NCBI GenBank assembly: GCA_947499005.1
Contig: CANMML010000004.1
Location: 62,001 to 126,000 of the forward strand
Direction of reading: 5' to 3'
Source: an uncultured Aquimarina sp.
GTDB lineage: Bacteria; Bacteroidota; Bacteroidia; Flavobacteriales; Flavobacteriaceae
Length of the DNA stretch: 64,000 nucleotides
In this document: piece after piece, positions 1-64,000 of the stretch
How positions within the stretch are numbered: position 1 is the first letter of the stretch
Layout of the letters: every line of letters starts with the position of its first letter
Notes under the pieces: generated by a model
Seen by the model: the letters and a program-made list of their open reading frames with translations, nothing else
The model's database searches: none
Told to the model about the DNA's origin: nothing
Position numbers and translations under genes: made by a program

Positions 1-582
1 ATACCCGCAAATGCATTCACCATAAATGCTTATTTAATCGGATCGGTATTCGAAGTTTTTATGTTGTCTTCGGCATTAGCAGATCGTTACAAGCAATTAA
101 AAAGAGCACGTATACAATTAGAAAAGGAAATCTCATTGAAAGAGAAAGAGCTTGTTAATAAAGACGATAAAATCTCGTCCTTGTCTTTAGAAACGTTAAA
201 ATATATAAAGACTAAGCAATTTATAACCGAAGAGCTTAAAAAAGTAGATAAGGCACAAGAAGGCATAACAGTTAAGGAAGTACTTGCTAGTTTACAAGCC
301 GATAAAATAGAGGATAAAAAATTAGAGATTTTAAAAAAAGATATCGATGCGTTAAACTTAGAGTACATGGCCAAACTTAAATTAGTTTATCCCAAGCTAA
401 CAAAAAGCGATATGGAATTGGCTTCGTTTATGTTATTAGGACTTACAAGAAGAGAGATAGCTTTACTGAGAAATACTTCCTTTGATGCTGTTAAAAAAAG
501 CATTCATCGTTTTCGTAAAAAAATAGATATAAAGCCCGAAGAAACTTTAGAAGAATTTATTACTTCTTTGGGCAAAGAATGA
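1..582 (+). CDS. 7TMR-DISM type sensor/regulator with C-terminal HTH, 5' end outside window
   Basis: The reading frame is open from base 1, so this is the C-terminal part of a longer gene; the ATG at 61 is internal. The first residues (GSVFEVFMLSSALADRYKQ) match the characteristic end of the 7TMR-DISM seven-helix domain, in which the last membrane helix runs into LsxALADR. A coiled coil of about 80 residues follows, then a LuxR/sigma-region-4-like helix-turn-helix near the end (LTKSDMELASFMLLGLTRRE, then a recognition helix with VKKSIHRFRKK). Flavobacterial proteins of this design usually start with a periplasmic ligand-binding or TPR region, which would lie upstream. Role as a membrane-tethered transcription regulator is inferred. 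Confidence 0.75.
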   Translation: MPANAFTINAYLIGSVFEVFMLSSALADRYKQLKRARIQLEKEISLKEKELVNKDDKISSLSLETLKYIKTKQFITEELKKVDKAQEGITVKEVLASLQADKIEDKKLEILKKDIDALNLEYMAKLKLVYPKLTKSDMELASFMLLGLTRREIALLRNTSFDAVKKSIHRFRKKIDIKPEETLEEFITSLGKE

Positions 583-759
583 TGTCATCGATTATTTTGT
601 ATTTGTAAAATAGACTATGACTTTTCCATCGTATTGCTAAGATCGTAGCAAAATATAAATAGGAGTACCTCTTAATTTTAGAAATAACGTAAGAAATTAA
701 TAACTTTTCATTTATTTGAGTAATTTACAAGCTATTGAAATACAATATTATATTAATAT

Positions 760-1314
760 ATGGAGATCAACATTCAAAAACTTGTAGACGATGTATCTAG
801 TCCTACAGCAGTTTGTGTACTAGATTCAGAAATTAATGATCCTCAAAGTCGTAAAAACTATGTTTCCTACGCATTACTCAACCTAGTACGTCAGTGTGTT
901 TCGAAAGAGCTTTATGATCCTTATATTCATATAAAAGATATTACAGGACGTTTATATTTCAATGATCGCTTGCATATTATTAAAGATGAAATGTTGCCTG
1001 TAGCGATTTTAGATCGAGGGACTTACGAAGTTCATTTTGTTCAAAATCAAGATTCTATGTTGGTTAGCTCCTGTGGAGAAACCCCTTATTTAGCAAATAA
1101 AAACACCGTTTTAAATCAGATAAACTTTACAGGAGATGGTGAGCTTACAGATAAAGCATTCATAGGTGCCTCTAAAATTATTATCAATAAAATTAAAGAA
1201 AAGCAAGGAGTACCCTTGGATAGCTTGGGAGATACAAATTTAGTCGTCCACTATCATGATACTTTAAAAAAAGAATGGCATTTGACTTTTTTTGAGAAAA
1301 GTTTCGAGAGTTAG
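760..1314 (+). CDS. Hypothetical protein, 184 aa
   Basis: I do not recognise this protein. It is soluble, with no signal peptide or membrane segment, and of mixed alpha/beta composition. The frame has normal codon usage and no overlapping alternative. It is preceded by a 177-base AT-rich gap and followed by a 317-base gap, so it is probably transcribed alone. The ATG follows a TTGAAATACAATATTATATT stretch that could hold a promoter, but no clear TANNTTTG box is visible. A lineage-restricted protein is the best description. Confidence 0.6.
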   Translation: MEINIQKLVDDVSSPTAVCVLDSEINDPQSRKNYVSYALLNLVRQCVSKELYDPYIHIKDITGRLYFNDRLHIIKDEMLPVAILDRGTYEVHFVQNQDSMLVSSCGETPYLANKNTVLNQINFTGDGELTDKAFIGASKIIINKIKEKQGVPLDSLGDTNLVVHYHDTLKKEWHLTFFEKSFES

Positions 1315-1417
1315 TTATCCAGTGTAAAGGATGCAACTTTTTTAGTATGTGAGTTCTTTGTATATCTAAATAAGGTACTAAGTACAGGAAGATCTATAAT
1401 TTTGATTACGATTGAAC

Positions 1418-1491
1418 GTCTTTTTCTATTTTCTAACTTATAACTATAAGCTAGATGAATCTATATAAAGCCTACAGCTTAAAGCTTAATG
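1418..1491 (+). repeat. Dispersed intergenic repeat, copy A
   Basis: A 23-base word (1418-1440) and a downstream word with AGCTTAAAGCTTAATG recur in the same order and orientation at 54214-54307, also between genes. Between the words both copies contain variable runs of short AAGCT/TAAGC words. The copies have diverged, so this looks like an old non-coding repeat family. It fills the otherwise empty 1315-1631 gap. Confidence 0.65.
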
Positions 1492-1631
1492 TCTTCTATT
1501 ACCTCTTAATAAAATCGTTTACTCATAAAAGCTAGGTATTGCTTTCTCAATTATAGTTTTTCACACATTTGTTTTGTTTAATCATTTTAAATATAGCATC
1601 TTAGTTGGAGTAGTAACCAAAATGATAAACT

Positions 1632-3464
1632 ATGAGTAGTACTTTAAATCAAACGATAAGTAGTATTTCACCAACAAGTGGAAGTCTTACAGGTGGGCAA
1701 ACTATCACCATCACGGGAACAGGTTTTTCAGGAACTTCACCAAGCATCAATTTTGGAGCTGCTGGAGGAAGTAATATTACCGTAGTTTCTGATACCGAAA
1801 TTACAGTCACCAATCCAAATGTTTCAGCACCGATTTCCGTAAAAGTAGATGTGCTTTTTAAGGGTGTAGCTACTAAGGCAGGAACATTTGATTATCGTGC
1901 TCCTGTCATTACAAGTATATCGCCGAAAACTACCAATATTAATGGATCAAAGACGATTACGATTAATGGGAAGTACTTTACAGGAACTCAAGCTGTTAAT
2001 TTTGGCGCTATGGGAGGAGGCAATGTAAAAGTGATTTCGGATAGTAAAATTACAGTGACTAATCCTAATAGCCCCAAGTCACAAATTGTTGATGTAGTGG
2101 TGATTACTCAAAATAATGCTTCAGTACGTACTTCTAATACTAAGTTTTCTTATACTAGTCTTGCAAATAATGGAGTTCCGTTTTTGTTTAAAACTACTAC
2201 TAAAAAGGTATTTATTCACTTCTTAGGAGCAAAGACGATAGATGGATTTTATTACGATAAGAATTCAAATAAGCAGACGCTAGCTGTAGATACGGCTTAT
2301 AAATTATCAGATATTTCAAATTTAACCTCTTTTAATCCTAAATTACCGTCAGGAACTCCAGGAGTAGTAGTTAAAGCTTTTTCAGGAAGAATTTATGTAA
2401 GTCTCAATAAAAAATTAAAATGCCTAGGTTCTGGTTATACACCAGCAGCAGGAACTTCAAGCGATCCTAATTATAAGGTATATTATCAATATTTTGAGCC
2501 GACAGTTGTAGACTCACAGCTTAATGTTGATTTATCATACATTGATTTTACAGCTTTCTCCCTTTCCTTATTCGCAAAAAATGCTCCTTATGCTACTAAT
2601 GGAACCCAAAAAAGTACGTCTAGTTTAGCATTGGTGAAAGCAGCGGCTGCGGCAGCTTCTTCGACAAATGCTTCAGTGTTACCTTCAAGTAATAAAATGT
2701 TACCAAGCTCAAAATTTGCGAGAGTAATAAGCCCTCAATTAAGTGCTAGTAGTATGTATCATGATTTCACAAATTACCTGAAGACGTTTTTAGCAGGAAA
2801 ACAAGTTACTATAAAAGGAATTTATGCGGGTACAAATAAGCAGCCATCCTCTAGTCCAGAAACTCAAGCACAAAGCTATGATTACACGGGGACTTTTGCG
2901 ACTAATGGGTCGATAACACTGTCACCTAATTCAGATTCTGGAAATGGGAAAGCGAATGGAGTACCTACAGCACAACAAGGTACGGGAGTTGGAAATGCGA
3001 CAGGCAATATCGTTATTTCGTTTAGTGATCTAAATAGTCCTATCGGAGTTTATGGATGTAATGCTCCGTATACATTAGGAAGTAACCCTAAAACAAAAGG
3101 AATTACGAATGACTTTTATGGCCAAGTAGTAGGCGACGTTTATGCTGGTTTGAATTTTGGTTTTATAGGGAGTACCGTTGCTTTTGGTTCAACGACTATA
3201 GGAGATTTGTCTAGTACAGCATGGTGGGGAGGAACATTGCCTGATGGTAGTATCATTCAGCCAAAAGATTCACCAGGAGGAAAAGGCATTTACTTTAAAA
3301 AAGCACAACCTGCAAATGATGATTATTATAACTCATACTCAGGTAATATTAGTGATTTAACAACGGGTTATGGCTTTCCTCTTCAAGATCGTTTAGGACA
3401 AAACCTATTAACATTAAATACTTCTGTAGATTCAAATGCTTATCTAGAGATAGATATAGATTAA
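1632..3464 (+). CDS. IPT/TIG domains plus GH64-like beta-1,3-glucanase domain
   Basis: Two tandem IPT/TIG beta-sandwich repeats (about residues 8-88 and 90-173) begin with the typical ISSISPTSGSLTGGQTITI and ITSISPKTTNINGSKTITI patterns. The rest (about 178-610) resembles the GH64 / thaumatin-like beta-1,3-glucanase fold: a VYVSLNKKL segment, DPNYKVYYQYFEPT, a Leu-Ser-Tyr-Ile-Asp-Phe strand, and a C-terminal YGFPLQDRLGQNLLTLNT followed by an acidic strand. An Ala/Ser-rich linker (about 335-365) sits inside it. There is no signal peptide or lipobox and no C-terminal sorting domain, which is odd for an enzyme on a polymeric substrate. It may be an intracellular or non-classically exported laminarin-type enzyme or a non-catalytic homologue; the catalytic Glu/Asp pair was not assigned. 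Confidence 0.7.
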   Translation: MSSTLNQTISSISPTSGSLTGGQTITITGTGFSGTSPSINFGAAGGSNITVVSDTEITVTNPNVSAPISVKVDVLFKGVATKAGTFDYRAPVITSISPKTTNINGSKTITINGKYFTGTQAVNFGAMGGGNVKVISDSKITVTNPNSPKSQIVDVVVITQNNASVRTSNTKFSYTSLANNGVPFLFKTTTKKVFIHFLGAKTIDGFYYDKNSNKQTLAVDTAYKLSDISNLTSFNPKLPSGTPGVVVKAFSGRIYVSLNKKLKCLGSGYTPAAGTSSDPNYKVYYQYFEPTVVDSQLNVDLSYIDFTAFSLSLFAKNAPYATNGTQKSTSSLALVKAAAAAASSTNASVLPSSNKMLPSSKFARVISPQLSASSMYHDFTNYLKTFLAGKQVTIKGIYAGTNKQPSSSPETQAQSYDYTGTFATNGSITLSPNSDSGNGKANGVPTAQQGTGVGNATGNIVISFSDLNSPIGVYGCNAPYTLGSNPKTKGITNDFYGQVVGDVYAGLNFGFIGSTVAFGSTTIGDLSSTAWWGGTLPDGSIIQPKDSPGGKGIYFKKAQPANDDYYNSYSGNISDLTTGYGFPLQDRLGQNLLTLNTSVDSNAYLEIDID

Positions 3465-3596
3465 GTATAAAATAATTCAATTTGAAAGAAAGGTGATTAC
3501 GTAGTTATTACTAATATTCAGGACAATGCAACTCATAACCCCTTTTCAGAATAATTTCATTTAACTTTTTTGGGACGAAATCATATTTTTTTGGGA

Positions 3597-3671
3597 CGTC
3601 ATGCTGAATTTATTTCAGCATCACATAATAAGAAAAAGCTAGTGGGATGCTGAAATAAATTCAGCATGACG
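3597..3671. repeat. REP-like perfect 26-bp inverted repeat
   Basis: The arms at 3597-3622 and 3646-3671 are exact reverse complements (26 of 26), separated by 23 bases. Each arm is itself nearly palindromic around TGCTGAA...TTCAGCA, so it can fold as one long or two short hairpins. The CGTCATGCTGAA...TTCAGCATC word is, from memory, a common extragenic palindrome of flavobacterial genomes. It lies in the 331-base gap between the GH64-like gene and the next gene. Confidence 0.8.
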
Positions 3672-3729
3672 AAACTTCAAAGAAATTTCTTCAATACAAG
3701 TAGTTTTACTTTTAAATGAAATTGACCTG

Positions 3730-3768
3730 CCCCAGTTCAGAATCTTTTGAACTTGGGGTTATTTTCTT
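3730..3768 (+). terminator. Probable hairpin terminator
   Basis: A stem formed by CCCCAGTTCA and TGAACTTGGGG (one bulged base, 8-base loop) is followed by TTATTTTCTT. It could end transcription from the GH64-like gene about 270 bases upstream. The T-tract is imperfect, so the call is moderate. Confidence 0.5.
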
Positions 3769-3795
3769 AAATAGTTATACATTTAAGCAAACTTT

Positions 3796-4305
3796 ATGAA
3801 TATGACATTACAAGATATTATCAATTGGTTTGGAAATCATCCCAAACTTATTTTGAATTATTTTATTGGATTTATCATTGTTTCATTGTTAGGGTTACTT
3901 TTTTTTAAGCCTCAACATTTTAAAAATCCACTGAAATATTTTTATAGTATTATTGTGTATGGAGTAGCAATACCAGGCTTATTATCCGTTGTTTTACTTA
4001 TTTATGGGTTCTTTTTTCTACGATTAAATTTATTGAATGTAGATGTACTCTCTTATTTCACACCCATTATTGGATGTATTATCACATTAATAATCGTCAA
4101 TAAAACGATTCCTATGCGATTGATCCCTGGGTTTAAAAATTTGACAGGATTATTTGTAATGATTTTGATAACATTCTTTATCACTTATATGATTCAGAAA
4201 ATGTTTTTTGGAGTTATTTTTATAGGAAGCTTTATACACTTATTACTATTGTTTTTAGGGTTATTAATTATCTTAAAACTAGCTTGGAATAGGTTTGTGA
4301 AGTAG
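3796..4305 (+). CDS. Small polytopic membrane protein, 169 aa
   Basis: Not recognised as a named family. About five hydrophobic segments fill the chain (near residues 18-38, 50-75, 85-103, 115-135 and 138-160), with short polar loops and a basic C-terminus (WNRFVK). No catalytic motif is visible. It follows a terminator-like hairpin and precedes an unrelated soluble protein by 41 bases. An inner-membrane location is inferred from hydrophobicity only. Confidence 0.6.
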   Translation: MNMTLQDIINWFGNHPKLILNYFIGFIIVSLLGLLFFKPQHFKNPLKYFYSIIVYGVAIPGLLSVVLLIYGFFFLRLNLLNVDVLSYFTPIIGCIITLIIVNKTIPMRLIPGFKNLTGLFVMILITFFITYMIQKMFFGVIFIGSFIHLLLLFLGLLIILKLAWNRFVK

Positions 4306-4346
4306 TATTGGCTTATATATGAAAGTGAGTAGCTAAAATAAAATAA

Positions 4347-4892
4347 GTGATTTTAGAAGAAAAGAATATTATTGATATTAGACTTGATAAGATAATAGGG
4401 AAACCTATTAAATTCGATATCAATAATAGATACAGCGTAGGTAGTAAGTCTTTTTTCTTAAAATCATTTGATTCTGAAAATAGTAATTACGTTGATTTAA
4501 AAATTGATTCTAAATGTAATTTCCAAAAATATACAAATGGAATTTTGATGCGAATTAATTACTCTAATAAGATTAATGCTGTAGCAATTAGATATAATGA
4601 TATTGGCAAAATTGAGTTGATTAGAGGAGAAGAAAGCATTAGTCCTTATTTCTTTTCACCAATGAAAATTTTACTCAAACTAAATGTACCTATTAGATAT
4701 GCAAGATATTTTGGACTAAGACATAGTGAATACCAAATTTCTGATACAGAATTAAAAATTTTCACAAAAGACATTAAGATCAAGTTAGTTACTAATGGTT
4801 TTGATTTTGAAAATCAATTACCTTTTTTTGAGAGTTTAAACTTAAATAACAAACTTAAAATAATAAAAAAGCCCACTTACAAAATCATGTAA
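4347..4892 (+). CDS. Hypothetical protein with GTG start, 181 aa
   Basis: I do not recognise this protein. It is soluble, rich in Asn, Ile and Lys, and looks mostly beta-stranded, without cysteines that suggest metal binding. The proposed start is GTG; the first ATG is far inside the conserved-looking frame. It could be co-transcribed with the preceding membrane protein. The 262-base AT-rich gap downstream separates it from the next operon and shows no further gene. Confidence 0.5.
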   Translation: MILEEKNIIDIRLDKIIGKPIKFDINNRYSVGSKSFFLKSFDSENSNYVDLKIDSKCNFQKYTNGILMRINYSNKINAVAIRYNDIGKIELIRGEESISPYFFSPMKILLKLNVPIRYARYFGLRHSEYQISDTELKIFTKDIKIKLVTNGFDFENQLPFFESLNLNNKLKIIKKPTYKIM

Positions 4893-5154
4893 ATCCAATG
4901 CTTTTTAGTGTTTTGAGTTAAGAGAGTTTTTGTATTTACAAGATAGACGCTACAAATTTTCTTATTTTACATATTTAAAATTTATAAAATAGAAAGTGTA
5001 ATACGCTGTGTTTTAATAAAAACAACTAACTTTTTTAAGTATAGAGATTTAAATTTAACGATACACATTATTGAACATACACATAACGAAACACAAACAG
5101 AGAATTTAGTTTTATACCCCTATTTTTTTTAAGTTTGTTAAAACTCGCTAGATT

Positions 5155-5850
5155 ATGCTTAAAAACCTGAAATCCCTTTTTATTGTTCAAGATGATGAGC
5201 AAGAGAAAAAGGAAAATAATACGAGTCCCGATGGTACACCTTCAGAAAAAGAACCATCAACGAATACAGAACAAAAATCTAAAATAGTTAGTAACAATGC
5301 AGCCAATACAAAGCCTTTATCAAATACAGGTGGAGTCATTGATGCTAAGATTGTAGAAAAATTACTTCAAGCAATAGAGAAAAACAATCTAGAAGGATTC
5401 GACTATTTAGAATATAAAAAGTCATTGAAGGCACTAGAAAAAATGCCTATGGATGAAGCTACAAAGTTTCGTTCAGCATTTGCAACAGCGGCTACAATGG
5501 GGGTGACCTTAGATAAATTGTTAGATACTGTCAAATTTTATATCGGTATTCTAGATAAAGAAAATGATCAGTTTGTAGGAGCTTTTAAAAGCCAGTTTAA
5601 CGATAAAGTATCGGGTAGAGAAAGAGAGGTAACTCAATTTGAGCAGATTATTGCTGAAAAGTCAAAGCAAATTCAACAATTAACAGCAGAAATAACAAAG
5701 CACCAAACTCAAATTCAAGAATTAAAGCAGAAATTAGAAGAGGATAATTCTAAAATTCAAAAGACACAGAATGATTTTCAATTATCGTATACTCATCTAA
5801 AAAAGCAATTTGAGGACGACGTAACTAAAATGCAACAATACTTAAAATAA
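5155..5850 (+). CDS. Coiled-coil protein heading the transporter/PspA-like operon
   Basis: A cytosolic protein of 231 residues with no membrane segment. After a short N-terminal helix there is a polar, probably disordered stretch (about 18-60), a helical region (about 63-140), and a long coiled coil (about 145-231) with Gln/Lys/Glu heptads. It is the first gene of a co-directional cluster and is separated by one base from the two-TM PspA-like gene, so the products are probably made together. I do not know a named family; a scaffold or partner of the next protein is an inference from context. Confidence 0.6.
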   Translation: MLKNLKSLFIVQDDEQEKKENNTSPDGTPSEKEPSTNTEQKSKIVSNNAANTKPLSNTGGVIDAKIVEKLLQAIEKNNLEGFDYLEYKKSLKALEKMPMDEATKFRSAFATAATMGVTLDKLLDTVKFYIGILDKENDQFVGAFKSQFNDKVSGREREVTQFEQIIAEKSKQIQQLTAEITKHQTQIQELKQKLEEDNSKIQKTQNDFQLSYTHLKKQFEDDVTKMQQYLK

Positions 5851-5851
5851 G

Positions 5852-6865
5852 ATGGACAACACTTCACTTAAACCAAAGTCTTTTTGGGAAAAACCAGAAG
5901 GGAAAACGGGAATGCTATTCACAGCTTTATTGGGCGGAGGAGCATTATATGGCTTGTATAAAATTTTACCATATTTAATAGAAATTGTAGAAAACACCTT
6001 GTATTTAGGGGTGTTGTTAGCTGTTTTAGGAGCTTTAATCTATATGATTTTAGACCCTAAAATGCGAAACCTAATTTTCTATATGTATAAATCTTTTATG
6101 CGTTGGATTACAGGTATTTTTATTCAGATTGACCCTATAGGAATTCTTAAAAGTTATGTAGATGATCTTAAGGATAATTTGAAAAAAATGAACAAGCAAA
6201 TATCTGTTCTTAAAGGTCAAATGAAGCGTTTACAGCAGATCATGGCTGAAAACAAGAAGAGTATCAATAGTAATCTAAAACTTGCGAGTGCTGCTAAAGA
6301 AAGAGACAAGCAAGGGATTATGATTTTGAAATCTAGAAAAGCAGGGCGTTTAAAAGAATCGAATCTTAAATTAGATGGTCTTTATAAAAAGCTAGAAATA
6401 CTATATCGCGTTTTGTCAAAAATGTATGAAAATTCTGAAATAATGTTGGAAGATATAGAGGATCAGGTGATTGTTAAAGAGCAAGAACGAAAAGCGATCA
6501 GAGCCAGTCACTCCGCAATGAAATCTGCGATGAATATTATTTCGGGAAACAATGACAAAAAGGAAATGTTTGACAGAGCCTTGGAAGCTATTGCTGATGA
6601 TGTGAGTATGAAAATAGGTGAAATGGAGCGTTTCATGGAAATGTCTACAAACTTTATGGACTCTATTGATTTACAAAATGGAATTTTTGAAGAAGAAGGC
6701 CTTGAAATGTTAGAAAAATGGGAGAAAGAAGGCGTATCTTTTATTTTAGGAAGTCAAAAAGATGTATTGGTACATGATCAACATCAGGTAGATTTAGATG
6801 CACCAATTCTTAAAAACAAATCACACAATAACCAATATTCGGATTTATTTAATTTCGAAGACTAA
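5852..6865 (+). CDS. Two-TM coiled-coil protein resembling PspA/IM30 (ESCRT-III-like)
   Basis: Two hydrophobic helices near the N-terminus (about 19-41 and 48-68) are followed by a long helical region. From about residue 94 it follows the PspA/Vipp1 pattern: a DP...L...VDDLKDNL...K start, a long amphipathic coiled coil, and regularly spaced Ala/Glu/Lys positions to about residue 260. Classical PspA has an amphipathic N-terminal helix rather than two TM segments, so this would be a membrane-tethered variant. The C-terminal 60 residues are acidic and ungroupable. PspA-family proteins bind and remodel stressed inner membranes; applying that here is inference. It sits between the coiled-coil gene (1-base gap) and the OmpA-fused binding protein (21-base gap). 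Confidence 0.55.
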   Translation: MDNTSLKPKSFWEKPEGKTGMLFTALLGGGALYGLYKILPYLIEIVENTLYLGVLLAVLGALIYMILDPKMRNLIFYMYKSFMRWITGIFIQIDPIGILKSYVDDLKDNLKKMNKQISVLKGQMKRLQQIMAENKKSINSNLKLASAAKERDKQGIMILKSRKAGRLKESNLKLDGLYKKLEILYRVLSKMYENSEIMLEDIEDQVIVKEQERKAIRASHSAMKSAMNIISGNNDKKEMFDRALEAIADDVSMKIGEMERFMEMSTNFMDSIDLQNGIFEEEGLEMLEKWEKEGVSFILGSQKDVLVHDQHQVDLDAPILKNKSHNNQYSDLFNFED

Positions 6866-6886
6866 AACATAATTACTTAAACAATC

Positions 6887-8437
6887 ATGGCAAAAGCTAA
6901 ACTAACCCCGTTTTCTAAAATCTTAATTGTAGCAGCAATTGTAGGAGGGCTATATTATTTGTTAACCCAATTGAGGAATCCTTCAATAAAAAAGCAAATA
7001 GAAAAAGTAACTTCTATTCAAGGTAGTAAAGGGGAAACAAAAGAAGGATATAAAGAGGTTATTAATGTTGGAGTAGTAACTTGGGGAGGTTACGCTGGAG
7101 GACAATATTTTAACGAAGGATTTGAAGCCAATACAAAGTCTCGTTTTTATAAAGACTATGGATTTAAAGTGAATTTTGAAGTAATTGACGATTTTGATGC
7201 TTCTAGAGATGCTTTTAAAAATGGATCCATTGATCTTATGTGGGCTACTATAGATGCTTTCCCTACTGAAGTAGCAGGGTTAGCTCAGTTTCAACCACAA
7301 GTTGTTTTTCAAGCAGATTGGAGTCGAGGAGGAGATGCCATAGTAGCTTCTAGAGGAATTAATAAAGTAAGTGACTTAAGAGGTAAGAAAATCGCCGTAG
7401 CGCCTATGACACCTTCGCACTCGTTTCTAATATGGCTTTTAGAAGCAAGTGATATGAGTACTAAGGATGTTAAGATTATCGAAGTACCTAGTGCTATAGA
7501 TGCTGCTGATGCATTCAAAAGTAGTACTGTAGATGCTGCTGTTGTTTGGAGTCCAGATGATGCAGATTGTGTAGATAAAGTACCTGGTGCTAAAGTATTA
7601 GAAAGTACTAAAAATGCAACTCATATTATAGCAGATGTCTTTGTAGCTAAAAAAGAATTCATCGAAAAGAATAAAGAACAACTTCAAAAATTATACGAAG
7701 GTTGGATGATCGGAGCTTCGGAATTGAATAAGTCGGTAAGTAATAAAAAGAAAGCGGCTAAAATCTTAGCAGCAGGTTTATCACAACCAGAGGATTTTTG
7801 TTTCGATGCGATTAATAATGTAAGATTGGCAACTCATGGTGACAATATAGATTTCTTTGATTTAAATCCTAAATACAATGGAGTTACAGGAGAGGATTTA
7901 TATAACAAAATGAAGGTAAAATATAACAACTTAGGATTCTCCACAAAAGGAGCAAAGAGTTGGAGGTTATTATCAACAAAAGATTTAGTAAAAAGAACAA
8001 GTCTTTCAGGAACAGATCATAGTGCAGAAGGGCAAAAACAATTTACTGCGGTTAGTAAAAGTGTTGAGTATAAAGAATCTCTGGCGTCGAAAAAAGTGAG
8101 TATCAGCTTTAGAACTGGTGAATTTCAGTTAGGAGATAATGCAAAACAATTGATTGATCTTCAATTTACACCAATTGCAAAGGCCTTTGCCAATGCTCGT
8201 ATTCGAATCGAAGGAAATACAGATAATGTAGGAAATAGAAGTTCGAATATTGTGTTGTCAAAAAAGAGAGCGCAGTCCGTAGCAAATTACCTTATCAATC
8301 AACACCATATGCCTCGTAATAGGTTTATCATTCATGGTAATGGGCCAGATAAGCCAGTAAAGGGTTGCGAGCGTAATCAAAATAGTGAATGTAAATCTAA
8401 GAATAGAAGAACTGACTTTGAACTTGTAGTGGACTAA
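6887..8437 (+). CDS. ABC substrate-binding protein fused to OmpA-like domain
   Basis: Domain order: one N-terminal membrane segment (about 10-28) acting as an uncleaved anchor; a periplasmic binding domain of the NMT1/SsuA/TauA type (about 55-360) with INVGVVTWGG at its first strand, DLMWATIDAFP and DLRGKKIAVAP; a linker; and an OmpA C-terminal domain (about 405-516) with IEGNTDNVG (441-449) and NRRTDFEL (506-513), the Asp and Arg positions that hold diaminopimelate of peptidoglycan in this family. Ordinary binding proteins are free or lipidated; one tied to both inner membrane and cell wall is unusual. The permease starts 2 bases downstream, so it is surely the cognate binding protein. Substrate unknown; the fold group includes sulfonate, nitrate and pyrimidine-precursor binders. 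Confidence 0.85.
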   Translation: MAKAKLTPFSKILIVAAIVGGLYYLLTQLRNPSIKKQIEKVTSIQGSKGETKEGYKEVINVGVVTWGGYAGGQYFNEGFEANTKSRFYKDYGFKVNFEVIDDFDASRDAFKNGSIDLMWATIDAFPTEVAGLAQFQPQVVFQADWSRGGDAIVASRGINKVSDLRGKKIAVAPMTPSHSFLIWLLEASDMSTKDVKIIEVPSAIDAADAFKSSTVDAAVVWSPDDADCVDKVPGAKVLESTKNATHIIADVFVAKKEFIEKNKEQLQKLYEGWMIGASELNKSVSNKKKAAKILAAGLSQPEDFCFDAINNVRLATHGDNIDFFDLNPKYNGVTGEDLYNKMKVKYNNLGFSTKGAKSWRLLSTKDLVKRTSLSGTDHSAEGQKQFTAVSKSVEYKESLASKKVSISFRTGEFQLGDNAKQLIDLQFTPIAKAFANARIRIEGNTDNVGNRSSNIVLSKKRAQSVANYLINQHHMPRNRFIIHGNGPDKPVKGCERNQNSECKSKNRRTDFELVVD

Positions 8438-8439
8438 TT

Positions 8440-9405
8440 ATGAGTTTCAAAAAATATTTTGAGCTAAGAGGAAACCTAGCATCTAAAGATAAAATAGTAT
8501 TAACCATCATCGGTTCACTATTTTTAATTGGATGCTGGTTTTTACTAGCTGAGTTTTTATCAAAAACACTGGTTACTCAGGATGAATCAGTGGATCTTTC
8601 GAAAATTTCTGAAACAGAACAACGCTATTATAAAAGTGATTCGCTTCTGGTAGCAAATTATGATACCTTAGAAAACTTTAGTGAAGAAAAACTTCAATCT
8701 TTTGGATTGAAAAAACAAAAAGTATATCCCTTATTACCGTCACCGGTTAAAGTATTAAAGGCTTTTCCCGAACTAAATGATAAGGATGATGTTATAGGAA
8801 ATACATTTTTTTCTATTAAACTCAACTTCTTAGGGTATTTTCTAGCTATTTTAATCTCTATTCCTGTAGGTTTTCTTTTAGGGTTAATTCCTCTATTTAG
8901 AGGGTTGTTTAGCCAAATCATAGATTCATACAGGTTTATTCCTTTGACTGCTGTAACAGGTATTTTTATTATGTGGTTAGGCTTGGGTAGCGAAATGAAA
9001 GTAGCCTTTTTAGCTTTCGGTATTATTGTATACTTAATACCTGTTGTTGTACAGCGTATAGACGAAGTAGAGAAGGTATATTTAAATACGGTCTTTACAT
9101 TAGGAGCCACTTCTTGGCAAACGATTCGCAGCGTATACATCCCTTATGTTTTTTCGAAAATTATAGATGATATTCGTGTACTTACTGCTATCTCATGGAC
9201 GTATATCACCATTGCCGAAATGCTGAATAAAGGAGGAGGAATTGGAGAATTGATATGGACTGCAAAGAGACAGAGTAGGATTGATAAAGCATTTGCGATA
9301 TTAATCATCATCGTTATTATAGGGATTTTACAAGATCGTTTGTTTGTATTTATAGACAAGCTATTATTTCCATATAAGCATCTTAATAAAGGTAACAAAC
9401 ACTAA
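8440..9405 (+). CDS. ABC transporter permease, SsuC/TauC-like, with insertion after TM1
   Basis: Inner-membrane permease of the BPD_transp_1 family. The C-terminal two thirds carry the usual five helices and the EAA loop that docks the ATPase (TLGATSWQTIRSVYIPYVF). The first helix (about 25-46) is followed by a polar extension of about 60 residues rich in Glu, Asp and Ser before the conserved core, where typical SsuC/TauC proteins have a short loop. This segment should face the periplasm and could contact the OmpA-fused binding protein. Gaps of 2 and 3 bases to the neighbours show one operon. Confidence 0.88.
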   Translation: MSFKKYFELRGNLASKDKIVLTIIGSLFLIGCWFLLAEFLSKTLVTQDESVDLSKISETEQRYYKSDSLLVANYDTLENFSEEKLQSFGLKKQKVYPLLPSPVKVLKAFPELNDKDDVIGNTFFSIKLNFLGYFLAILISIPVGFLLGLIPLFRGLFSQIIDSYRFIPLTAVTGIFIMWLGLGSEMKVAFLAFGIIVYLIPVVVQRIDEVEKVYLNTVFTLGATSWQTIRSVYIPYVFSKIIDDIRVLTAISWTYITIAEMLNKGGGIGELIWTAKRQSRIDKAFAILIIIVIIGILQDRLFVFIDKLLFPYKHLNKGNKH

Positions 9406-9408
9406 GTT

Positions 9409-10215
9409 ATGTCTGTACAATTTCAAGATACTCATGCCGCAAATATTATTGAATTACGAGGGGTAAATCAATATTATGATGAAGGCAAAACAAAGATTAT
9501 TGAAGGTTTAGATTTACTTATAGAAGACAAACCAATGCAAGGACAATTTGCAGCAATCCTTGGGATGTCGGGTTGTGGGAAATCTACTTTATTAAGATAT
9601 ATTGCAGGTCTTCAAAAGCCTACTTCGGGAGAAGTATTGGTGAAGGGAAAACCTGTCAGTAAGGAGAATAGAGTGAGTATGGTTTTTCAACAGTATTCTT
9701 CTCTTCCTTGGATGACTGTATTGGATAATGTTGCTTTGGGGTTGCAATTTAAAGGGGTTCCTAAGCAAGAACGAGAAGCAAAAGCCATGGAGATGATACA
9801 ACTCGTAGGCTTAGAAGGACATCACAAAAAATATGCACAATATCCAATATTATCGGGTGGTCAGTTACAGCGAGTGGCGATTGCCAGAAGTTTAATGTCT
9901 AATCCCGAAATACTATTAATGGATGAGCCTTTTGGAGCTTTAGACGTTAAGACAAGACTGCAAATGCAAGACTTATTGTTAAGTATTTGGGAGAAATTTA
10001 GTCCGACGATACTTTTTGTGACTCATGATATACAAGAAGCAGTGTATTTGGCAGATGATATTTTTATAATGAAGCACGCGCCATCTCATTTTGTAGAACA
10101 TATACATGTAGATCTTCCTTTTAAAAGAGATCGTGAAACAAAAAGATTGCCCAATTTTGATGAATTAGTACATCAGGTAGAAGATGCTATGATGAAGATT
10201 GATACCGTTGGATAA
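9409..10215 (+). CDS. ABC transporter ATPase, SsuB/TauB/NrtD-like
   Basis: All nucleotide-binding motifs are intact: Walker A GMSGCGKST (52-60), Q-loop MVFQQYSSLPWMTV, signature LSGGQLQR (148-155), Walker B ILLMDEP with D172/E173, D-loop GALD, and H-loop T205-H206-D207. The QYSSLPWMTVLDNVALGL segment is typical of the sulfonate/taurine/nitrate importer ATPases. It would energise import by the adjacent permease and OmpA-fused binding protein. A 116-base gap to the AAA+ gene may hold an internal promoter, none clearly visible. Confidence 0.92.
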   Translation: MSVQFQDTHAANIIELRGVNQYYDEGKTKIIEGLDLLIEDKPMQGQFAAILGMSGCGKSTLLRYIAGLQKPTSGEVLVKGKPVSKENRVSMVFQQYSSLPWMTVLDNVALGLQFKGVPKQEREAKAMEMIQLVGLEGHHKKYAQYPILSGGQLQRVAIARSLMSNPEILLMDEPFGALDVKTRLQMQDLLLSIWEKFSPTILFVTHDIQEAVYLADDIFIMKHAPSHFVEHIHVDLPFKRDRETKRLPNFDELVHQVEDAMMKIDTVG

Positions 10216-10331
10216 TTGAGTTTATAAAGGATACAGAGAACAATGTGTTTAGTATAATTAAGAGAGAACAATCTCTTTAAATTAGATCAATAATCATTAG
10301 ATCCGATTTCAATTACTATTTCTTGAATATT

Positions 10332-12233
10332 ATGAATATTAGAAAATACTTTAAGACTACAGATTTATTTTTTTCGAAGTTAAATGAGGTAGATAAGGCA
10401 CACTTTTTTAAAGGAAAAGCAATGAATCCTTTAAAGGTAATTTCTATTTCAGATCGCTTTTCTTCTTTGAATATAAAAGAAGAAGATTTGTTGTTGATGT
10501 ATTCTATTTCTGGAAGTAGAGAAGATTTAGATGTATTGTTAACGACTAAACAAGTACACCTAAAGGAAGAAAGATTTCCTTTGGAGTCTTGGTTGTCAAA
10601 CATTCAAAAATTAAAAGATATTCATCAAGATCATCTGCAATTGCTAACAAATCTTGTCAATGATCTTATCCTACATAATAATGATGAAAAAAGAGATCTA
10701 GCCTCTTTTACAGATAAATTCAAAGACTTTTTAAATAAAAAGGAGTCCACAACACAACAGTTTGATATCGATTATGAGTTCCTTCAAATACTAAAACATG
10801 AAGGAGAAAAGATCGAACAGCTAGCGGAGGATCTTAATAATAATAAAGCATTTAGTAATACCATTAATGATATTGTAAATAAGTCCGATGATGCTATGGT
10901 ATTTAAGGCAGAGCATATTGTACTTCAAGATATTATTAAAGTGTATAATTGGATTTATCCACTAAGTGATAAAAAGAATACGATTGCAGAATCTAAAGTA
11001 AAATTCACTTTAGCTTTTCTTTTTGAAAAATTACAAGGAAACGATATGATCTCTAGTATATCTATTGAGCGTATCAATAAATTTGTAGTATCAGAAAAGT
11101 TCGATGAGAATATAGAAACGATAAAAAAAGCTAATCTTTTTGATTTAGGAGAGGAGTATAAAAATGAGTTTTTATTACCAGCTATCTTAAAAAGATTGGA
11201 TAGTCCACATTTTGTGAATTCGGGTACTTTTTTATACCGTATTGCTTCATTAATTACGAAAGCAGACGGTAGTATTTCTGAAGAAGAGCAGCAATTATTA
11301 ACTAAAATAGAAGATAAATTATCGCATCCTAAACATAAGATTCAAGGAGTTACACAAAGTGAAGTAGATGAAAACGAAACACTAGAAGATGTAATGGATG
11401 AACTGAATCAACTAATAGGTTTAGACAACATAAAACAATCTGTTCAAGAGCTTTCTAACTTCTTAAAAATTCAAAAAATAAGAGAAGAAAAAGGCTTGAA
11501 AAGTGTTACAAACTCATTGCATTCCGTTTTTATGGGGCCTCCGGGGACTGGAAAAACGACGGTAGCTCGCCTAGTTTCTAAAATTTATAAGCATTTAGGA
11601 TATTTAGAAAAAGGACATCTGGTTGAAACGGATAGATCTGGTATGGTTGCTGGATACGTAGGTCAAACGGCATTGAAAGTCGAAGAGGTGGTAACAACAG
11701 CGATGGATGGAGTTCTTTTTATAGACGAAGCCTATTCATTAGCTAGTGGAAACAAGAAGGATTTCGGAAATGAAGCGGTAGAGGTACTGCTTAAAAAGAT
11801 GGAAGATCATAGAAAAGATCTTATTGTGATTGTTGCAGGGTATCCTGATGAAATGAAGGATTTTATTGGTGCGAATCCAGGGCTTCAATCTCGATTTAAT
11901 CGATATTTTAATTTTGATCATTACAAACCGATTGAATTGATGGGGATTTTCGAATTGTTTTGTAGAAAAAATGATTTCCAATTAGTAGATGAGGCTAAGG
12001 AAAAACTACAATTTATCTTTGACAAACTATATGAGAAGCGTCATAAAAGCTTTGGAAATGGGAGAGTGTCAAGAAATCTATTTGAAAAAATCATAGAATA
12101 TCAAGCGAATCGTATTGTTGCTATAACGCCACTTACCGAAGAGCTATTAAAGAATATTACAGAAGAAGATATTCCTCCTGTCAATAAAACTGTAGAAGAT
12201 TATTTGCGTTTTCAACAAGATGAAAATGAATAA
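10332..12233 (+). CDS. AAA+ ATPase of CbxX/CfxQ type with TerB-like domain
   Basis: The start is placed at ATG 10332; a TTG nine bases upstream is possible but less likely. The N-terminal half (1-280) is helical and unrecognised. A TerB-like helical segment follows around residues 292-335, with ITKADGSISEEEQQLL. The C-terminal half is a CbxX/CfxQ/SpoVK-type AAA+ module: Walker A GPPGTGKT (402-409), Walker B GVLFIDEAYSLA (460-471), then sensor-1 IVIVAGYPDEM and an arginine-finger region LQSRFNRYF. Such ATPases remodel protein or membrane-bound assemblies. Here the obvious partner is the PspA-like protein or the transporter of the same cluster, as an inference. Its last codons overlap the dioxygenase gene. 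Confidence 0.85.
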   Translation: MNIRKYFKTTDLFFSKLNEVDKAHFFKGKAMNPLKVISISDRFSSLNIKEEDLLLMYSISGSREDLDVLLTTKQVHLKEERFPLESWLSNIQKLKDIHQDHLQLLTNLVNDLILHNNDEKRDLASFTDKFKDFLNKKESTTQQFDIDYEFLQILKHEGEKIEQLAEDLNNNKAFSNTINDIVNKSDDAMVFKAEHIVLQDIIKVYNWIYPLSDKKNTIAESKVKFTLAFLFEKLQGNDMISSISIERINKFVVSEKFDENIETIKKANLFDLGEEYKNEFLLPAILKRLDSPHFVNSGTFLYRIASLITKADGSISEEEQQLLTKIEDKLSHPKHKIQGVTQSEVDENETLEDVMDELNQLIGLDNIKQSVQELSNFLKIQKIREEKGLKSVTNSLHSVFMGPPGTGKTTVARLVSKIYKHLGYLEKGHLVETDRSGMVAGYVGQTALKVEEVVTTAMDGVLFIDEAYSLASGNKKDFGNEAVEVLLKKMEDHRKDLIVIVAGYPDEMKDFIGANPGLQSRFNRYFNFDHYKPIELMGIFELFCRKNDFQLVDEAKEKLQFIFDKLYEKRHKSFGNGRVSRNLFEKIIEYQANRIVAITPLTEELLKNITEEDIPPVNKTVEDYLRFQQDENE

Positions 12234-13143
12234 GATGATTACAGAAAAGGATATTTCTAAAAAAGTAGGTCATGCCGTAAAATCACCTATTCGCATTGGG
12301 AATCTAAAAGATCTAGGAATCGATCATGAAGTATTCATAAATCATTTTAGCCCCTTTTTTGAAGAATTAAAGAATGACGATTATGCTGTTAAGGCAAAGC
12401 AGATCAATTTTCTTAAAGAGGCTTTTCCTGAAGATGCTACTGAGATAGAAACATTTCATAAAGCGTATTTCGAAAATAAAGTTGAAGGAGCGGTTTTTAT
12501 TCCGTGGATAAAGAAGTTAACACCAGATGCACTAGAAGCATTTAAAATAGTTTCTACGATTACAAGACAACGTAATATTGCTTCCTTTCTAATAGAAATA
12601 TGGGATAATGAAATTTTCATAGAACGAACTCGAGAAGATGGTTTTGAGCAGAATGTAGGAGATTTTAGAGGGTGGAAACGAGAATTTCAACAAGCAGATA
12701 GTACTGCTGTTGAAGATCCTCTTTTTTACAAGCTCATGAAAAAAATCACGTTGCTAGTAAAAGAAATTCATCCTGATATAAGAAAGCTACAAATTACCAG
12801 TCATTTTATGCGAACCATAGCTCGTGAAAAGATCAAAGGGGAAAATGCACCTGAAGGGATTCATGAAGACGGTGCCGAGTATATAATGTCTGCACTGGTC
12901 GTAAACCGTCACAATATTAACGGTGCTGCAAGTCAAATTTATGAGAAGAAAGATAAAGGAGAAAAAGCTTTAATTTTTGAGAAAGAGTTGGCTCCAGGAG
13001 AATTTATATTTCAAGCAGATACAGGAGAAGAATATACGTTTGGGAATGATTTATGGCATTATGTAACTCCAGCAGAGCCCGAAGACATTAATGAAATCGG
13101 GCTAAGGGATATTATAGGTTTTGATATTGATCTGTTGGATTAA
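12220..13143 (+). CDS. 2-oxoglutarate/Fe(II) dioxygenase, PF10014-like
   Basis: The C-terminal half fits the family of L-isoleucine 4-hydroxylase and BsmA: EGIHEDGAEYIMSALVVNRH, then GEFIFQADTGEEYTFGNDLW and H-Y-V-T-P, then GLRDIIGFDI. The iron triad would be H215, D217 and H280, and R296 would hold 2-oxoglutarate. The N-terminal 130 residues are unfamiliar. Possible ATG starts lie at 12220, 12226 and 12235; the last begins just after the AAA+ stop. Family members hydroxylate free aliphatic amino acids or related small molecules, so the transporter could import the substrate, but this is inference. The 3' end overlaps the convergent methyltransferase by 4 bases. Confidence 0.75.
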   Translation: MKMNKMITEKDISKKVGHAVKSPIRIGNLKDLGIDHEVFINHFSPFFEELKNDDYAVKAKQINFLKEAFPEDATEIETFHKAYFENKVEGAVFIPWIKKLTPDALEAFKIVSTITRQRNIASFLIEIWDNEIFIERTREDGFEQNVGDFRGWKREFQQADSTAVEDPLFYKLMKKITLLVKEIHPDIRKLQITSHFMRTIAREKIKGENAPEGIHEDGAEYIMSALVVNRHNINGAASQIYEKKDKGEKALIFEKELAPGEFIFQADTGEEYTFGNDLWHYVTPAEPEDINEIGLRDIIGFDIDLLD

Positions 13144-14024
13144 GACAAAGTACAGGTGATATCATCAAGTGAAGCCCCGTAATTGAAATTAAAATCTATA
13201 TGAATTAAATCTCCTGCTTTTACCTCAATAGTATTGGTCGTTTTTAATACTGTTGGAGGCATTAAACTGTCGGTACCTGTAAAATTAGATCCAGGAGTAA
13301 CTTCGACATATGATTCTAAATACAATGCATTCACTGTTCCAGAAAAAAGAACAGGAACGGAAAAACTAAGAGAAACGCCTTGCTTTTTTTCTTTTAGTAA
13401 TTCAATTTCATTTACTAGAAATTGTTGTGTCAAAAACATAGGTTGATGACGCGTAAAATTAACAGGGTAGTGGTGTACTTCTTTATCGATTTGAGCCTCA
13501 CACAGTCTAGCGAAATTAACAATGCGATTTGGTAATAATTTACCATCGGGTTTTAAGAATTCTCGCATATGCTGAAAAATCTGGACCTGAAACTCATTAG
13601 CACAGTAAATACTCATTAGTTCGCCAATAACGAAATCTACTTTTTCAGGTAATTCAACTGTTAATGCATCGGCGTGAATAACCTCTACCTTATGAGTCCA
13701 GTCGTGTTTTGCAACCTCTTCTTTAATGAAAGGAATGATATCAGGATTATTTTCAATTAAATAGGCTTTCTTTACGTAAGGCATATATAATTTCGTAAGT
13801 GGTAACGTTCCTACACCCACTTCACATACTACAGCATTTTTTAAGTTATCATGAATTTCAAAAGCATTCCCAAAGGCATCAACACGTTGCTGATCCGATT
13901 CCATTATTTTATAATAAATTTCAGGAAAACCAAAATGATCTTCATCAAAGGTTTGAGCATCAAGTAACTTATATTTTAAGGCTTCGTAATTGTCTATTAT
14001 AGTTTCAAATAAATTGTCTGACAT
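13140..14024 (-). CDS. PRMT-like SAM-dependent methyltransferase
   Basis: A Rossmann-fold methyltransferase with motif I EVGVGT (68-73), an acidic motif II (IENN, 90-93), and GELMS (134-138), which resembles the double-E-loop region of protein arginine methyltransferases. The C-terminal beta-rich region (about 160-294) also recalls the PRMT barrel. It could methylate a protein or a small molecule; the bacterial members are largely uncharacterised. It converges on and overlaps the dioxygenase gene by 4 bases, which suggests long-standing linkage with that cluster. Confidence 0.75.
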   Translation of the reverse strand: MSDNLFETIIDNYEALKYKLLDAQTFDEDHFGFPEIYYKIMESDQQRVDAFGNAFEIHDNLKNAVVCEVGVGTLPLTKLYMPYVKKAYLIENNPDIIPFIKEEVAKHDWTHKVEVIHADALTVELPEKVDFVIGELMSIYCANEFQVQIFQHMREFLKPDGKLLPNRIVNFARLCEAQIDKEVHHYPVNFTRHQPMFLTQQFLVNEIELLKEKKQGVSLSFSVPVLFSGTVNALYLESYVEVTPGSNFTGTDSLMPPTVLKTTNTIEVKAGDLIHIDFNFNYGASLDDITCTLS

Positions 14025-14190
14025 CTCTTTGTTTTATGTGTTAAGGTATTAAAATATAATATACTAGCTTCCCTAAAAGATATTGGAATTGGAGCTTTAA
14101 ATTTATATAGGAAAATCTCATCTTATTCATAATAACTAATAAATGTCAGATGAAATGTAGTACAGTATAAATTTAACTATATTAGGCTTA

Positions 14191-16305
14191 TTAGTCTTCA
14201 TTTAAAGTGTCTACAAGTTGTTTATGAAACATTAAGATCAATCCAATGTTCTTTTGTTCTAAACGTTGACAGTGTGATCCTGCTGATTCTAATTCATTAA
14301 GAATTTCATTAAAGGCTCCTGTTTCAAAAATATTTCCTCCACGATTTTTAAATTGCCCTCCATCAATAATATTAGTTTTAAATTCCTCAGAATCATCAAT
14401 GTTTGACATAGGAATAAACTTTATTGCATCTATTTTTGTAATTTCTTTGTTTAAATCACTAATCCAAGATTTAACTTTAGAGCTAAAATTTCTAACGGTA
14501 TTTTCTTCAATATTGCCTTGTTGCTGTAGTTGCTCGAATTCTGTGTAAATATTCGATTTGGTATTTATTATAGCTTTGTAAATTTCTGTGATAATTTTGT
14601 GCTGATGATAAATATCCAATAACTCTTGCTTTTTATTTATTTGATTAGCCAGTTTTAAATGGATGGCACAAAATTCAATATCCCATGGTTTAAATGTATC
14701 ATTAAATAACTTTTCTCTTTCTAATTGAAGCATATTATAACCTTCAGAAATATTCTTTTTTGTAAAACTTTTTCCTTTAAATTCGATTTTAGTCTCAGTA
14801 GTAGTTTTATTAGAGATTTCTACAGCCTTTTGCATTAAAAGCTCGATTTCTCTAATAGGCTCCATTAGGGTTTTTAAATGCTCTTTAAGTTCTTTAAAAC
14901 TTGATTTTGTAATATCTTTTTTAAGGGTAGCAGTATTCATTAACTCCTGACTATCTTCGATATGCAAAAAGCGATTTTCAAATGTGTTTTGGTATTCCTC
15001 TTGCAGTTCTTTGCCTTGGGTTTCTTGCAAAATGAAATTTTCAAATACTTCCATTTCAGAAAAGCCCTCAACCTTTTGCCCAATGTATTCATTGTAAATT
15101 AAGGAGGTCATTTCTTCTTGAAGCTTTTCATGATTATTGAATAGAATCCAAGGGTTTCTAGTATCTGATTTACAACTGATGAAAGGTGTTTTAGCGTTGT
15201 TTTCACGAAGATCATTCGGTGGGTGACTAGAATACATACCCACTTTCGAATTTTCAGAAGAAGAGAAATATTGTTTTATGCCATTAACATCTTTTGGAAG
15301 GGTATTTAGAGCTTCACTTTGAACGTCTTTAATACGTTCATGAGCAATCTGATTGTGTTTATATAAATTCTTGGTAAAGACTTTTTTCTTTGAAGCCAAA
15401 TAAGCATGCTGTACTGTTGTATTCCAATTTTCAAATCCAGTATCTAATTTCCATAACGCAGCCACAATAGCTTCACTACCTGAAGTCCTTACAGCCACCT
15501 TATCTGCATTAAATTCCATTTCTCTAGAAAGAGAAGAATACATAATATTTAGAAATTGATAAAATAATGTCAAAACTTGTCTAATAACCCATATTACTGG
15601 AGTTACTAGCCATGCAGCTGCAGATAATCTAATATCAGCATGTCTCCATTGTTCTAATATATCATCCCATTTATCTCGATTGAATATCATATCATGAATA
15701 ATAGAATTGGCTGAATTTATGTAGCTACCTATTTTCATAGATCGCTGCGCAAAATGCCCAAATTCATGACTAATTACAGCTTTAAATTCAGAAAGATTTA
15801 ACGTGTCTGTAAGCCCCATTCCTATAGTGAGTTCTTTTTTGATAGGCAAAAATAAACTTAACCAAGTATTCGAATATGCTACATATGCATTGACATCAGG
15901 ATCAACATATATATTCTTAGGCTTAGGTGCTCCTGTTTCTGCACAAATTTGATAAATGAAGTTCCATAAATCTACATGTTCATCCTTGTTTAATTTGATC
16001 CTGTTTGTAGGTTTGAAATTTTTAATTTTAAAAATAAATTTAACTGTAAAAGCAAGTAACATAATACTTCCTCCAATAGCTCCAACTTTTAAAATAATAG
16101 TAAGTTTATTAATACTATCCATAGGATATATAAGAGCATAATAAGCTAGATAACCCACCCCTATAACTAAAGCTACATACAATGTGAAGAATGTAATAAT
16201 AGCAAAAATGGCAAAAATTGATTTTAAAATATATGTGCCAGGCAACCTAGTTAAATTGCTAGGTATGTTCTTAGGGCTTTCAGGGTATTTTAAATTGGTA
16301 TTCAT
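14191..16305 (-). CDS. M48 family membrane zinc metalloprotease, long form
   Basis: I place the start at the ATG ending at 16305, since upstream codons encode an atypical leader. Two N-terminal membrane helices (about residues 27-55 and 70-90) precede an M48 catalytic domain with HEFGH (180-184) and the distal glutamate in SREMEFNADKVA. Two further hydrophobic stretches follow the HEFGH helix. The C-terminal 330 residues are a long helical, coiled-coil-rich cytosolic or periplasmic region of unknown role, making the protein about twice the length of HtpX. Likely inner-membrane protease. Confidence 0.82.
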   Translation of the reverse strand: MNTNLKYPESPKNIPSNLTRLPGTYILKSIFAIFAIITFFTLYVALVIGVGYLAYYALIYPMDSINKLTIILKVGAIGGSIMLLAFTVKFIFKIKNFKPTNRIKLNKDEHVDLWNFIYQICAETGAPKPKNIYVDPDVNAYVAYSNTWLSLFLPIKKELTIGMGLTDTLNLSEFKAVISHEFGHFAQRSMKIGSYINSANSIIHDMIFNRDKWDDILEQWRHADIRLSAAAWLVTPVIWVIRQVLTLFYQFLNIMYSSLSREMEFNADKVAVRTSGSEAIVAALWKLDTGFENWNTTVQHAYLASKKKVFTKNLYKHNQIAHERIKDVQSEALNTLPKDVNGIKQYFSSSENSKVGMYSSHPPNDLRENNAKTPFISCKSDTRNPWILFNNHEKLQEEMTSLIYNEYIGQKVEGFSEMEVFENFILQETQGKELQEEYQNTFENRFLHIEDSQELMNTATLKKDITKSSFKELKEHLKTLMEPIREIELLMQKAVEISNKTTTETKIEFKGKSFTKKNISEGYNMLQLEREKLFNDTFKPWDIEFCAIHLKLANQINKKQELLDIYHQHKIITEIYKAIINTKSNIYTEFEQLQQQGNIEENTVRNFSSKVKSWISDLNKEITKIDAIKFIPMSNIDDSEEFKTNIIDGGQFKNRGGNIFETGAFNEILNELESAGSHCQRLEQKNIGLILMFHKQLVDTLNED

Positions 16306-16640
16306 AATATAACGAAAAAAGCTAAAGTCAGTATTTAACGTGCAATATATAAATTGTATGTGTAATAACAATATCTGTTGTTATTATGTCATTCTAAAAC
16401 TTCAAAATATTTCTTTATTCAATTACTCTTTTTTCTAGTTATTAAAGAGTGCTTAATATATTTATAAGTTTTTCTCAAATACGAAAAGTAAACTACCTCG
16501 AAGAAAGACCAAGAGGCATTTTATAAGAAATAAAATTTTAATTTTAAGGTTTGGCTTTGGGTATTATACCCTTGGACGGGTGTATATACATAAACTAAGG
16601 GCAATCTCTTCTGTTATTATATATTCAACTGGATTAATTA
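16306..16640. other. AT-rich intergenic region with an 8-bp inverted repeat
   Basis: The 335-base gap between uvrA and the M48 gene (both minus) holds no gene that I can support. An inverted repeat with arms AATAACAA (16364-16371) and TTGTTATT (16378-16385) lies about 60 bases upstream of the M48 start and could be an operator or part of its promoter. A second short near-palindrome, GGGTATTATACCC, lies near 16558. Neither has a T-tract typical of a terminator. Confidence 0.4.
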
Positions 16641-19439
16641 TTAAAGTTTCTCCTTCAAATACTTTCCAGTAAATGAATTAGGGTTCTCAGCAACTTCTTC
16701 AGGCGTTCCAACTGCGACAATAGTTCCCCCTTTATTTCCTCCTTCAGGGCCAAGATCAATAACATAATCGGCACATTTTATTAAATCTAAATTGTGTTCG
16801 ATAACAATGACAGAATGTCCTCGTTCGATTAAAGCATTTAATGATATAATTAGCTTTTGAATATCATGAAAGTGCAATCCAGTAGTAGGTTCATCAAAAA
16901 TGAATAAGACTTTATCTTTAGTGGTTCCTTTAACTAGAAAAGACGCTAATTTAATACGTTGTGCTTCTCCTCCTGATAAAGTAGCAGAACTTTGTCCTAA
17001 TTGCACATATCCTAAACCAACATCCTGTAGTGGCTTTAATCGTTTGATGATTTTCTTTTGGTCGCGCTCTTCAAAAAAAGCTATAGCATCATCTACAGTC
17101 ATTGTTAAAATATCATCAATATTTTTACTATGAAACTGTACTTCCAACACCTCTTTTTTGAAGCGTTTTCCTTTACATTGATCACATTCTAAATGGACAT
17201 CAGCCATAAATTGCATTTCAATAGTAACTTCGCCTTCACCTTTACAAGTTTCACAACGTCCTCCATCTACATTAAAAGAGAAGTGCTTGGTTTGGTAATT
17301 TCTTAGCTTAGATAATCGTTGGCTAGCAAATAGGCTGCGTATTTCATCATAAGCTTTAATATAGGTAACAGGATTAGAACGAGAGGATCTCCCTATTGGG
17401 TTTTGGTCAATAAATTCAACAGATTTTATAGTGCTAAAATTGCCTTCGATACTTGTGAATTCTCCTGCTTTTTCATTGAAAACACCTAATTCGCGATTTA
17501 AAGCAGGGTAGATAATTTTTTTAACTAAAGTACTTTTTCCACTACCAGAAACTCCAGTAATAGCAGTCATCATACCCAATGGAATGGTAACATCAATATT
17601 ATTTAAGTTGTTTTCTCGGGCACCATTAATTTGAATATGCTGCGTCTTAACAGCTCTCCTTTTAGGAATTTCTATAGCTAATTTTCCATTAAGATATTGA
17701 GCCGTTAAAGATTTGGATTTTAAAATCTCTTTCATAGTTCCTTGTGCAACCAACTCACCACCGTAAGAACCTGCTTCTGGACCTATATCTATAATTTGAT
17801 CAGCTGCTTTCATAATGTCTTCATCATGCTCTACAACAATCACTGTATTACCTATATCTCTTAAAGATAATAGTACTTTAATCAACCTTTCATTGTCTTT
17901 AGAATGTAAGCCAATACTAGGTTCATCTAAAATATACATGGAGCCCACCAAACTACTGCCCAATGAAGTTGCAAGGTTAATACGTTGAGACTCTCCACCA
18001 GATAGTGTATTCGATTTTCTATTTAATGTTAAATATTCAAGTCCTACTAGACTTAAAAATTCTAAGCGAGAATTAATTTCTTTTAATAAACGTTCCGCGA
18101 TTTGTTGCTCATACTCATCTAATTTTAAATTATTAAAGAATGGAATGAGTTCACTAATTGGTTTATTAACGAGGTTTGTTAGGGGAGTGTCATTGATTTT
18201 GACATAAGAAGCTTCTTTACGAAGTCTTCTTCCTTTACAAGTATTACACTTGGTTTTACCTCGATATCGCGATAACATCACACGATTTTGAATTTTATAG
18301 GCTTTTGATTCTAAAAAACTAAAAAACTGAGAAATTCCTTCAAAGAAACTATTCCCTGTCCAAACTACCTCTTTTTGATCTTCAGTAAGTTCAAAATAAG
18401 GCTTGTGAATAGGAAAATCGAATTTATAAGCATGCTTTACGAATTCATTCTTATAGTATTGAGTGTTTTCTCCATTCCAAGGAGCAATTGCGCCTTCATA
18501 AATACTTTTAGAAGTATCGGGAATTACTAAATCTTCATCAATTCCTATAACATCACCATATCCTTCACATTTAGGACAAGCTCCATAAGGGTTGTTGAAG
18601 CTAAATAAATGCAGATTAGGTTCTAAAAAAAGTAGATCGTCTAATTCAAATCTATTATTAAATACCTGCTGTTTGCTGCTTTCTATTTCTTCTAGAATGC
18701 ATGCTCCTTTACCTTCGTAAAAAGCTGTGCTAATGGCATCTGCCAATCGATTAAAAAAGTCTTCATTGTGTTTCATGACAACACGATCAACAACTAAAAA
18801 AGCATCTTTTTTAGTGTCTAAAATAGTTTCGTTTGTTAATCGAATGACTTTTCCGTCTTGCTTAACACGAACATAACCTTGTTGTAATAATACTTGTACT
18901 TTTTTATTTAAATCTCTTCCTTCCTCAATAATAATAGGAGCTAAGAGTAATAATTTTGTTCCTTCATCATATTTTTTAAAAGCTTCTATAACATCAGTAG
19001 TACTGTGTTTTTTAACTTCTTTTCCAGAGATAGGAGAGAAGGTACGTCCTATACGAGCATATAGTAGCTTCAAATAATCATAGATCTCTGTAGTTGTACC
19101 TACTGTAGATCTAGGATTTGTAGAATTTACTTTTTGTTCAATAGCTATTGCAGGAGCAATCCCTTTAATATATTCAACCTTAGGCTTATTAAGTCGTCCT
19201 AAGAATTGTCTTGCGTAAGATGAAAGACTTTCTACATATCGTCGTTGGCCTTCAGCATATAATGTATCAAACGCCAGACTCGATTTCCCTGAGCCAGACA
19301 AACCAGTGATTACCACTAATTTATTTCTAGGAATAACAACGTCTATATCTTTTAGGTTATTTAACCCGGCACGTTTGATAATAATGTTTTTCTTAGCATC
19401 AATCGTACTTAAGTCTATTTTTTCTTGGGTATTACTCAT
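16641..19439 (-). CDS. uvrA: Excinuclease ABC subunit A
   Basis: Damage-sensing ATPase of nucleotide excision repair. Full length (932 residues), with both ABC modules: Walker A GLSGSGKSS and GVSGSGKST, signatures LSGGESQR and LSGGEAQR, and Walker B segments ending in DEP. Zinc-binding CxxC pairs are present (CPKCEGYGD, CNTCKGRR, CETCKGEGE, CDQCKGKR). The start gives the expected N-terminus, with IIIKRAGLNNLKDIDV shortly after. It is divergent from the ECF sigma factor, with a 183-base gap between them. Confidence 0.97.
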   Translation of the reverse strand: MSNTQEKIDLSTIDAKKNIIIKRAGLNNLKDIDVVIPRNKLVVITGLSGSGKSSLAFDTLYAEGQRRYVESLSSYARQFLGRLNKPKVEYIKGIAPAIAIEQKVNSTNPRSTVGTTTEIYDYLKLLYARIGRTFSPISGKEVKKHSTTDVIEAFKKYDEGTKLLLLAPIIIEEGRDLNKKVQVLLQQGYVRVKQDGKVIRLTNETILDTKKDAFLVVDRVVMKHNEDFFNRLADAISTAFYEGKGACILEEIESSKQQVFNNRFELDDLLFLEPNLHLFSFNNPYGACPKCEGYGDVIGIDEDLVIPDTSKSIYEGAIAPWNGENTQYYKNEFVKHAYKFDFPIHKPYFELTEDQKEVVWTGNSFFEGISQFFSFLESKAYKIQNRVMLSRYRGKTKCNTCKGRRLRKEASYVKINDTPLTNLVNKPISELIPFFNNLKLDEYEQQIAERLLKEINSRLEFLSLVGLEYLTLNRKSNTLSGGESQRINLATSLGSSLVGSMYILDEPSIGLHSKDNERLIKVLLSLRDIGNTVIVVEHDEDIMKAADQIIDIGPEAGSYGGELVAQGTMKEILKSKSLTAQYLNGKLAIEIPKRRAVKTQHIQINGARENNLNNIDVTIPLGMMTAITGVSGSGKSTLVKKIIYPALNRELGVFNEKAGEFTSIEGNFSTIKSVEFIDQNPIGRSSRSNPVTYIKAYDEIRSLFASQRLSKLRNYQTKHFSFNVDGGRCETCKGEGEVTIEMQFMADVHLECDQCKGKRFKKEVLEVQFHSKNIDDILTMTVDDAIAFFEERDQKKIIKRLKPLQDVGLGYVQLGQSSATLSGGEAQRIKLASFLVKGTTKDKVLFIFDEPTTGLHFHDIQKLIISLNALIERGHSVIVIEHNLDLIKCADYVIDLGPEGGNKGGTIVAVGTPEEVAENPNSFTGKYLKEKL

Positions 19440-19510
19440 GATTCCAAAGATAGGATTAAGTGTAAAATGAATAAAAAAGAAAGCATGAGATAATTCTAAA
19501 AATTATCATA

Positions 19511-19552
19511 ATGTTGGTTTTTTAAAAAATAATTGTATTTTAGACCCAACAT
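19511..19552. promoter_or_regulatory. Inverted repeat in uvrA/sigma-factor divergent region
   Basis: Arms ATGTTGG (19511-19517) and CCAACAT (19546-19552) flank TTG-N19-TATTTTAG, which resembles the flavobacterial promoter with one mismatch in the -7 box. It is about 70 bases upstream of the sigma-factor ATG. It could be an operator for either divergent gene. Confidence 0.4.
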
Positions 19553-19622
19553 AAAACCAAAGCCTATAGAATAATATTACTTAATCGATCAACAAATACT
19601 ACAATTTAACATTAAGTAATTT

Positions 19623-20210
19623 ATGGCTATTGGTAATTACACAGATTCTCGTCTAGTTTCAAAATATATTGATGGAGATGAGACTGCTTTAAGTATTTTA
19701 ATTAATAGACACAGCAGTCGTATTTATAGTTTTATTTTTTCTAAAGTATATAATAGAGACTTAACTGAAGATATCTTTCAAGACACCTTTGTTAAGGTAA
19801 TCAGAACACTAAAGAGAGGTAAATACAATGAAGAAGGTAAGTTTCTACCTTGGGTAATGCGAATTGCACACAATCTTGTTATTGATCACTTTCGTAAAGA
19901 AAATCGTATGCCTAAGTACGAGGATAACAATGAGTTAAGCATATTTTCGATATTATCGGATAACGCAATGAGTAAAGAATCTTCTTTAATACAAGAACAA
20001 ATTTACAGCGATGTAAGAATGCTTGTAGAACAATTACCTGCAGATCAACATGAGGTATTGACAATGCGTGTTTATAAAGAAATGAGCTTTAAAGACATTT
20101 CTGAACAAACAGGGGTTAGTATTAATACGGCATTAGGTAGGATGAGATATGCGTTAATCAACTTACGAAAGCTCGTTGAAAAACATAATTTGCAATTAAG
20201 TACTATGTAA
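19623..20210 (+). CDS. ECF-type sigma-70 factor
   Basis: 195 residues with region 2 (about 25-95: LINRHSSRIYSFIFSKVYNR, then DIFQDTFVKV and FLPWVMRIAHNLVIDHFRK) and region 4 (about 130-185: LPADQHEVLTMRVYKEMSFK, then TGVSINTALGRMRYAL). No C-terminal extension. No anti-sigma factor gene follows, so its control is not evident; a small 47-codon gene lies 65 bases downstream. Flavobacterial relatives of this type are stand-alone. Confidence 0.92.
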   Translation: MAIGNYTDSRLVSKYIDGDETALSILINRHSSRIYSFIFSKVYNRDLTEDIFQDTFVKVIRTLKRGKYNEEGKFLPWVMRIAHNLVIDHFRKENRMPKYEDNNELSIFSILSDNAMSKESSLIQEQIYSDVRMLVEQLPADQHEVLTMRVYKEMSFKDISEQTGVSINTALGRMRYALINLRKLVEKHNLQLSTM

Positions 20211-20275
20211 GAAAAGCCTATACAATAATTCGATTTTAATTGCGTTATCTACGTATATCATAAATCGCATGTTGA

Positions 20276-20419
20276 ATGGCAAAAATTTACACTCAAGTAT
20301 TTAAATCTAATAAAGGATTGAACCCTAAACAAGAGACAATCAATTTCTTGTTAAATTATTCGAAGTCTTTAGAAATAAAGAAGTCGCGTAATTTTGAAAT
20401 AGAAATTAATAAAAACTAG
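20276..20419 (+). CDS. Small conserved-looking protein, 47 aa
   Basis: A 48-codon frame beginning MAKIYTQVFKSNKGLNPKQE and ending IEINKN. It lies between the sigma factor and nth. I recall similar short NKGLNPKQETINFLLNYSK-type proteins in other flavobacteria, but cannot confirm this here. It has a Lys-rich basic character and a downstream hairpin at its stop codon. Too short for confident functional assignment. Confidence 0.6.
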   Translation: MAKIYTQVFKSNKGLNPKQETINFLLNYSKSLEIKKSRNFEIEINKN

Positions 20420-20445
20420 TAAAATTATTTTTTACTAGTTTTTTT
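20411..20445. terminator. Bidirectional terminator between convergent genes
   Basis: A 14-bp perfect stem (20411-20424 with 20430-20443, around AAAACTAGTAAAA) has a 5-base loop, with T-runs on the 3' side on both strands. It contains the stop codon of the small plus-strand gene and overlaps the last codons of nth. Confidence 0.85.
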
Positions 20446-21087
20446 ATAGTATTCATTGATAACTGTTTTTCGACCTATAGTTTTGGTAATAATATCATTA
20501 TCAAGATTCCATCCACGAGCAGGTGAATATTCGCGCCCATACCATATAATTTGCAAGTGAAGATCATTCCATAATTCTTTGGGGAATAATCGCTTAGCAT
20601 CTTTTTCGGTTTGCACTACATTTTTACCATTTGTAAATCCCCAACGGTACATCAAACGGTGAATATGAGTATCTACAGGGAATGCTGGAATACCAAAAGC
20701 TTGAGAAATGACGACACTAGCGGTTTTATGACCTACAGCCGGTAATGATTCTAAGGCTTCCATATCCACAGGAACTTCTCCATTGTACTTATCAATCAAA
20801 ATATGAGAAAGACCATGAATTCCTTTTGATTTCATAGGGGATAAGCCAACAGGACGAATAATTTCTTTGATTTCTTCAACCGTTAACTTCACCATATCAT
20901 AGGGATTATTAGCCCTTTCAAATAATAGTGGAGTGATCTGATTTACCCTAACATCTGTACTTTGAGCACTTAATAAGACAGAAATCAATAGGGTATAGGG
21001 ATCCGTATGATCTAGAGGAATGGGTATTTCAGGATATAATTTTTGTAATGTTTGTATAGTAAACTTTACTTTCTCTTGTTTTGTCAT
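20425..21087 (-). CDS. nth: Endonuclease III-like DNA glycosylase without Fe-S cysteines
   Basis: Base-excision repair glycosylase/AP lyase for oxidised pyrimidines. The helix-hairpin-helix LPAVGHKTASVV carries the catalytic lysine, and the catalytic aspartate is in FPVDTHIHRLMYRWG. At the C-terminus, where E. coli Nth has the C-X6-C-X2-C-X5-C cluster loop, this protein has WYGREYSPARGWNLDNDI with no cysteines. So the [4Fe-4S] cluster is predicted absent. Length (220 residues) is normal. Confidence 0.92.
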   Translation of the reverse strand: MTKQEKVKFTIQTLQKLYPEIPIPLDHTDPYTLLISVLLSAQSTDVRVNQITPLLFERANNPYDMVKLTVEEIKEIIRPVGLSPMKSKGIHGLSHILIDKYNGEVPVDMEALESLPAVGHKTASVVISQAFGIPAFPVDTHIHRLMYRWGFTNGKNVVQTEKDAKRLFPKELWNDLHLQIIWYGREYSPARGWNLDNDIITKTIGRKTVINEYYKKTSKK

Positions 21088-21221
21088 AGTATCTTAACTC
21101 TATATCAAAAATATAAAGTAGTAATTAGGAAAATGAAGTTTTTAGGGAAAATTAATTATTATTAATTAGCTAAAGTCCAACCAATCTATTTTCAACTTAT
21201 TATAAATATAAAGTATACAAA

Positions 21222-22040
21222 TCACTTATCAATCGTCCTTCTAGCTCGTTTTACAATACGTTGTGTAGCTTTGGTATTCGATTTTTGTAACCATTGATCA
21301 CAATATTCAATAACAAAATCGGGTCGAGTTTTACTGGCATCATTCAACCAATTAGAGATACTATCCTGGACGTATTTAGATGAATCATCCATTAAAACAT
21401 CAAGCAACGATTTAGCTATTTCGGGTTTTTCCTTTAAGATTTCAATATGCTTACACCAAACTCCTCTAGGCCTTATTACCTCTGTAGCAAACCTTCGTTT
21501 ATTTTCGTCATCACTTTTTGCTAACTCTATAAGCTTAGGCAGTACAGTATCTAAATTTTCTTCAATTTCAGGTCGCAAGGCCATCCATATAACTTCTCTA
21601 ACCCCGAAATGATGATCAGAAATAAGGGTGTCGGCTATTTTAAGCTTTTCAAAGATATTTAATGATCCGCAAGAAGAAAGTACATAACAGGCATAAGAGC
21701 GAATAGTATCTGCCTTATGCTGGTAAATGCCTTCAAACATAGGACGACAAGTCTCATTTGAAATACAATAGTCCTTTAACGATTCACCAATACATTTGAT
21801 GAAGTTCATTGTTGAGGGCTTTTTTAGACTATACAATTTATCGATAACTACTTTCGTCATTGCGTCTAGTCCTAATAAGGGGAATTGGTGTTGGACTAGT
21901 TTTACATGATTAATAACTAACCATTCTGTTAAGTTAGCAGTTTCAATTTCTCCTTTATTTAGTAGCAGTAATATATCTTCGGGAATATCACTAGCTTTTC
22001 TAGCCCCTTTTCTAGGAGTTGCAGCGGTTATTGTTGTCAT
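21222..22040 (-). CDS. HEAT-repeat protein of the AlkD/AlkC alkylation-repair type
   Basis: The likely start is the ATG ending at 22040 (MTTITAATPRKGARKASDIP). The chain is almost all helical repeats. FGVREVIWMALRPEIEENL and YVQDSISNWLNDASKTRPDF resemble the repeat units of AlkC/AlkD-like DNA glycosylases, in which a paired VR(K/R)SxxNxLND segment contacts DNA. These enzymes remove alkylated purines. The surrounding genes (nth, uvrA) also serve DNA repair. I cannot separate AlkC from AlkD by eye. Confidence 0.65.
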   Translation of the reverse strand: MTTITAATPRKGARKASDIPEDILLLLNKGEIETANLTEWLVINHVKLVQHQFPLLGLDAMTKVVIDKLYSLKKPSTMNFIKCIGESLKDYCISNETCRPMFEGIYQHKADTIRSYACYVLSSCGSLNIFEKLKIADTLISDHHFGVREVIWMALRPEIEENLDTVLPKLIELAKSDDENKRRFATEVIRPRGVWCKHIEILKEKPEIAKSLLDVLMDDSSKYVQDSISNWLNDASKTRPDFVIEYCDQWLQKSNTKATQRIVKRARRTIDK

Positions 22041-22222
22041 TTTATTGTAGTTGTTGTACACTAAAAATAAGCACTAAGCATTGATTAATAAAGTTTTGGT
22101 TTAAATATTTTGTAATAAAACATTTGCAATCAATTATAAAGCGTTTTTGAAACATTTAAATATCATAATACTGCTACTATATAGTCTTTAGAATAATTAT
22201 ATTTCAGCAAAAATTACGTCAG

Positions 22223-23455
22223 ATGAAATTTCACATACTCACAATAGCTTGTTTAGTTAGTTTTTTAACACAGGCTCAGGATCTATTTCCATTTCAATTG
22301 CCTAAAGAAAAGCCAGCACAACAATTAAGTGCTGCTATGGAACGAAATTATTCTCAATATCTAGCACCAAGGCCAGAGCATAATGAATTGTTTAGCAAAT
22401 TTAAATATACGAAGCTAAAGGGATTTGATTATAATGATGATGATGGCACTATTTCTAGAAGAGATCCTTCAAAAGTAATTTTTGAGAATGGAAAATATTA
22501 TGTGTGGTATACCAAAAGAGAAACGGTTTCACCTCCACGTGGGGCAAAATTATCTACAGATGTTATTCCTTCTAGCGATTGGGATTTAGCTGAAATATGG
22601 TATGCAACTAGTGAGGACGGTTTTACATGGAAAGAAGAAGGAGTTGCTATTCCAAGACCCGAAAAACCTAATGTTGGTTGGCGTTCGGTATCTACAGCAG
22701 ATATTTTAAAGTGGAAGGGAAAGTATTATTTGTACTACCAAGGATTTATGGAAGCCAGTGGGAAAAGAGGAGATGATTGCCCAGTAACCGTTTCATATGC
22801 AGATTCTCCTAATGGGCCATGGACACCTACTCATAAAATTGTTATTCCTAATGGTCAAGAAAATGCATGGGATCAGTACTCTATACACGATCCTTATCCT
22901 TTGGTTTATAAAGGCAAAATTTATTTATACTATAAATCTGATTTTGATGGAAATCCTAACTTAGTTCGTATGCAAGGTTTAGCTATGGCCGACGATCCAT
23001 TAGGCCCGTTTGAAAAGCATCCTTTAAATCCTGTTTTGAATTCTGGTCATGAAACCACGTTATTCCCTTTTAAAGAAGGGATTGCAGCTCTTGCGATTAG
23101 AGATGGAAATGAACATAATACGATTCAATATGCTAAGGATGGAGTGAATTTTGAAATTAAAGCAATTACTTCATTTATGCCTGCTGCTGCAGGTCCTTAT
23201 GTTCCCGATGCTTTTAATAGTAATGGTAATGGGCGAGGAATAACATGGGGATTATCTCACTTTATCAACGTAACAACATGGAATAAAAATCATTCGGCAT
23301 TAACGCGTTTCGATTGTGATTTAAGTTTAGATGTTAATGATCCTGAAATGAAAAAGACAGGACTCTATTTAAAGCCAGACATTTATTACAGTCAAGGGTT
23401 AAGTGCCAAGCAAAGAAAGCGTATCGAAGAGGAAAATAAAAAACTTAAGAAGTAG
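22223..23455 (+). CDS. GH117 3,6-anhydro-alpha-L-galactosidase, exported
   Basis: Releases 3,6-anhydro-L-galactose from the non-reducing end of neoagaro-oligosaccharides in agar breakdown. A signal peptide (1-18, ending TQAQ) precedes a five-bladed beta-propeller. Family-typical stretches include YLAPRPEHNELFSKFKYTKL, GTISRRDPSKVIFENGKYY and GWRSVSTADILKWKGKYYL. Candidate active-site residues are D81 (RRDPSKV), D223 (SIHDPYP) and H276 (SGHET), by analogy with the known Asp/Asp/His set. The HTH-like N-terminal helix MERNYSQYL, used for dimerisation in relatives, is present. It is isolated from other glycan genes and overlaps the convergent DUF2062 gene by 11 bases. Confidence 0.9.
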   Translation: MKFHILTIACLVSFLTQAQDLFPFQLPKEKPAQQLSAAMERNYSQYLAPRPEHNELFSKFKYTKLKGFDYNDDDGTISRRDPSKVIFENGKYYVWYTKRETVSPPRGAKLSTDVIPSSDWDLAEIWYATSEDGFTWKEEGVAIPRPEKPNVGWRSVSTADILKWKGKYYLYYQGFMEASGKRGDDCPVTVSYADSPNGPWTPTHKIVIPNGQENAWDQYSIHDPYPLVYKGKIYLYYKSDFDGNPNLVRMQGLAMADDPLGPFEKHPLNPVLNSGHETTLFPFKEGIAALAIRDGNEHNTIQYAKDGVNFEIKAITSFMPAAAGPYVPDAFNSNGNGRGITWGLSHFINVTTWNKNHSALTRFDCDLSLDVNDPEMKKTGLYLKPDIYYSQGLSAKQRKRIEEENKKLKK

Positions 23456-23912
23456 CCAATACTTTTCTTTTTATTGATATTCTACTAAATACATTCAAAT
23501 TAAGATAGTAGAATGTTATTGAGCTAGGAATAGCAATAAACAGCCATCCTAATATGGCTTTGGAAAAGAGGATTCCTAATAATTGTATATTCATTAGGAA
23601 GCCTTCTTTAAAAGTATGGGTCAATTCATTGATATTAATCATAGTATTTTCTAGTCCCAATAGATTTTCTGTTGTGTGGATGAATGGAATAAAAAGAAGA
23701 AACCTTAAAGGTTCCATACTATAACTAATAGCTAATGTTAAAGGCAGGTTTAATTTATATTTAATTGCTAAACTAGTTAACACTACTGTCGTTAAACCAT
23801 AGATAGGGAATGTAGTTAGCAATAAACTTAATGATACACTAAAAGCTAAACTTTTAGCATCAATTCCATTTCTAAGAATTTTTTGATAATATGTTTTAAA
23901 GAAACTTAACAT
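23445..23912 (-). CDS. DUF2062-like membrane protein
   Basis: 155 residues with three to four hydrophobic segments. The segment LAFSVSLSLLLTTFPIYGLT, then KYKLNLPLTLAISYSMEPLR, follows the DUF2062 pattern (a helix ending in a P-I-x-G motif, then a LNLP helix ending in N/EP). Function is unknown; members often sit with glycosyltransferase or membrane-lipid genes. Its 3' end overlaps the GH117 gene on the other strand. Confidence 0.65.
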   Translation of the reverse strand: MLSFFKTYYQKILRNGIDAKSLAFSVSLSLLLTTFPIYGLTTVVLTSLAIKYKLNLPLTLAISYSMEPLRFLLFIPFIHTTENLLGLENTMININELTHTFKEGFLMNIQLLGILFSKAILGWLFIAIPSSITFYYLNLNVFSRISIKRKVLATS

Positions 23913-23981
23913 AGTATATAAGTCTCTTTAAAATGTAAAAACATACACCAGTCAACTCATTTCTATAATAAATTAGACAAT

Positions 23982-24013
23982 TAAAAAAGCCACTAGTCTA
24001 TGACTAATGGCTT
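23982..24013 (-). terminator. Hairpin terminator in 23913-24231 gap
   Basis: Arms AAGCCACTAGT (23987-23997) and ACTAATGGCTT (24003-24013) pair with one mismatch and a 5-base loop. On the minus strand the stem is followed by six T residues, so it could end the rdgB transcript about 220 bases downstream of that gene. The rest of this 319-base gap is AT-rich, with no gene seen. Confidence 0.6.
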
Positions 24014-24231
24014 AAAATGTTAACAATATAACCTTGGGTAATTAGATTGATACGCTAACTATATTAATATAACGACATATCCAAAAAAAATTTTCTTCAA
24101 AATGATGAAAAACAAAAAACATAGCTTAAAAGCATATGGCAATTTAAATATAAGTTAAGATAATACAGTATCATTCAGAATATTCTTACAAAATATATAT
24201 TGAATGTATTTTATCCCGAGAGGATTGTTTT

Positions 24232-24810
24232 TTATCTGCTTTTCAAGAATGTAATTAGCTTTTTTACTGCAATTGCTCTATGGCTAATTGTATTTTTTTC
24301 TTCTAAATTCATCTCTGCAAAAGTTTCATCATATCCCTGTGGTAAAAAAACAGGATCATAACCAAAACCGTTATTCCCTTTCTTTTCAGATATAATAGCT
24401 CCTTTACAAATTCCTTCTAAAGTAATGGTTTCTTGTTCTATTCCAGATATAGCAATAACCGTTTTAAATTGAGCGGCTCTATCAGTAACACCCTCTAACT
24501 CCGTTAAGAGTTTTTCGATATTCTTTTCATTGTTTTTATCATTACCAGCATATCTAGCTGATAAAACACCTGGAGCCCCATTAAGGCTTTTAACTTCAAG
24601 ACCGGTATCATCTGCAAAACACGGAACTTTATAGTGTTCTAGGACATAATTTGCTTTTTGAATAGCGTTACCTTCAATAGTACTAGAGGTTTCAGGGATA
24701 TCCTCGTTACAATTAATTTCTTCTAAACCAATGATCTCAATAGAATTTGGTAATAATTTTTGAACTTCTTTAATTTTATTTTTATTGGATGTGGCAAAAA
24801 CGATTTTCAT
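24232..24810 (-). CDS. rdgB: Non-canonical purine NTP pyrophosphatase (XTP/dITP diphosphatase)
   Basis: Cleans ITP, dITP and XTP from the nucleotide pool. Full length at 192 residues. The substrate loop FATSNKNKIKEVQKLL is at the start, the catalytic segment FADDTGLEVKSLNGAPGV follows with the metal-binding Asp pair, and GFGYDPVFLP plus SHRA near the end complete the HAM1/RdgB signature. It lies 72 bases downstream of the XRE regulator gene on the same strand. Confidence 0.95.
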   Translation of the reverse strand: MKIVFATSNKNKIKEVQKLLPNSIEIIGLEEINCNEDIPETSSTIEGNAIQKANYVLEHYKVPCFADDTGLEVKSLNGAPGVLSARYAGNDKNNEKNIEKLLTELEGVTDRAAQFKTVIAISGIEQETITLEGICKGAIISEKKGNNGFGYDPVFLPQGYDETFAEMNLEEKNTISHRAIAVKKLITFLKSR

Positions 24811-24882
24811 GATGATATTCTGTTATGCTGTAAATATAGTAGACTAATCACGAGATTCCTTTATTTAGATTTTTAAAAATTC

Positions 24883-25335
24883 TCATTCAGGACAATAACT
24901 TTTAAATGTTCCATCATTATAAAAAATAGTAATTGTCTCTATTTTTTTGTGGTGATTTTGTACCTCAGTAGATTGTACGATTTGTTTTGTTTCTTTTTTA
25001 ATTAGGTTTTCTTCTTTATCAAAGAGACTAGGAGAGGAGTTCGAGAGTTTCGTATTCGACTCATTTATTTGTTTCGTTTCAAATATTCGATTCTCAGAAG
25101 ATTCTTTAAGACCTCCTAATTTTCCTTTTCCGTACACTAGCCAATCAAAAGAAATTTCAGGAAAATGTTCTAAGACGTGCATCACAAAATCTAAGCTTGG
25201 TTTATTTCTACCAGAAACTATATGCGATACAGATGACCGACCAATACCTATCTTTTCTGCAAATCCAGCCGCATTTAACTGATAGTGATTAAAAATCTTC
25301 TCTAGTCGAATTGTAAACTCCTCAGTGTTTATCAT
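24883..25335 (-). CDS. XRE-family HTH transcription regulator
   Basis: The start is placed at the ATG ending at 25335; a TTG three codons upstream overlaps an operator-like repeat. Residues about 5-65 form a Cro/CI helix-turn-helix (LNAAGFAEKIGIGRSSVSHI, then GRNKPSLDFVMHVLEHFP). The C-terminal half is polar and probably disordered, ending in a short beta segment. ATTGTAAAC overlaps its own start codon, and its inverse GTTTACAAT lies 30 bases upstream, which suggests autoregulation. Confidence 0.88.
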   Translation of the reverse strand: MINTEEFTIRLEKIFNHYQLNAAGFAEKIGIGRSSVSHIVSGRNKPSLDFVMHVLEHFPEISFDWLVYGKGKLGGLKESSENRIFETKQINESNTKLSNSSPSLFDKEENLIKKETKQIVQSTEVQNHHKKIETITIFYNDGTFKSYCPE

Positions 25336-25380
25336 TGTAAACAATTGTAAATTTTGTCATGAAATTATAATGTTTACAAT
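25334..25380. promoter_or_regulatory. Inverted operator-like repeats at XRE gene start
   Basis: ATTGTAAAC (25334-25342) and its exact reverse complement GTTTACAAT (25372-25380) are separated by 29 bases, with another ATTGTAAAT between them. The left copy covers the XRE start codon. Binding here would block its own expression. Confidence 0.55.
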
Positions 25381-25566
25381 ATACAACAAATTACCATTCA
25401 ACTAATAAATAAGTATTTGATAGAAATACAGACTTAAACCTTAAGTTTAATAAATACATCGATAGGTACTGGTTTATTTAGATATTTGTAGTATTATAAT
25501 ATGTAGTTATAAGCCAAATTTATCATTTTATAATTCGTAAAGTGTTGTAAATTCAGAGATATGTAT

Positions 25567-25608
25567 AGTATACAGATGTAACACATGAGGAGATGTGTAA
25601 TGTATACT
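25567..25608. promoter_or_regulatory. Nested imperfect palindrome
   Basis: Outer arms AGTATAC/GTATACT and inner arms ACACAT/ATGTGT surround GAGGAG. The TGTAA and TTACA words recur around it. Together with the two neighbouring palindromes it makes the 25336-25690 gap unusually symmetric; no gene is seen in the gap. Confidence 0.4.
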
Positions 25609-25622
25609 TATGTAACTTACCG

Positions 25623-25650
25623 TATATTACATTTGTAAACATGTAATATA
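25623..25650. promoter_or_regulatory. Perfect 10-bp inverted repeat upstream of M14 gene
   Basis: Arms TATATTACAT and ATGTAATATA flank TTGTAAAC, the same word found at the XRE start. It is 41 bases upstream of the peptidase ATG, in a position where a regulator could control that gene. Confidence 0.55.
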
Positions 25651-25690
25651 TCATTTTAGCTTAATTTTGCTGTGAATTATTATAAATCAT

Positions 25691-26839
25691 ATGCTTCAAA
25701 ATATATTAGAAACCTACAGTAATTACAAAGAGGATAAACTATCTGGTAGATATATAACTTATAATGATATAACCCCTTTAATAGAGGCTTTAAAAGACCA
25801 TTTAGAAGTGTCCGAAATAGGTTTTTCAGAGAATAATATACCTATAAACCTAATAAAAATAGGGAATGGAGCGACTAAAGTACTTATGTGGTCCCAAATG
25901 CACGGAAATGAAAGCACTACAACTCGTTCAGTGTTCGATTTATTGAATTATTTAACACATTCTAATAACGTTACAGAGATCTTAAGCAACTGTTCGTTAT
26001 ACATTATTCCGATGCTAAATCCTGATGGTTCACAATTGTATACAAGAGTAAACATCAATAAAGTGGATTTAAATCGAGATGCACAGTTATTGGATCAATT
26101 AGAATCTAGGATATTTAAGAGTATCGTAGACAAGATCAATCCAGATATAGGATTTAATCTTCATGGGCAACGTACTATCTTTAGTGCTGGAGAAACAAAT
26201 AAGAGTGCTATTGTATCTTTTCTTTCGCCAGCAAGTAATCCCGAGCGTAGTATTACAACTACACGAAAAATAGGAATGCGCATCATAGCCGAGATGAATG
26301 AAGCTTTACAACAGGTTATTCCAGACTGTATTGGAAGATATGACGATGGTTTCAATATCAATTGTACAGGAGATACAATGGAGGATAGAGGAGTAGCTAC
26401 CATTTTATTTGAAGCAGGGCATCACCCAAATGATTATGAAAGAGAAATTACCAGAAAATGGATTTATCTATCATTAGTGACCGCTCTTAACTTTATTTCG
26501 AAATCACCTATGGAAACGGAGGCTTATGATAACTACTTCGATATTCCAGAGAACGGGAAATGTTTCAAGGATATTATCATTAGAAATTTAGTGTTAAATA
26601 ATTCTAAAGTTGATGTTTCAATTCAATACCAAGAAAAATTGGTGAAGGAGCAATTATGTTTCATACCTCATGTAGCTGAAATAAGTCCTCAAATTACTGA
26701 TTTTGGACATCTTGAGTATGACAACTCTACGAACAAGGTGTCATTATCTAAAGACATTTCTAATTTGCAAATCGGCGATGAAATTGACTTTTTAATCGTT
26801 GGGGATGAAAAATTCTCAGAATTTCCTATCATAAACTAA
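25691..26839 (+). CDS. M14-family zinc carboxypeptidase-like protein
   Basis: Cytosolic (no signal peptide), 382 residues. The zinc ligands of the M14 fold are visible: HGNE in WSQMHGNEST, and the later histidine in GFNLHGQRTIF; the catalytic glutamate is probably in TILFEAGHHPNDYERE. The C-terminal 110 residues are outside the catalytic fold. The physiological substrate is unknown. It is followed after 64 bases by the Lrp/AsnC regulator, with a separate promoter. Confidence 0.82.
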   Translation: MLQNILETYSNYKEDKLSGRYITYNDITPLIEALKDHLEVSEIGFSENNIPINLIKIGNGATKVLMWSQMHGNESTTTRSVFDLLNYLTHSNNVTEILSNCSLYIIPMLNPDGSQLYTRVNINKVDLNRDAQLLDQLESRIFKSIVDKINPDIGFNLHGQRTIFSAGETNKSAIVSFLSPASNPERSITTTRKIGMRIIAEMNEALQQVIPDCIGRYDDGFNINCTGDTMEDRGVATILFEAGHHPNDYEREITRKWIYLSLVTALNFISKSPMETEAYDNYFDIPENGKCFKDIIIRNLVLNNSKVDVSIQYQEKLVKEQLCFIPHVAEISPQITDFGHLEYDNSTNKVSLSKDISNLQIGDEIDFLIVGDEKFSEFPIIN

Positions 26840-26870
26840 ATTTTAGTCTTTCATTTAAGCAAAATTCTGC

Positions 26871-26878
26871 TATTTTTG
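26871..26878 (+). promoter_or_regulatory. Candidate -7 box for Lrp/AsnC-ppc
   Basis: TATTTTTG fits the flavobacterial TANNTTTG box, 25 bases upstream of the regulator ATG. No clear TTG is seen at -33, so confidence is limited. Confidence 0.5.
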
Positions 26879-26903
26879 CATTTCGTATACTAAACCCAAA
26901 ATT

Positions 26904-27386
26904 ATGGCAAAGTTTAAACTAGACGAAGTAGATCACCAAATTTTAGATATGTTGATTGAAAACACGCGTACACCTTTTACTGATATCGCTAAGAAATTAT
27001 TGATTTCTGCAGGAACTGTACATGTGCGAGTAAAAAAGATGGAAGAAGCGGGGATTATCCAAGGGTCATCATTAAGTTTAAATTACACTAAATTAGGATA
27101 TTCATTTATTGCCTATGTCGGTATTTTCCTTCAAAATACTTCACAAACAAAGTTTGTCTTAGAGCGTATTAATGAAATCCCTTATGTAACTGTTGCTCAC
27201 GTTACTACTGGTAAATTCAATATTTTCTGTAAAATCAGAGCAAAAGACACTAATCATGCAAAGGATATCATTTTTATGTTAGATGATATCGAAGGAGTGT
27301 ACCGAACAGAAACAATGATTTCATTGGAAGAGAGTATCAACGACAAAAAGCGTTTGATGCATTCGATCTTTAATGAAATGGATTAA
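26904..27386 (+). CDS. Lrp/AsnC-family transcription regulator
   Basis: 160 residues: N-terminal winged helix (about 5-65, KLDEVDHQILDMLIENTRTP and ISAGTVHVRVKKMEEAG) and C-terminal RAM ligand-binding domain (about 70-150, with VAHVTTGKFNIFCKIRAKDT). Such regulators respond to amino acids. It lies 25 bases upstream of ppc on the same strand, probably in one transcript, so it may tie anaplerosis to amino-acid supply (inference). Confidence 0.93.
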   Translation: MAKFKLDEVDHQILDMLIENTRTPFTDIAKKLLISAGTVHVRVKKMEEAGIIQGSSLSLNYTKLGYSFIAYVGIFLQNTSQTKFVLERINEIPYVTVAHVTTGKFNIFCKIRAKDTNHAKDIIFMLDDIEGVYRTETMISLEESINDKKRLMHSIFNEMD

Positions 27387-27411
27387 TTAAAACTTTTATA
27401 TAACCTTATAA

Positions 27412-29991
27412 ATGAGTAGAAAGCCAAAAATAGAGCGTTTCAACCAAGACGTGCTATCGAAATACCAAATTTACAACAGTATTTTTATGACCTTACCTTT
27501 TGATAAGGTTACGAATACTGGAGTATTACTTCCTTTATTTAAAGAAGTATGTGATAAGGGTTTTGCAAGTAAAAAAACACCTACGCAAATCGTAGAAAAC
27601 TTCTTTAATGAATATCAACAAAATTTATCGGAAGATGATAAAAACACGTTGTTATTTCGTTTTATTCAGTATATCGAGCGCGAAGTAGTATTATTTGATG
27701 CGATTGAAGATGCAGCCTTTACTAAGGTTAATAATATGGATGGTCGTGGTACTTTACGTAGTATCAAAGAAGAAGCTACGGAGAAAGGGAAAATCGATCA
27801 GATGCGCGAGTTTTTAGCAGAATTTAAAATTCGACCAACATTAACAGCGCACCCTACTCAATTTTATCCAGGTACTGTACTAGGAATCATTAGAGATTTG
27901 GATAAAGCAATCCGTAAGGATGATTTGCTTACGATTAAAAAATTATTAGCTCAATTAGGGAAAACAGCGTTCTTTAAAAAAGAAAAGCCAACACCATACG
28001 ATGAAGCAGTAAGTTTAGTGTGGTATTTGGAAAATGTATTCTATAATGCCGTTAGCAATATCTATGACTATATCAAGGATAATATCTTTACAGGTAAAGA
28101 TGAGTTTAAAAATGATATCGTAAATCTTGGTTTTTGGCCTGGAGGGGATCGTGATGGTAACCCATTCGTAACAACTGAAATTACGATCAAAGTAGCAGAG
28201 AAACTTAAATCTTCTATTCTTTCTAATTACTATAAAGATATTAGAAAGTTAAAGCGTAGAATTACGTTTGCAGATCTACCAGAAAAGATCAACAACCTAG
28301 AGCTTAAGTTATATCAAAATATTTATTATCCTTCGAAGGAATCTGATTTTACACTTTCTTATTTTAAGAATGAGTTAGAATCGATCCGTATTTCTTTAAT
28401 CGAAGAACACAATTCATTATACTTAAATGAATTAGAAGGATTACTTAATAAAGTACATTTGTTTGGATTCCACTTTGGAACATTAGATATTCGTCAAGAT
28501 TCTCGAGTACACCATAAAGTATTTATGGAAATCGTTAAGGATGCTGGTGGAGCTTTATTCCCTTCGAATTACGACGATTTAAGTATAGAGGAACAATGTA
28601 ATATTCTTTCTGGAATAAAAGCTTCTATTGACCCTGAAACTATAGGGGATGAGATGGCTAAATCTACATTGGGCTCTATCTATGCAATGAAGAAAATTCA
28701 AGAAGAGAATGGAGAGGCAGGAGCGAATCGTTACATCATTAGTAACAACCAGACTACTTTAAATGTTCTTGAAGCTTTTGCGATGATTCGCATGTGTGAT
28801 TGGGCTAAACCAACGGTAGATGTTATTCCTTTATTTGAAACTATTCCAGATTTGGAAGTAGCTGATCAAGTAATGGAAGAGTTATATACAAACCCAGAAT
28901 ATATGGCGCACTTAAAGCGTCGTGGAATGAAGCAGACAATCATGTTAGGTTTCTCTGATGGAACTAAAGATGGTGGTTACTTAATGGCTAACTGGGGTAT
29001 TTACAAGGCTAAAGAAGCGATTACAGCAATGTCACGTAAATATGACATTAAAGTAGTTTTCTTTGACGGACGTGGTGGGCCGCCTGCACGTGGAGGAGGG
29101 AAGACTTCTCAATTCTATGCTTCTTTAGGACCAACAGTTGAGGATGCTGAAATCCAAATGACGGTTCAAGGACAAACGATTAGTTCTAATTTTGGAACTG
29201 TAGATTCTTGTCAATACAACCTAGAGCAGTTATTAGGAGCTGGTATTACTAATGAATTATTTGAAAATTCTCAAACTGTATTTACAGAAGAGAATATCGA
29301 AGTAATGCAAGAATTAGCAGATATTAGTTACAAGACTTACGTTGATTTTAAAGGACATGAGAAATTCTTACCCTATTTAGAGCGAATGAGTACGTTGAAG
29401 TACTATGCCAAAACAAATATTGGTAGTCGTCCTTCTAAGCGTGGTTCGGGTTCTGAATTGAAATTTAGTGACCTTCGTGCCATTCCTTTTGTTGGAAGTT
29501 GGAGCCAATTGAAGCAAAATGTACCTGGATTCTATGGTGTTGGAACAGCTATTAAGACTTTTGAAGATCGTGGAGATTTTGATAAAGTAGTACAGCTTTA
29601 CAATGAATCTAAGTTCTTTAAAGCTTTATTAGAGAACAGTATGATGAGTTTAACTAAATCGTTCTTCGATTTAACTGCTTACATGCAAGATGATCCTGAA
29701 TTTGGTGCTTTCTGGGATATTATCCATGATGAGTACAAATTGACAAGACGCTTATTATTAAAAGTTTCTGGTCAGGAAGAATTAATGGAGAATGAATTGG
29801 CAGGAAAAGCTTCTATACAAATTCGTGAAGATATTGTATTACCTTTATTAACGATACAACAGTATGCTTTGAAGAAAATTCAAGACATGCAGCGTGAAGG
29901 TAAGATCGATAAAGATACCTATGAAATTTACGAGAAGATGGTTACAAGATCATTATTCGGAAATATAAATGCAAGTAGAAACTCTGCTTAA
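27412..29991 (+). CDS. ppc: Phosphoenolpyruvate carboxylase
   Basis: Makes oxaloacetate from PEP and bicarbonate. 859 residues, complete. The catalytic histidine is H147 in LTAHPTQ; GGDRDGNPF (about 244-252) and GRGGPPARGGGKT (about 553-565) are the bicarbonate and PEP sites, and QGQTISSNFG is present. The C-terminus reads SLFGNINASRNSA, lacking the near-invariant final NTG of the enterobacterial and plant enzymes. A strong terminator follows. Confidence 0.97.
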   Translation: MSRKPKIERFNQDVLSKYQIYNSIFMTLPFDKVTNTGVLLPLFKEVCDKGFASKKTPTQIVENFFNEYQQNLSEDDKNTLLFRFIQYIEREVVLFDAIEDAAFTKVNNMDGRGTLRSIKEEATEKGKIDQMREFLAEFKIRPTLTAHPTQFYPGTVLGIIRDLDKAIRKDDLLTIKKLLAQLGKTAFFKKEKPTPYDEAVSLVWYLENVFYNAVSNIYDYIKDNIFTGKDEFKNDIVNLGFWPGGDRDGNPFVTTEITIKVAEKLKSSILSNYYKDIRKLKRRITFADLPEKINNLELKLYQNIYYPSKESDFTLSYFKNELESIRISLIEEHNSLYLNELEGLLNKVHLFGFHFGTLDIRQDSRVHHKVFMEIVKDAGGALFPSNYDDLSIEEQCNILSGIKASIDPETIGDEMAKSTLGSIYAMKKIQEENGEAGANRYIISNNQTTLNVLEAFAMIRMCDWAKPTVDVIPLFETIPDLEVADQVMEELYTNPEYMAHLKRRGMKQTIMLGFSDGTKDGGYLMANWGIYKAKEAITAMSRKYDIKVVFFDGRGGPPARGGGKTSQFYASLGPTVEDAEIQMTVQGQTISSNFGTVDSCQYNLEQLLGAGITNELFENSQTVFTEENIEVMQELADISYKTYVDFKGHEKFLPYLERMSTLKYYAKTNIGSRPSKRGSGSELKFSDLRAIPFVGSWSQLKQNVPGFYGVGTAIKTFEDRGDFDKVVQLYNESKFFKALLENSMMSLTKSFFDLTAYMQDDPEFGAFWDIIHDEYKLTRRLLLKVSGQEELMENELAGKASIQIREDIVLPLLTIQQYALKKIQDMQREGKIDKDTYEIYEKMVTRSLFGNINASRNSA

Positions 29992-30014
29992 TTAAAGTAG
30001 TTTTACAATATTTT

Positions 30015-30054
30015 AAACCTCACAAGTCTTTATGATTTGTGAGGTTTTTGTTTT
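30015..30054 (+). terminator. Rho-independent terminator after ppc
   Basis: An 11-bp perfect stem (AAACCTCACAA with TTGTGAGGTTT, 11-base loop) is followed by TTGTTTTG. It starts 24 bases after the ppc stop codon. Confidence 0.88.
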
Positions 30055-30256
30055 GTAAATACTATTGATTATAGGCTGTTTATCATTGTTAATGAACTAC
30101 TTTTCTTGTAGTATAAGTATACTAACACTCAATAAATTAACACACTCACTCATTTAAGAATAGATATGGCTTAATATCATAATAAATTTAAATAACTAAG
30201 AAGTAGGTAATTAATACGCTTAGTGAATTTTATTATTAAACTAAAACCGTTTTATT

Positions 30257-31684
30257 ATGAGTGCGAAAATTGAAATCACCTTAAAAGAAGAAGCTCAGAT
30301 ACTTTTTGAAAATCACATCAAAAATAATATTACTTCTTTTGGAACTAATATTTGGAGAACAACTTGGGCTTTAGATACACTTGTCAATTATTTTACGATT
30401 GTAGATAGTAGTAGCGCACAAGAAACAATTACTACATTGTTGAATGGAGGTTTATTAAATGCTATGAATGGAGATTGGTGGGATGATTATGGTTGGAATG
30501 GCATCGCATCATTAAGACTAGTAGAAAAATTGGATTTGAACAGTACCGATAAGAGTACACTAGTCAAAAATGCTATCAATTGTTGGTGTTATATGAATGG
30601 GCCTGGTTGGAAAACTAGTACAGAAACTCATTTTAATGTACCATTTCCTGAGGTATTAAACTGGCAAGAACTTATAAGCAATAATGCTTCTGGAAATCCA
30701 AGTAAAAATCTGGGAGCTCCTAACGTATATAGCTACTGGGAAAAGTCTAAACCAAATAATTGGAAGGATCTAGAGCCTCGTTTTTCCCCTGGAGGTATAT
30801 GGAATACAACTAGTGTACCGCAACATATGCCTACTCCCAAAAAACAAGCTTGTGGAGCCAAAGGTCAATTAGCTGGTATTCAAAATACAGTGACGAATAC
30901 CATTTTTACAGTATTGTCTCTAAGAGTATACCAACTTTCTCAAGATAGCAACTATAGCCAATTATTTACGGACAATGATATAAGTTCGAATGCAATATAT
31001 ACAGCTTGGGAAAATCAAATGAAATGGTTAGATAATTGGTTCCAACCAGATGAAAACGCATCACCAGGGTTAATTAATTATTTACAAACAGCAACCCCAT
31101 TATCTTCAGTACTCATAAGAGAACGAGTACCTAGAATGTCTAATGGATACTGGGGAGCAGGATTTTGCAGAACACTTTCATGGTTAGGAGACCAAGGATT
31201 GTTGTTAGGTGCTTTAAGAGAAGGCTGGGAGCTATGGAAAGCAAGTGGGAATAGTAGTAATTCTTTTGACCTAATTGGAAGCTATAATCTATTTATAAAT
31301 GGAGTAACTGATGTCTTGTGGTCGAAAAACGGGTATAATAATCCAGCCTCGCCTGTGTTAAGGCCATGGGTGCAATATGATTCTAATACAGGAGTAGCAA
31401 GCTTTAACGATTTTCCTGAAGGTGATAATCTAGATTACGAAACAGGTATAGCTGTTTTTAATAATTACTTATTACAGGCAATAGAAAGCGGTACAGCAAT
31501 TCCTGAAACATTGAAATCAAATACCAAAAACTTATCTGATATGATCGGGAAAGGTTTTTTTAGTTCTTCCTTTTATACTATTTGTGATGGTTTAATCCCT
31601 AGAAATGAAGGGGGAGCTAATGGAATGACCCCTTGGATTAATCAGTTATCTGTTATTTGTTTAGCGCTTCAGCTAGATAATTAA
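30257..31684 (+). CDS. Six-hairpin glycosidase-like protein (GH76-like), cytosolic
   Basis: 475 residues without signal peptide. DWWDDYGWNGIASLRLVEKL resembles the Asp-Asp-containing helix of GH76 alpha-mannanase-like (alpha/alpha)6 barrels (WYDDxxWWALA). Trp and Tyr are frequent, as in carbohydrate-binding clefts, and helix repeats are regular (for example LRVYQLSQDSNYSQLF, then LREGWELWKASGN). The N-terminus is poorly matched to an exported enzyme. Function and substrate are not determined; a bacteriocin- or lanthionine-type barrel is a less likely alternative. A structured inverted repeat follows the gene. Confidence 0.5.
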   Translation: MSAKIEITLKEEAQILFENHIKNNITSFGTNIWRTTWALDTLVNYFTIVDSSSAQETITTLLNGGLLNAMNGDWWDDYGWNGIASLRLVEKLDLNSTDKSTLVKNAINCWCYMNGPGWKTSTETHFNVPFPEVLNWQELISNNASGNPSKNLGAPNVYSYWEKSKPNNWKDLEPRFSPGGIWNTTSVPQHMPTPKKQACGAKGQLAGIQNTVTNTIFTVLSLRVYQLSQDSNYSQLFTDNDISSNAIYTAWENQMKWLDNWFQPDENASPGLINYLQTATPLSSVLIRERVPRMSNGYWGAGFCRTLSWLGDQGLLLGALREGWELWKASGNSSNSFDLIGSYNLFINGVTDVLWSKNGYNNPASPVLRPWVQYDSNTGVASFNDFPEGDNLDYETGIAVFNNYLLQAIESGTAIPETLKSNTKNLSDMIGKGFFSSSFYTICDGLIPRNEGGANGMTPWINQLSVICLALQLDN

Positions 31685-31709
31685 TATAGAGCTACTAATT
31701 ATAAAATAA

Positions 31710-31805
31710 AGGTTATCTAAAAAGGTAATGTTCCGTCATTTTTAATTAAACCCGAAGTAACTAACGGATAAAGATGACGATTTATAGACCTCTTTTAGAT
31801 AACCT
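31710..31805. repeat. Long inverted repeat between convergent genes
   Basis: Outer arms at 31710-31726 and 31788-31805 (AGGTTATCTAAAA...) pair with one bulged base, and inner arms CGTCAT (31734-31739) and ATGACG (31774-31779) can extend the stem. The sequence lies between the convergent GH76-like and lipoprotein genes. It may be a bidirectional terminator or a small mobile palindromic element. Confidence 0.65.
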
Positions 31806-31821
31806 ATTTACTTTTTAAAAC

Positions 31822-32256
31822 CTATTTCTTAAAAAAGGGAGTGTCGCTTATTAATTTCCATTCATTGTTATCTCCTTGTACCAACACGATAAGAGAAATC
31901 ATAGTTGCTTTTTTAGAGACATGAGTTACTTTTGCTGTTGCCGAATTACCATTAATAACAATATGTTCTATAGTAGTTGTTCGGCTATAGCCCCCCCATT
32001 CTTTAGATTTAATCTTTTTTAAATACCCAGATTTTGGCATTATAGCTACTTTTTTACTTCCAAACATGCGGTTCATGATAATACGAAAATTGTCATCCAG
32101 TAAATCGTCTAGCTTATTGACATCACTATCATCTCCTGCTTTAGAGAATTCATGAATCACTTTTTCAATTGATTTCGTTTCATTTGTTTGAGCTGAACAT
32201 GCTGTTATAGATGTAATTAAGCAGCATAAGATGGTAACTAATTTAAAATTTCTCAT
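31822..32256 (-). CDS. SnoaL/DUF4440-like lipoprotein
   Basis: 144 residues. A lipoprotein signal peptide ends in SITAC, with the cysteine at about residue 20. The mature part (about 30-140) follows the NTF2-like cone fold seen in DUF4440/SnoaL proteins: a helical KSIEKVIHEFSKAGDDSDVN, then strands with VINGNSATAKVTHVSK and VQGDNNEWKLISDTPF. A small-molecule binding or enzymatic role is possible. Its promoter shares a palindrome with the adjacent MarR gene. Confidence 0.8.
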   Translation of the reverse strand: MRNFKLVTILCCLITSITACSAQTNETKSIEKVIHEFSKAGDDSDVNKLDDLLDDNFRIIMNRMFGSKKVAIMPKSGYLKKIKSKEWGGYSRTTTIEHIVINGNSATAKVTHVSKKATMISLIVLVQGDNNEWKLISDTPFFKK

Positions 32257-32324
32257 AACATTTATATTTATTTGATTATTCGAATACTATATTAATGATG
32301 TATCAATTATTAGTATGTCAATTA

Positions 32325-32336
32325 TTGATATATCAA
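32325..32336. promoter_or_regulatory. MarR operator candidate, site 1
   Basis: The perfect 12-bp palindrome TTGATATATCAA (14-bp with flanking A/T) lies about 70 bases upstream of the lipoprotein start, in the gap between it and the MarR stop. A half-site TATCAATT lies 24 bases away, at 32301. The same palindrome occurs at 32818-32829. Confidence 0.7.
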
Positions 32337-32355
32337 TTTTAATGATAAAAAAATA

Positions 32356-32784
32356 CTACGACATATTTTTTCTAATTTTTGCAAGCACATTACTAAGGGT
32401 TTCTAACTCTTCCGATGTCAATCCTTTTATACTTAATTCTCTATGTTGTTTTATAATTTTCATATTACGATCTACAAATGCAGCTCCTTCTTGTGTTAAA
32501 CTTACATAATAAGCTCTAGCATTATTAGGAACTTTAGTGCGAGCTATAAACCCTTTTTTTTCTAGAATGACAATTGTTCTAGTGATCGAAGCAGGGTCTC
32601 TATACGACTTTTCTGCTAACTCTTTTTGAGTGAAATTTTCGTTCTCCGATATTATTTTTAAAACGATCCACTGTTCAATTGTGATGCCTAAACCAAGCCT
32701 TGTTAATTCTCCTTGAGAATAATGTTTGGCAACTTTAGTAGTCAAATCGATCTGATACAAAATAACATCTTCTATTTTCTTCAT
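32356..32784 (-). CDS. MarR-family transcription regulator
   Basis: The start is the ATG ending at 32784 (MKKIEDVILYQIDLTT); an upstream TTG would put the start inside the operator. About 142 residues with a winged helix-turn-helix: FTQKELAEKSYRDPASITRT, then VILEKKGFIARTKVPNNARAY. MarR proteins bind palindromes as dimers and are released by small phenolic or other ligands or oxidation. TTGATATATCAA sits in its own promoter and in that of the downstream lipoprotein. Confidence 0.88.
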   Translation of the reverse strand: MKKIEDVILYQIDLTTKVAKHYSQGELTRLGLGITIEQWIVLKIISENENFTQKELAEKSYRDPASITRTIVILEKKGFIARTKVPNNARAYYVSLTQEGAAFVDRNMKIIKQHRELSIKGLTSEELETLSNVLAKIRKNMS

Positions 32785-32817
32785 AGGTTCATTTTCATTC
32801 CAAATATATAAAATTAG

Positions 32818-32829
32818 TTGATATATCAA
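32818..32829. promoter_or_regulatory. MarR operator candidate, site 2
   Basis: A second exact copy of TTGATATATCAA, 33 bases upstream of the MarR ATG. Placement fits autorepression. Confidence 0.7.
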
Positions 32830-32972
32830 TTAATTAAAATTAGAATAATCTTTAACCAACTCATTTTTTAGATGTATAAATGGTTTTTTTAAGTTCGAAA
32901 ACCGAATTTCGAACATTATAATCACTGGTTTTACTGTCTTTTGGGATAATTAATAATTTAAAATAAATTAAA

Positions 32973-33539
32973 ATGAGTTCTATTAGATTACACTTAATTG
33001 CAGCTTCAATTATTGGTTTAAGTACCTTGTGTTCATGTTCAGATGATGATAAAAATGATGCGCCAACGGGAGATACTATCACGATTGCATCTTTAGAAAA
33101 AGAATTAACCGAGACTAAAGAAAGGCTAGAGCTTTCAGAAGAGAAAGTAATGGTTTTAGAATCTGTAGATTCAAACCAAAAAATTAAAGAACTAGAAGAA
33201 GATTTAGAAGTACATGAAACAAGTATTTCTCAACTGGAAGCAAATAAGACATTAGTTCTAAATTTTTATCAAGAAGTTCTTGGAGATAAAGATGTAAGTG
33301 CCGTTGATAAGTACATTGGAGATGTATATATTCAGCACCACAAAGGATTAGATGATGGTAAGGATGCCGTAAAAGATTTTATAAGCCGTCAAACCAATAA
33401 AATAACAATTATGGTCGAATTGCTTTTTGCTCAAGATGATTTGGTATTTATACACACTAAACAAGGAGAAACCATAATCATGGATGTTTTTAGAGTAGAG
33501 GATAATCTATTAGTTGAACATTGGGATGCTTTTCAATAG
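32973..33539 (+). CDS. Coiled-coil SnoaL-like lipoprotein
   Basis: 188 residues. The signal peptide ends in STLCSCSDDD, a lipoprotein lipobox followed by the acidic tract typical of Bacteroidota surface lipoproteins. Residues about 35-85 are a coiled coil. The C-terminal domain (about 86-188) matches the SnoaL-like NTF2 fold: VLNFYQEVLGDKDVSAVDKY, YIQHHKGLDDGKDAVKDFI, and a final HWDAFQ. It is divergent from the MarR gene across a 188-base gap; a shared stress regulon is only an inference. Confidence 0.8.
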   Translation: MSSIRLHLIAASIIGLSTLCSCSDDDKNDAPTGDTITIASLEKELTETKERLELSEEKVMVLESVDSNQKIKELEEDLEVHETSISQLEANKTLVLNFYQEVLGDKDVSAVDKYIGDVYIQHHKGLDDGKDAVKDFISRQTNKITIMVELLFAQDDLVFIHTKQGETIIMDVFRVEDNLLVEHWDAFQ

Positions 33540-33664
33540 TTTAGCAACCTATGAAAAGGATGGAAGCTATCTTTTATAAAAAATGAGCGAAGACAAACTT
33601 TATTATTGTCACAAATATCAATAGATTTGGCTTCGCTCAGCCTTAAAAAACAGTAAATACCTAC

Positions 33665-34756
33665 ATGTCTTTTATAACTTTTCTTGAACAACTTACGATA
33701 CTTAAGGTTTCACTATACCTCATTAGTATATTGGCATTTATACATGTGTTACTATTGTCTATTTACTTTTTTACAAGAAAGAAAACAAAACAAAAAGAAC
33801 ATGTGATTTTCGGCTTTTTGTTACTTTCATTTTCTGTGGTAATCCTAAGCAACATTTTAACAATGACTCCATTGTTATTTATCTATAGCAAAACCCTTTT
33901 TCTGTCCCGCCATATTGCCTTAATAGTAGTGCCGTTGATGTATATCTATATAGATGTTATTTTAACAGGAAAATTCTATAGTTCAAAAGACTATTTACAG
34001 CATTTTATGTTGTTTATAGTGTCAACACCAATTCTAATAGGTATACTTTTTTCTATAGATCAATTTGATATTTATAATTCTAATTTAAGGTTTGTTACGG
34101 GCTTTTTAATCTTATTTCAAAACAGTTATTACTTATGGCATTCTTTTAATTTGATTAAAGAAAATAAGGATAATAAAAAGGTGAATGATAAAATTAAATG
34201 GTCTAGAGCGTTATTATTTATTTTTCTTTTTATTTGGATGATTCAGTTTTGTTCTTTCTTACTTATAGATCTGTATCGAAACTTTTTTATATGTCCATAT
34301 ACGGTAAGCATGTATTTTTTAACTGCTTTTGTATTTGTTTATATTCTTATTTATTTAATGATAGAGGTGAATAAAATTATTTCACATAAATCAAAATATA
34401 AATCTTCAGAGATTTCAGAAGAGGCATTGCAACACATTTATAATAAGATAGAGGAGCATTTTGAAAAGGATACTCCTTTCATAGAAAATGACTTTTCAAT
34501 TGCTAAATTATCAAATGATCTAGAAGTTTCTGTCAAAAAGCTATCTCGGGCAATTAACTACATTACAAACACTAATTTCAATGATTTTGTAAATCAATAT
34601 AGGTTAGAGGAAAGTAAAAGGCTATTGTTAGAAAATACAAAACAAGAGCTTTCTATTTCAGAAATCTACTATATGGTCGGATTTAATTCTAAATCAACAT
34701 TCAATACTTTATTTAAAAAACAATACGGTAAAACACCTTCAGAATTTAGAAAGTAA
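33665..34756 (+). CDS. Membrane-bound AraC-family regulator
   Basis: 363 residues. About six to seven hydrophobic helices fill the N-terminal 240 residues, followed by a cytosolic AraC double helix-turn-helix (about 262-363): FSIAKLSNDLEVSVKKLSRA, then ISEIYYMVGFNSKSTFNTLF and KKQYGKTPSEFRK. This topology, an integral-membrane sensor joined to AraC, is frequent in Bacteroidota. The signal sensed is unknown. It follows a SnoaL-like lipoprotein by 125 bases. Confidence 0.88.
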   Translation: MSFITFLEQLTILKVSLYLISILAFIHVLLLSIYFFTRKKTKQKEHVIFGFLLLSFSVVILSNILTMTPLLFIYSKTLFLSRHIALIVVPLMYIYIDVILTGKFYSSKDYLQHFMLFIVSTPILIGILFSIDQFDIYNSNLRFVTGFLILFQNSYYLWHSFNLIKENKDNKKVNDKIKWSRALLFIFLFIWMIQFCSFLLIDLYRNFFICPYTVSMYFLTAFVFVYILIYLMIEVNKIISHKSKYKSSEISEEALQHIYNKIEEHFEKDTPFIENDFSIAKLSNDLEVSVKKLSRAINYITNTNFNDFVNQYRLEESKRLLLENTKQELSISEIYYMVGFNSKSTFNTLFKKQYGKTPSEFRK

Positions 34757-34790
34757 ATACCGTGTTTATGTTTTTAAATAAGTATTAAAT

Positions 34791-35420
34791 TCATTGTAAA
34801 TACTCTTTAAATAATAAAGAATTTATTTTATGACCACCATCGTGATGTACTTCTTTGATGTTAGGGAAAAGTTGTTTTAATCGTTCAATTTGTTGTTTAG
34901 CTAATTCCGAAGAAATTAAAGGATCATTTTTACCGATTGTTAGCATAACTTTTGTTGTTTGTAAATGTTGAATTTGATTAGCAGTAAGTTCAGATGGAAA
35001 TTTCCCGGAAATCATAATAAAACGATCACAAACAGGCTGACGCTTCGCTAACCAACGAGCAGCAATACTAACGCCTTGAGAAAAGCCTAGAACAATAAAT
35101 TCTAGCTTAAGTGAGATGTTTTCATTGGTTATTACTGCATCAACATAGTTTAATACATTTTCAGTTTCTGCTATTGTATTTTCTTTAGTTAGCCAAGATG
35201 CTCCAACTTTAGTGTAAGATTTGTCAGCATAATATTTTGAAGGGGCCTGAGGGCTAATAATATAGTTTTCTTTAGGGTCTAATGTTTTAAAATGTCTAAT
35301 AAAATAGCGACTTAAGTAACCTAAACCATGAAAAACCAACCAAACATATTTAGTCTCTTCTGTTAGTTTGTTAAGAGTTTCATAAGTATTCGAATGTTGA
35401 TAAGAGACTTGTTTTTCCAT
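34791..35420 (-). CDS. Alpha/beta-hydrolase, carboxylesterase-like
   Basis: 209 residues without signal peptide. The nucleophile elbow GFSQG gives Ser, the acid is probably in TIGKNDPLIS, and the histidine is in HHDGGHKINS. This is the phospholipase/carboxylesterase (YpfH/EstB) pattern. WLVFHGLGYLSRYFIRHFKT forms the oxyanion region. Substrate unknown. It is convergent with the AraC gene. Confidence 0.82.
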   Translation of the reverse strand: MEKQVSYQHSNTYETLNKLTEETKYVWLVFHGLGYLSRYFIRHFKTLDPKENYIISPQAPSKYYADKSYTKVGASWLTKENTIAETENVLNYVDAVITNENISLKLEFIVLGFSQGVSIAARWLAKRQPVCDRFIMISGKFPSELTANQIQHLQTTKVMLTIGKNDPLISSELAKQQIERLKQLFPNIKEVHHDGGHKINSLLFKEYLQ

Positions 35421-35582
35421 TAGATGTATCTAAAGTTTAGCATTTAAAGTTCTGTGTTTTTAATGAATTCACGAAATTTGTTTTTTTATAGTAGTAAAGC
35501 TACTCACAATGGGTCATGAGTATCTGGCTAAAAAGGATATATTAGCCAATAGTTGTTAGCTCGAAGCAGAAAGCCATAAATT

Positions 35583-36005
35583 ATGACTGAAGAAGAAAAA
35601 AAACTAAAACTTGATATGTGTAATAGCATCTGCAAAAACACATTAATGGAAACCTTAGATATCGTCTATACTGATATCGGAGATGATTTTGTAGTAGCTC
35701 AAATGCCTGTAACTCCTAAAGTACATCAACCCGAAGGAGTAATGCATGGAGGGGCTATGGTAGCTTTGGCTGAATCGGTGGGTAGTTTAGCAGCTTATGT
35801 ATTTATTGATTACAATAAATTTAAAATAAGAGGCATAGAGATTAGTGCTAATCATGTAAAAGGGGTAAGGGACGGTATTGTTACTGCTAGAGCAGAAGCC
35901 ATTCACTTGGGAAGAACCACTCAATTATGGCAAATCATGATTAAAAATGAAGCAGATCAATTGATATCGGCAGTAAAATTGACAACAATAGCCTTACCGA
36001 GGTAA
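35583..36005 (+). CDS. Hotdog-fold thioesterase, probable DHNA-CoA hydrolase
   Basis: 140 residues of the PaaI/EntH type: VHQPEGVMHGGAMVALAES contains the conserved HGG and the catalytic-type glutamate on the hotdog helix, then GIEISANHVKGVRDGIVTA. The stop codon is 11 bases before the isochorismate synthase gene, and menD follows. This context makes 1,4-dihydroxy-2-naphthoyl-CoA hydrolysis in menaquinone synthesis the best guess; a general acyl-CoA thioesterase is the alternative. Confidence 0.8.
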   Translation: MTEEEKKLKLDMCNSICKNTLMETLDIVYTDIGDDFVVAQMPVTPKVHQPEGVMHGGAMVALAESVGSLAAYVFIDYNKFKIRGIEISANHVKGVRDGIVTARAEAIHLGRTTQLWQIMIKNEADQLISAVKLTTIALPR

Positions 36006-36016
36006 TATATTTAGCA

Positions 36017-37078
36017 TTGAATACCTTTTTTTTAAAATTACATCAGCATAAACAGTTGCAACTCCCTTTTACTTTGTTTTCCTATCCAGGACAAGCAATG
36101 GTAAAAGCTTATTTACAAAACGATACCTCACTTAATTTAAATAACGACTTTAATAAGTCAGGCTTTGTATTTGCACCTTTTGATACAGATAATGAGAAGT
36201 CTATTTGGTTTTATGATAGCGAATGTCAAGTATTAGAAACTGATATGCTAGGGTTCGAATTTAAAAGCAGGCGTCCTCTTTTTAGAGAGAATGAACTCTA
36301 TCAACAGCTATTCCATCAAAAGAGTGTATCAAAAGCCATAGAGGCTATTAAAAAGGGGGATTTATATAAAGTTATAATTTCAAGAAAAGAAATACAGCAG
36401 TTAGATCATATTGATGTATTTCAGATATTCCAAAATATTTGTCTTACTTACCCTAAAACGTTCTGCTACTGTTGGTTTCACCCTCAAATAGGCTTATGGA
36501 TGGGAGCCTCTCCAGAGACGCTAATAAATATTAAAGAAGGTTATTTTGAAACTATGGCATTAGCAGGGACCCAATCCTATGAGGGAACTACAGATGTTGT
36601 ATGGGGTCAAAAAGAAAAAGAGGAACAACAATTTGTTGTTGATGCTATCAAAGAAGCTTTAACAAAGAATGATTGTGTGGATAGCATAGAAATTAAAAAT
36701 ACGATCACTCAAAAAGCAGGAAGTCTATTGCATTTAAAAACTCCAATAAAGGCTAGAGTTAAAGGAAAAAATTCACTTAAACAATTAATTGAAGTATTGC
36801 ATCCAACTCCCGCTGTTTGTGGGCTTCCGAATGATATTTCTAAAGGATTCATATCGAGTAATGAAGGTTATGATCGTACATATTACACAGGCTTTCTTGG
36901 AGAAGTAAAAAGTACTGAAGAAGTAAATCTTTTTGTAAATCTTCGATGTATGGAAATGTTTGAAGAAGCTTCTAAAGCTGCTATTTATGTAGGAGGAGGT
37001 ATTACTGAGGCTTCAAACGCAGAAGCCGAATGGTATGAGACGGTGAATAAATCGCAGGTGATGAAGCGTATTTTATAA
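36017..37078 (+). CDS. menF: Isochorismate synthase (menaquinone pathway)
   Basis: Chorismate-utilising enzyme of 353 residues. Conserved parts include DLYKVIISRKE, WMGASPETLI, FETMALAGTQ, LHPTPAVCGLP and YYTGFLGEV, ending in WYETVNKS. These match MenF/EntC isochorismate synthases rather than anthranilate synthase. The start is TTG at 36017; no closer ATG preserves the N-terminal FFLKLHQHKQL segment. It is between the thioesterase and menD, all in one direction. Confidence 0.92.
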   Translation: MNTFFLKLHQHKQLQLPFTLFSYPGQAMVKAYLQNDTSLNLNNDFNKSGFVFAPFDTDNEKSIWFYDSECQVLETDMLGFEFKSRRPLFRENELYQQLFHQKSVSKAIEAIKKGDLYKVIISRKEIQQLDHIDVFQIFQNICLTYPKTFCYCWFHPQIGLWMGASPETLINIKEGYFETMALAGTQSYEGTTDVVWGQKEKEEQQFVVDAIKEALTKNDCVDSIEIKNTITQKAGSLLHLKTPIKARVKGKNSLKQLIEVLHPTPAVCGLPNDISKGFISSNEGYDRTYYTGFLGEVKSTEEVNLFVNLRCMEMFEEASKAAIYVGGGITEASNAEAEWYETVNKSQVMKRIL

Positions 37079-37100
37079 AGTTTCTTTAAATAAGAAGCAA

Positions 37101-37108
37101 TACATTTG
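37101..37108 (+). promoter_or_regulatory. Weak candidate -7 box before menD
   Basis: TACATTTG matches TANNTTTG and sits 22 bases before the menD ATG in the 52-base gap. No TTG at -33 is visible, so readthrough from menF is more likely to be the main route. Confidence 0.35.
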
Positions 37109-37130
37109 TGGCTACAGTATCTTGTGATTA

Positions 37131-38816
37131 ATGAGTATAGACATTTTACAATCCGATATTCCAATAGTGAGGCAAGTTGTAGCTGCTTGCTATTCGTTTC
37201 AAGTCAAACATATCGTAATTTCTCCTGGTTCAAGAAATGCTCCTTTAGCCATCAGTTTTAGTAATAACCCTTATTTTAAGTGTTATAGTATAGTTGATGA
37301 GCGTTGTGCAGGTTTTTTTGCAATGGGAATTGCTCAGCAGTTAAAAGAGCCTGTTGCTTTGGTCTGCACCTCTGGTAGTGCATTGTTGAATTATTATCCA
37401 GCAATCTCTGAAGCTTTCTATAGCCAGATTCCATTAATAATACTAAGTGCAGATAGACCTAAAAAATTTATTGACATAGGGGATGGGCAGACTATTAGAC
37501 AGTCTAATGTTTATCAAAATCATGTTGTAGATCAGGTTGATTTATCCAATGCCTTTGAGTATAATTTAGAGTTAGAAGAAGAGAATCAGGAGCTATTAAA
37601 TAATGTTATATCTAAAAGCATTACTAAAGAATTACCAAGTCATATAAATATCCCTATTTATGAGCCTTTATACAATAGAGTTAAATCTTTGGTTGAAGTT
37701 AAATTTAACTGTGATTTATTGACTAAAAAGGAATCTTTTTCTATACCTAAAAGCGTTTTAGATAAATGGGGGGATTCAAAAAAGATATTGGTTTTAGTTG
37801 GCGTTTTATCTCCTAACACCATTGAACAAAAATATCTTGATATTCTCTTAAACAATCCTGCTGTAGTGATGATAACGGAAACTACTTCCAATCTCTATCA
37901 TCCTAAAATCATAAATGGGATTGATAAATTAATTGCAGCTTTTGATGATAACGAAAAGCACTTATTTCAACCAGAAGTATTATTAACTTTTGGTGGAATG
38001 GTAGTTTCTAAAAAAATTAAGGCTTTATTGAGGGCATATCAACCTAAAGTTCATTGGCATATAGATGAACATCGTGCTTATGATACTTATTTTTGTTTAA
38101 CAGAGCATTATAAAACATCAATTAATAGTTTTTTAGCTCAATTACCATTAGAATATAAAAAGGAGACTAATTACCAAGAATATTGGCTTAATGAATTTAC
38201 AACGCGAAGAAAAGGACATGACTTATATTTAAGTAAGATCCCATACTGTGATTTAAAAGTGTATGGAGAAATCTTTAATCGCTTAGAATCGCATATTTGT
38301 TTGCAATTAAGTAATAGCTCTACAATACGCTATTCTCAGTTATTTGATATTTCTAATAATCTAGAAGTCTTTTGTAATCGAGGAACTAGTGGTATTGATG
38401 GTAGTACAAGTACTGCTATTGGTGCTGCTTTAGTACAAGAAAAGCCAACTTTATTAATTACAGGAGATCTTAGTTTTTTATATGACAGTAATGCTTTATG
38501 GAATAATTATACTCCCAATAATTTTAAAATAATCATCATTAATAATAGTGGAGGAGGAATCTTCAGAATCTTACCTGGAGATAAATCAGCTAAATATTTC
38601 GAAGAGTTCTTAGAAACTAAACATCAATACACTGCAGAACATTTATCCAAAATGTATGGTTATACATATATTCAAGGTGACGGAAATAATTTCATCGATT
38701 CTATTGAGCGTTTTGTCGAAAATAAGACAAAAACTATTTTAGAAATTTTCACGCCAAACAATGTAAATGATGAGATTTTACTAGCTTATTTTAAAGAAAT
38801 AAGACAGATATATTGA
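37131..38816 (+). CDS. menD: SEPHCHC synthase
   Basis: ThDP-dependent enzyme that adds 2-oxoglutarate-derived succinic semialdehyde to isochorismate. 561 residues, complete. The N-terminal domain has HIVISPGSRNAPLAI and the glutamate region SIVDERCAGFFAMGIA; the ThDP/metal site is ITGDLSFLYDSNAL with NNSGGGIFRILPG. Third gene of the menaquinone group in this window; menB, menC and menE are not here. Confidence 0.96.
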   Translation: MSIDILQSDIPIVRQVVAACYSFQVKHIVISPGSRNAPLAISFSNNPYFKCYSIVDERCAGFFAMGIAQQLKEPVALVCTSGSALLNYYPAISEAFYSQIPLIILSADRPKKFIDIGDGQTIRQSNVYQNHVVDQVDLSNAFEYNLELEEENQELLNNVISKSITKELPSHINIPIYEPLYNRVKSLVEVKFNCDLLTKKESFSIPKSVLDKWGDSKKILVLVGVLSPNTIEQKYLDILLNNPAVVMITETTSNLYHPKIINGIDKLIAAFDDNEKHLFQPEVLLTFGGMVVSKKIKALLRAYQPKVHWHIDEHRAYDTYFCLTEHYKTSINSFLAQLPLEYKKETNYQEYWLNEFTTRRKGHDLYLSKIPYCDLKVYGEIFNRLESHICLQLSNSSTIRYSQLFDISNNLEVFCNRGTSGIDGSTSTAIGAALVQEKPTLLITGDLSFLYDSNALWNNYTPNNFKIIIINNSGGGIFRILPGDKSAKYFEEFLETKHQYTAEHLSKMYGYTYIQGDGNNFIDSIERFVENKTKTILEIFTPNNVNDEILLAYFKEIRQIY

Positions 38817-38831
38817 TTTTTAATGGTTTTT

Positions 38832-38860
38832 TTGTTTTTATGTAAGAAGCCTTATATTTG
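38832..38860 (+). promoter_or_regulatory. Flavobacterial promoter for DUF2853 gene
   Basis: TTG (38832-38834), an 18-base spacer and TATATTTG (38853-38860) match the -33/-7 consensus. The ATG is 27 bases downstream of the -7 box. Confidence 0.7.
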
Positions 38861-38886
38861 AGGAAACAACACAAATTTTATATAAA

Positions 38887-39228
38887 ATGAGTAAAAGAGA
38901 TGAATTAATCACCAAGTACGCAGAAGACATTAAATCTAAGTTAGGTCAAACTCCAGATTTAGATTTATTAACTAAAGTAACTATCGGATGTGGGCCTGCA
39001 ATTTATGGTAAAGATGCTTCAACAGTTTCTGGATCAAGTGAAGCTGAATTGACTACTGTAAAGAATAATTTCTTAATCAAAAAATTAGGTTTAGCTGACG
39101 GACCTGCATTAGACGAAGGAATTGCCAAAGTAATGGAAGCTTATGGTTCTTCTAACAGAAACAAGTATAGAGCAGTAGTATACTACTTATTGACTAAGCA
39201 TTTTGGAAAAGAAGCTATTTACGGTTAA
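38887..39228 (+). CDS. DUF2853 family protein
   Basis: 113 residues, small and soluble. The sequence MSKRDELITKYAEDIKSKLG, with VTIGCGPAIYGKDASTVSGS and a terminal KHFGKEAIYG, matches DUF2853, a helical protein of unknown function common in Bacteroidota and Proteobacteria. It has its own promoter and terminator, so it is monocistronic and may be well expressed. Confidence 0.88.
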   Translation: MSKRDELITKYAEDIKSKLGQTPDLDLLTKVTIGCGPAIYGKDASTVSGSSEAELTTVKNNFLIKKLGLADGPALDEGIAKVMEAYGSSNRNKYRAVVYYLLTKHFGKEAIYG

Positions 39229-39250
39229 AAATACGTACATATACATTATA

Positions 39251-39278
39251 AATCCCGCATTTTGCGGGATTTTGTTTT
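39251..39278 (+). terminator. Rho-independent terminator after DUF2853
   Basis: AATCCCGCA and TGCGGGATT form a 9-bp GC-rich stem with a 2-3 base loop, followed by TTGTTTTT. Located 22 bases after the stop. Confidence 0.9.
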
Positions 39279-39301
39279 TAGCATACTAGATAGATGAATA
39301 G

Positions 39302-39309
39302 TATATTTG
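39302..39309 (+). promoter_or_regulatory. -7 box of the CvfB-like gene, overlapping a false TTG start
   Basis: TATATTTG fits the consensus. The TTG at 39307, a possible start codon, lies inside it, which supports the ATG at 39325 as the real start. A well-spaced -33 TTG is not visible. Confidence 0.55.
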
Positions 39310-39324
39310 CAGAAAATTATTTTT

Positions 39325-40155
39325 ATGTTAGAAATTGGGAAGTATCACACATTGGAGATCGATCGGGATCGTGATCCTGGATTATACTTGAAGAATGAAA
39401 GTGGCGACGAAGTATTGCTTCCTAATAAATATGTTCCTCAAGATTTTGAAATAGGAGATAAGCTAGAAGTTTTTGTTTATTTAGATCATCAAGAACGCCC
39501 TGTAGCTACTAACATTAAACCTTTTGCTACAGCAAATTCATTCGCATATCTTAAGTGTGCTGATACTTCAGAAATCGGTGCTTTTTTAGATTGGGGATTA
39601 GAGAAACATTTATTTGTCCCATTTAAGGAGCAAGTAAACAAAATGCGAAAAGGACTTAGTTATTTGGTACATGTTTATATCGATGATAAAACTGGACGTT
39701 TAGTAGCATCTTCAAAAACAAATAAGTTTTTGGATAATAAACTTGTTTTATTAGAACCTTATCAAGAAGTAGAAATTATTATGTCTCATTTATCTGATAA
39801 AGGATGGAATGTAATTATTGATCAAAAGCATTTGGGTTTAGTTTATTTTGATGAAATCTTTCAAGATATCCATGTAGGTGATCGCATGCAGGCTTGGGTA
39901 AAGAAAATTAGACACGACAATAAAATTGATATTACTCTTCAAAAGCATGGTTATAGAGGGATAGAGCCTAATGCCGCTATGATTTTAAAAACCTTAGAAG
40001 CTGAGGGTGGTTTTTTACCATTACATGACAAATCATCGCCAGAAGAAATTAAAGACCGTTTACAGTTAAGTAAGAAAAACTTTAAAAAAGCTATCGGTAC
40101 ACTTTATAAAACTCGAAAGATTACTATTGATAGTGACGGAATAAGTTTAAAATAG
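39325..40155 (+). CDS. cvfB: S1-domain RNA-binding protein, CvfB/YitL-like
   Basis: 276 residues from the ATG at 39325. Several S1-type OB folds are visible: MLEIGKYHTLEIDRDRDPGL to about 60, then LKCADTSEIGAFLDWGLEKH (about 70-130) and a third around VIIDQKHLGLVYFDEIFQDI, followed by a winged-helix end (SPEEIKDRLQLSKKNFKKAI). This order matches CvfB, which affects virulence and metabolism genes in Gram-positive bacteria; its role in Bacteroidota is unknown. Confidence 0.85.
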   Translation: MLEIGKYHTLEIDRDRDPGLYLKNESGDEVLLPNKYVPQDFEIGDKLEVFVYLDHQERPVATNIKPFATANSFAYLKCADTSEIGAFLDWGLEKHLFVPFKEQVNKMRKGLSYLVHVYIDDKTGRLVASSKTNKFLDNKLVLLEPYQEVEIIMSHLSDKGWNVIIDQKHLGLVYFDEIFQDIHVGDRMQAWVKKIRHDNKIDITLQKHGYRGIEPNAAMILKTLEAEGGFLPLHDKSSPEEIKDRLQLSKKNFKKAIGTLYKTRKITIDSDGISLK

Positions 40156-40298
40156 TTTAAGTATACAATACAAAGTATTAAGATTTTAAATCGATTTAAT
40201 AAAATAATAGTGCAAGCTAGAGTTCAAAGTACTAATGATATTAGAAAATAATTCAAGAATCTTTATACTTAATACTCTGTACCTAGAATCTACAAAAT

Positions 40299-40787
40299 AT
40301 GTTAACAAAATTTAACGAATTACCAAACAACTCAAAAGTTTGGATATATCAAGCCAATCGTACATTTACTACTGATGAACTAGTTGATATTACTAGAAAA
40401 TTAGATGATTTTATTAAAGAGTGGACGGCTCATGGAGCTACATTAAAAGCAGGTTACGAAATTAAATACAACAGGTTTATTGTTCTAGCAGTAGATAATG
40501 GTTTTAATACAGCTAGTGGGTGCTCTATTGATGCCTCGGTTCATTTCTTTCAGCAATTAGAAAAAGATTACGATGTTGACTTAATGGATAAGATGAATGT
40601 TTCCTTTAAAAACGGTGAATTTGTAGCTTATAAAAACCTGATAGATTTCAGAAAAATGGTAAAAGCAAAATCTGTTTCTGAAAATACTATAGTTTTCAAT
40701 AACTTAGTAACTACAAAAGAAGAGTATGGAGACCACTGGGAGGTACCTATGAAAGAAAGCTGGCATGCTCGTTTTTTAAAGAAATAA
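40299..40787 (+). CDS. Conserved-looking unknown protein, not an ABC ATPase
   Basis: 162 residues, soluble. Proteins of this type in flavobacteria are often labelled ABC transporter ATPase, but there is no Walker A, Walker B or LSGGQ motif here. It starts with KFNELPNNSKVWIYQANRTF and has HWEVPMKESWHARFLKK near its end. The GH3 gene starts 3 bases after its stop, so the two are in one operon. Function unknown. Confidence 0.65.
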   Translation: MLTKFNELPNNSKVWIYQANRTFTTDELVDITRKLDDFIKEWTAHGATLKAGYEIKYNRFIVLAVDNGFNTASGCSIDASVHFFQQLEKDYDVDLMDKMNVSFKNGEFVAYKNLIDFRKMVKAKSVSENTIVFNNLVTTKEEYGDHWEVPMKESWHARFLKK

Positions 40788-40790
40788 AAT

Positions 40791-43703
40791 TTGAAGAAAC
40801 TTTTTATACTCGTTGTAAGTATCACTTTACATAATGTGCTATTTGCTCAAAAAGACCCTTTGTTAACTGTCGATACAGTTGTTCAACAACAATGGGTGGA
40901 TAGTGTTTACAATAGTCTAAACACACAGCAGCGTATTGGTCAATTATTTATGGTTGATGCTTTTTCTAGTAAAGGAGAGGAAGAGGAAAATCGTATTAAA
41001 AAACTAATTGAAGAGCAGTATCTCGGCGGAATCATTTTCTCTAAAGGAGGGCCGTTAAGACAAGCTAAGATGTGTAACAACCTTCAAGCTGTTTCAAAAA
41101 CGCCCTTATTAATTGCTATGGATGCAGAATGGGGTTTAGCTATGCGTTTAGACTCTACCTATGCTTTCCCTTGGAATATGACTCTCGGAGCCATTAGAAA
41201 CAAAGAACTTGTAAAGAAAACAGGGAATCTAATTGGTAAACACTGTAAAAGGCTAGGAGTACACCTTAATTTTGCTCCTGTAGTAGATATCAATACTAAT
41301 CCGAAAAACCCAATTATAGGGAATCGTTCTTTTGGTGAAGGAAAAGAATGGGTTTCGAATCACGCCATTGCTCTAATGGAAGGAATGCATGAACAAGGAA
41401 TCTTAACTAATGCAAAACATTTTCCAGGTCATGGAGATACTGATAAAGATTCGCACAAAACATTACCAAGTATCTCATTCGATAAAAATAGAATAGAACA
41501 AGTAGAATTGTATCCTTTTGAAAGAATGATCGATAAAGGAGTTTCTAGTGTTATGATTGCGCATCTCAATATACCAAGCTTAATCAAGAAAAAAGGATTA
41601 CCGTCTTCGTTATCAAATCAAGTAGTTACTGATTTGCTTAAAAAACAACTAAAATTTAAGGGATTGGTTTTTACTGATGCCTTAAATATGAAAGGGGCTT
41701 CAAATTTTGATGACCCTGGAGATATTGATATAGCTGCATTCGAAGCCGGTAATGATATTTTATTAATATCTGAAGACATTCCTAAAGCAGTTAAGAAAAT
41801 AGAAGAAAAGGTTCTAAAAGGTAAAATCACTGAAGCACGCTTGGCTTATTCTGTAAAAAAGATTCTAAAAGCAAAATATAAAGCAGGCTTACATCATTAT
41901 ACTCCTATTGAAACGAATGATTTAATTCAAGATTTAAATGAGTATGAAAATGAGCTATTAACTGCTGAATTGGCAGAAAATGCAATTACATTAATTAAGA
42001 ATGAGCAAAACACATTACCAATCAATCATTTAGAATTAAGAAGTATTGCATATGTTCCATTTGGTGAAGGAGATGGCAAATTCTTTGAAGATCAATTAAA
42101 ACGATATGGAAATATCGAGAAAATAAAAGTTGAGACTCTAGAAGACTTGGATCAACTTGCTTATTACAATCAAATTATAGTTGGACATCATGCTTCTAAT
42201 AAGTCTCCTTGGTCTAAATACAAATTAAAAGGCTTAGAAGCAGATTTAATCAATATTATTGCGCAGCGTTACACGACTACTTTAGTAAGCTTTGCTAAAC
42301 CTTATGCTTTAAATAATCTAGAAGCTTTAAAGCCTCTTAAGTCAATTATAGTAGGTTATCAAAATCATAAAGCCTTTCAAGAGAAAGCAGCGCAGATTAT
42401 TTTTGGAGCTCTACCTACCAAAGGAACCTTACCTGTTAGTATTACTCCTTATTATAAAGCAGGAGACGGTTTTTTTTTGAGTAAAAAGCAGCGTCTAGGA
42501 TATAGATTACCCGAACAAGAGGGGTTGGATTCTAGAAAGTTAGAAAAAGTAGATTCTGTAGTTAATTATGCCATTGAGCAGAAAATGACTCCGGGAGTGC
42601 AATTACTTATAGCTCGTAATGGAAATGTAGTTTACAACAAACAGTTTGGACATCATACCTACAAAAACAAGCGATCGGTTAAAGAAGATGACTTATATGA
42701 TTTAGCATCCTTAACAAAAATTCTGGCAACATTACCTTTGACCATGAAATTGCATGATATAGGGCTTTTTCGTTTAAAAGATAAGCTAGGGGATATTTTA
42801 CCTGAGCTGAAGGAGACAAATAAAGATACAATTACTTTATTAGAAGCTTTATCGCACAAAGGAAGGCTTAAATCTTGGATTCCATTTTATTTAAAAACAT
42901 TAGATTCCATTACTTATAAACCTCTTAAAGAGTATTATGCTACCAAGGAGAGAGATTGGTATACGGTAAAAGTGGCCAATGAAATGTATTTAAGAGAAGA
43001 CTATCAAGATTCAATATTTCAAGAACTCATCAATAGCGAACTTCGAGAGAAAAGTGATTATAAGTATAGTGATCTTCCTTTTTATATTTTAAAAGAATAT
43101 ATCGAAGACTTTTATAAATTAGATTTAGCTCAATTGAGTAAGAATCAGTTTTACAATAGCCTTGGAGCGAATAACTTAATGTACAGACCCTTAAATGAAG
43201 GAATTCCATTAGAACGAATCACTCCTTCGGAACACGATCAATTATTTCGAAATCAAATTATTCATGGCTATGTGCATGATCAAGGTGCGGCTATGCAAAA
43301 TGGTATTGGTGGTCATGCAGGTTTATTTGGTAATGCAAATGATGTCGCCAAAATGATGCAGATGTATTTAAATGAAGGAATTTATGGTGGGGTCGACTAT
43401 TTTTCAGACAAAACCTTTAAAAAATTCAATACTTGTCACTTTTGTGAAGAAGAAAATAGAAGAGGGGTTGGTTTCGATAAACCTCAATTAAAAGATGCTG
43501 GTCCGACTTGTGGTTGTGTATCTATGGAAAGTTTTGGACATAGCGGATTTACAGGTACTTATACTTGGGCTGATCCTAAAGAAAAGTTAATTTATGTATT
43601 TCTAAGTAATAGAACTTTTCCCGATGCGACTAATCGTAAATTAATTACAGAAGATATACGTACAAATATTCAAAAATTGATATACGAAGCAATTATTGAG
43701 TAA
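40791..43703 (+). CDS. Exported GH3 N-acetylglucosaminidase fused to beta-lactamase-like domain
   Basis: 970 residues, with a TTG start giving a signal peptide (MKKLFILVVSITLHNVLFAQ). The GH3 part (about 35-375) has the NagZ motif KHFPGHGDTDKDSH (209-222) and the nucleophile D296 in VFTDALNMKG. A second domain follows (about 390-570). The C-terminus (about 580-970) is a class C beta-lactamase/DD-peptidase fold with SLTK (640-643), YSD (759-761) and HSG (917-919) as the three active-site elements. The fusion suggests peptidoglycan turnover, trimming of glycan and perhaps peptide or ester parts. bshA follows after 30 bases. Confidence 0.9.
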   Translation: MKKLFILVVSITLHNVLFAQKDPLLTVDTVVQQQWVDSVYNSLNTQQRIGQLFMVDAFSSKGEEEENRIKKLIEEQYLGGIIFSKGGPLRQAKMCNNLQAVSKTPLLIAMDAEWGLAMRLDSTYAFPWNMTLGAIRNKELVKKTGNLIGKHCKRLGVHLNFAPVVDINTNPKNPIIGNRSFGEGKEWVSNHAIALMEGMHEQGILTNAKHFPGHGDTDKDSHKTLPSISFDKNRIEQVELYPFERMIDKGVSSVMIAHLNIPSLIKKKGLPSSLSNQVVTDLLKKQLKFKGLVFTDALNMKGASNFDDPGDIDIAAFEAGNDILLISEDIPKAVKKIEEKVLKGKITEARLAYSVKKILKAKYKAGLHHYTPIETNDLIQDLNEYENELLTAELAENAITLIKNEQNTLPINHLELRSIAYVPFGEGDGKFFEDQLKRYGNIEKIKVETLEDLDQLAYYNQIIVGHHASNKSPWSKYKLKGLEADLINIIAQRYTTTLVSFAKPYALNNLEALKPLKSIIVGYQNHKAFQEKAAQIIFGALPTKGTLPVSITPYYKAGDGFFLSKKQRLGYRLPEQEGLDSRKLEKVDSVVNYAIEQKMTPGVQLLIARNGNVVYNKQFGHHTYKNKRSVKEDDLYDLASLTKILATLPLTMKLHDIGLFRLKDKLGDILPELKETNKDTITLLEALSHKGRLKSWIPFYLKTLDSITYKPLKEYYATKERDWYTVKVANEMYLREDYQDSIFQELINSELREKSDYKYSDLPFYILKEYIEDFYKLDLAQLSKNQFYNSLGANNLMYRPLNEGIPLERITPSEHDQLFRNQIIHGYVHDQGAAMQNGIGGHAGLFGNANDVAKMMQMYLNEGIYGGVDYFSDKTFKKFNTCHFCEEENRRGVGFDKPQLKDAGPTCGCVSMESFGHSGFTGTYTWADPKEKLIYVFLSNRTFPDATNRKLITEDIRTNIQKLIYEAIIE

Positions 43704-43733
43704 ATTTGTTTAAAGGGTAAATTCAGATAAGAA

Positions 43734-44885
43734 ATGCATATAGCGGTAGTGTGTTATCCAACATTTGGAGGAAGTGGAGTAGTAGCAACAGAATTAGGGA
43801 TAGCTTTAGCCAACCGAGGGCATCAAGTTCATTTCATTACATATAGACAACCTGTGCGCTTAGATATGTTAGTGCCAGGGATACACTTTCATGAAGTGGA
43901 AGTGCCCGAATACCCTTTGTTTCATTACCAACCTTATGAGTTAGCTTTATCTAGTAGATTGGTTCGTGTAATAAAGAAATATGATATCGAATTATTACAT
44001 GTACATTATGCTATTCCGCATGCATATGCTGGTTATATGGCAAAACAAATGCTTGCACAAGAGGGTATCCATATTCCAATGGTGACTACTTTACATGGAA
44101 CCGATATTACTTTAGTAGGAAATCATCCGTATTACAAGCCAGCAGTTACTTTTAGCATCAACCAAAGTGATGTGGTTACTTCTGTTTCTGAAAGCTTGAA
44201 ACAAGATACATTACGTCTTTTCGATATCGACGATTCTAAAATAGAGGTAATTCCTAATTTTATTGATGTTAATAAATCTATCAACAGAGATGTCGAATGT
44301 AAAAGACATCTTATGGCAGAGAAAGAAGAAAGAATCATCACACATATCAGTAACTTTAGACCCGTAAAACGAATTGAAGATATTATCCGAATTTTCAATA
44401 TAATTCAACAAGATATCCCTGCAAAACTAATGATGGTAGGTGATGGGCCTTTAATGCCCGATGCGAAAAAGTTAACTAGAGAATTAGGAATTCAGGATAA
44501 AGTTATTTTTATGGGTAATAGCAATGAAATCCATAGAATCCTGTGTTTTAGTGATCTGTTCTTACTGCCTTCCGAAAAAGAAAGTTTTGGTTTAGCTGCT
44601 TTAGAAGCTATGATTCATAGTGTTCCTGTTATTTCTAGTAATACAGGAGGGATTCCTGAAGTAAATAAGGATGGAGTTTCGGGATTCCTAAGTGAGGTGG
44701 GGGATATCGAAGGTATGGCTGCAAATGCATTTAAAATCCTTAAAAATGAGGAGACACTAGATAAATTTAAAAAACAAGCAAGAGAACAAGCATTAAAATT
44801 CGAAGTATCACAAGTAGTTCCTTTGTATGAGACAGCTTATGAGCATGCTATTGCAAATGCTCAACAAGGTCGAATAATGGTTTAA
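43734..44885 (+). CDS. bshA: N-acetyl-alpha-D-glucosaminyl L-malate synthase
   Basis: First enzyme of bacillithiol synthesis, joining GlcNAc from UDP-GlcNAc to L-malate. A 383-residue GT4 glycosyltransferase with the BshA-typical N-terminus MHIAVVCYPTFGGSGVVATE, then VEVPEYPLFHYQPYELAL, TTLHGTDITLVG and a C-terminal EXE-like PSEKESFGLAALEAM. It is third in a transcription unit with the GH3 fusion. The bacillithiol-linked ytxJ also occurs in the window. Confidence 0.95.
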   Translation: MHIAVVCYPTFGGSGVVATELGIALANRGHQVHFITYRQPVRLDMLVPGIHFHEVEVPEYPLFHYQPYELALSSRLVRVIKKYDIELLHVHYAIPHAYAGYMAKQMLAQEGIHIPMVTTLHGTDITLVGNHPYYKPAVTFSINQSDVVTSVSESLKQDTLRLFDIDDSKIEVIPNFIDVNKSINRDVECKRHLMAEKEERIITHISNFRPVKRIEDIIRIFNIIQQDIPAKLMMVGDGPLMPDAKKLTRELGIQDKVIFMGNSNEIHRILCFSDLFLLPSEKESFGLAALEAMIHSVPVISSNTGGIPEVNKDGVSGFLSEVGDIEGMAANAFKILKNEETLDKFKKQAREQALKFEVSQVVPLYETAYEHAIANAQQGRIMV

Positions 44886-44904
44886 ATCTCATTGTCACAA
44901 AAAC

Positions 44905-45555
44905 TTAACTCGGAAAAGCTAATTCTGCTCCAATTCCGATAGAAAATAAAATATTACCATAAAGAGCGTGTTCGACACAAGTCCAGAACAGGCTCTTTTC
45001 TTTTTTATAAGTGTAGGCAAATAAAGCTCCACCGATTGCAGTTGCTATTAGTACCCAAGTAGTATGTAAAAAGATATGACATAACGAAAAACAGATAACA
45101 TTAATAAAAAACAATAGCTGTTTATTCTTTATTAGTTGTTTATACCTATTGAAAAAATACCTTCTGTAAAGTAATTCTTGAGTAAATACAGAAAAAAACG
45201 CATAAATCATTAAAATCTGAATCCAGAATGTGATATTATTTTTAGGCATATTAAAAAGAGCTTCTGGGCGTGTTACTTTCATTATAAAATACCCTAAAAT
45301 AAAAAGTAAGACCGATAACCCAATCACCCGAACTATATATGCTATACTAGGCTTTGGAATGCTTATTTTTTGAAAGCTATGCTTTGAAACACCTACTATC
45401 AAAACATAAATTAGTGCTGATACAACACTTGATATTTTAATTATAGGAGCAACAGAAGTAGCTAAAAGTACAGGGAGAACAAAAAATAAAAGAAATAACT
45501 CTAAACCAAGAATCTCCTTTGATGGAGATTTTTTTAGCTTTTCAAGTAGCTGCAT
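44905..45555 (-). CDS. CPBP-family intramembrane protease
   Basis: 216 residues with about six to seven membrane helices. The family motif 1 reads FTQELLYRRYFFNRY (Glu followed by Arg, with Q in place of the usual first Glu of EExxxR). Motif 2 appears as SLCHIFLHTTW. CPBP (Abi/Rce1-like) proteins are glutamate-type membrane proteases, some acting in bacteriocin immunity. The single-Glu motif may weaken activity. It ends 20 bases from the bshA stop, convergent. Confidence 0.8.
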   Translation of the reverse strand: MQLLEKLKKSPSKEILGLELFLLFFVLPVLLATSVAPIIKISSVVSALIYVLIVGVSKHSFQKISIPKPSIAYIVRVIGLSVLLFILGYFIMKVTRPEALFNMPKNNITFWIQILMIYAFFSVFTQELLYRRYFFNRYKQLIKNKQLLFFINVICFSLCHIFLHTTWVLIATAIGGALFAYTYKKEKSLFWTCVEHALYGNILFSIGIGAELAFPS

Positions 45556-45652
45556 AAATAGGTGATTTTACTTTATAAAAATGGACTTTTTATTGATCAG
45601 TTGCAACTATGAATCGTTAAAGTCTAGTAAAATTTTATTATCGTTCGGGCTG

Positions 45653-45683
45653 TTGTTAAAATCTAGGGTATAGAGTACCTTTG
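45653..45683 (+). promoter_or_regulatory. Flavobacterial promoter for metH
   Basis: TTG (45653-45655), a 20-base spacer and TACCTTTG (45676-45683) match the -33/-7 consensus well. The ATG is 54 bases downstream. I saw no convincing SAM or cobalamin riboswitch in the leader. Confidence 0.75.
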
Positions 45684-45736
45684 CATTTGCGTTTTTTGTC
45701 AGTAATCTAACACAAACAAAGGCGACAAAAGGAAGT

Positions 45737-46735
45737 ATGAAGAATATTCAAGACATCTTAAAAGAACGTATCCTTGTTTTAGATGGAGCAATGGGTACTA
45801 TGATTCAGCAATATAAGTTTACCGAGGAAGATTATCGTGGTGAACGTTTTAAGGATTGGGGGCAACCTTTACAAGGAAATAACGACTTGTTAAGTTTAAC
45901 TCAACCGGAAGCTATTAAAGAAATTCATGGTAAGTATTTCGATGCTGGTGCCGATATTGCAGAGACAAACACTTTTTCGGGAACGACTATTGCCATGGAA
46001 GACTATGGTATGGAAGATCTGGTTTATGAATTGAACTATGAATCGGCTAAGATCGCGAAAGAAGTGGCTGATGAATATACCGCAAAAAATCCAGATAAGC
46101 CCCGTTTTGTTGCTGGTTCTATTGGGCCAACTAACCGAACAGCTAGTATGTCACCAGATGTAAATGATCCTGGATACAGGGCAGTAACTTTTGATGATTT
46201 GCGTATTGCTTACAAGCAACAAACAGAAGCACTATTGGATGGAGGAGCAGATATTCTATTGGTAGAAACGGTCTTCGATACGCTGAATGCTAAGGCTGCA
46301 TTATTTGCTATTGAAGAGGTAAAAAAGGAAAGAGGAATTGATGTTCCTATTATGGTTAGTGGAACTATCACGGATGCCAGTGGTCGTACACTTTCAGGGC
46401 AAACAGCGGAAGCTTTTTTAGTATCGATATCACACATTCCTATGTTAAGTGTAGGTTTTAACTGTGCCTTAGGTGCTAATCAATTAACTCCTCATCTGGA
46501 AGTGTTAGCAAATAAAGCAGAATTTAATGTTTCTGCTCATCCTAATGCAGGTTTACCAAATGCTTTTGGGGAATATGATGAAACTCCAGAGCAAATGGCC
46601 GAGCAAATCAAAGAATTTCTAGACAAAAGCTTAATTAATATTATTGGCGGTTGTTGTGGGACCACTCCTGCACATATAAAAGCAATTGCTGATTTAGCAG
46701 CTGAGTATAAACCTCGTATTTTGGTTGGTAGTTGA
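45737..46735 (+). CDS. metH: Methionine synthase, homocysteine-binding part (split MetH, N-terminal)
   Basis: 332 residues forming the homocysteine S-methyltransferase barrel only: [14 protein letters not shown] at the start, and the zinc cysteines in [10 protein letters not shown] and [10 protein letters not shown]. The folate, cobalamin and activation domains are encoded by the separate gene downstream. The split is common in flavobacteria. The stop is followed at once by the inverted-repeat element that carries the four-helix-bundle gene. Confidence 0.95.
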
Positions 46736-46757
46736 TAGTTATCTGTTTTTAGTTATC

Positions 46758-47169
46758 GGTTATCAGTAAATAAAATATAGTTATGGAATATTTTGACTTG
46801 GATGTATGGAAAGAATCAAGACTTTTAGTAAGTAAAATATATTCAATAATTAAAATTTTCCCTTCAGAAGAACGATTTGGTTTAACAGATCAAATTAGAA
46901 GAAGTGCGGTTTCTGTTCTTTCAAATATTGCTGAGGGCTGTGGGAGAAATACTCCTAATGATAAGTTGAGATTCTTTTATATTTCAAGAGGCTCATTGTT
47001 TGAATTGGAAACTCAAATGTTTATCGCTTTAGATTTAAAATATATTACTAATGACGAATTTAAGTCATTATTTAAAGAAATTAATAAATGTAAGAAGTTG
47101 TTAAATGGTTTCATTAAGTATCACAAATCTTTACTCTCAACAAGTACTGAAAACAGGTAACTGATAACC
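46758..47169. mobile_element. Inverted-repeat-bounded insertion carrying a four-helix-bundle gene
   Basis: GGTTATCAGT (46758-46767) and ACTGATAACC (47160-47169) are exact inverted copies on either side of a 378-base gene, with more GTTATC/CTGTTTT words next to each. The block separates two genes that form one enzyme and are usually adjacent in flavobacteria. No transposase is present. The elements are similar in form to rRNA intervening sequences that carry IVP proteins, but here inside an operon. Confidence 0.6.
46783..47160 (+). CDS. Four-helix-bundle protein (IVP/S23 family)
   Basis: 125 residues, complete. EYFDLDVWKESRLLVSKIYS, the LTDQIRRSAVSVLSNIAEGC segment and the SRGSLFELETQMFIALDLKY segment match the protein family often encoded in 23S rRNA intervening sequences. 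Function unknown; the basic surface suggests nucleic-acid binding. Its stop codon runs into the right inverted repeat. Confidence 0.9.
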   Translation: MEYFDLDVWKESRLLVSKIYSIIKIFPSEERFGLTDQIRRSAVSVLSNIAEGCGRNTPNDKLRFFYISRGSLFELETQMFIALDLKYITNDEFKSLFKEINKCKKLLNGFIKYHKSLLSTSTENR

Positions 47170-47200
47170 AAAAACAACAATCTTCTGAAATAATAATATA

Positions 47201-49915
47201 ATGTCGAATAATCCATCAACTGTACAAGATAAACGCTTTCTCAAACTATCTGGCTTAGAGCCCATGATCGTTAATGAGAATTCAAATTTCATTAATGTAG
47301 GAGAGCGAACAAATGTTGCTGGATCACGTAAGTTTTTACGTTTGATCAAAGAAGAAAAATTTGATGAGGCTTTAGATATTGCACGTCATCAAGTTGAGGG
47401 TGGGGCACAGGTAATAGACATCAATATGGATGATGGTCTAATTGATGGAAAAGAAGCCATGGTACGCTACTTGAACTTAATTATGGCAGAGCCTGATATT
47501 GCTCGTGTACCAATAATGATCGATAGTTCTAAGTGGGAGATATTAGAAGCAGGTTTACAAGTTGTACAGGGTAAATGTGTGGTTAATTCAATCAGTTTAA
47601 AAGAAGGAGAAGAAAAATTCATCCACGAAGCTACCTTAATTAAACGCTATGGTGCTGCGGTAATTGTAATGGCATTTGATGAAGTTGGTCAGGCCGATAA
47701 TTATGAGCGTCGTATTGAAATCGCCGAGCGTTCGTATAGAGTATTGGTTGATAAAGTGGGATTTGCTTCAGAAGATATTATTTTCGATTTAAATATATTT
47801 CCCGTAGCTACAGGAATGGATGAGCATAAATTAAATGCCATCGATTTTATTGAAGCGACTCGTTGGGTTCGTGAAAACTTGCCTAATTGTAGTGTTAGTG
47901 GTGGAGTAAGTAATGTGTCTTTTTCTTTCCGAGGAAACAATCCAGTGCGTGAGGCAATGCACTCTGTATTTTTATTCCATGCGATTAAAGCAGGAATGAA
48001 TATGGGTATTGTAAACCCAACCATGCTCGAGGTGTATGATGACATCCCTAAAGACTTACTAGAGCGTGTTGAAGACGTTATTTTAAATAGAAGAGACGAC
48101 GCCACCGAGCGCTTGCTAGATTTTGCAGAAACAGTTAAGGGGACAGGGAAAAAAGAATCGGGTCAAGACCTTTCTTGGCGTGAGGAACCTTTACAAGCTC
48201 GTATTACTAGAGCTTTAGTTAAAGGTATCGATCAGTTTATCGTAGAAGATGTAGAACAAGCTCGTCAAGAAGCAGATAAACCTATTCAGGTAATCGAAGG
48301 ACATTTAATGACCGGAATGAATGTTGTTGGAGACCTTTTTGGTGAGGGAAAAATGTTCTTGCCGCAAGTAGTTAAATCTGCTCGTGTAATGAAGAAAGCC
48401 GTTGCCTATTTACTTCCTTACATTGAAGAAGAAAAGTTAAAGCACCCCAAAGTAGAAGGTGCATCTGAAAATGCAGGAAAAATATTAATGGCTACCGTTA
48501 AAGGAGATGTGCATGATATTGGTAAAAATATTGTTTCGGTAGTACTCGCTTGTAACAATTACGAGATTGTTGATTTGGGAGTTATGGTACCGCCAGAAAA
48601 AATTATTGAAACTGCCATTACTGAAAATGTAGATGCTATAGGTTTAAGTGGGTTAATTACACCATCCTTAGATGAAATGGTGTATTTGGCTAAAGAAATG
48701 CAACGTAAAAACTTTACAGTGCCTTTATTGATAGGTGGAGCAACGACAAGTAAAGCGCATACAGCTGTAAAAATCGATCCGCAATATGAAGGTTCGGTGG
48801 TACATGTTAATGATGCATCGAGAGCGGTAACTGTTGTTGGAGATTTATTAAAACCAGATACTAAAGAGGCTTATATTAAATCTGTAAAAGAAGATTATGA
48901 TGTATTTAGAGAAAGTTTCTTAAAACGAACTAAAAAGAAGGAATACCTATCTATTAAAGATGCAAGAGCGAATCGTTATCAAATTGATTGGAAAACTTCA
49001 GAAATAGTGAAACCTAATCAATTGGGTATTCAAATAATCGAAAACCAAGATTTAAATGAATTGGTAGATTATATCGATTGGTCTCCGTTCTTTAGATCAT
49101 GGGATCTACATGGTAAATACCCCGATATTTTAGAAGATAAAGTAGTAGGAGAGCAAGCAAAAGAATTATTTGCCGATGCTAAAGAAATGCTTGATCAATT
49201 ATTGGAAGAAAAATGGTTGACAGGAAAAGCTATTTTTGGATTATTTGAAGCGAATACGATTGATGTCGATGATATCGAAGTCTCTTTGGATGGAGAATAT
49301 AAAGCGACTTTTAGAACTTTGCGTCAACAATTAAAGAAATATAAAGGGAAACCAAATTTTGCTTTAGCCGATTTTATAGCTCCTAAAGCAACAGGAAAGC
49401 AAGATTATATGGGGTGTTTTTGTGTTTCTACAGGTTTTGGGACAGCCGAAAAAGCGAAAGAGTTCGAAGAAAAATTGGATGATTACAATTCCATTATGGT
49501 AAAAGCACTAGCCGATCGTTTGGCTGAAGCTTATGCAGAATATCTACATAAAGAAGTTCGAATGACACATTGGGGTTATGCTGCTAATGAAGGATTAACG
49601 AATGAGGAGTTAATTAAAGAAACGTATAAAGGAATTCGTCCTGCTCCTGGGTATCCAGCTTGTCCTGATCATTTAGAAAAACTAACGATTTGGGATATAT
49701 TAAAAGTTGATGACAAGATTGGAGTAGAGCTTACGGAAAGTATGGCTATGTGGCCAGCGGCTTCTGTTTCTGGTTACTATTTTGGTAACGAAGAAGCTCG
49801 CTACTTTGGATTAGGAAAAATAAAAGAAGACCAAGTAAAAGACTTTGCCAATAGAAAATCTATTGATTTGGATTATGCTTCTAAATGGTTGAGTCCTAAT
49901 ATTGCTGATGATTAA
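47201..49915 (+). CDS. metH: Methionine synthase, folate/cobalamin/activation part (split MetH, C-terminal)
   Basis: 904 residues. Domains in order: pterin-binding barrel (about 20-290, [20 protein letters not shown]), cobalamin cap (about 320-410), B12-binding Rossmann domain (about 420-560) with H438 of [11 protein letters not shown] as lower ligand, and the SAM activation domain (about 580-904, [12 protein letters not shown]). Together with the homocysteine part upstream it makes a complete B12-dependent methionine synthase. The last gene of this transcription unit. Confidence 0.96.
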
Positions 49916-50123
49916 ATCATATTAGGTATTTGAAAAATACAACATGCCGTAAAGTATGTACTTTTATTCATGTCTTGTTTGTTGTGGTAAACTACAAGAT
50001 AATGAAAGCGGGAAATCCTTAATTGGAAATCCCGCTTCTAAAAAGTTTTATCGGACAGTAATACTTTACATACTTAGTGAGATATTATTACCTTGAAAAG
50101 AATATTTTGGAAGTATTATTATA

Positions 50124-50420
50124 TTAATGCGAGTCGATTATGTTTAATAAATCTCCTTTAGCAGTTAAACCCGATTTTCTCCAAACAGGATTTCCTCCTT
50201 TATAAAGAATTAGCGTTGGGACACTGCGTACTCCAAATTTATGTGCTAACACTTCATTCTTATCAATATCTATTTTCATGATTTTGATGTCTTCACCTAA
50301 TTTGTCTTTTACCTCTTGTAATATCGGAAACTGACGTTGACAAGGGCCACACCATTCCCCGTAAAAATCTAATAATACGGGTTGGTCTGAATTTATGATA
50401 TTTGAAAAATTTGTCTTCAT
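50124..50420 (-). CDS. trxA: Thioredoxin
   Basis: 98 residues, a single thioredoxin fold with the redox motif W23-C24-G25-P26-C27 and the cis-proline in VRSVPTLILYKGG. No signal peptide, so cytosolic. It is isolated, with a 208-base gap after the metH unit on the other strand. That gap holds an imperfect AGCGGGA/TCCCGCT hairpin near 50006-50037, without a clear T-run. Confidence 0.93.
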   Translation of the reverse strand: MKTNFSNIINSDQPVLLDFYGEWCGPCQRQFPILQEVKDKLGEDIKIMKIDIDKNEVLAHKFGVRSVPTLILYKGGNPVWRKSGLTAKGDLLNIIDSH

Positions 50421-50579
50421 GGCTCATTTAATTTCTTACTCATGTATATAGACGTAAAAAGTTAGAAATATTACAAAAAAAATGTACTGTTTTTATGTTG
50501 GACTGAATTTTGAGAAACTTAAAATAGAGATGCATTTATAGCGTAACCACACTTTATTTTTTTACGATATTTGTAAAAG

Positions 50580-50694
50580 CGTTAAGGATAGCAGCGGCAT
50601 CCTTTTTTGTTATGCTAAGTGCTTCGATAGTTATCGGAACGAACTATAAAACAAAAAAGATATAGCGAATAGCCTGACCCGATAGGGAACGCCC
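50580..50694 (+). ncRNA. Structured RNA candidate, Flavo-1-like
   Basis: The 296-base gap before ettA contains several paired elements: GGAT...ATCC, TTTTTTGTT...AACAAAAAA spanning about 55 bases, CGAT...ATCG and CCC...GGG with a GATA loop. The words GGATAGCAGCGGCATCC and AAAGATATAGCGAATAGCC recall, from memory, a motif conserved in flavobacterial genomes (Rfam Flavo-1). The family name needs a covariance-model search. It ends 22 bases before the ettA ATG, so it may be a leader of that gene. Confidence 0.6.
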
Positions 50695-50716
50695 AAATAT
50701 TAATTAACATACAATT

Positions 50717-52408
50717 ATGTCAGACGATAAGAAGATTATCTTTTCAATGTCTGGAGTTACAAAGACTTTTAAAGATTCGAATACTCCAGTTTTAAAAAAT
50801 ATTTATTTAAGTTTTTTCTATGGTGCTAAGATTGGTATTCTTGGACTTAATGGTTCGGGAAAATCGACTTTGCTGAAAATTATAGCGGGAGCAGATACTA
50901 ATTATCAAGGTGATGTGGTGTTTTCTCAAGGTTATACTGTAGGTTACTTAGAGCAAGAGCCAAAGCTTGATGACGAGAAGACAGTACTAGATGTAGTTAA
51001 AGAAGGTGCTGCTGAAACGGTGGCTATATTAGAGGAATACAATAAGATTAATGATCAGTTTGGGCTAGAAGAGGTGTATAGCGATCCCGATAAAATGGAG
51101 AAGCTGATGGCCAAACAAGCAGAGCTTCAGGATGAAATTGATGCTAGGGGCGCTTGGGAATTGGATACTAAATTGGAAATTGCCATGGATGCGCTACGTA
51201 CTCCGGATGGTGATAAAAAGATAGGAGTGCTTTCTGGTGGGGAGCGTCGTAGAGTGGCTTTATGTCGTCTGCTGTTACAGGAACCAGATGTATTGTTATT
51301 GGATGAACCTACCAATCACTTGGATGCCGAATCGGTACATTGGTTAGAGCATCATTTGGCGCAATACAAAGGAACGGTAATTGCGGTGACGCATGACCGT
51401 TATTTCTTAGATAATATTGCAGGTTGGATTTTAGAACTGGATAGAGGAGAGGGAATACCTTGGAAAGGAAATTACTCTTCTTGGTTGGATCAAAAGTCTA
51501 AGCGTATGGCCCAGGAGTCTAAAACGGCTTCGAAACGTCAAAAAACATTAGAGCGAGAGTTAGAATGGGTACGTCAAGGTGCTAAAGGTCGTCAAACGAA
51601 ACAAAAAGCGCGTTTGAAGAATTATGACAAGTTGATGAGTCAAGACCAAAAACAGGTAGATGAAAAATTAGAGATTTTTATTCCTAATGGAGATCGCTTG
51701 GGGACAAATGTGATCGAGGCTACAGGGGTTAGTAAGGCATTTGATGATAAATTATTATATGAAGATTTAAACTTTAATCTTCCACAGGCGGGTATTGTTG
51801 GTATTATAGGGCCTAATGGTGCAGGTAAAACGACAATTTTCCGTATGATTATGGGAGAGGAGCAACCTGATAAAGGAAGCTTTGCGGTTGGTGACACGGC
51901 TAAGATTGCTTATGTAGATCAAAGCCATTCGAACATTGATCCTGAAAAAACAATTTGGCAAAACTTTTCTGATGAACAAGAGTTGATCATGATGGGAGGA
52001 CGCCAAGTGAATTCGAGAGCTTACTTAAGTCGTTTTAACTTTAGTGGAAGCGAGCAGAATAAAAAAGTGTCTACGCTTTCTGGGGGACAACGTAACCGTC
52101 TTCACTTAGCTATGACACTAAAAGAAGAAGGTAATGTATTGTTACTCGATGAGCCTACGAATGATTTGGATGTAAATACACTTCGTGCTTTGGAAGAAGG
52201 TTTGGAAAACTTTGCAGGTTGTGCTGTAGTAATTAGTCACGACCGTTGGTTTTTAGATCGTATTTGTACACATATTTTGGCTTTTGAAGGAGATTCGCAA
52301 GTATATTTCTTTGAAGGTTCATTCTCTGATTATGAGGAAAACAAAAAGAAACGCCTTGGTGGAGATCTAATGCCTAAGCGTATTAAGTATAAGAAGTTGG
52401 TTAGATAA
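50717..52408 (+). CDS. ettA: ABC-F protein, energy-dependent translational throttle EttA
   Basis: 563 residues, two ABC domains without membrane segments: Walker A GLNGSGKST and GPNGAGKTT, signatures LSGGERRR and LSGGQRNR, Walker B segments LLLDEPTNHLD and LLLDEPTNDLD. The linker with GAKGRQTKQKARLKNYDKLM is typical of EttA (P-site tRNA interaction). EttA gates entry into elongation by ATP/ADP ratio. Its leader holds the structured RNA candidate. Confidence 0.95.
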   Translation: MSDDKKIIFSMSGVTKTFKDSNTPVLKNIYLSFFYGAKIGILGLNGSGKSTLLKIIAGADTNYQGDVVFSQGYTVGYLEQEPKLDDEKTVLDVVKEGAAETVAILEEYNKINDQFGLEEVYSDPDKMEKLMAKQAELQDEIDARGAWELDTKLEIAMDALRTPDGDKKIGVLSGGERRRVALCRLLLQEPDVLLLDEPTNHLDAESVHWLEHHLAQYKGTVIAVTHDRYFLDNIAGWILELDRGEGIPWKGNYSSWLDQKSKRMAQESKTASKRQKTLERELEWVRQGAKGRQTKQKARLKNYDKLMSQDQKQVDEKLEIFIPNGDRLGTNVIEATGVSKAFDDKLLYEDLNFNLPQAGIVGIIGPNGAGKTTIFRMIMGEEQPDKGSFAVGDTAKIAYVDQSHSNIDPEKTIWQNFSDEQELIMMGGRQVNSRAYLSRFNFSGSEQNKKVSTLSGGQRNRLHLAMTLKEEGNVLLLDEPTNDLDVNTLRALEEGLENFAGCAVVISHDRWFLDRICTHILAFEGDSQVYFFEGSFSDYEENKKKRLGGDLMPKRIKYKKLVR

Positions 52409-52414
52409 TTATAA

Positions 52415-52472
52415 GTCATTAGTAGTTAGTCACTAGTCTTAAGTTTTGTACTAATGACTAATTACTAGTGAC
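52415..52472. repeat. Imperfect 23-bp inverted repeat between ettA and cysteine desulfurase
   Basis: Arms at 52415-52437 and 52450-52472 match as reverse complements at 20 of 23 positions, built from CATTAGT, TTAGTC and CACTAGT words, with another ACTAGT word after them. No T-run follows, so it is not a standard terminator. Confidence 0.7.
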
Positions 52473-52489
52473 TAGGCACTAGTAATTAA

Positions 52490-53638
52490 ATGAAAGTTTA
52501 TTTCGACAATGCGGCGACTACTGCTATGCGCCCACAAGTAATAGAGAGTATGGTAGAAGTGATGCAAGACACTTATGCTAATGCTTCGGCTACTTATGCT
52601 TTGGGTAGAAGTGCAAAAGCTATTGTCGAAACTTCTAGAAAATATATTGCCAAACAATTTGGTGTGCTGGATAGTGAAATTGTTTTTACTTCTGGAGGAA
52701 CAGAATCGAACAATCTTATCTTGCAAGGTGCTGTTCGTGATTTGGGAGTAAAACATATCATTACTACCAAGATAGAACATCATGCGGTGTTGAAAACAAT
52801 TGTTTATTTAGCTGCTGATTTTGGTGTGTCGGTTCACTATTTGCCGATTTTACCCGATGGAACTATTGATTATTTAGTTTTAGAACAATTACTAGATACT
52901 TTAGAGGAAGATGTGTTAGTATCACTAATGCATATCAATAACGAGACAGGAGTTCTTTTGGATCTTGAACGCGTAGGTAATTTGTGTGAAACTAATAAGG
53001 CTTTATTTCATTCTGATACGGTACAAACTATAGGGCATTTTGATATCAATTTTAAAGATGTAAAACTACATTTTGCTACGGCTAGTGCTCATAAATTTTA
53101 TGGACCTAAAGGCATTGGGTTTGCTTACGTAAATCAAGAATGTAAATTAAAGGCACTACAGCATGGAGGAGAGCAGGAGCGAGGCTTACGTGCAGGGACC
53201 GAAGCATTGCATCAAATAAAAGGAATGCAAGTTGCCCTAACTCTTGGATATAAAAAACTAGAAGAAGAGATTAAATTTGTTCTAGATACAAAAGAATATT
53301 TAATCGCAGAGTTACAAGAAAAAATTTCTCAAATTGAATTTAATGCGCATTCTAATGAGAGCTCTAGAAATTATAATTTATTAAATATCCTATTACCTGT
53401 TTCTTACGAGAAAGCGAATACGATTTTATTTGAATTAGATCTAGCAGGAATTGCTGTGTCTAGAGGAAGTGCTTGCCAAAGTGGGAGTAATAAACCCTCA
53501 CATGTGTTAGCAGAATTTCTTTCAGAGGAATCACTTAGTAAAACTGCTCTACGATTGTCTTTCTCTATTTATAATACTACAAATGAGGCGGACTATTTTG
53601 TAGAAGTTTTAAGTAAGATTATTAGAAAATATTCATAA
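52490..53638 (+). CDS. Cysteine desulfurase, IscS/NifS-like
   Basis: PLP enzyme that moves sulfur from cysteine to a persulfide. 382 residues. The N-terminus YFDNAATTAMRPQV, the PLP lysine K202 in SAHKFYGPKG, and the persulfide cysteine C329 in RGSACQSGSNKPSH are all present, so it is group I (IscS/NifS). No iscU or other Fe-S assembly genes are adjacent, so the acceptor (tRNA thiolation or Fe-S) is not given by context. Confidence 0.93.
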   Translation: MKVYFDNAATTAMRPQVIESMVEVMQDTYANASATYALGRSAKAIVETSRKYIAKQFGVLDSEIVFTSGGTESNNLILQGAVRDLGVKHIITTKIEHHAVLKTIVYLAADFGVSVHYLPILPDGTIDYLVLEQLLDTLEEDVLVSLMHINNETGVLLDLERVGNLCETNKALFHSDTVQTIGHFDINFKDVKLHFATASAHKFYGPKGIGFAYVNQECKLKALQHGGEQERGLRAGTEALHQIKGMQVALTLGYKKLEEEIKFVLDTKEYLIAELQEKISQIEFNAHSNESSRNYNLLNILLPVSYEKANTILFELDLAGIAVSRGSACQSGSNKPSHVLAEFLSEESLSKTALRLSFSIYNTTNEADYFVEVLSKIIRKYS

Positions 53639-53672
53639 AAAACTCTCCTTCAAAAGATAATTGAAGAAGAGT
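53636..53672 (-). terminator. Hairpin terminator between convergent genes
   Basis: ACTCTCCTTCAA (53642-53653) pairs with TTGAAGAAGAGT (53661-53672) except one base. On the minus strand it is followed by a T-run. It would end the small membrane-protein transcript; on the plus strand the T-run is missing. Confidence 0.6.
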
Positions 53673-53692
53673 CTTGATGTTCGTAATTACTA

Positions 53693-54076
53693 TTAGCAAA
53701 GAAGGTATATTCCGAAAAAACGAGTAACACCAATAACTAATATTACCATACCTACGATTACTTTAAATGGAATTAAGGCATTAGAAGCTTTTACTAATAA
53801 GTCACCAATAAGTGGTGCTTTCCCTAAAACATCTGAAATTAATAGTAACCCAGCACAGATGGCAGCAATGTCGTGAACCATACAACCTCTATCGAAAAGG
53901 CCAAATATTCCAAGTCCAAAAATAACAGAACCGATAATTGTATTGTAGGGTAGTAATTTTGCAGAGATTTTTGTAAAAAAATCTTTCTCTCCATCCCATT
54001 TGTCTAGTAAAGATGTTGATAATAGTAAACCTGATGTTACAGCAGCAATTTTAAAGATAAGTCCGAATCCAAGCAT
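53693..54076 (-). CDS. Small membrane protein, 127 aa
   Basis: Not recognised. Four hydrophobic segments alternate with short loops, and the two halves look alike (each with an ILLS/LLIS-x-LDKW or DVLGKAP loop after a helix and a LLPYNTIIG or NALIPFKVIVG helix start). This suggests an internal duplication of a two-helix unit. Inner-membrane location is inferred. It is alone between two hairpins. Confidence 0.6.
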   Translation of the reverse strand: MLGFGLIFKIAAVTSGLLLSTSLLDKWDGEKDFFTKISAKLLPYNTIIGSVIFGLGIFGLFDRGCMVHDIAAICAGLLLISDVLGKAPLIGDLLVKASNALIPFKVIVGMVILVIGVTRFFGIYLLC

Positions 54077-54110
54077 GTGTTGATATAATTTATGTTTTGC
54101 TTAAAGTTAT

Positions 54111-54145
54111 AAAAAAAGCTGAAAGCAATAAATAGCTTTCAGCTT
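54111..54145 (-). terminator. Rho-independent terminator, minus strand
   Basis: A perfect 11-bp stem, AAGCTGAAAGC with GCTTTCAGCTT (8-base loop), is followed on the minus strand by seven T residues. It probably ends the DUF937 transcript, about 250 bases downstream of that gene. Confidence 0.75.
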
Positions 54146-54213
54146 ATAAATTATAATTATTTAAAAAGAACTACTATGAACTCGAAGATCCATAGTTTCG
54201 GTTACGACTGAAA

Positions 54214-54308
54214 GTCTTTTTCTATTTTCTAACTTATTGCTGTAAGCTATAGGCTTTAAGCCATAAGCTACATTAATATACATAAGGTCTACTGCTTAAA
54301 GCTTAATG
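54214..54308 (+). repeat. Dispersed intergenic repeat, copy B
   Basis: Starts with the same 23-base word as the repeat at 1418-1491 and ends with the matching CTTAAAGCTTAATG word. The middle is a run of TAAGCT, GGCTTTAAGCC and similar words with internal symmetry. With the terminator above it occupies the 316-base gap 54077-54392; no gene is seen there. Confidence 0.65.
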
Positions 54309-54392
54309 CCTATAGCCATAGACAAAATTTTTAGAAACTAAAAGTGAAATGTACTAAAGTACATGATTCTAACTATTATTGAGACTAATAAA

Positions 54393-55031
54393 TTATTTTC
54401 TACCTCCAAATAATCCGCCTAGTAATCCACCAAGACCACCTTTTTTCTTACCACCTAAAGCGATATTGGCAACATCATCAATAATGCTTCCGTCTCCATC
54501 AGCATCTAGGATAGAAGTAAGGATTGAAGAAGCTCCAGAATTTTGAGAAGCACCTCCCATTAAGCCTCCAAGCAAGCTACCAATACCATTCGCATCAGAA
54601 ACCCCGTTTTGTTGCTTTTGTTGTCCTAAAACTCCCATAAGAATTGGAGCTGCTACTTTTAATATATTTCCTACAGATCCAGCATCTATACCAGATTGTT
54701 GACTTAAAGCACCTTCTACTTGAGATCGTTTACCTCCCAAAATATGTCCTAAAATATTATCACCATCTTGTTGAACAGATTGATCTACACCTCCATCAAA
54801 TAAACCTCCAAGGTTTTCTAAAATACCTCCTTGATGTTTGTCTAAAGCTCCAAGTAATCCTTGTGCTCCTTGAGGAGTAGCTGCATTTTTTTTCATAGCT
54901 CCCATCAAAACAGGTAAAGCCATTTGTAATAAACCACTTGTTTTATCAGCAGATTGCCCTGATTGTTGACTAACTCCGCTAATTATTTGTTGCCCTAAAG
55001 GACCATTTAATAAGTCTAAAATACCCGACAT
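54393..55031 (-). CDS. DUF937 (YidB-like) protein
   Basis: 212 residues, soluble. The N-terminal half follows DUF937: GQQIISGVSQQSGQSADKTS, with LPVLMGAMKKNA, then a second matching unit with LKVAAPILMGVLGQQ. The C-terminus is Gly-rich, with LGGLLGGLFGGRK, and a calcium-type loop DADGDGSIIDD. Family function is unknown. The coding frame is clean, with a separate terminator. Confidence 0.88.
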   Translation of the reverse strand: MSGILDLLNGPLGQQIISGVSQQSGQSADKTSGLLQMALPVLMGAMKKNAATPQGAQGLLGALDKHQGGILENLGGLFDGGVDQSVQQDGDNILGHILGGKRSQVEGALSQQSGIDAGSVGNILKVAAPILMGVLGQQKQQNGVSDANGIGSLLGGLMGGASQNSGASSILTSILDADGDGSIIDDVANIALGGKKKGGLGGLLGGLFGGRK

Positions 55032-55074
55032 GTTTCTATAATTTGTGATTGATTATAAAGTTACAATTTTATTA

Positions 55075-55854
55075 TTAACTTTTTATTCTTTGTTTATTGT
55101 GTTCGTATATGTAGTCATCCCTTAAACCTTCAAAAATGAAATAAGTATCATCGATAACTGCTTTGAGATGTAATTCATTCTCTTTCATATAATCAACAAG
55201 TCTAGTCAAACTAGAAAGTTTTGTATTGTAAGGAAGTTTATTTGCATTGTTCTTTAAAAGTTTACTAATTCCATTATTAACTTCATATAATAGCTTTTTA
55301 TTATGGGTTAAATATGTCTGATCAAGTGTCTTTTCAAACAGTTGTTGATTCAGTTTATATTTAATTAAATTCAAAACTTGTTGATTGGTAATCGAAATGT
55401 TTGACTTTAATAATGAAGTAGCTGCATTTTCTGTGTCAGATACAATAGCGTTATTTAAATCTTCTTGAAATTGATTTAATTGAACTTGTAAAGTAGATTG
55501 TCTCTCTTGAATTTTACCTATACTTGATATTTGATCTTCAGTAACTAATGATTTAAATTCGTAAAAAGAGTTCTTAATTTTTTTATAAGACTTTTTTAAG
55601 CTTTTGTCACTTGTAGAACGCACAATAGTTTTTAATTTTCTAAAATGTTCTTCGATAAGAAAAAGCTCATTATCTATAGCATTGATCTGTTCTTTACCAT
55701 CTAATAAATTTAAATATTTAATAGTTATTTGTTGAAGGTGAATTTGTTGCTTACCAATAAGTTCTTCAATAGTTGTTTTTTGTACAGGCTTTTTTGCCAA
55801 CAAAGAAAAACTGAGCATAAAAAAAGCAGAAAAAAAATATAATCGTCTCATCAT
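55075..55854 (-). CDS. Exported coiled-coil protein, 259 aa
   Basis: Not recognised. The N-terminus MMRRLYFFSAFFMLSFSLLA is a signal peptide. The rest is entirely helical, with Lys/Gln/Leu-rich heptads (about 30-150 and 150-240). No lipobox and no domain motif. It ends 43 bases upstream of DUF937 on the same strand, so the two may be co-transcribed. Periplasmic location is likely. Confidence 0.65.
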   Translation of the reverse strand: MMRRLYFFSAFFMLSFSLLAKKPVQKTTIEELIGKQQIHLQQITIKYLNLLDGKEQINAIDNELFLIEEHFRKLKTIVRSTSDKSLKKSYKKIKNSFYEFKSLVTEDQISSIGKIQERQSTLQVQLNQFQEDLNNAIVSDTENAATSLLKSNISITNQQVLNLIKYKLNQQLFEKTLDQTYLTHNKKLLYEVNNGISKLLKNNANKLPYNTKLSSLTRLVDYMKENELHLKAVIDDTYFIFEGLRDDYIYEHNKQRIKS

Positions 55855-55962
55855 CAGTATCTTAATTAAAACTAAGTTAGTTAATGATTGACCATTTTAT
55901 TGTATTTCGTAGGAGAAATGATAACTATTTATGATGAAATACTTAAAAAATCGATTAAAAGC

Positions 55963-55998
55963 AAAAAAGCTAGTATTCAATTTCTGAATACTAGCTTT
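55963..55998 (-). terminator. Rho-independent terminator after serA
   Basis: A perfect 14-bp stem (55966-55979 with 55985-55998, AAAGCTAGTATTCA) with a 5-base loop, followed on the minus strand by a T-run. Located 31 bases after the serA stop. Confidence 0.88.
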
Positions 55999-56029
55999 AA
56001 GTAAGATTAAAATGAGATTAATCTCTATA

Positions 56030-56980
56030 TTATTTTAAGATAGAAACTATTTGACTAGCTAATTCTTCTCCAATACGATCTTGAGCTTCTAGAGTAGCAG
56101 CTCCAATATGTGGAGTTAAAGAAATCTTGTTATGCATTAATAACTTGATTTCTGGTTTTGGTTCGTTTTCAAAAGTATCTAAACCTGCAAAAGCAATTTT
56201 ACCACTTTCTAAAGCATCAACTAAAGCAACTTCATCAATAACACCACCACGAGCAGCATTAACAATTGCACTACCTTCTTTCATTAAGTCGAATTCAGCT
56301 TTACCAATTACATACTCTTTTTGAGCAGGAACGTGTAAACTAATAAAATCAGATTGTTGAAGTACTTCTTCTTTTGTTAAGCTTTCTAATTTGAAAGCAA
56401 CAGATTGTCCATCAAAGAAACTGATTGATAAATCTACCTCTTTGGTAAAAGGGTCGAAATAAATCACTTTCATACCTACACCAAGGGCAATACGAGCAGT
56501 GGCTTGACCGATACGACCAAAACCAATTACACCTAATGTTTTCCCTTTAAGCTCTAATCCTTTAGCATAAGCCTTTTTTAAACCTTTGAAGTTAGTTTCA
56601 CCTTCTAATGGCATATTACGGTTAGCATCATATAAGAAACGAACTCCACCATATAAGTGAGCAAAAACTAATTCTGCTACAGATTCTGAAGAAGCGGCAG
56701 GAGTATTGATAACAGATAAGCCTTTTCCGCGAGCATAATCAACATCAATATTATCCATTCCAACACCACCACGTCCAATGATTTTTAACCCTGGACAAGC
56801 ATCTATAAGATCTTGACGTACTTTTGTAGCACTTCTTACTAAAAGAACTACAACGTCGTTATCGTTGATATAATTAATTAACTGTTCTTGAGCTACTGTA
56901 GTAGTACTTACTTCAAAACCAGCCTTTGTCAAAGCATCAATACCGCTTTGTGAAATTCCGTCGTTTGCTAAAATTTTCAT
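56030..56980 (-). CDS. serA: D-3-phosphoglycerate dehydrogenase
   Basis: First step of serine synthesis. 316 residues, short form without the C-terminal ACT domain, so probably not serine-inhibited. NAD site GVIGFGRIGQATAR (about 152-165), catalytic Arg in ARGGVIDEVAL, and the histidine in TPHIGAAT. It follows serC by 51 bases on the same strand, with a shared terminator downstream. Confidence 0.93.
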   Translation of the reverse strand: MKILANDGISQSGIDALTKAGFEVSTTTVAQEQLINYINDNDVVVLLVRSATKVRQDLIDACPGLKIIGRGGVGMDNIDVDYARGKGLSVINTPAASSESVAELVFAHLYGGVRFLYDANRNMPLEGETNFKGLKKAYAKGLELKGKTLGVIGFGRIGQATARIALGVGMKVIYFDPFTKEVDLSISFFDGQSVAFKLESLTKEEVLQQSDFISLHVPAQKEYVIGKAEFDLMKEGSAIVNAARGGVIDEVALVDALESGKIAFAGLDTFENEPKPEIKLLMHNKISLTPHIGAATLEAQDRIGEELASQIVSILK

Positions 56981-57031
56981 TTAGAAATATGGATTTGTGT
57001 ACTTAGTCGTACGTTTTTATTCAAAAAATTA

Positions 57032-58096
57032 TTAAGCTTTACGCTCTAAATCACTCATGATATCTACTAATGCACCTACACTTTCGATAGACATTGCATT
57101 GTACATAGATGCACGGTATCCACCAACACTTCTGTGACCATTAGCTCCGTTGATACCACCTTCTTTCAACATAGTGTCGAAAGTCTCCTTTAAATCACCA
57201 TTAACAAGATTAAATGTAGCATTCATCATAGAACGATCTTCTTTGGCAGCAAAACCTTCAAATAAAGGGTTTAAATCAATTTCCGAGTAAATTAATTTTG
57301 CTTTCTTTTCGTTTTCTTTTTCGATAGCAGCAATTCCTCCTTTAGCTTTTAACCATTCTAATGTTAGCATAGAAGTATATATAGGGAACACAGGAGGCGT
57401 ATTAAACATAGCTCCTTTGCTAATATGTACTTTATAATCTAACATTGAAGGAATTTTGCGTCCTATCTCTTGTAGGATATCTTCGCGAACTACTACTAAA
57501 GTTGCTCCTGCAGGTCCCATATTTTTTTGAGCTCCAGCATAGATAAGACCAAATTTAGAAAAGTCTAATTGACGAGAAAAAATATCGCTACTCATATCAC
57601 AAATCAAAGGGACATCTGTAGTAGGGAAATTCTTAATTTGAGTTCCGAAAATTGTATTATTACTTGTAAGATGCAAATAATCTAAATCATCAGCAATTGA
57701 ATATCCTTTAGGGATGTATTTGAAATTAGCATCTTTAGAAGAAGCTACTTCTACTACTTCTCCAAAAATTTGTGCTTCTTTAATAGCCTTAGAACTCCAA
57801 GAACCAGAGTTGATGTAACCAGCTTTGTTTTTTAATAAGTTATATGCTACCATCAAAAATTGAGTGCTAGCACCACCTTGTAAGAATAAAGCTTTATATC
57901 CTTTCCCTTCTAATCCTAACAATTCTAACGCTAATTCACGCGCTTTTTCCATAACATCAACGAAGTCTTTGCTACGGTGAGAGATTTCTAAGATGGAAAG
58001 ACCAGAATCATTGAAATTTAATACTGCCTGGGAAGCTTTTTGAAACACTTCCTGAGGTAAAATACAAGGTCCCGCGCTAAAATTGTGTTTTTTCAT
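57032..58096 (-). CDS. serC: Phosphoserine aminotransferase
   Basis: PLP enzyme making phosphoserine from 3-phosphohydroxypyruvate. 354 residues. It begins HNFSAGPCILPQEVFQKA, has the PLP lysine in YAGAQKNMGPAG, and ends with the GGYRASMYNAMSIESV substrate segment. With serA it forms a two-gene serine operon; serB is not in the window. Confidence 0.95.
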   Translation of the reverse strand: MKKHNFSAGPCILPQEVFQKASQAVLNFNDSGLSILEISHRSKDFVDVMEKARELALELLGLEGKGYKALFLQGGASTQFLMVAYNLLKNKAGYINSGSWSSKAIKEAQIFGEVVEVASSKDANFKYIPKGYSIADDLDYLHLTSNNTIFGTQIKNFPTTDVPLICDMSSDIFSRQLDFSKFGLIYAGAQKNMGPAGATLVVVREDILQEIGRKIPSMLDYKVHISKGAMFNTPPVFPIYTSMLTLEWLKAKGGIAAIEKENEKKAKLIYSEIDLNPLFEGFAAKEDRSMMNATFNLVNGDLKETFDTMLKEGGINGANGHRSVGGYRASMYNAMSIESVGALVDIMSDLERKA

Positions 58097-58230
58097 CTAT
58101 TCATTTTGATTTAAAAGCAACTTGTTTTCAAGTCACTTTACAAATTAAATTTCCTTAAAAATTAAATTTAAGAAGCAACAAAGGTCATAATAATCTTTCT
58201 TACAACCATGTTTTTTTGAAATTTTATTCA

Positions 58231-59289
58231 CTAAATTTTTAACAAAAAACTTATTGTATCAACACCATCTGCATAGTCCATTAATGACGGGTTTTGAGTC
58301 TCGCCAAAATTAACGTTTGAAGAGGTTATAGGAGAATTTACAATGCATTGAATTTTCTCTTGATCTTCTACTAACTTTTCAGAAAGGGACGTTATATCAT
58401 CATAATATTCGTAAAATAAGCTTCCAATAGGTGAAGCATGGCTTTCATCCTCTTTAAGTATTAGAAAACCATTATCCAAAATGTTATACTCACTCATTAA
58501 ATATACCGCCTTGTTGTAATCGTAATTATTAATGTATTTATCATTATTAACAAGTTCGTTGTACTTAAACATTGCCTTAAAAAATTTGTCGAAATCATAA
58601 CCTCTAGGAACAAAAATCTTCGAAACACTTCGGCAACCTAATCCAAAATACCTAAAGATATCTTCACCTAAAGCTTCTAATGAAGCACTAGATTCATTAC
58701 CTGTAATCACCGCTACAGAATTTCTGCTTTTGCGAATGATATTAGGATATTTATTAAAATAATACTCGAAATACCTAGCAGTATTGTTACTCCCTGTAGC
58801 AATTACAGCATCAAAATTTTTAAGTTGTTCATCTGTAAATTCAATTAGTGATTTGAATTCTTCATTTTGATCAATTAAAAATTCACAGCAAAGCGGAATT
58901 AATTTATTGTCATTAGATGATAATTTAATTAATGCTTTATGTCCGCTTATTAATATGCTTAATAAGTCGTGAAACCCTACCAATGGTATGTTTCCAGCCA
59001 TAACAATACCCACTGTTTTAGTGGTATGATCTGTAATTGTATAATTACCAATCCAGTCTTTAAGATTCTCTTCAGTTAACGCCTTACTCCATGTTGTTAA
59101 AGCAATTTTAACTTCGGAAGGAGTAAACCAACTATTGTAATGTTTTGCATACTCAATAGTTTGTGAAAATAATTCATAAAAAGAAGTATTGTTTGAAAGA
59201 TCATCTTGCCTAACAATGTTTTCTTCATCGAATTGACTTAGAAATTTACCTAAAGCTGCAAAAGCAACAATTCTATCGTTTAAAGTCAT
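58231..59289 (-). CDS. LuxC-like acyl-CoA reductase
   Basis: 352 residues of the LuxC aldehyde-dehydrogenase-like family. NAD region and substrate segments include VGIVMAGNIPLVGFHDLLSI and IATGSNNTARYFEYYF, and the catalytic cysteine is probably C219 in GLGCRSVSKIFVP. It would reduce an acyl-CoA to aldehyde; no partner luminescence or aldehyde genes are nearby. It is divergent from the ferredoxin gene, with overlapping promoters. Confidence 0.85.
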   Translation of the reverse strand: MTLNDRIVAFAALGKFLSQFDEENIVRQDDLSNNTSFYELFSQTIEYAKHYNSWFTPSEVKIALTTWSKALTEENLKDWIGNYTITDHTTKTVGIVMAGNIPLVGFHDLLSILISGHKALIKLSSNDNKLIPLCCEFLIDQNEEFKSLIEFTDEQLKNFDAVIATGSNNTARYFEYYFNKYPNIIRKSRNSVAVITGNESSASLEALGEDIFRYFGLGCRSVSKIFVPRGYDFDKFFKAMFKYNELVNNDKYINNYDYNKAVYLMSEYNILDNGFLILKEDESHASPIGSLFYEYYDDITSLSEKLVEDQEKIQCIVNSPITSSNVNFGETQNPSLMDYADGVDTISFLLKI

Positions 59290-59296
59290 CTAATAT

Positions 59297-59327
59297 TTGC
59301 TTATGAATGGTGTGGGCGTTATTTTTG
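59297..59327 (+). promoter_or_regulatory. Promoter for ferredoxin gene
   Basis: TTG (59297-59299), a 20-base spacer and TATTTTTG (59320-59327) fit the flavobacterial consensus. The ATG is 26 bases downstream. Confidence 0.75.
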
Positions 59328-59329
59328 TG

Positions 59330-59360
59330 CAAAGTTAGAATTAAATTATAGCTATGGCAA
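59330..59360 (-). promoter_or_regulatory. Promoter for acyl-CoA reductase gene, overlapping ferredoxin start
   Basis: On the minus strand, TTG (59358-59360), a 20-base spacer and TAACTTTG (59330-59337) match the consensus. The -33 element lies inside the first codons of the ferredoxin gene and the -7 box lies next to the ferredoxin transcription start region. Confidence 0.7.
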
Positions 59361-59704
59361 TTATTATAACAGACGAGTGTATCAATTGTGGTGCGTGTGA
59401 GCCAGAGTGCCCAAATACTGCAATTTATGAAGGTGCCGACGACTGGAGATATAGTGATGGAACAGACTTAGAAGGGGGAGTAGTGCTACCTAATGGAAAA
59501 GAGGTGGATGCTGATGAATCTCAAGAACCTGTAAGTGATGAGTTTTACTATATTGTACCAGATAAATGTACTGAGTGTAAAGGTTTTCATGAAGAGCCTC
59601 AATGTGCTGCTGTTTGTCCGGTAGACTGTTGTGTGCCTGATGAGGATGTAGTAGAAACAGAAGAAGAATTATTAGGAAAGCAAGCATTTATGCATAAGTC
59701 ATAA
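59354..59704 (+). CDS. Dicluster 4Fe-4S ferredoxin
   Basis: 116 residues with two [4Fe-4S] sites: [12 protein letters not shown] near the start (C-X2-C-X2-C-X3-CP) and [18 protein letters not shown] (C-X2-C-X8-C-X3-CP). The longer spacing at the second cluster and the acidic insertion (about 28-65) match YfhL/FdxA-type ferredoxins. Divergent to the acyl-CoA reductase, which may use or share its electrons (inference). Confidence 0.95.
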
Positions 59705-59727
59705 ACGACGCTAGTTAAAAATAAGCT

Positions 59728-59757
59728 AAAAGCTGTTCGGTATCGAGCAGCTTTTTT
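59728..59757 (+). terminator. Rho-independent terminator after ferredoxin
   Basis: AAAAGCTGTTCG (59728-59739) pairs with CGAGCAGCTTTT (59744-59755) with one G-T pair and a 4-base loop, followed by a T-run. It begins 24 bases after the stop. Confidence 0.88.
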
Positions 59758-59811
59758 CATTTTAGCAGTAAGCAAATTTTATATATACCGACTACTCACT
59801 AAAAAATAGAT

Positions 59812-60192
59812 ATGGGATTACTAGATATGTTTAAAGGAGGAAATAAAAGTAAATCGGAAAAGCCTCAATTTCCGTGGATACCATTAACTTCAATTGAAGA
59901 ATTAGACGAAATTAAAGAAAAGTCAAAAGAAAAAACACAAGCCATTTTTAAACATTCTACAAGATGTGGAATTAGTAGTATGGTAATTAGACAATTCGAA
60001 GCAGAATATGATTTAGATACTAATGCAGATGTTTATTATTTAGATTTATTGAATCATCGTCCAATTTCTTTGGCCATAGCCGAAAAATTTCAAGTACAAC
60101 ATCAATCCCCTCAATTAATTGTTATTAAAAACGGGAAAGTGGTGTATCACGATTCTCATCATAGTATTTCAGCTAAAGCAATCGCTGGTTAA
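59812..60192 (+). CDS. ytxJ: Bacilliredoxin-like YtxJ/BrxC
   Basis: 126 residues, thioredoxin fold. The active site is KHSTRCGIS with a single cysteine, C52 (monothiol TxCxxS type), as in bacilliredoxins that remove bacillithiol from protein disulfides. FPWIPLTSIEELDEIKEKSK and QSPQLIVIKNGKVVYHDSHH match the family. It fits with bshA elsewhere in the window. Confidence 0.92.
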   Translation: MGLLDMFKGGNKSKSEKPQFPWIPLTSIEELDEIKEKSKEKTQAIFKHSTRCGISSMVIRQFEAEYDLDTNADVYYLDLLNHRPISLAIAEKFQVQHQSPQLIVIKNGKVVYHDSHHSISAKAIAG

Positions 60193-60224
60193 TTAGAGAA
60201 TCCCCTAAATTCAAATATAACGGG

Positions 60225-60355
60225 TGTTTAAAAAGCGATAACAGTCATTTAGATTTGGTAACTATTTAATTAAGTTTTAAATCTATAACGTTTATTATCA
60301 TAAACAAGATGATACCGAATCTAGCTAGTATCGTGTTATTTTTACTTTTTAAACA
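60225..60355. repeat. Inverted repeat between convergent ytxJ and AraC genes
   Basis: TGTTTAAAAAG (60225-60235) and its exact inverse CTTTTTAAACA (60345-60355) bound 109 bases of AT-rich sequence with further ATAAC/GTTAT words. It fills the 168-base gap between convergent genes. It could act as a terminator in both directions; no open frame lies inside. Confidence 0.55.
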
Positions 60356-60360
60356 TCCAT

Positions 60361-61251
60361 TTAATGCTCTTCTACGACTTCAAAATTTAAAGACTTTCTG
60401 TATTCACGGGGTGTTTTTCCTGTATACTGTTTAAACTGCTTATTGAAATGCGAAAAGTTATTGAAACCGCATTCGTAACAAATGTTTTGAATGCTATCTT
60501 TCTGTTCACTGAGTAATTTAGTGGCATGTACCAGTCGGTATTCGTTTACAAACTGAGTGAATGTTTTGTGTGTTACTTTTTTAAAATATCTACAAAACGC
60601 AGGTGTAGTCATATTAACAAAAGAGGAGATGTCATCTACAGGAATAGGTTCTTTAAAATTACTTTGAACGTAATTGAACACATCATTAATTCTACTATTA
60701 TCTTGTGCTTCTGCTTTTAAAATAAATCCATCGGCATTCAATAAATGATATTCGGTACTTTCTTCTAGCTTTTTTAGCACTAATAAAATATCAAGGATAC
60801 GCTCAAAAGGAGATTTATGAATCATATTTTCAATGATATCTCCAACTTCTTGTTTAGTTCTTCCATAAAAAGACAATCCTTGTTTGGCTCTTTTTAATAA
60901 GTTTTTGATAGCAGTCATTTCTGGAACTTCAAAAAAAGAAGTTCCTAAAAATTCGGGAAGCATTTGTATTAGAGTTTCATGCCTTTTAGCCGAAAAAGCA
61001 TCTGTAAACCCGCAATGAGGTAAATTGGCTCCTATTAAAATTAAGTCTCCGTCCTTATAATAAGAGACATGACTACCTATTTGTCTTTTCCCTGCACCTT
61101 CGTTAACATAAACTAATTCTATTTCTGGATGATAATGCCAAGTAGGCTTCGAATTTTTATGAGCAGCATCAAAACGTTTATAAATTAATGATTGCCCCAT
61201 GTCTGGAGCTAAAAACTCGAAGCTAGGTTTGTATTGTTTTAGTGTGTTCAT
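60361..61251 (-). CDS. Cupin-AraC family transcription regulator
   Basis: 296 residues. The N-terminal half is a cupin (about 25-120): HYHPEIELVYVNEGAGKRQI, with the GDLILIGANLPHCGF segment. The C-terminal half is an AraC double helix-turn-helix (about 190-290): MTTPAFCRYFKKVTHKTFTQ and ICYECGFNNFSHFNKQFKQY, then TGKTPREYRK. Such proteins sense sugars or related ligands. It is divergent from the secreted CBM-like gene and the GH86 gene, so it is the likely local regulator of agar or porphyran use. Confidence 0.92.
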   Translation of the reverse strand: MNTLKQYKPSFEFLAPDMGQSLIYKRFDAAHKNSKPTWHYHPEIELVYVNEGAGKRQIGSHVSYYKDGDLILIGANLPHCGFTDAFSAKRHETLIQMLPEFLGTSFFEVPEMTAIKNLLKRAKQGLSFYGRTKQEVGDIIENMIHKSPFERILDILLVLKKLEESTEYHLLNADGFILKAEAQDNSRINDVFNYVQSNFKEPIPVDDISSFVNMTTPAFCRYFKKVTHKTFTQFVNEYRLVHATKLLSEQKDSIQNICYECGFNNFSHFNKQFKQYTGKTPREYRKSLNFEVVEEH

Positions 61252-61397
61252 AAATCTATTATTACCGTTAAAGTTAACTGTTTTATCGATAAACTTATCT
61301 TTTTGAGAGTTTTTTCATCTATAATAAACATATTTTTAAGATATTTGGCATACAAATTGTAACTTAACAAAAAGAATAGATAAAAATTGTAACTACT

Positions 61398-61976
61398 ATG
61401 AAAAAATCTTTATTAACAGTCTTATGTGCTCTAATTGGTCTTACAGCAGGTGCACAAGAAGTAATTAAAACAAATCGTTCATTCACTGTTCCTTACCAAG
61501 ATTGGTATAGTGGTGTTTGGGGATCTCAAGCAGATGGAGGAAAACCTCTTGTTATTTTTAATTATGATAAGAATGAAGGAAGAACAGATTCTAATTCTTT
61601 TAGAGCAAAAGTAAAAAACAACACAAAAAATGGAGCTGGTAATAAAGCGGTTTTAAGAAGAAAAGGTATCCGTCTTAAGAAAGGAAAATCATATACATTA
61701 ACTTTCTGGGTGAAATCTAGATTCATGCAAGATGAAATTTATGTTTCATTATATTCTGCAGCAGATACAGGAGGTAAGTACCCTTGGGGAGCTATTTTCA
61801 ATAAAGACTTTACTTTTAAATCATCTGGAGAATGGGTTAAAGTAGAACACACATTCAAAGCAGAAGGTACTATTGGTAAGAAAATTGATTATAGAAAACT
61901 AGATTTAATTATAGGTTTTGATAAGCGTAAAGGTACGTATTGGGTTGATGATGTAAGCTTAACATTAAATCAATAA
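61398..61976 (+). CDS. Secreted carbohydrate-binding-module-like protein
   Basis: 192 residues with a signal peptide (MKKSLLTVLCALIGLTAGAQ). The mature part is one jelly-roll beta-sandwich resembling CBM4/9/16-type modules: LKKGKSYTLTFWVKSR, FKSSGEWVKVEHTFKAEG and KGTYWVDDVSLTLNQ, with exposed tryptophans near the start. There is no catalytic domain or sorting tail. It probably binds red-algal galactan for the GH86 enzyme encoded after it, as inferred from context. Confidence 0.8.
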   Translation: MKKSLLTVLCALIGLTAGAQEVIKTNRSFTVPYQDWYSGVWGSQADGGKPLVIFNYDKNEGRTDSNSFRAKVKNNTKNGAGNKAVLRRKGIRLKKGKSYTLTFWVKSRFMQDEIYVSLYSAADTGGKYPWGAIFNKDFTFKSSGEWVKVEHTFKAEGTIGKKIDYRKLDLIIGFDKRKGTYWVDDVSLTLNQ

Positions 61977-61998
61977 ATGTATACTTAACAATAATAGT

Positions 61999-62035
61999 AA
62001 ATACAGGGTTGAAAATCAGTCCTGTATTTTTTTTT
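61999..62035 (+). terminator. Rho-independent terminator after CBM-like gene
   Basis: AAATACAGG pairs with CCTGTATTT (13-base loop) and is followed by a run of T. It starts 22 bases after the stop and ends just before the GH86 gene, so that gene may be read by partial readthrough or its own start signal. Confidence 0.8.
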
Positions 62036-62048
62036 AGTAATTTCAACT

Positions 62049-63968
62049 ATGAGAAGTACAATAATTCTTTTTGCCTCATTAATTTTTTCTACACTAGGCG
62101 TCTTGGCTCAGGTAAGTGTAGAAGTTGATTTTTTAACAAATCATATTGTAGGAGATGTAACTTCCTTTGATCGAGAAAAATTTATTACAGTCCATGCGTC
62201 TCCAGAAGAGAATGATTGGAATGATAGTGAAGATAAGCTCGATTATTTAATTAATGATCTAGATGTTTATTTTGGAAGAGAAACAGGAGCTATGAGATAT
62301 CAATTGGGGCTTATACCAGAAGATCCCAATCGAAAAGGTTTTGCCGATGTTTCGGAAATGAAAGATTTAGGTGAAATAGCTAAGCGTAATTATGCTCTTT
62401 CTAAAAAAGACCGTCATAAATACGAAAAAGGAACAGTGACTACAGCAGCTCAAGATCACCCTTATTTTCCTAATGGAGAAAATGGAATAGGTAATGAAGA
62501 ATGGTTGTTTTCTCAAAAGGATACTTCTTCAGAGCCTTTTGGAACAGCTGTAGGGAATTTCATGGCTAATTATTTAAAGCATTATTATGGAGATGGAGGC
62601 GTAACTGGTAGGGCAAAGCCAAAATATGTTGAAATCATGAATGAGCCAGTTTGGCCATTAGTAGAAGAACAATTACATGGAGGAGCAAGTTTAGATGGTG
62701 TATTTAAATTACATAGTTCTGTTGCAGATGAAATTCACCGATTAAATCCTGATGTTAAAGTAGGAGGATATACCACAGCCTTTCCTGATCTAGAGAAGTA
62801 TAATTTTCAACAATGGGAAGATCGTTGGAAGCGTTTTATAGATGAGTTAGGTCCAAAAATGGATTTTTATTCGATTCATTTATATGACTTTCCAGGAATT
62901 TCCAATGGAAAAAAATACTTTAGAAAAGGAAGCCATATGGAGGCAACTATGGACATGATTGAACATTATAGTACCATAAAATATGGTAAAGTAAAACCAT
63001 GGTTAATTTCAGAATATGGAGCTCAATGCCATGATTGGTATAATCAACCATGGAGTCCTTACCGAGATTGGTTATTTATACGATCTTTTAATGCGATGAT
63101 GATGCAGCTAATGGAAAGATCGAATCATATTATTAAAGCAATTCCTTTTTCTATTGTAAAAGGGGAGTGGGGACGTAATGCCGAAGATGTTCCTTATTAT
63201 TGGAGATTACTTCGTCAAACAGGAGAACCTAATAATGCAAAGGGAGATTGGGTTTGGACAGATGTTATTAAGTTTTATGAGCTATGGCAAAATGTAAATG
63301 GAAATAGAGCGCTGTCTTCTTCGAGTGATATTGATATTCGAGTAGATGCTTATGCTAAAGGGAATAAAGCTTTTGTTATTTTGCATAATATGGATCATAA
63401 AGATGCAAAGGTGAACTTAAAAACCCTAGGTATTCCATCTAATAGTATTACAAAAGCGAATTATAAAAAGTTATACTTGAATGGCAGTAGGCCTGTATTA
63501 TTTGAAAAAAACTATAATGGGGAAATATCAACCGTTAATCTAGAGAAAGATGCTACTGTTGTTATTGAGTATTATTTAAATGCATCATTACAGTTTCCTC
63601 AAATCATTAAAGAGCAAAAAGTATATGCAAGTCAATATAAGAAAGCTATTAAATCAAATGAGGCTATTCGTTTTAATGTAGATGGTGTTTCAATTTCAAA
63701 CAAAGGAGGAAAGGCTACATTGCGAGTAGGAATAGGGAGGCCATTAATGTTAAGCCGTGCTCCTCAAATTATATTTAATGGAAAACCAATTATAATTCCT
63801 TTTGATTATAGAGGTGGACAACAGAAAGATAGAGAAGTTTTCTTTGGAGTATTAGAAATTCCTGTAGACTACAATTTAATTAAGAAAGATAATGTTGTAG
63901 AAGTGAAATTTATAGATAACGGAGGTTTTGTAAGTAGTTTAGCTTTACAGTCTTTTAATAAGCAATAA
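62049..63968 (+). CDS. GH86 beta-agarase/beta-porphyranase, exported
   Basis: 639 residues with signal peptide (1-20, ending VLAQ). The TIM-barrel part (about 25-420) has the acid/base E199 in YVEIMNEPVWPLV, the DFYSIHLYDFPG strand and the nucleophile E322 in PWLISEYGAQCHDW, as in GH86. C-terminal beta-sandwich domains (about 425-639) carry LEIPVDYNLI and VEVKFIDNGG. GH86 enzymes cut agarose or porphyran internally. No sorting domain or lipobox is seen, so it is probably released or periplasmic. It sits at the window edge, downstream of the CBM-like gene and an AraC regulator; the rest of the locus may lie beyond. Confidence 0.9.
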   Translation: MRSTIILFASLIFSTLGVLAQVSVEVDFLTNHIVGDVTSFDREKFITVHASPEENDWNDSEDKLDYLINDLDVYFGRETGAMRYQLGLIPEDPNRKGFADVSEMKDLGEIAKRNYALSKKDRHKYEKGTVTTAAQDHPYFPNGENGIGNEEWLFSQKDTSSEPFGTAVGNFMANYLKHYYGDGGVTGRAKPKYVEIMNEPVWPLVEEQLHGGASLDGVFKLHSSVADEIHRLNPDVKVGGYTTAFPDLEKYNFQQWEDRWKRFIDELGPKMDFYSIHLYDFPGISNGKKYFRKGSHMEATMDMIEHYSTIKYGKVKPWLISEYGAQCHDWYNQPWSPYRDWLFIRSFNAMMMQLMERSNHIIKAIPFSIVKGEWGRNAEDVPYYWRLLRQTGEPNNAKGDWVWTDVIKFYELWQNVNGNRALSSSSDIDIRVDAYAKGNKAFVILHNMDHKDAKVNLKTLGIPSNSITKANYKKLYLNGSRPVLFEKNYNGEISTVNLEKDATVVIEYYLNASLQFPQIIKEQKVYASQYKKAIKSNEAIRFNVDGVSISNKGGKATLRVGIGRPLMLSRAPQIIFNGKPIIIPFDYRGGQQKDREVFFGVLEIPVDYNLIKKDNVVEVKFIDNGGFVSSLALQSFNKQ

Positions 63969-64000
63969 GTTTCTTTTAACAGAAGTGTATTACATTATAA

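Follow-up and report, generated by a model that had tools for sequence, protein, structure and literature searches.

The window analyzed here, a stretch of 64,000 nucleotides from an uncultured Aquimarina sp., contains a run of five closely spaced genes, g1 to g5, followed by g6, g7 and g8 (Table 1). Genes, order and gaps as given in an initial annotation of the sequence were reproduced in the open reading frame list of the window. The intergenic gaps from g1 to g5 are 1, 21, 2 and 3 bases, g6 and g7 overlap by 14 bases, and the convergent g7 and g8 overlap by 4 bases. For g6, a start at TTG 10323 or ATG 10332 was considered; ATG 10332 is more likely, and the g5-g6 spacing is 107 or 116 bases depending on this choice.

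Table 1. Genes of the locus in window coordinates.
Gene	Position	Strand	Product or feature
Upstream TM gene	3796..4305	+	169-aa multi-TM protein
ORF between upstream TM gene and g1	4347-4892		No Pfam match
g1	5155..5850	+	Predicted cytosolic coiled-coil protein; no known family found
g2	5852..6865	+	N-terminal TM hairpin and PspA/Vipp1/ESCRT-III-like helical region, residues about 70-287
g3	6887..8437	+	N-terminal TM anchor, NMT1/SsuA-class binding domain, C-terminal OmpA peptidoglycan-binding domain
g4	8440..9405	+	Type I ABC importer permease
g5	9409..10215	+	ABC importer ATPase; Walker A, signature, Walker B and H-loop patterns present
g6	10332..12233	+	CbxX/SpoVK-type AAA+ ATPase; ~345-aa N-terminal region; accessory, one Bacteroidota subclade
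g7	12220..13143	+	PF10014 2OG-Fe(II) dioxygenase; Flavobacteriaceae extra
g8	13140..14024	-	PRMT-like methyltransferase, convergent to g7

Pfam searches assigned NMT1_2 (7.2e-11) and OmpA (2.6e-15) to g3, BPD_transp_1 (8.1e-15) to g4 and ABC_tran (3.4e-31) to g5. All four ATPase motifs were found in 57 of 60 bacterial and 20 of 23 viral full-length g5 proteins, a count that excludes the short g5 of L053, L072, L074, L076 and viral L009. The peptidoglycan-binding pattern TD..S..RA of the OmpA domain was present in 78/79 bacterial and 22/26 viral g3 proteins, and a lipobox pattern in none of the g3 proteins scanned. With intact ATPase motifs, a BPD_transp_1 permease and a solute-binding domain, g3 to g5 contain, as judged from sequence, the components of a working type I ABC importer. 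Binding domain, permease and ATPase score high against importers of the taurine, aliphatic sulfonate, nitrate and urea class (TauABC, SsuABC, TIGR03427), but far below the curated cut-offs (e.g., 79.5 of 333.9 bits for TIGR03427), and g3 differs from the binding proteins of this class in being TM-anchored and fused to OmpA.

The g1 protein is predicted to comprise a short N-terminal helix, a small helical domain and a long helical hairpin. Fold searches with g1 yielded no match above the levels common for helical proteins. A search of a viral fold library returned a single match <0.001, A0A8D4GLY7 (E 6.6e-13, 26% identity). In a PHROGs scan of g1 to g4, g3 and g4 matched PHROGs of unknown function, g1 had one weak match and g2 had none.

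For g2, searches with the structure model placed Vipp1/PspA at all of ranks 1-11 in Foldseek, none with E < 0.001, and at all of ranks 1-9 in VIA-align, with Z values of 12.0-13.4. Examples of the latter are 6zvs (133 residues at 2.1 Å) and 6zvr, where model residues 71-292 were aligned on Vipp1 1-218. Helical models score generously in such searches, and against the g2 model VIA Z values of 11-11.8 were also reached by unrelated coiled coils. Superposition on full-length Vipp1 gave an rmsd of 7.6-16 Å, and the last helix of the model has a pLDDT of 56-73. Because of the weak Foldseek E values, the large rmsd and the coiled-coil Z values, the case for the fold depends on how Vipp1/PspA rank, on the coverage and on the profile comparison. 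In this comparison, hhalign of g2 against 15 PspA domains from the phylum gave 94% (E 1.3e-7, 85 columns), compared with 3.8% for g1 as control; the similarity sits at the start of helix 1 and includes the DP motif. The initial annotation had named g2 PspA/ESCRT-III-like and had let its reading of the locus as one system depend on structural similarity of g2 to PspA and on adjacency of the genes in relatives. The similarity is borne out by the rankings and the profile match.

The predicted structure of g2 shows the helical arrangement of ESCRT-III (helix 0, a helix 1-3 hairpin, helices 4-5), and g2 resembles PspA/Vipp1 (IM30), the bacterial ESCRT-III, in helical layout over ~215 residues and in its profile. 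It differs from them in its own N-terminal TM hairpin, and the window protein lies below Pfam detection, with no match to PF04012 (Pfam PspA) at E<=1. Among the g2 relatives, 32 of 68 matched Pfam PspA at E<=0.1 (best 8e-7). For want of a PF04012 match in the window protein, g2 is described as PspA-like and not classed as PspA. Its annotation as a two-TM protein agrees with the structure model (helices 15-47 and 49-67) but not with simple hydropathy, by which the window protein has a single segment; two segments were found in 43/68 bacterial and 19/25 viral relatives. No PspB/PspC/PspF-type match was obtained among ten window proteins scanned.

Conservation was assessed in the best 80 of 230 bacterial relatives and in virus-classified loci. 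Repeat contigs (L014, L106, L109, L110), loci on the same contigs as L008/L009 (L002/L003) and near-copies of L102 and L112 (L113, L116) were dropped before the counts. All of g1 to g5 were in order in 43 of the 54 bacterial loci with both flanks and in 23 of 26 virus-classified loci, among them a Lak megaphage and a 735-kb phage. Here, in order means same strand and order, adjacency not being required, and many of these loci also went into the alignments from which the gene models for this count derive. When only the window proteins served as blastp queries in the 27 viral loci, g2 was missed in no more than L015 and L018, and g1 in L010, L011, L012, L015, L018 and L102. The order is kept across bacteria of different families, the median g1-g2 gap is 13.5 bases in phages and 17 in bacteria, and the gene families flanking the cassette are common only to small groups of close relatives. 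The neighborhood thus recurs in relatives, and chance association was rejected on the conserved order. Single-sequence searches, which picked out no genome but that of the window from 148 of the order and from 296 of the phylum (E<=1e-40), had wrongly suggested that the cassette is rare, since alignment searches found it in 12/395 and, within the genus, in 18 of 52 genomes, with a patchy distribution.

The spread of g6 to g8 is narrower. Pfam matches were AAA (4.6e-19) and AAA_lid_6 for g6, 2OG-Fe_Oxy_2 (2.5e-28) for g7 and PRMT5 (1.4e-9) for g8, in agreement with the annotated PRMT-like methyltransferase overlapping the 3' end by 4 bases. Among the best 80 of 230 bacterial relatives, g6 was present in 27 loci, g7 in Flavobacteriaceae loci only, and g8 in these plus one Leadbetterellaceae locus, L047; none of the 27 viral loci carries g6. 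Within the genus, the 16 of 46 good genomes that carry the core are precisely those with g7 and g8. In Flavobacteriaceae, the gene ahead of g1 is usually one for a 167-aa TM protein; the window copy is 46% identical to that of L032, and the family (cluster 6) occurs in 19 of the same 80 bacterial loci and in no viral locus. Of the seven-gene unit originally proposed, the g1-g5 core is therefore retained, and g6, g7 and g8 are additions of limited spread. The suggestion that an imported substrate is then hydroxylated cannot explain most copies, because g7 is limited to Flavobacteriaceae loci. PF00004 matched all 17 g6 relatives scanned, with one matching stretch in the window protein. The annotated TerB domain (PF05099) has marginal support, with E 0.1 over 29 residues of g6 and a match in 1/17 relatives at E<=0.01; a tellurite/TerB system was rejected on the same values.

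Further candidate explanations were discarded. The core has 33.9% G+C, compared with a mean of 32.5 (sd 1.5) for 5-kb windows, and foreign origin by base composition was rejected. Neither g2 nor g3 had a plasmid match, which argued against a plasmid-borne cassette. A known defense system was likewise rejected: in a PADLOC scan g1, g3, g5, g6 and g8 matched only generic coiled-coil, OmpA, ABC, AAA and methyltransferase parts, which belong to unrelated systems (LmuB, ZorB, Mad3, IetA, Mad2).

The presence of the same cassette in some of the largest known bacteriophages was unexpected. Among the 28 virus records, a Terminase_6N match was found in only 9 (phage G, LR756501, Lak-A1 and 6 of 25 IMG/VR contigs); the remaining 19 contigs count as viral by their IMG/VR classification. 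Nine further phage records, six of them from Acinetobacter phages, were matched by g3 and lie outside the viral locus set. Bacillus phage G carries a permuted version at gp243-gp250, with a permease (gp243), an ATPase (gp245), a protein distantly like g1 (gp246), a relative of Pfam-recognized PspA (gp247) and two g3-like OmpA proteins (gp249, gp250). It differs from the cassette in gene order and in the OmpA Asp, which is missing in gp249; at E 0.001 the g1 and g2 models did not detect gp246 and gp247, whose E values were 0.011 and 0.39 or worse.

In a first g3 tree, all bacterial rows (from the best 80 of 230) lay on one side of one branch with a support of 89. This tree omitted L005, L010 and L012, which have a different binding half, the near-copy L059 and g3 proteins < 440 aa, and the single bacterial group was broken once divergent loci were added. 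In later trees, built from 25 and 20 of the 80 bacterial loci together with the window and newly fetched loci, bacterial copies fall among viral ones. The g2 tree needs 4 bacterial/viral changes, and placing all 37 bacterial g2 rows in one clade gave p-AU 0.0225 in an AU test that was chosen after the tree, which has long branches, had been seen. More than one transfer of the cassette between phages and Bacteroidota is therefore probable.

The g1-g2 pair and the importer are separable, as indicated by g1-g2 pairs with no importer nearby (L177, L178, L183-L192, viral L008), by the bacterial loci with room downstream (n = 66), of which 9 lack g4 and 8 lack g5, and by the g3-g4 spacing, which is within 400 bases in 50/66 bacterial and 17/26 viral loci. 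The g3 binding half can be of a different type, e.g., in L005, L010 and L012, and g1-g2 are kept when it differs. Beside importer-free g1-g2, hints of phosphate or polyphosphate metabolism were noted: PPK2 (L008), a TM-anchored Ppx/GppA-like protein (L177/L178) and Na/Pi-PhoU (L183). This theme was weakened by further loci with a sulfate permease, a chromate transporter, a histidine kinase or unrelated genes, and remains no more than a lead.

Bacterial operons of this class have been described. A passage of Ravi et al. (2024; PMC11237479, section 18) lists operons with PspA/Snf7-TM, AAA+, ABC ATPase, permease and PBPB-OmpA proteins, a parts list like that of the bacterial copies, and shares the idea of linking membrane remodeling, solute transport and peptidoglycan binding. 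A TM-bearing PspA/Snf7 homologue, ABC ATPase, permease and PBPB-OmpA protein are likewise found together here. The passage describes an AAA+ protein with two AAA+ domains, the N-terminal one inactive, which may also be meant for the long operons. It names no g1-like coiled coil as a fixed member, nor CbxX, TerB, dioxygenase, methyltransferase or phages. The system, which had been annotated as a candidate new one, is therefore new in part: the bacterial operons are already in that passage, and the present cassette differs in its dispensable AAA+ and in the occurrence of the five-gene core in huge phages. Among the papers listed by a literature search outside bioRxiv and supplements, none reported phage copies, which is weak evidence of absence; the supplementary membrane-protein table of the huge-phage paper (PMC7162821) may list them.

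Our preferred reading, held tentatively and at somewhat less than even chances, is that g1 to g5 form one envelope machine shared by huge phages and Bacteroidota, an ESCRT-III-type scaffold on a wall-anchored importer. In this machine g3 would be fixed at both the inner membrane and the cell wall, and would pass a small solute to g4/g5. At the transporter, g2 would polymerize on the inner leaflet and curve, cluster or seal the membrane, with g1 as its putative partner or regulator. By analogy with Vps4 and ESCRT-III, g6 probably acts on the g2 polymer in the subclade of the window. In huge phages, the machine might keep the membrane of a long-infected cell intact and supplied. Against a single machine stand the separability of the g1-g2 pair and the importer and the absence of g6 from all 27 viral loci.

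Less probably, the proteins serve as a sensor, in which ligand binding by g3 switches g2 on via g4/g5 under envelope stress and solute flux is secondary. In its favor are the protective role of PSP systems in envelope stress (Ravi et al., 2024; PMC11237479), the attachment of g3 to the wall, the occurrence of g1-g2 beside the Ppx/GppA-like protein as well, and the lack of a PspA_IM30 match at 1e-15 in the genome of the window. However, most copies, including those of phages, retain the permease and the ATPase motifs, as expected for transport, and the cassette lacks a regulator. It is rather unlikely that an auxiliary nutrient importer and an independent PspA homologue merely travel together with no physical coupling: g1-g2 pairs do exist alone and the binding half can vary, but the gene order and the short g1-g2 gaps are kept in phages and bacterial families, and g1-g2 are retained where the binding half differs. 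Envelope exclusion, by which a phage module alters the surface or membrane of the infected cell to block injection by other phages and was domesticated by bacteria for protection, would fit the carriage by huge phages, the bacterial copies among viral ones, the patchiness within the genus (18/52) and the proposal that predicted membrane and cell-surface phage proteins may affect susceptibility to other phages (PMC7162821), but an importer is an odd tool for it and PADLOC gave only generic ATPase, OmpA and methyltransferase matches, so that we regard it as improbable.

The reading of g1 to g5 as one machine can be extended, with roughly one chance in three in our estimation, to a modular trans-envelope machine that huge phages and Bacteroidota repeatedly exchange. 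Its TM-anchored, ESCRT-III-type g1-g2 would be a chassis for exchangeable inner-membrane-anchored periplasmic modules (the NMT1-OmpA importer, a second OmpA-fused type, the Ppx/GppA-like protein), and its purpose in huge phages would be to hold and supply the host envelope during prolonged infection. Phage G, whose record names a laboratory-type host, can be grown, so the role of the cassette is testable on the phage side by gene removal. The cassette bears on the large gene content of the biggest phages: it is a defined five-gene set whose order they share with bacterial chromosomes and which links ESCRT-III-type membrane remodeling to a cell-wall-anchored importer. If the modular chassis reading is true, it would be a virus-encoded membrane-remodeling transport complex of a hitherto undescribed kind.

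The initial annotation had read the locus as seven co-directional genes with a methyltransferase gene overlapping their 3' end, and the gene order and gaps that it claimed were seen in the ORF check, where the methyltransferase gene is convergent. The most likely start of g6 is the ATG at 10332, which leaves 116 bases between g5 and g6. Domain searches bore out the binding protein-OmpA fusion (g3), the permease (g4), the ABC ATPase (g5), the CbxX/SpoVK-type AAA+ protein (g6), the PF10014 dioxygenase (g7), and the PRMT-like methyltransferase (g8). The TerB label given to g6 corresponded to a weak match (E 0.1 across 29 residues), with E ≤0.01 in 1 of 17 g6 relatives.

The genome_contigs collection was scanned with a four-sequence g3 alignment; 298 stretches matched (230 relatives), and gene presence was scored with one model per gene in the best 80 of the 230. 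The conserved neighborhood that the initial annotation had proposed to look for was found: g1 to g5 (coiled coil, two-TM protein, and importer) stood in order on one strand in 43 of the 54 bacterial loci with both flanks. Sixty-two loci extend >2.6 kb upstream of g3, and g2 was present in 59 of them and g1 in 58; 66 extend >2.3 kb downstream, and of these 57 had g4 and 58 had g5. Spacing was at most 400 bases for g1-g2 in 55/62, g2-g3 in 54/62, g3-g4 in 50/66, and g4-g5 in 54/66 loci. Gene models detected g6 in 27 and g7 in 18 of the 80 loci; by clustering, g8 occurred in 12 and an upstream TM protein in 19, and the remaining flanking families were common only to small groups of relatives. The best 80 loci came from Aquimarina, Tenacibaculum, Aureisphaera, Aureispira and other Saprospiraceae, Cyclobacteriaceae, Lacihabitans, Chitinophagales, Sphingobacteriales, Bacteroidales, and one Chlorobiota MAG. 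One short Thiotrichaceae MAG contig was also included; its g3 fell among Bacteroidales in the tree, and it may be contamination.

For the accessory genes, 52 genomes from the genus of the window were examined; g2 was found in 18 and g7 and g8 in 16 each. When restricted to the 46 genomes with a completeness of 90% or more, the g2, g7, and g8 lists coincided fully, each naming the same 16; the two that carry g2 but lack g7 and g8 are 78% and 81% complete. The co-occurrence was kept despite inserts of up to ∼3 kb able to part g5, g6, g7, and g8. One such insert, helicase-like (AAA_11/AAA_12) in L019, recurs at the same place in seven other Aquimarina and Tenacibaculum loci; other loci carry different inserts. 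At an identity of at least 63%, the genomes with g6 were precisely the 18 that have g2, one of them with a partial copy, and nine other genomes encode paralogues of 52-55% identity without the first ∼140 residues. On a UvrA tree of the best-scoring 30 of the 52 genomes, cassette presence needed three changes, forced by well-supported branches; three gains would account for this, as would a single gain plus two losses.

The claim that the two-TM protein is PspA-like was upheld, although window g2 by itself had no Pfam PspA match. PspA_IM30 was the most frequent Pfam family among 68 g2 relatives (32/68 at E ≤0.1, best 8e-7), the second reaching only 11. An AlphaFold model from the 68-sequence alignment (mean pLDDT 74.6, pTM 0.47) comprised a hairpin of helices at residues 15-67, a further helix at 69-93, and three long ones spanning 95-298, with ten-residue confidence means >90 at 101-210 and 56-73 over most of the last helix. 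In Foldseek against the PDB, Vipp1/PspA filled ranks 1-11 (probability 0.97-1.00; best E 2.9e-3, none under 0.001). In VIA-align they filled ranks 1-9 (Z 12.0-13.4) with Snf7 at rank 11, against a background of unrelated coiled coils from Z 11.8 down; full-length Vipp1/PspA chains aligned from helix 0 at an rmsd of 7.6-16 Å, and 133 residues of 6zvs_A superposed at 2.1 Å. With hhalign, the 68 relatives scored 94% (E 1.3e-7) against PspA domains (n = 15) of other genomes in the phylum, the IDPIGIL stretch pairing with the EDP stretch that opens PspA helix 1, compared with 3.8% for the g1 family as control. PspA_IM30 at 1e-15 was not found in the window's genome; of 61 genomes searched in the phylum, 19 had a match. 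From these comparisons we take g2 to be an ESCRT-III-superfamily-like protein with a putative membrane anchor of its own.

The partners of g1-g2 varied between loci. A different binding half of g3 (proteins of 592-613 aa) occurred in viral L005, L010, and L012 and bacterial L179-L182; in the five scanned, OmpA alone was recognized beyond weak matches. These loci keep g1 and g2, and also permease and ATPase save where a gene call missed one. In L177 and L178, TM-anchored proteins 65% identical to each other take the importer's place; the L178 protein had weak, below-cut-off Ppx/GppA similarity (E 3.4e-4), and the L177 protein had no match in Pfam. L183-L192 all had g2, with a recognized g1 in 6 of 10, and viral L008 had the g1-g2 pair; no g4 or full-length g3 was among the listed gene calls of either set. 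Because g1-g2 occurs with varied partners or without the importer, it looks like the minimal unit, with the importer as its most frequent partner. Importer-free pairs adjoin a chromate transporter (L185), a Na/Pi-PhoU cotransporter (L183), and a sulfate permease (L189), and PPK2 lies near that of L008. A link of importer-free g1-g2 to oxyanion transport is possible.

Coordinates of individual features in the window and in related loci
Locus	Coordinates	Strand	Feature
Window	1632-3464		Upstream of cassette; protein with IPT/TIG domains and GH64 beta-1,3-glucanase domain
L177	5333-6397	-	N-terminally TM-anchored protein after g1-g2
L178	8348-9430	+	N-terminally TM-anchored protein after g1-g2
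L019	15540-18260		∼905-aa protein between g6 and g7
L009 (IMGVR_UViG_3300035659_001474)	11400-11657		g5 remnant, 86 aa, middle of ATPase gone
L013 (one virus contig)	7121-7882		ORF between g2 and g3 that begins like a signal peptide; tentative impression of a beta-barrel protein

Among phage records, g2 matched 15, every one a Lak megaphage. The 29 matched by g3 were 15 Lak records and two of phage G (gp249), together with the 735-kb LR756501/LR756503, a phage fragment from human faeces, and nine others, six of them Acinetobacter phages. With virus contigs added by IMG/VR scans, 27 viral loci remained once duplicates were removed; g3 was present in 26, g1 in 25, g2 in 24, g4 in 26, and g5 in 24 (the L009 copy a broken remnant), and 23 of the 26 loci with g3 had all five core genes in order. 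Gene models for g6 and g7 found neither in the 27 loci. Terminase matches were obtained for Lak-A1, LR756501, phage G, and 6 of 25 IMG/VR contigs. In L009, the g5 remnant is followed by an ORF that may resemble a GIY-YIG homing endonuclease and by a putatively NfeD-like ORF. In contrast to the cassette, the Bacillus phage G set is permuted: permease gp243, ATPase gp245, gp246, gp247, and an adjacent pair of g3-like proteins, gp249 and gp250. A protein of the faecal phage fragment L018 that exceeds the Pfam PspA cut-off (42.4 versus 33.9 bits) shares 32% identity with gp247, and its neighbor is matched by gp246 (24%). The peptidoglycan-binding Asp of the OmpA pattern TD..S..RA is absent from gp249 and the L018 protein. 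The pattern occurs exactly in 78 of 79 bacterial g3; in the remaining one and two viral exceptions, S-D replaces T-D.

The bacterial association of cassette parts was published in section 18 of Ravi et al. 2024 (PMC11237479), as operons of a TM-bearing PspA/Snf7 homologue with an AAA+ ATPase, an ABC ATPase, a permease, and a PBPB-OmpA protein; g1 as a constant member, a five-gene core without the AAA+ gene, interchangeable periplasmic modules, and the phage copies go beyond that section. The words bacteriophage and virus are absent from its main text, where one figure has a viral-lineage column. Transporter, PspA, and OmpA are absent from the main text of the huge-phage paper (PMC7162821), which points readers to a supplement tabulating phage proteins with a predicted membrane or cell-surface location, and from the article text of the first Lak paper (PMC6784885). 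Of these words, the second Lak paper (PMC8346664) has transporter once, for magnesium. The text of a survey of viral transport genes (PMC6163359) lacks OmpA.

In a g3 tree rooted on phage G, the 79 bacterial rows nested inside viral diversity, with biased sampling. A g2 tree including divergent bacterial loci required four switches between bacterial and viral rows; several of its branches are long and its bootstrap had not settled, and keeping all 37 bacterial rows together gave a p-AU of 0.0225. Judged from these trees, phage and bacteria likely exchanged the cassette more than once and could have done so in either direction.

Among full-length g5 copies, 57 of 60 bacterial and 20 of 23 viral ones have all four ATPase motif patterns, which makes active import likely. 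The top annotated families for the binding half of g3 were urea-class TIGR03427 (79.5 bits; cut-off 333.9) and SsuA (75.3; cut-off 163.5). Some TIGR03427 relatives handle guanidine. We propose that g2 would form a polymer on the inner leaflet, located at the transporter, with g1 as its partner; g6 would be a possible Vps4-like remodeller in the subclade that possesses it.
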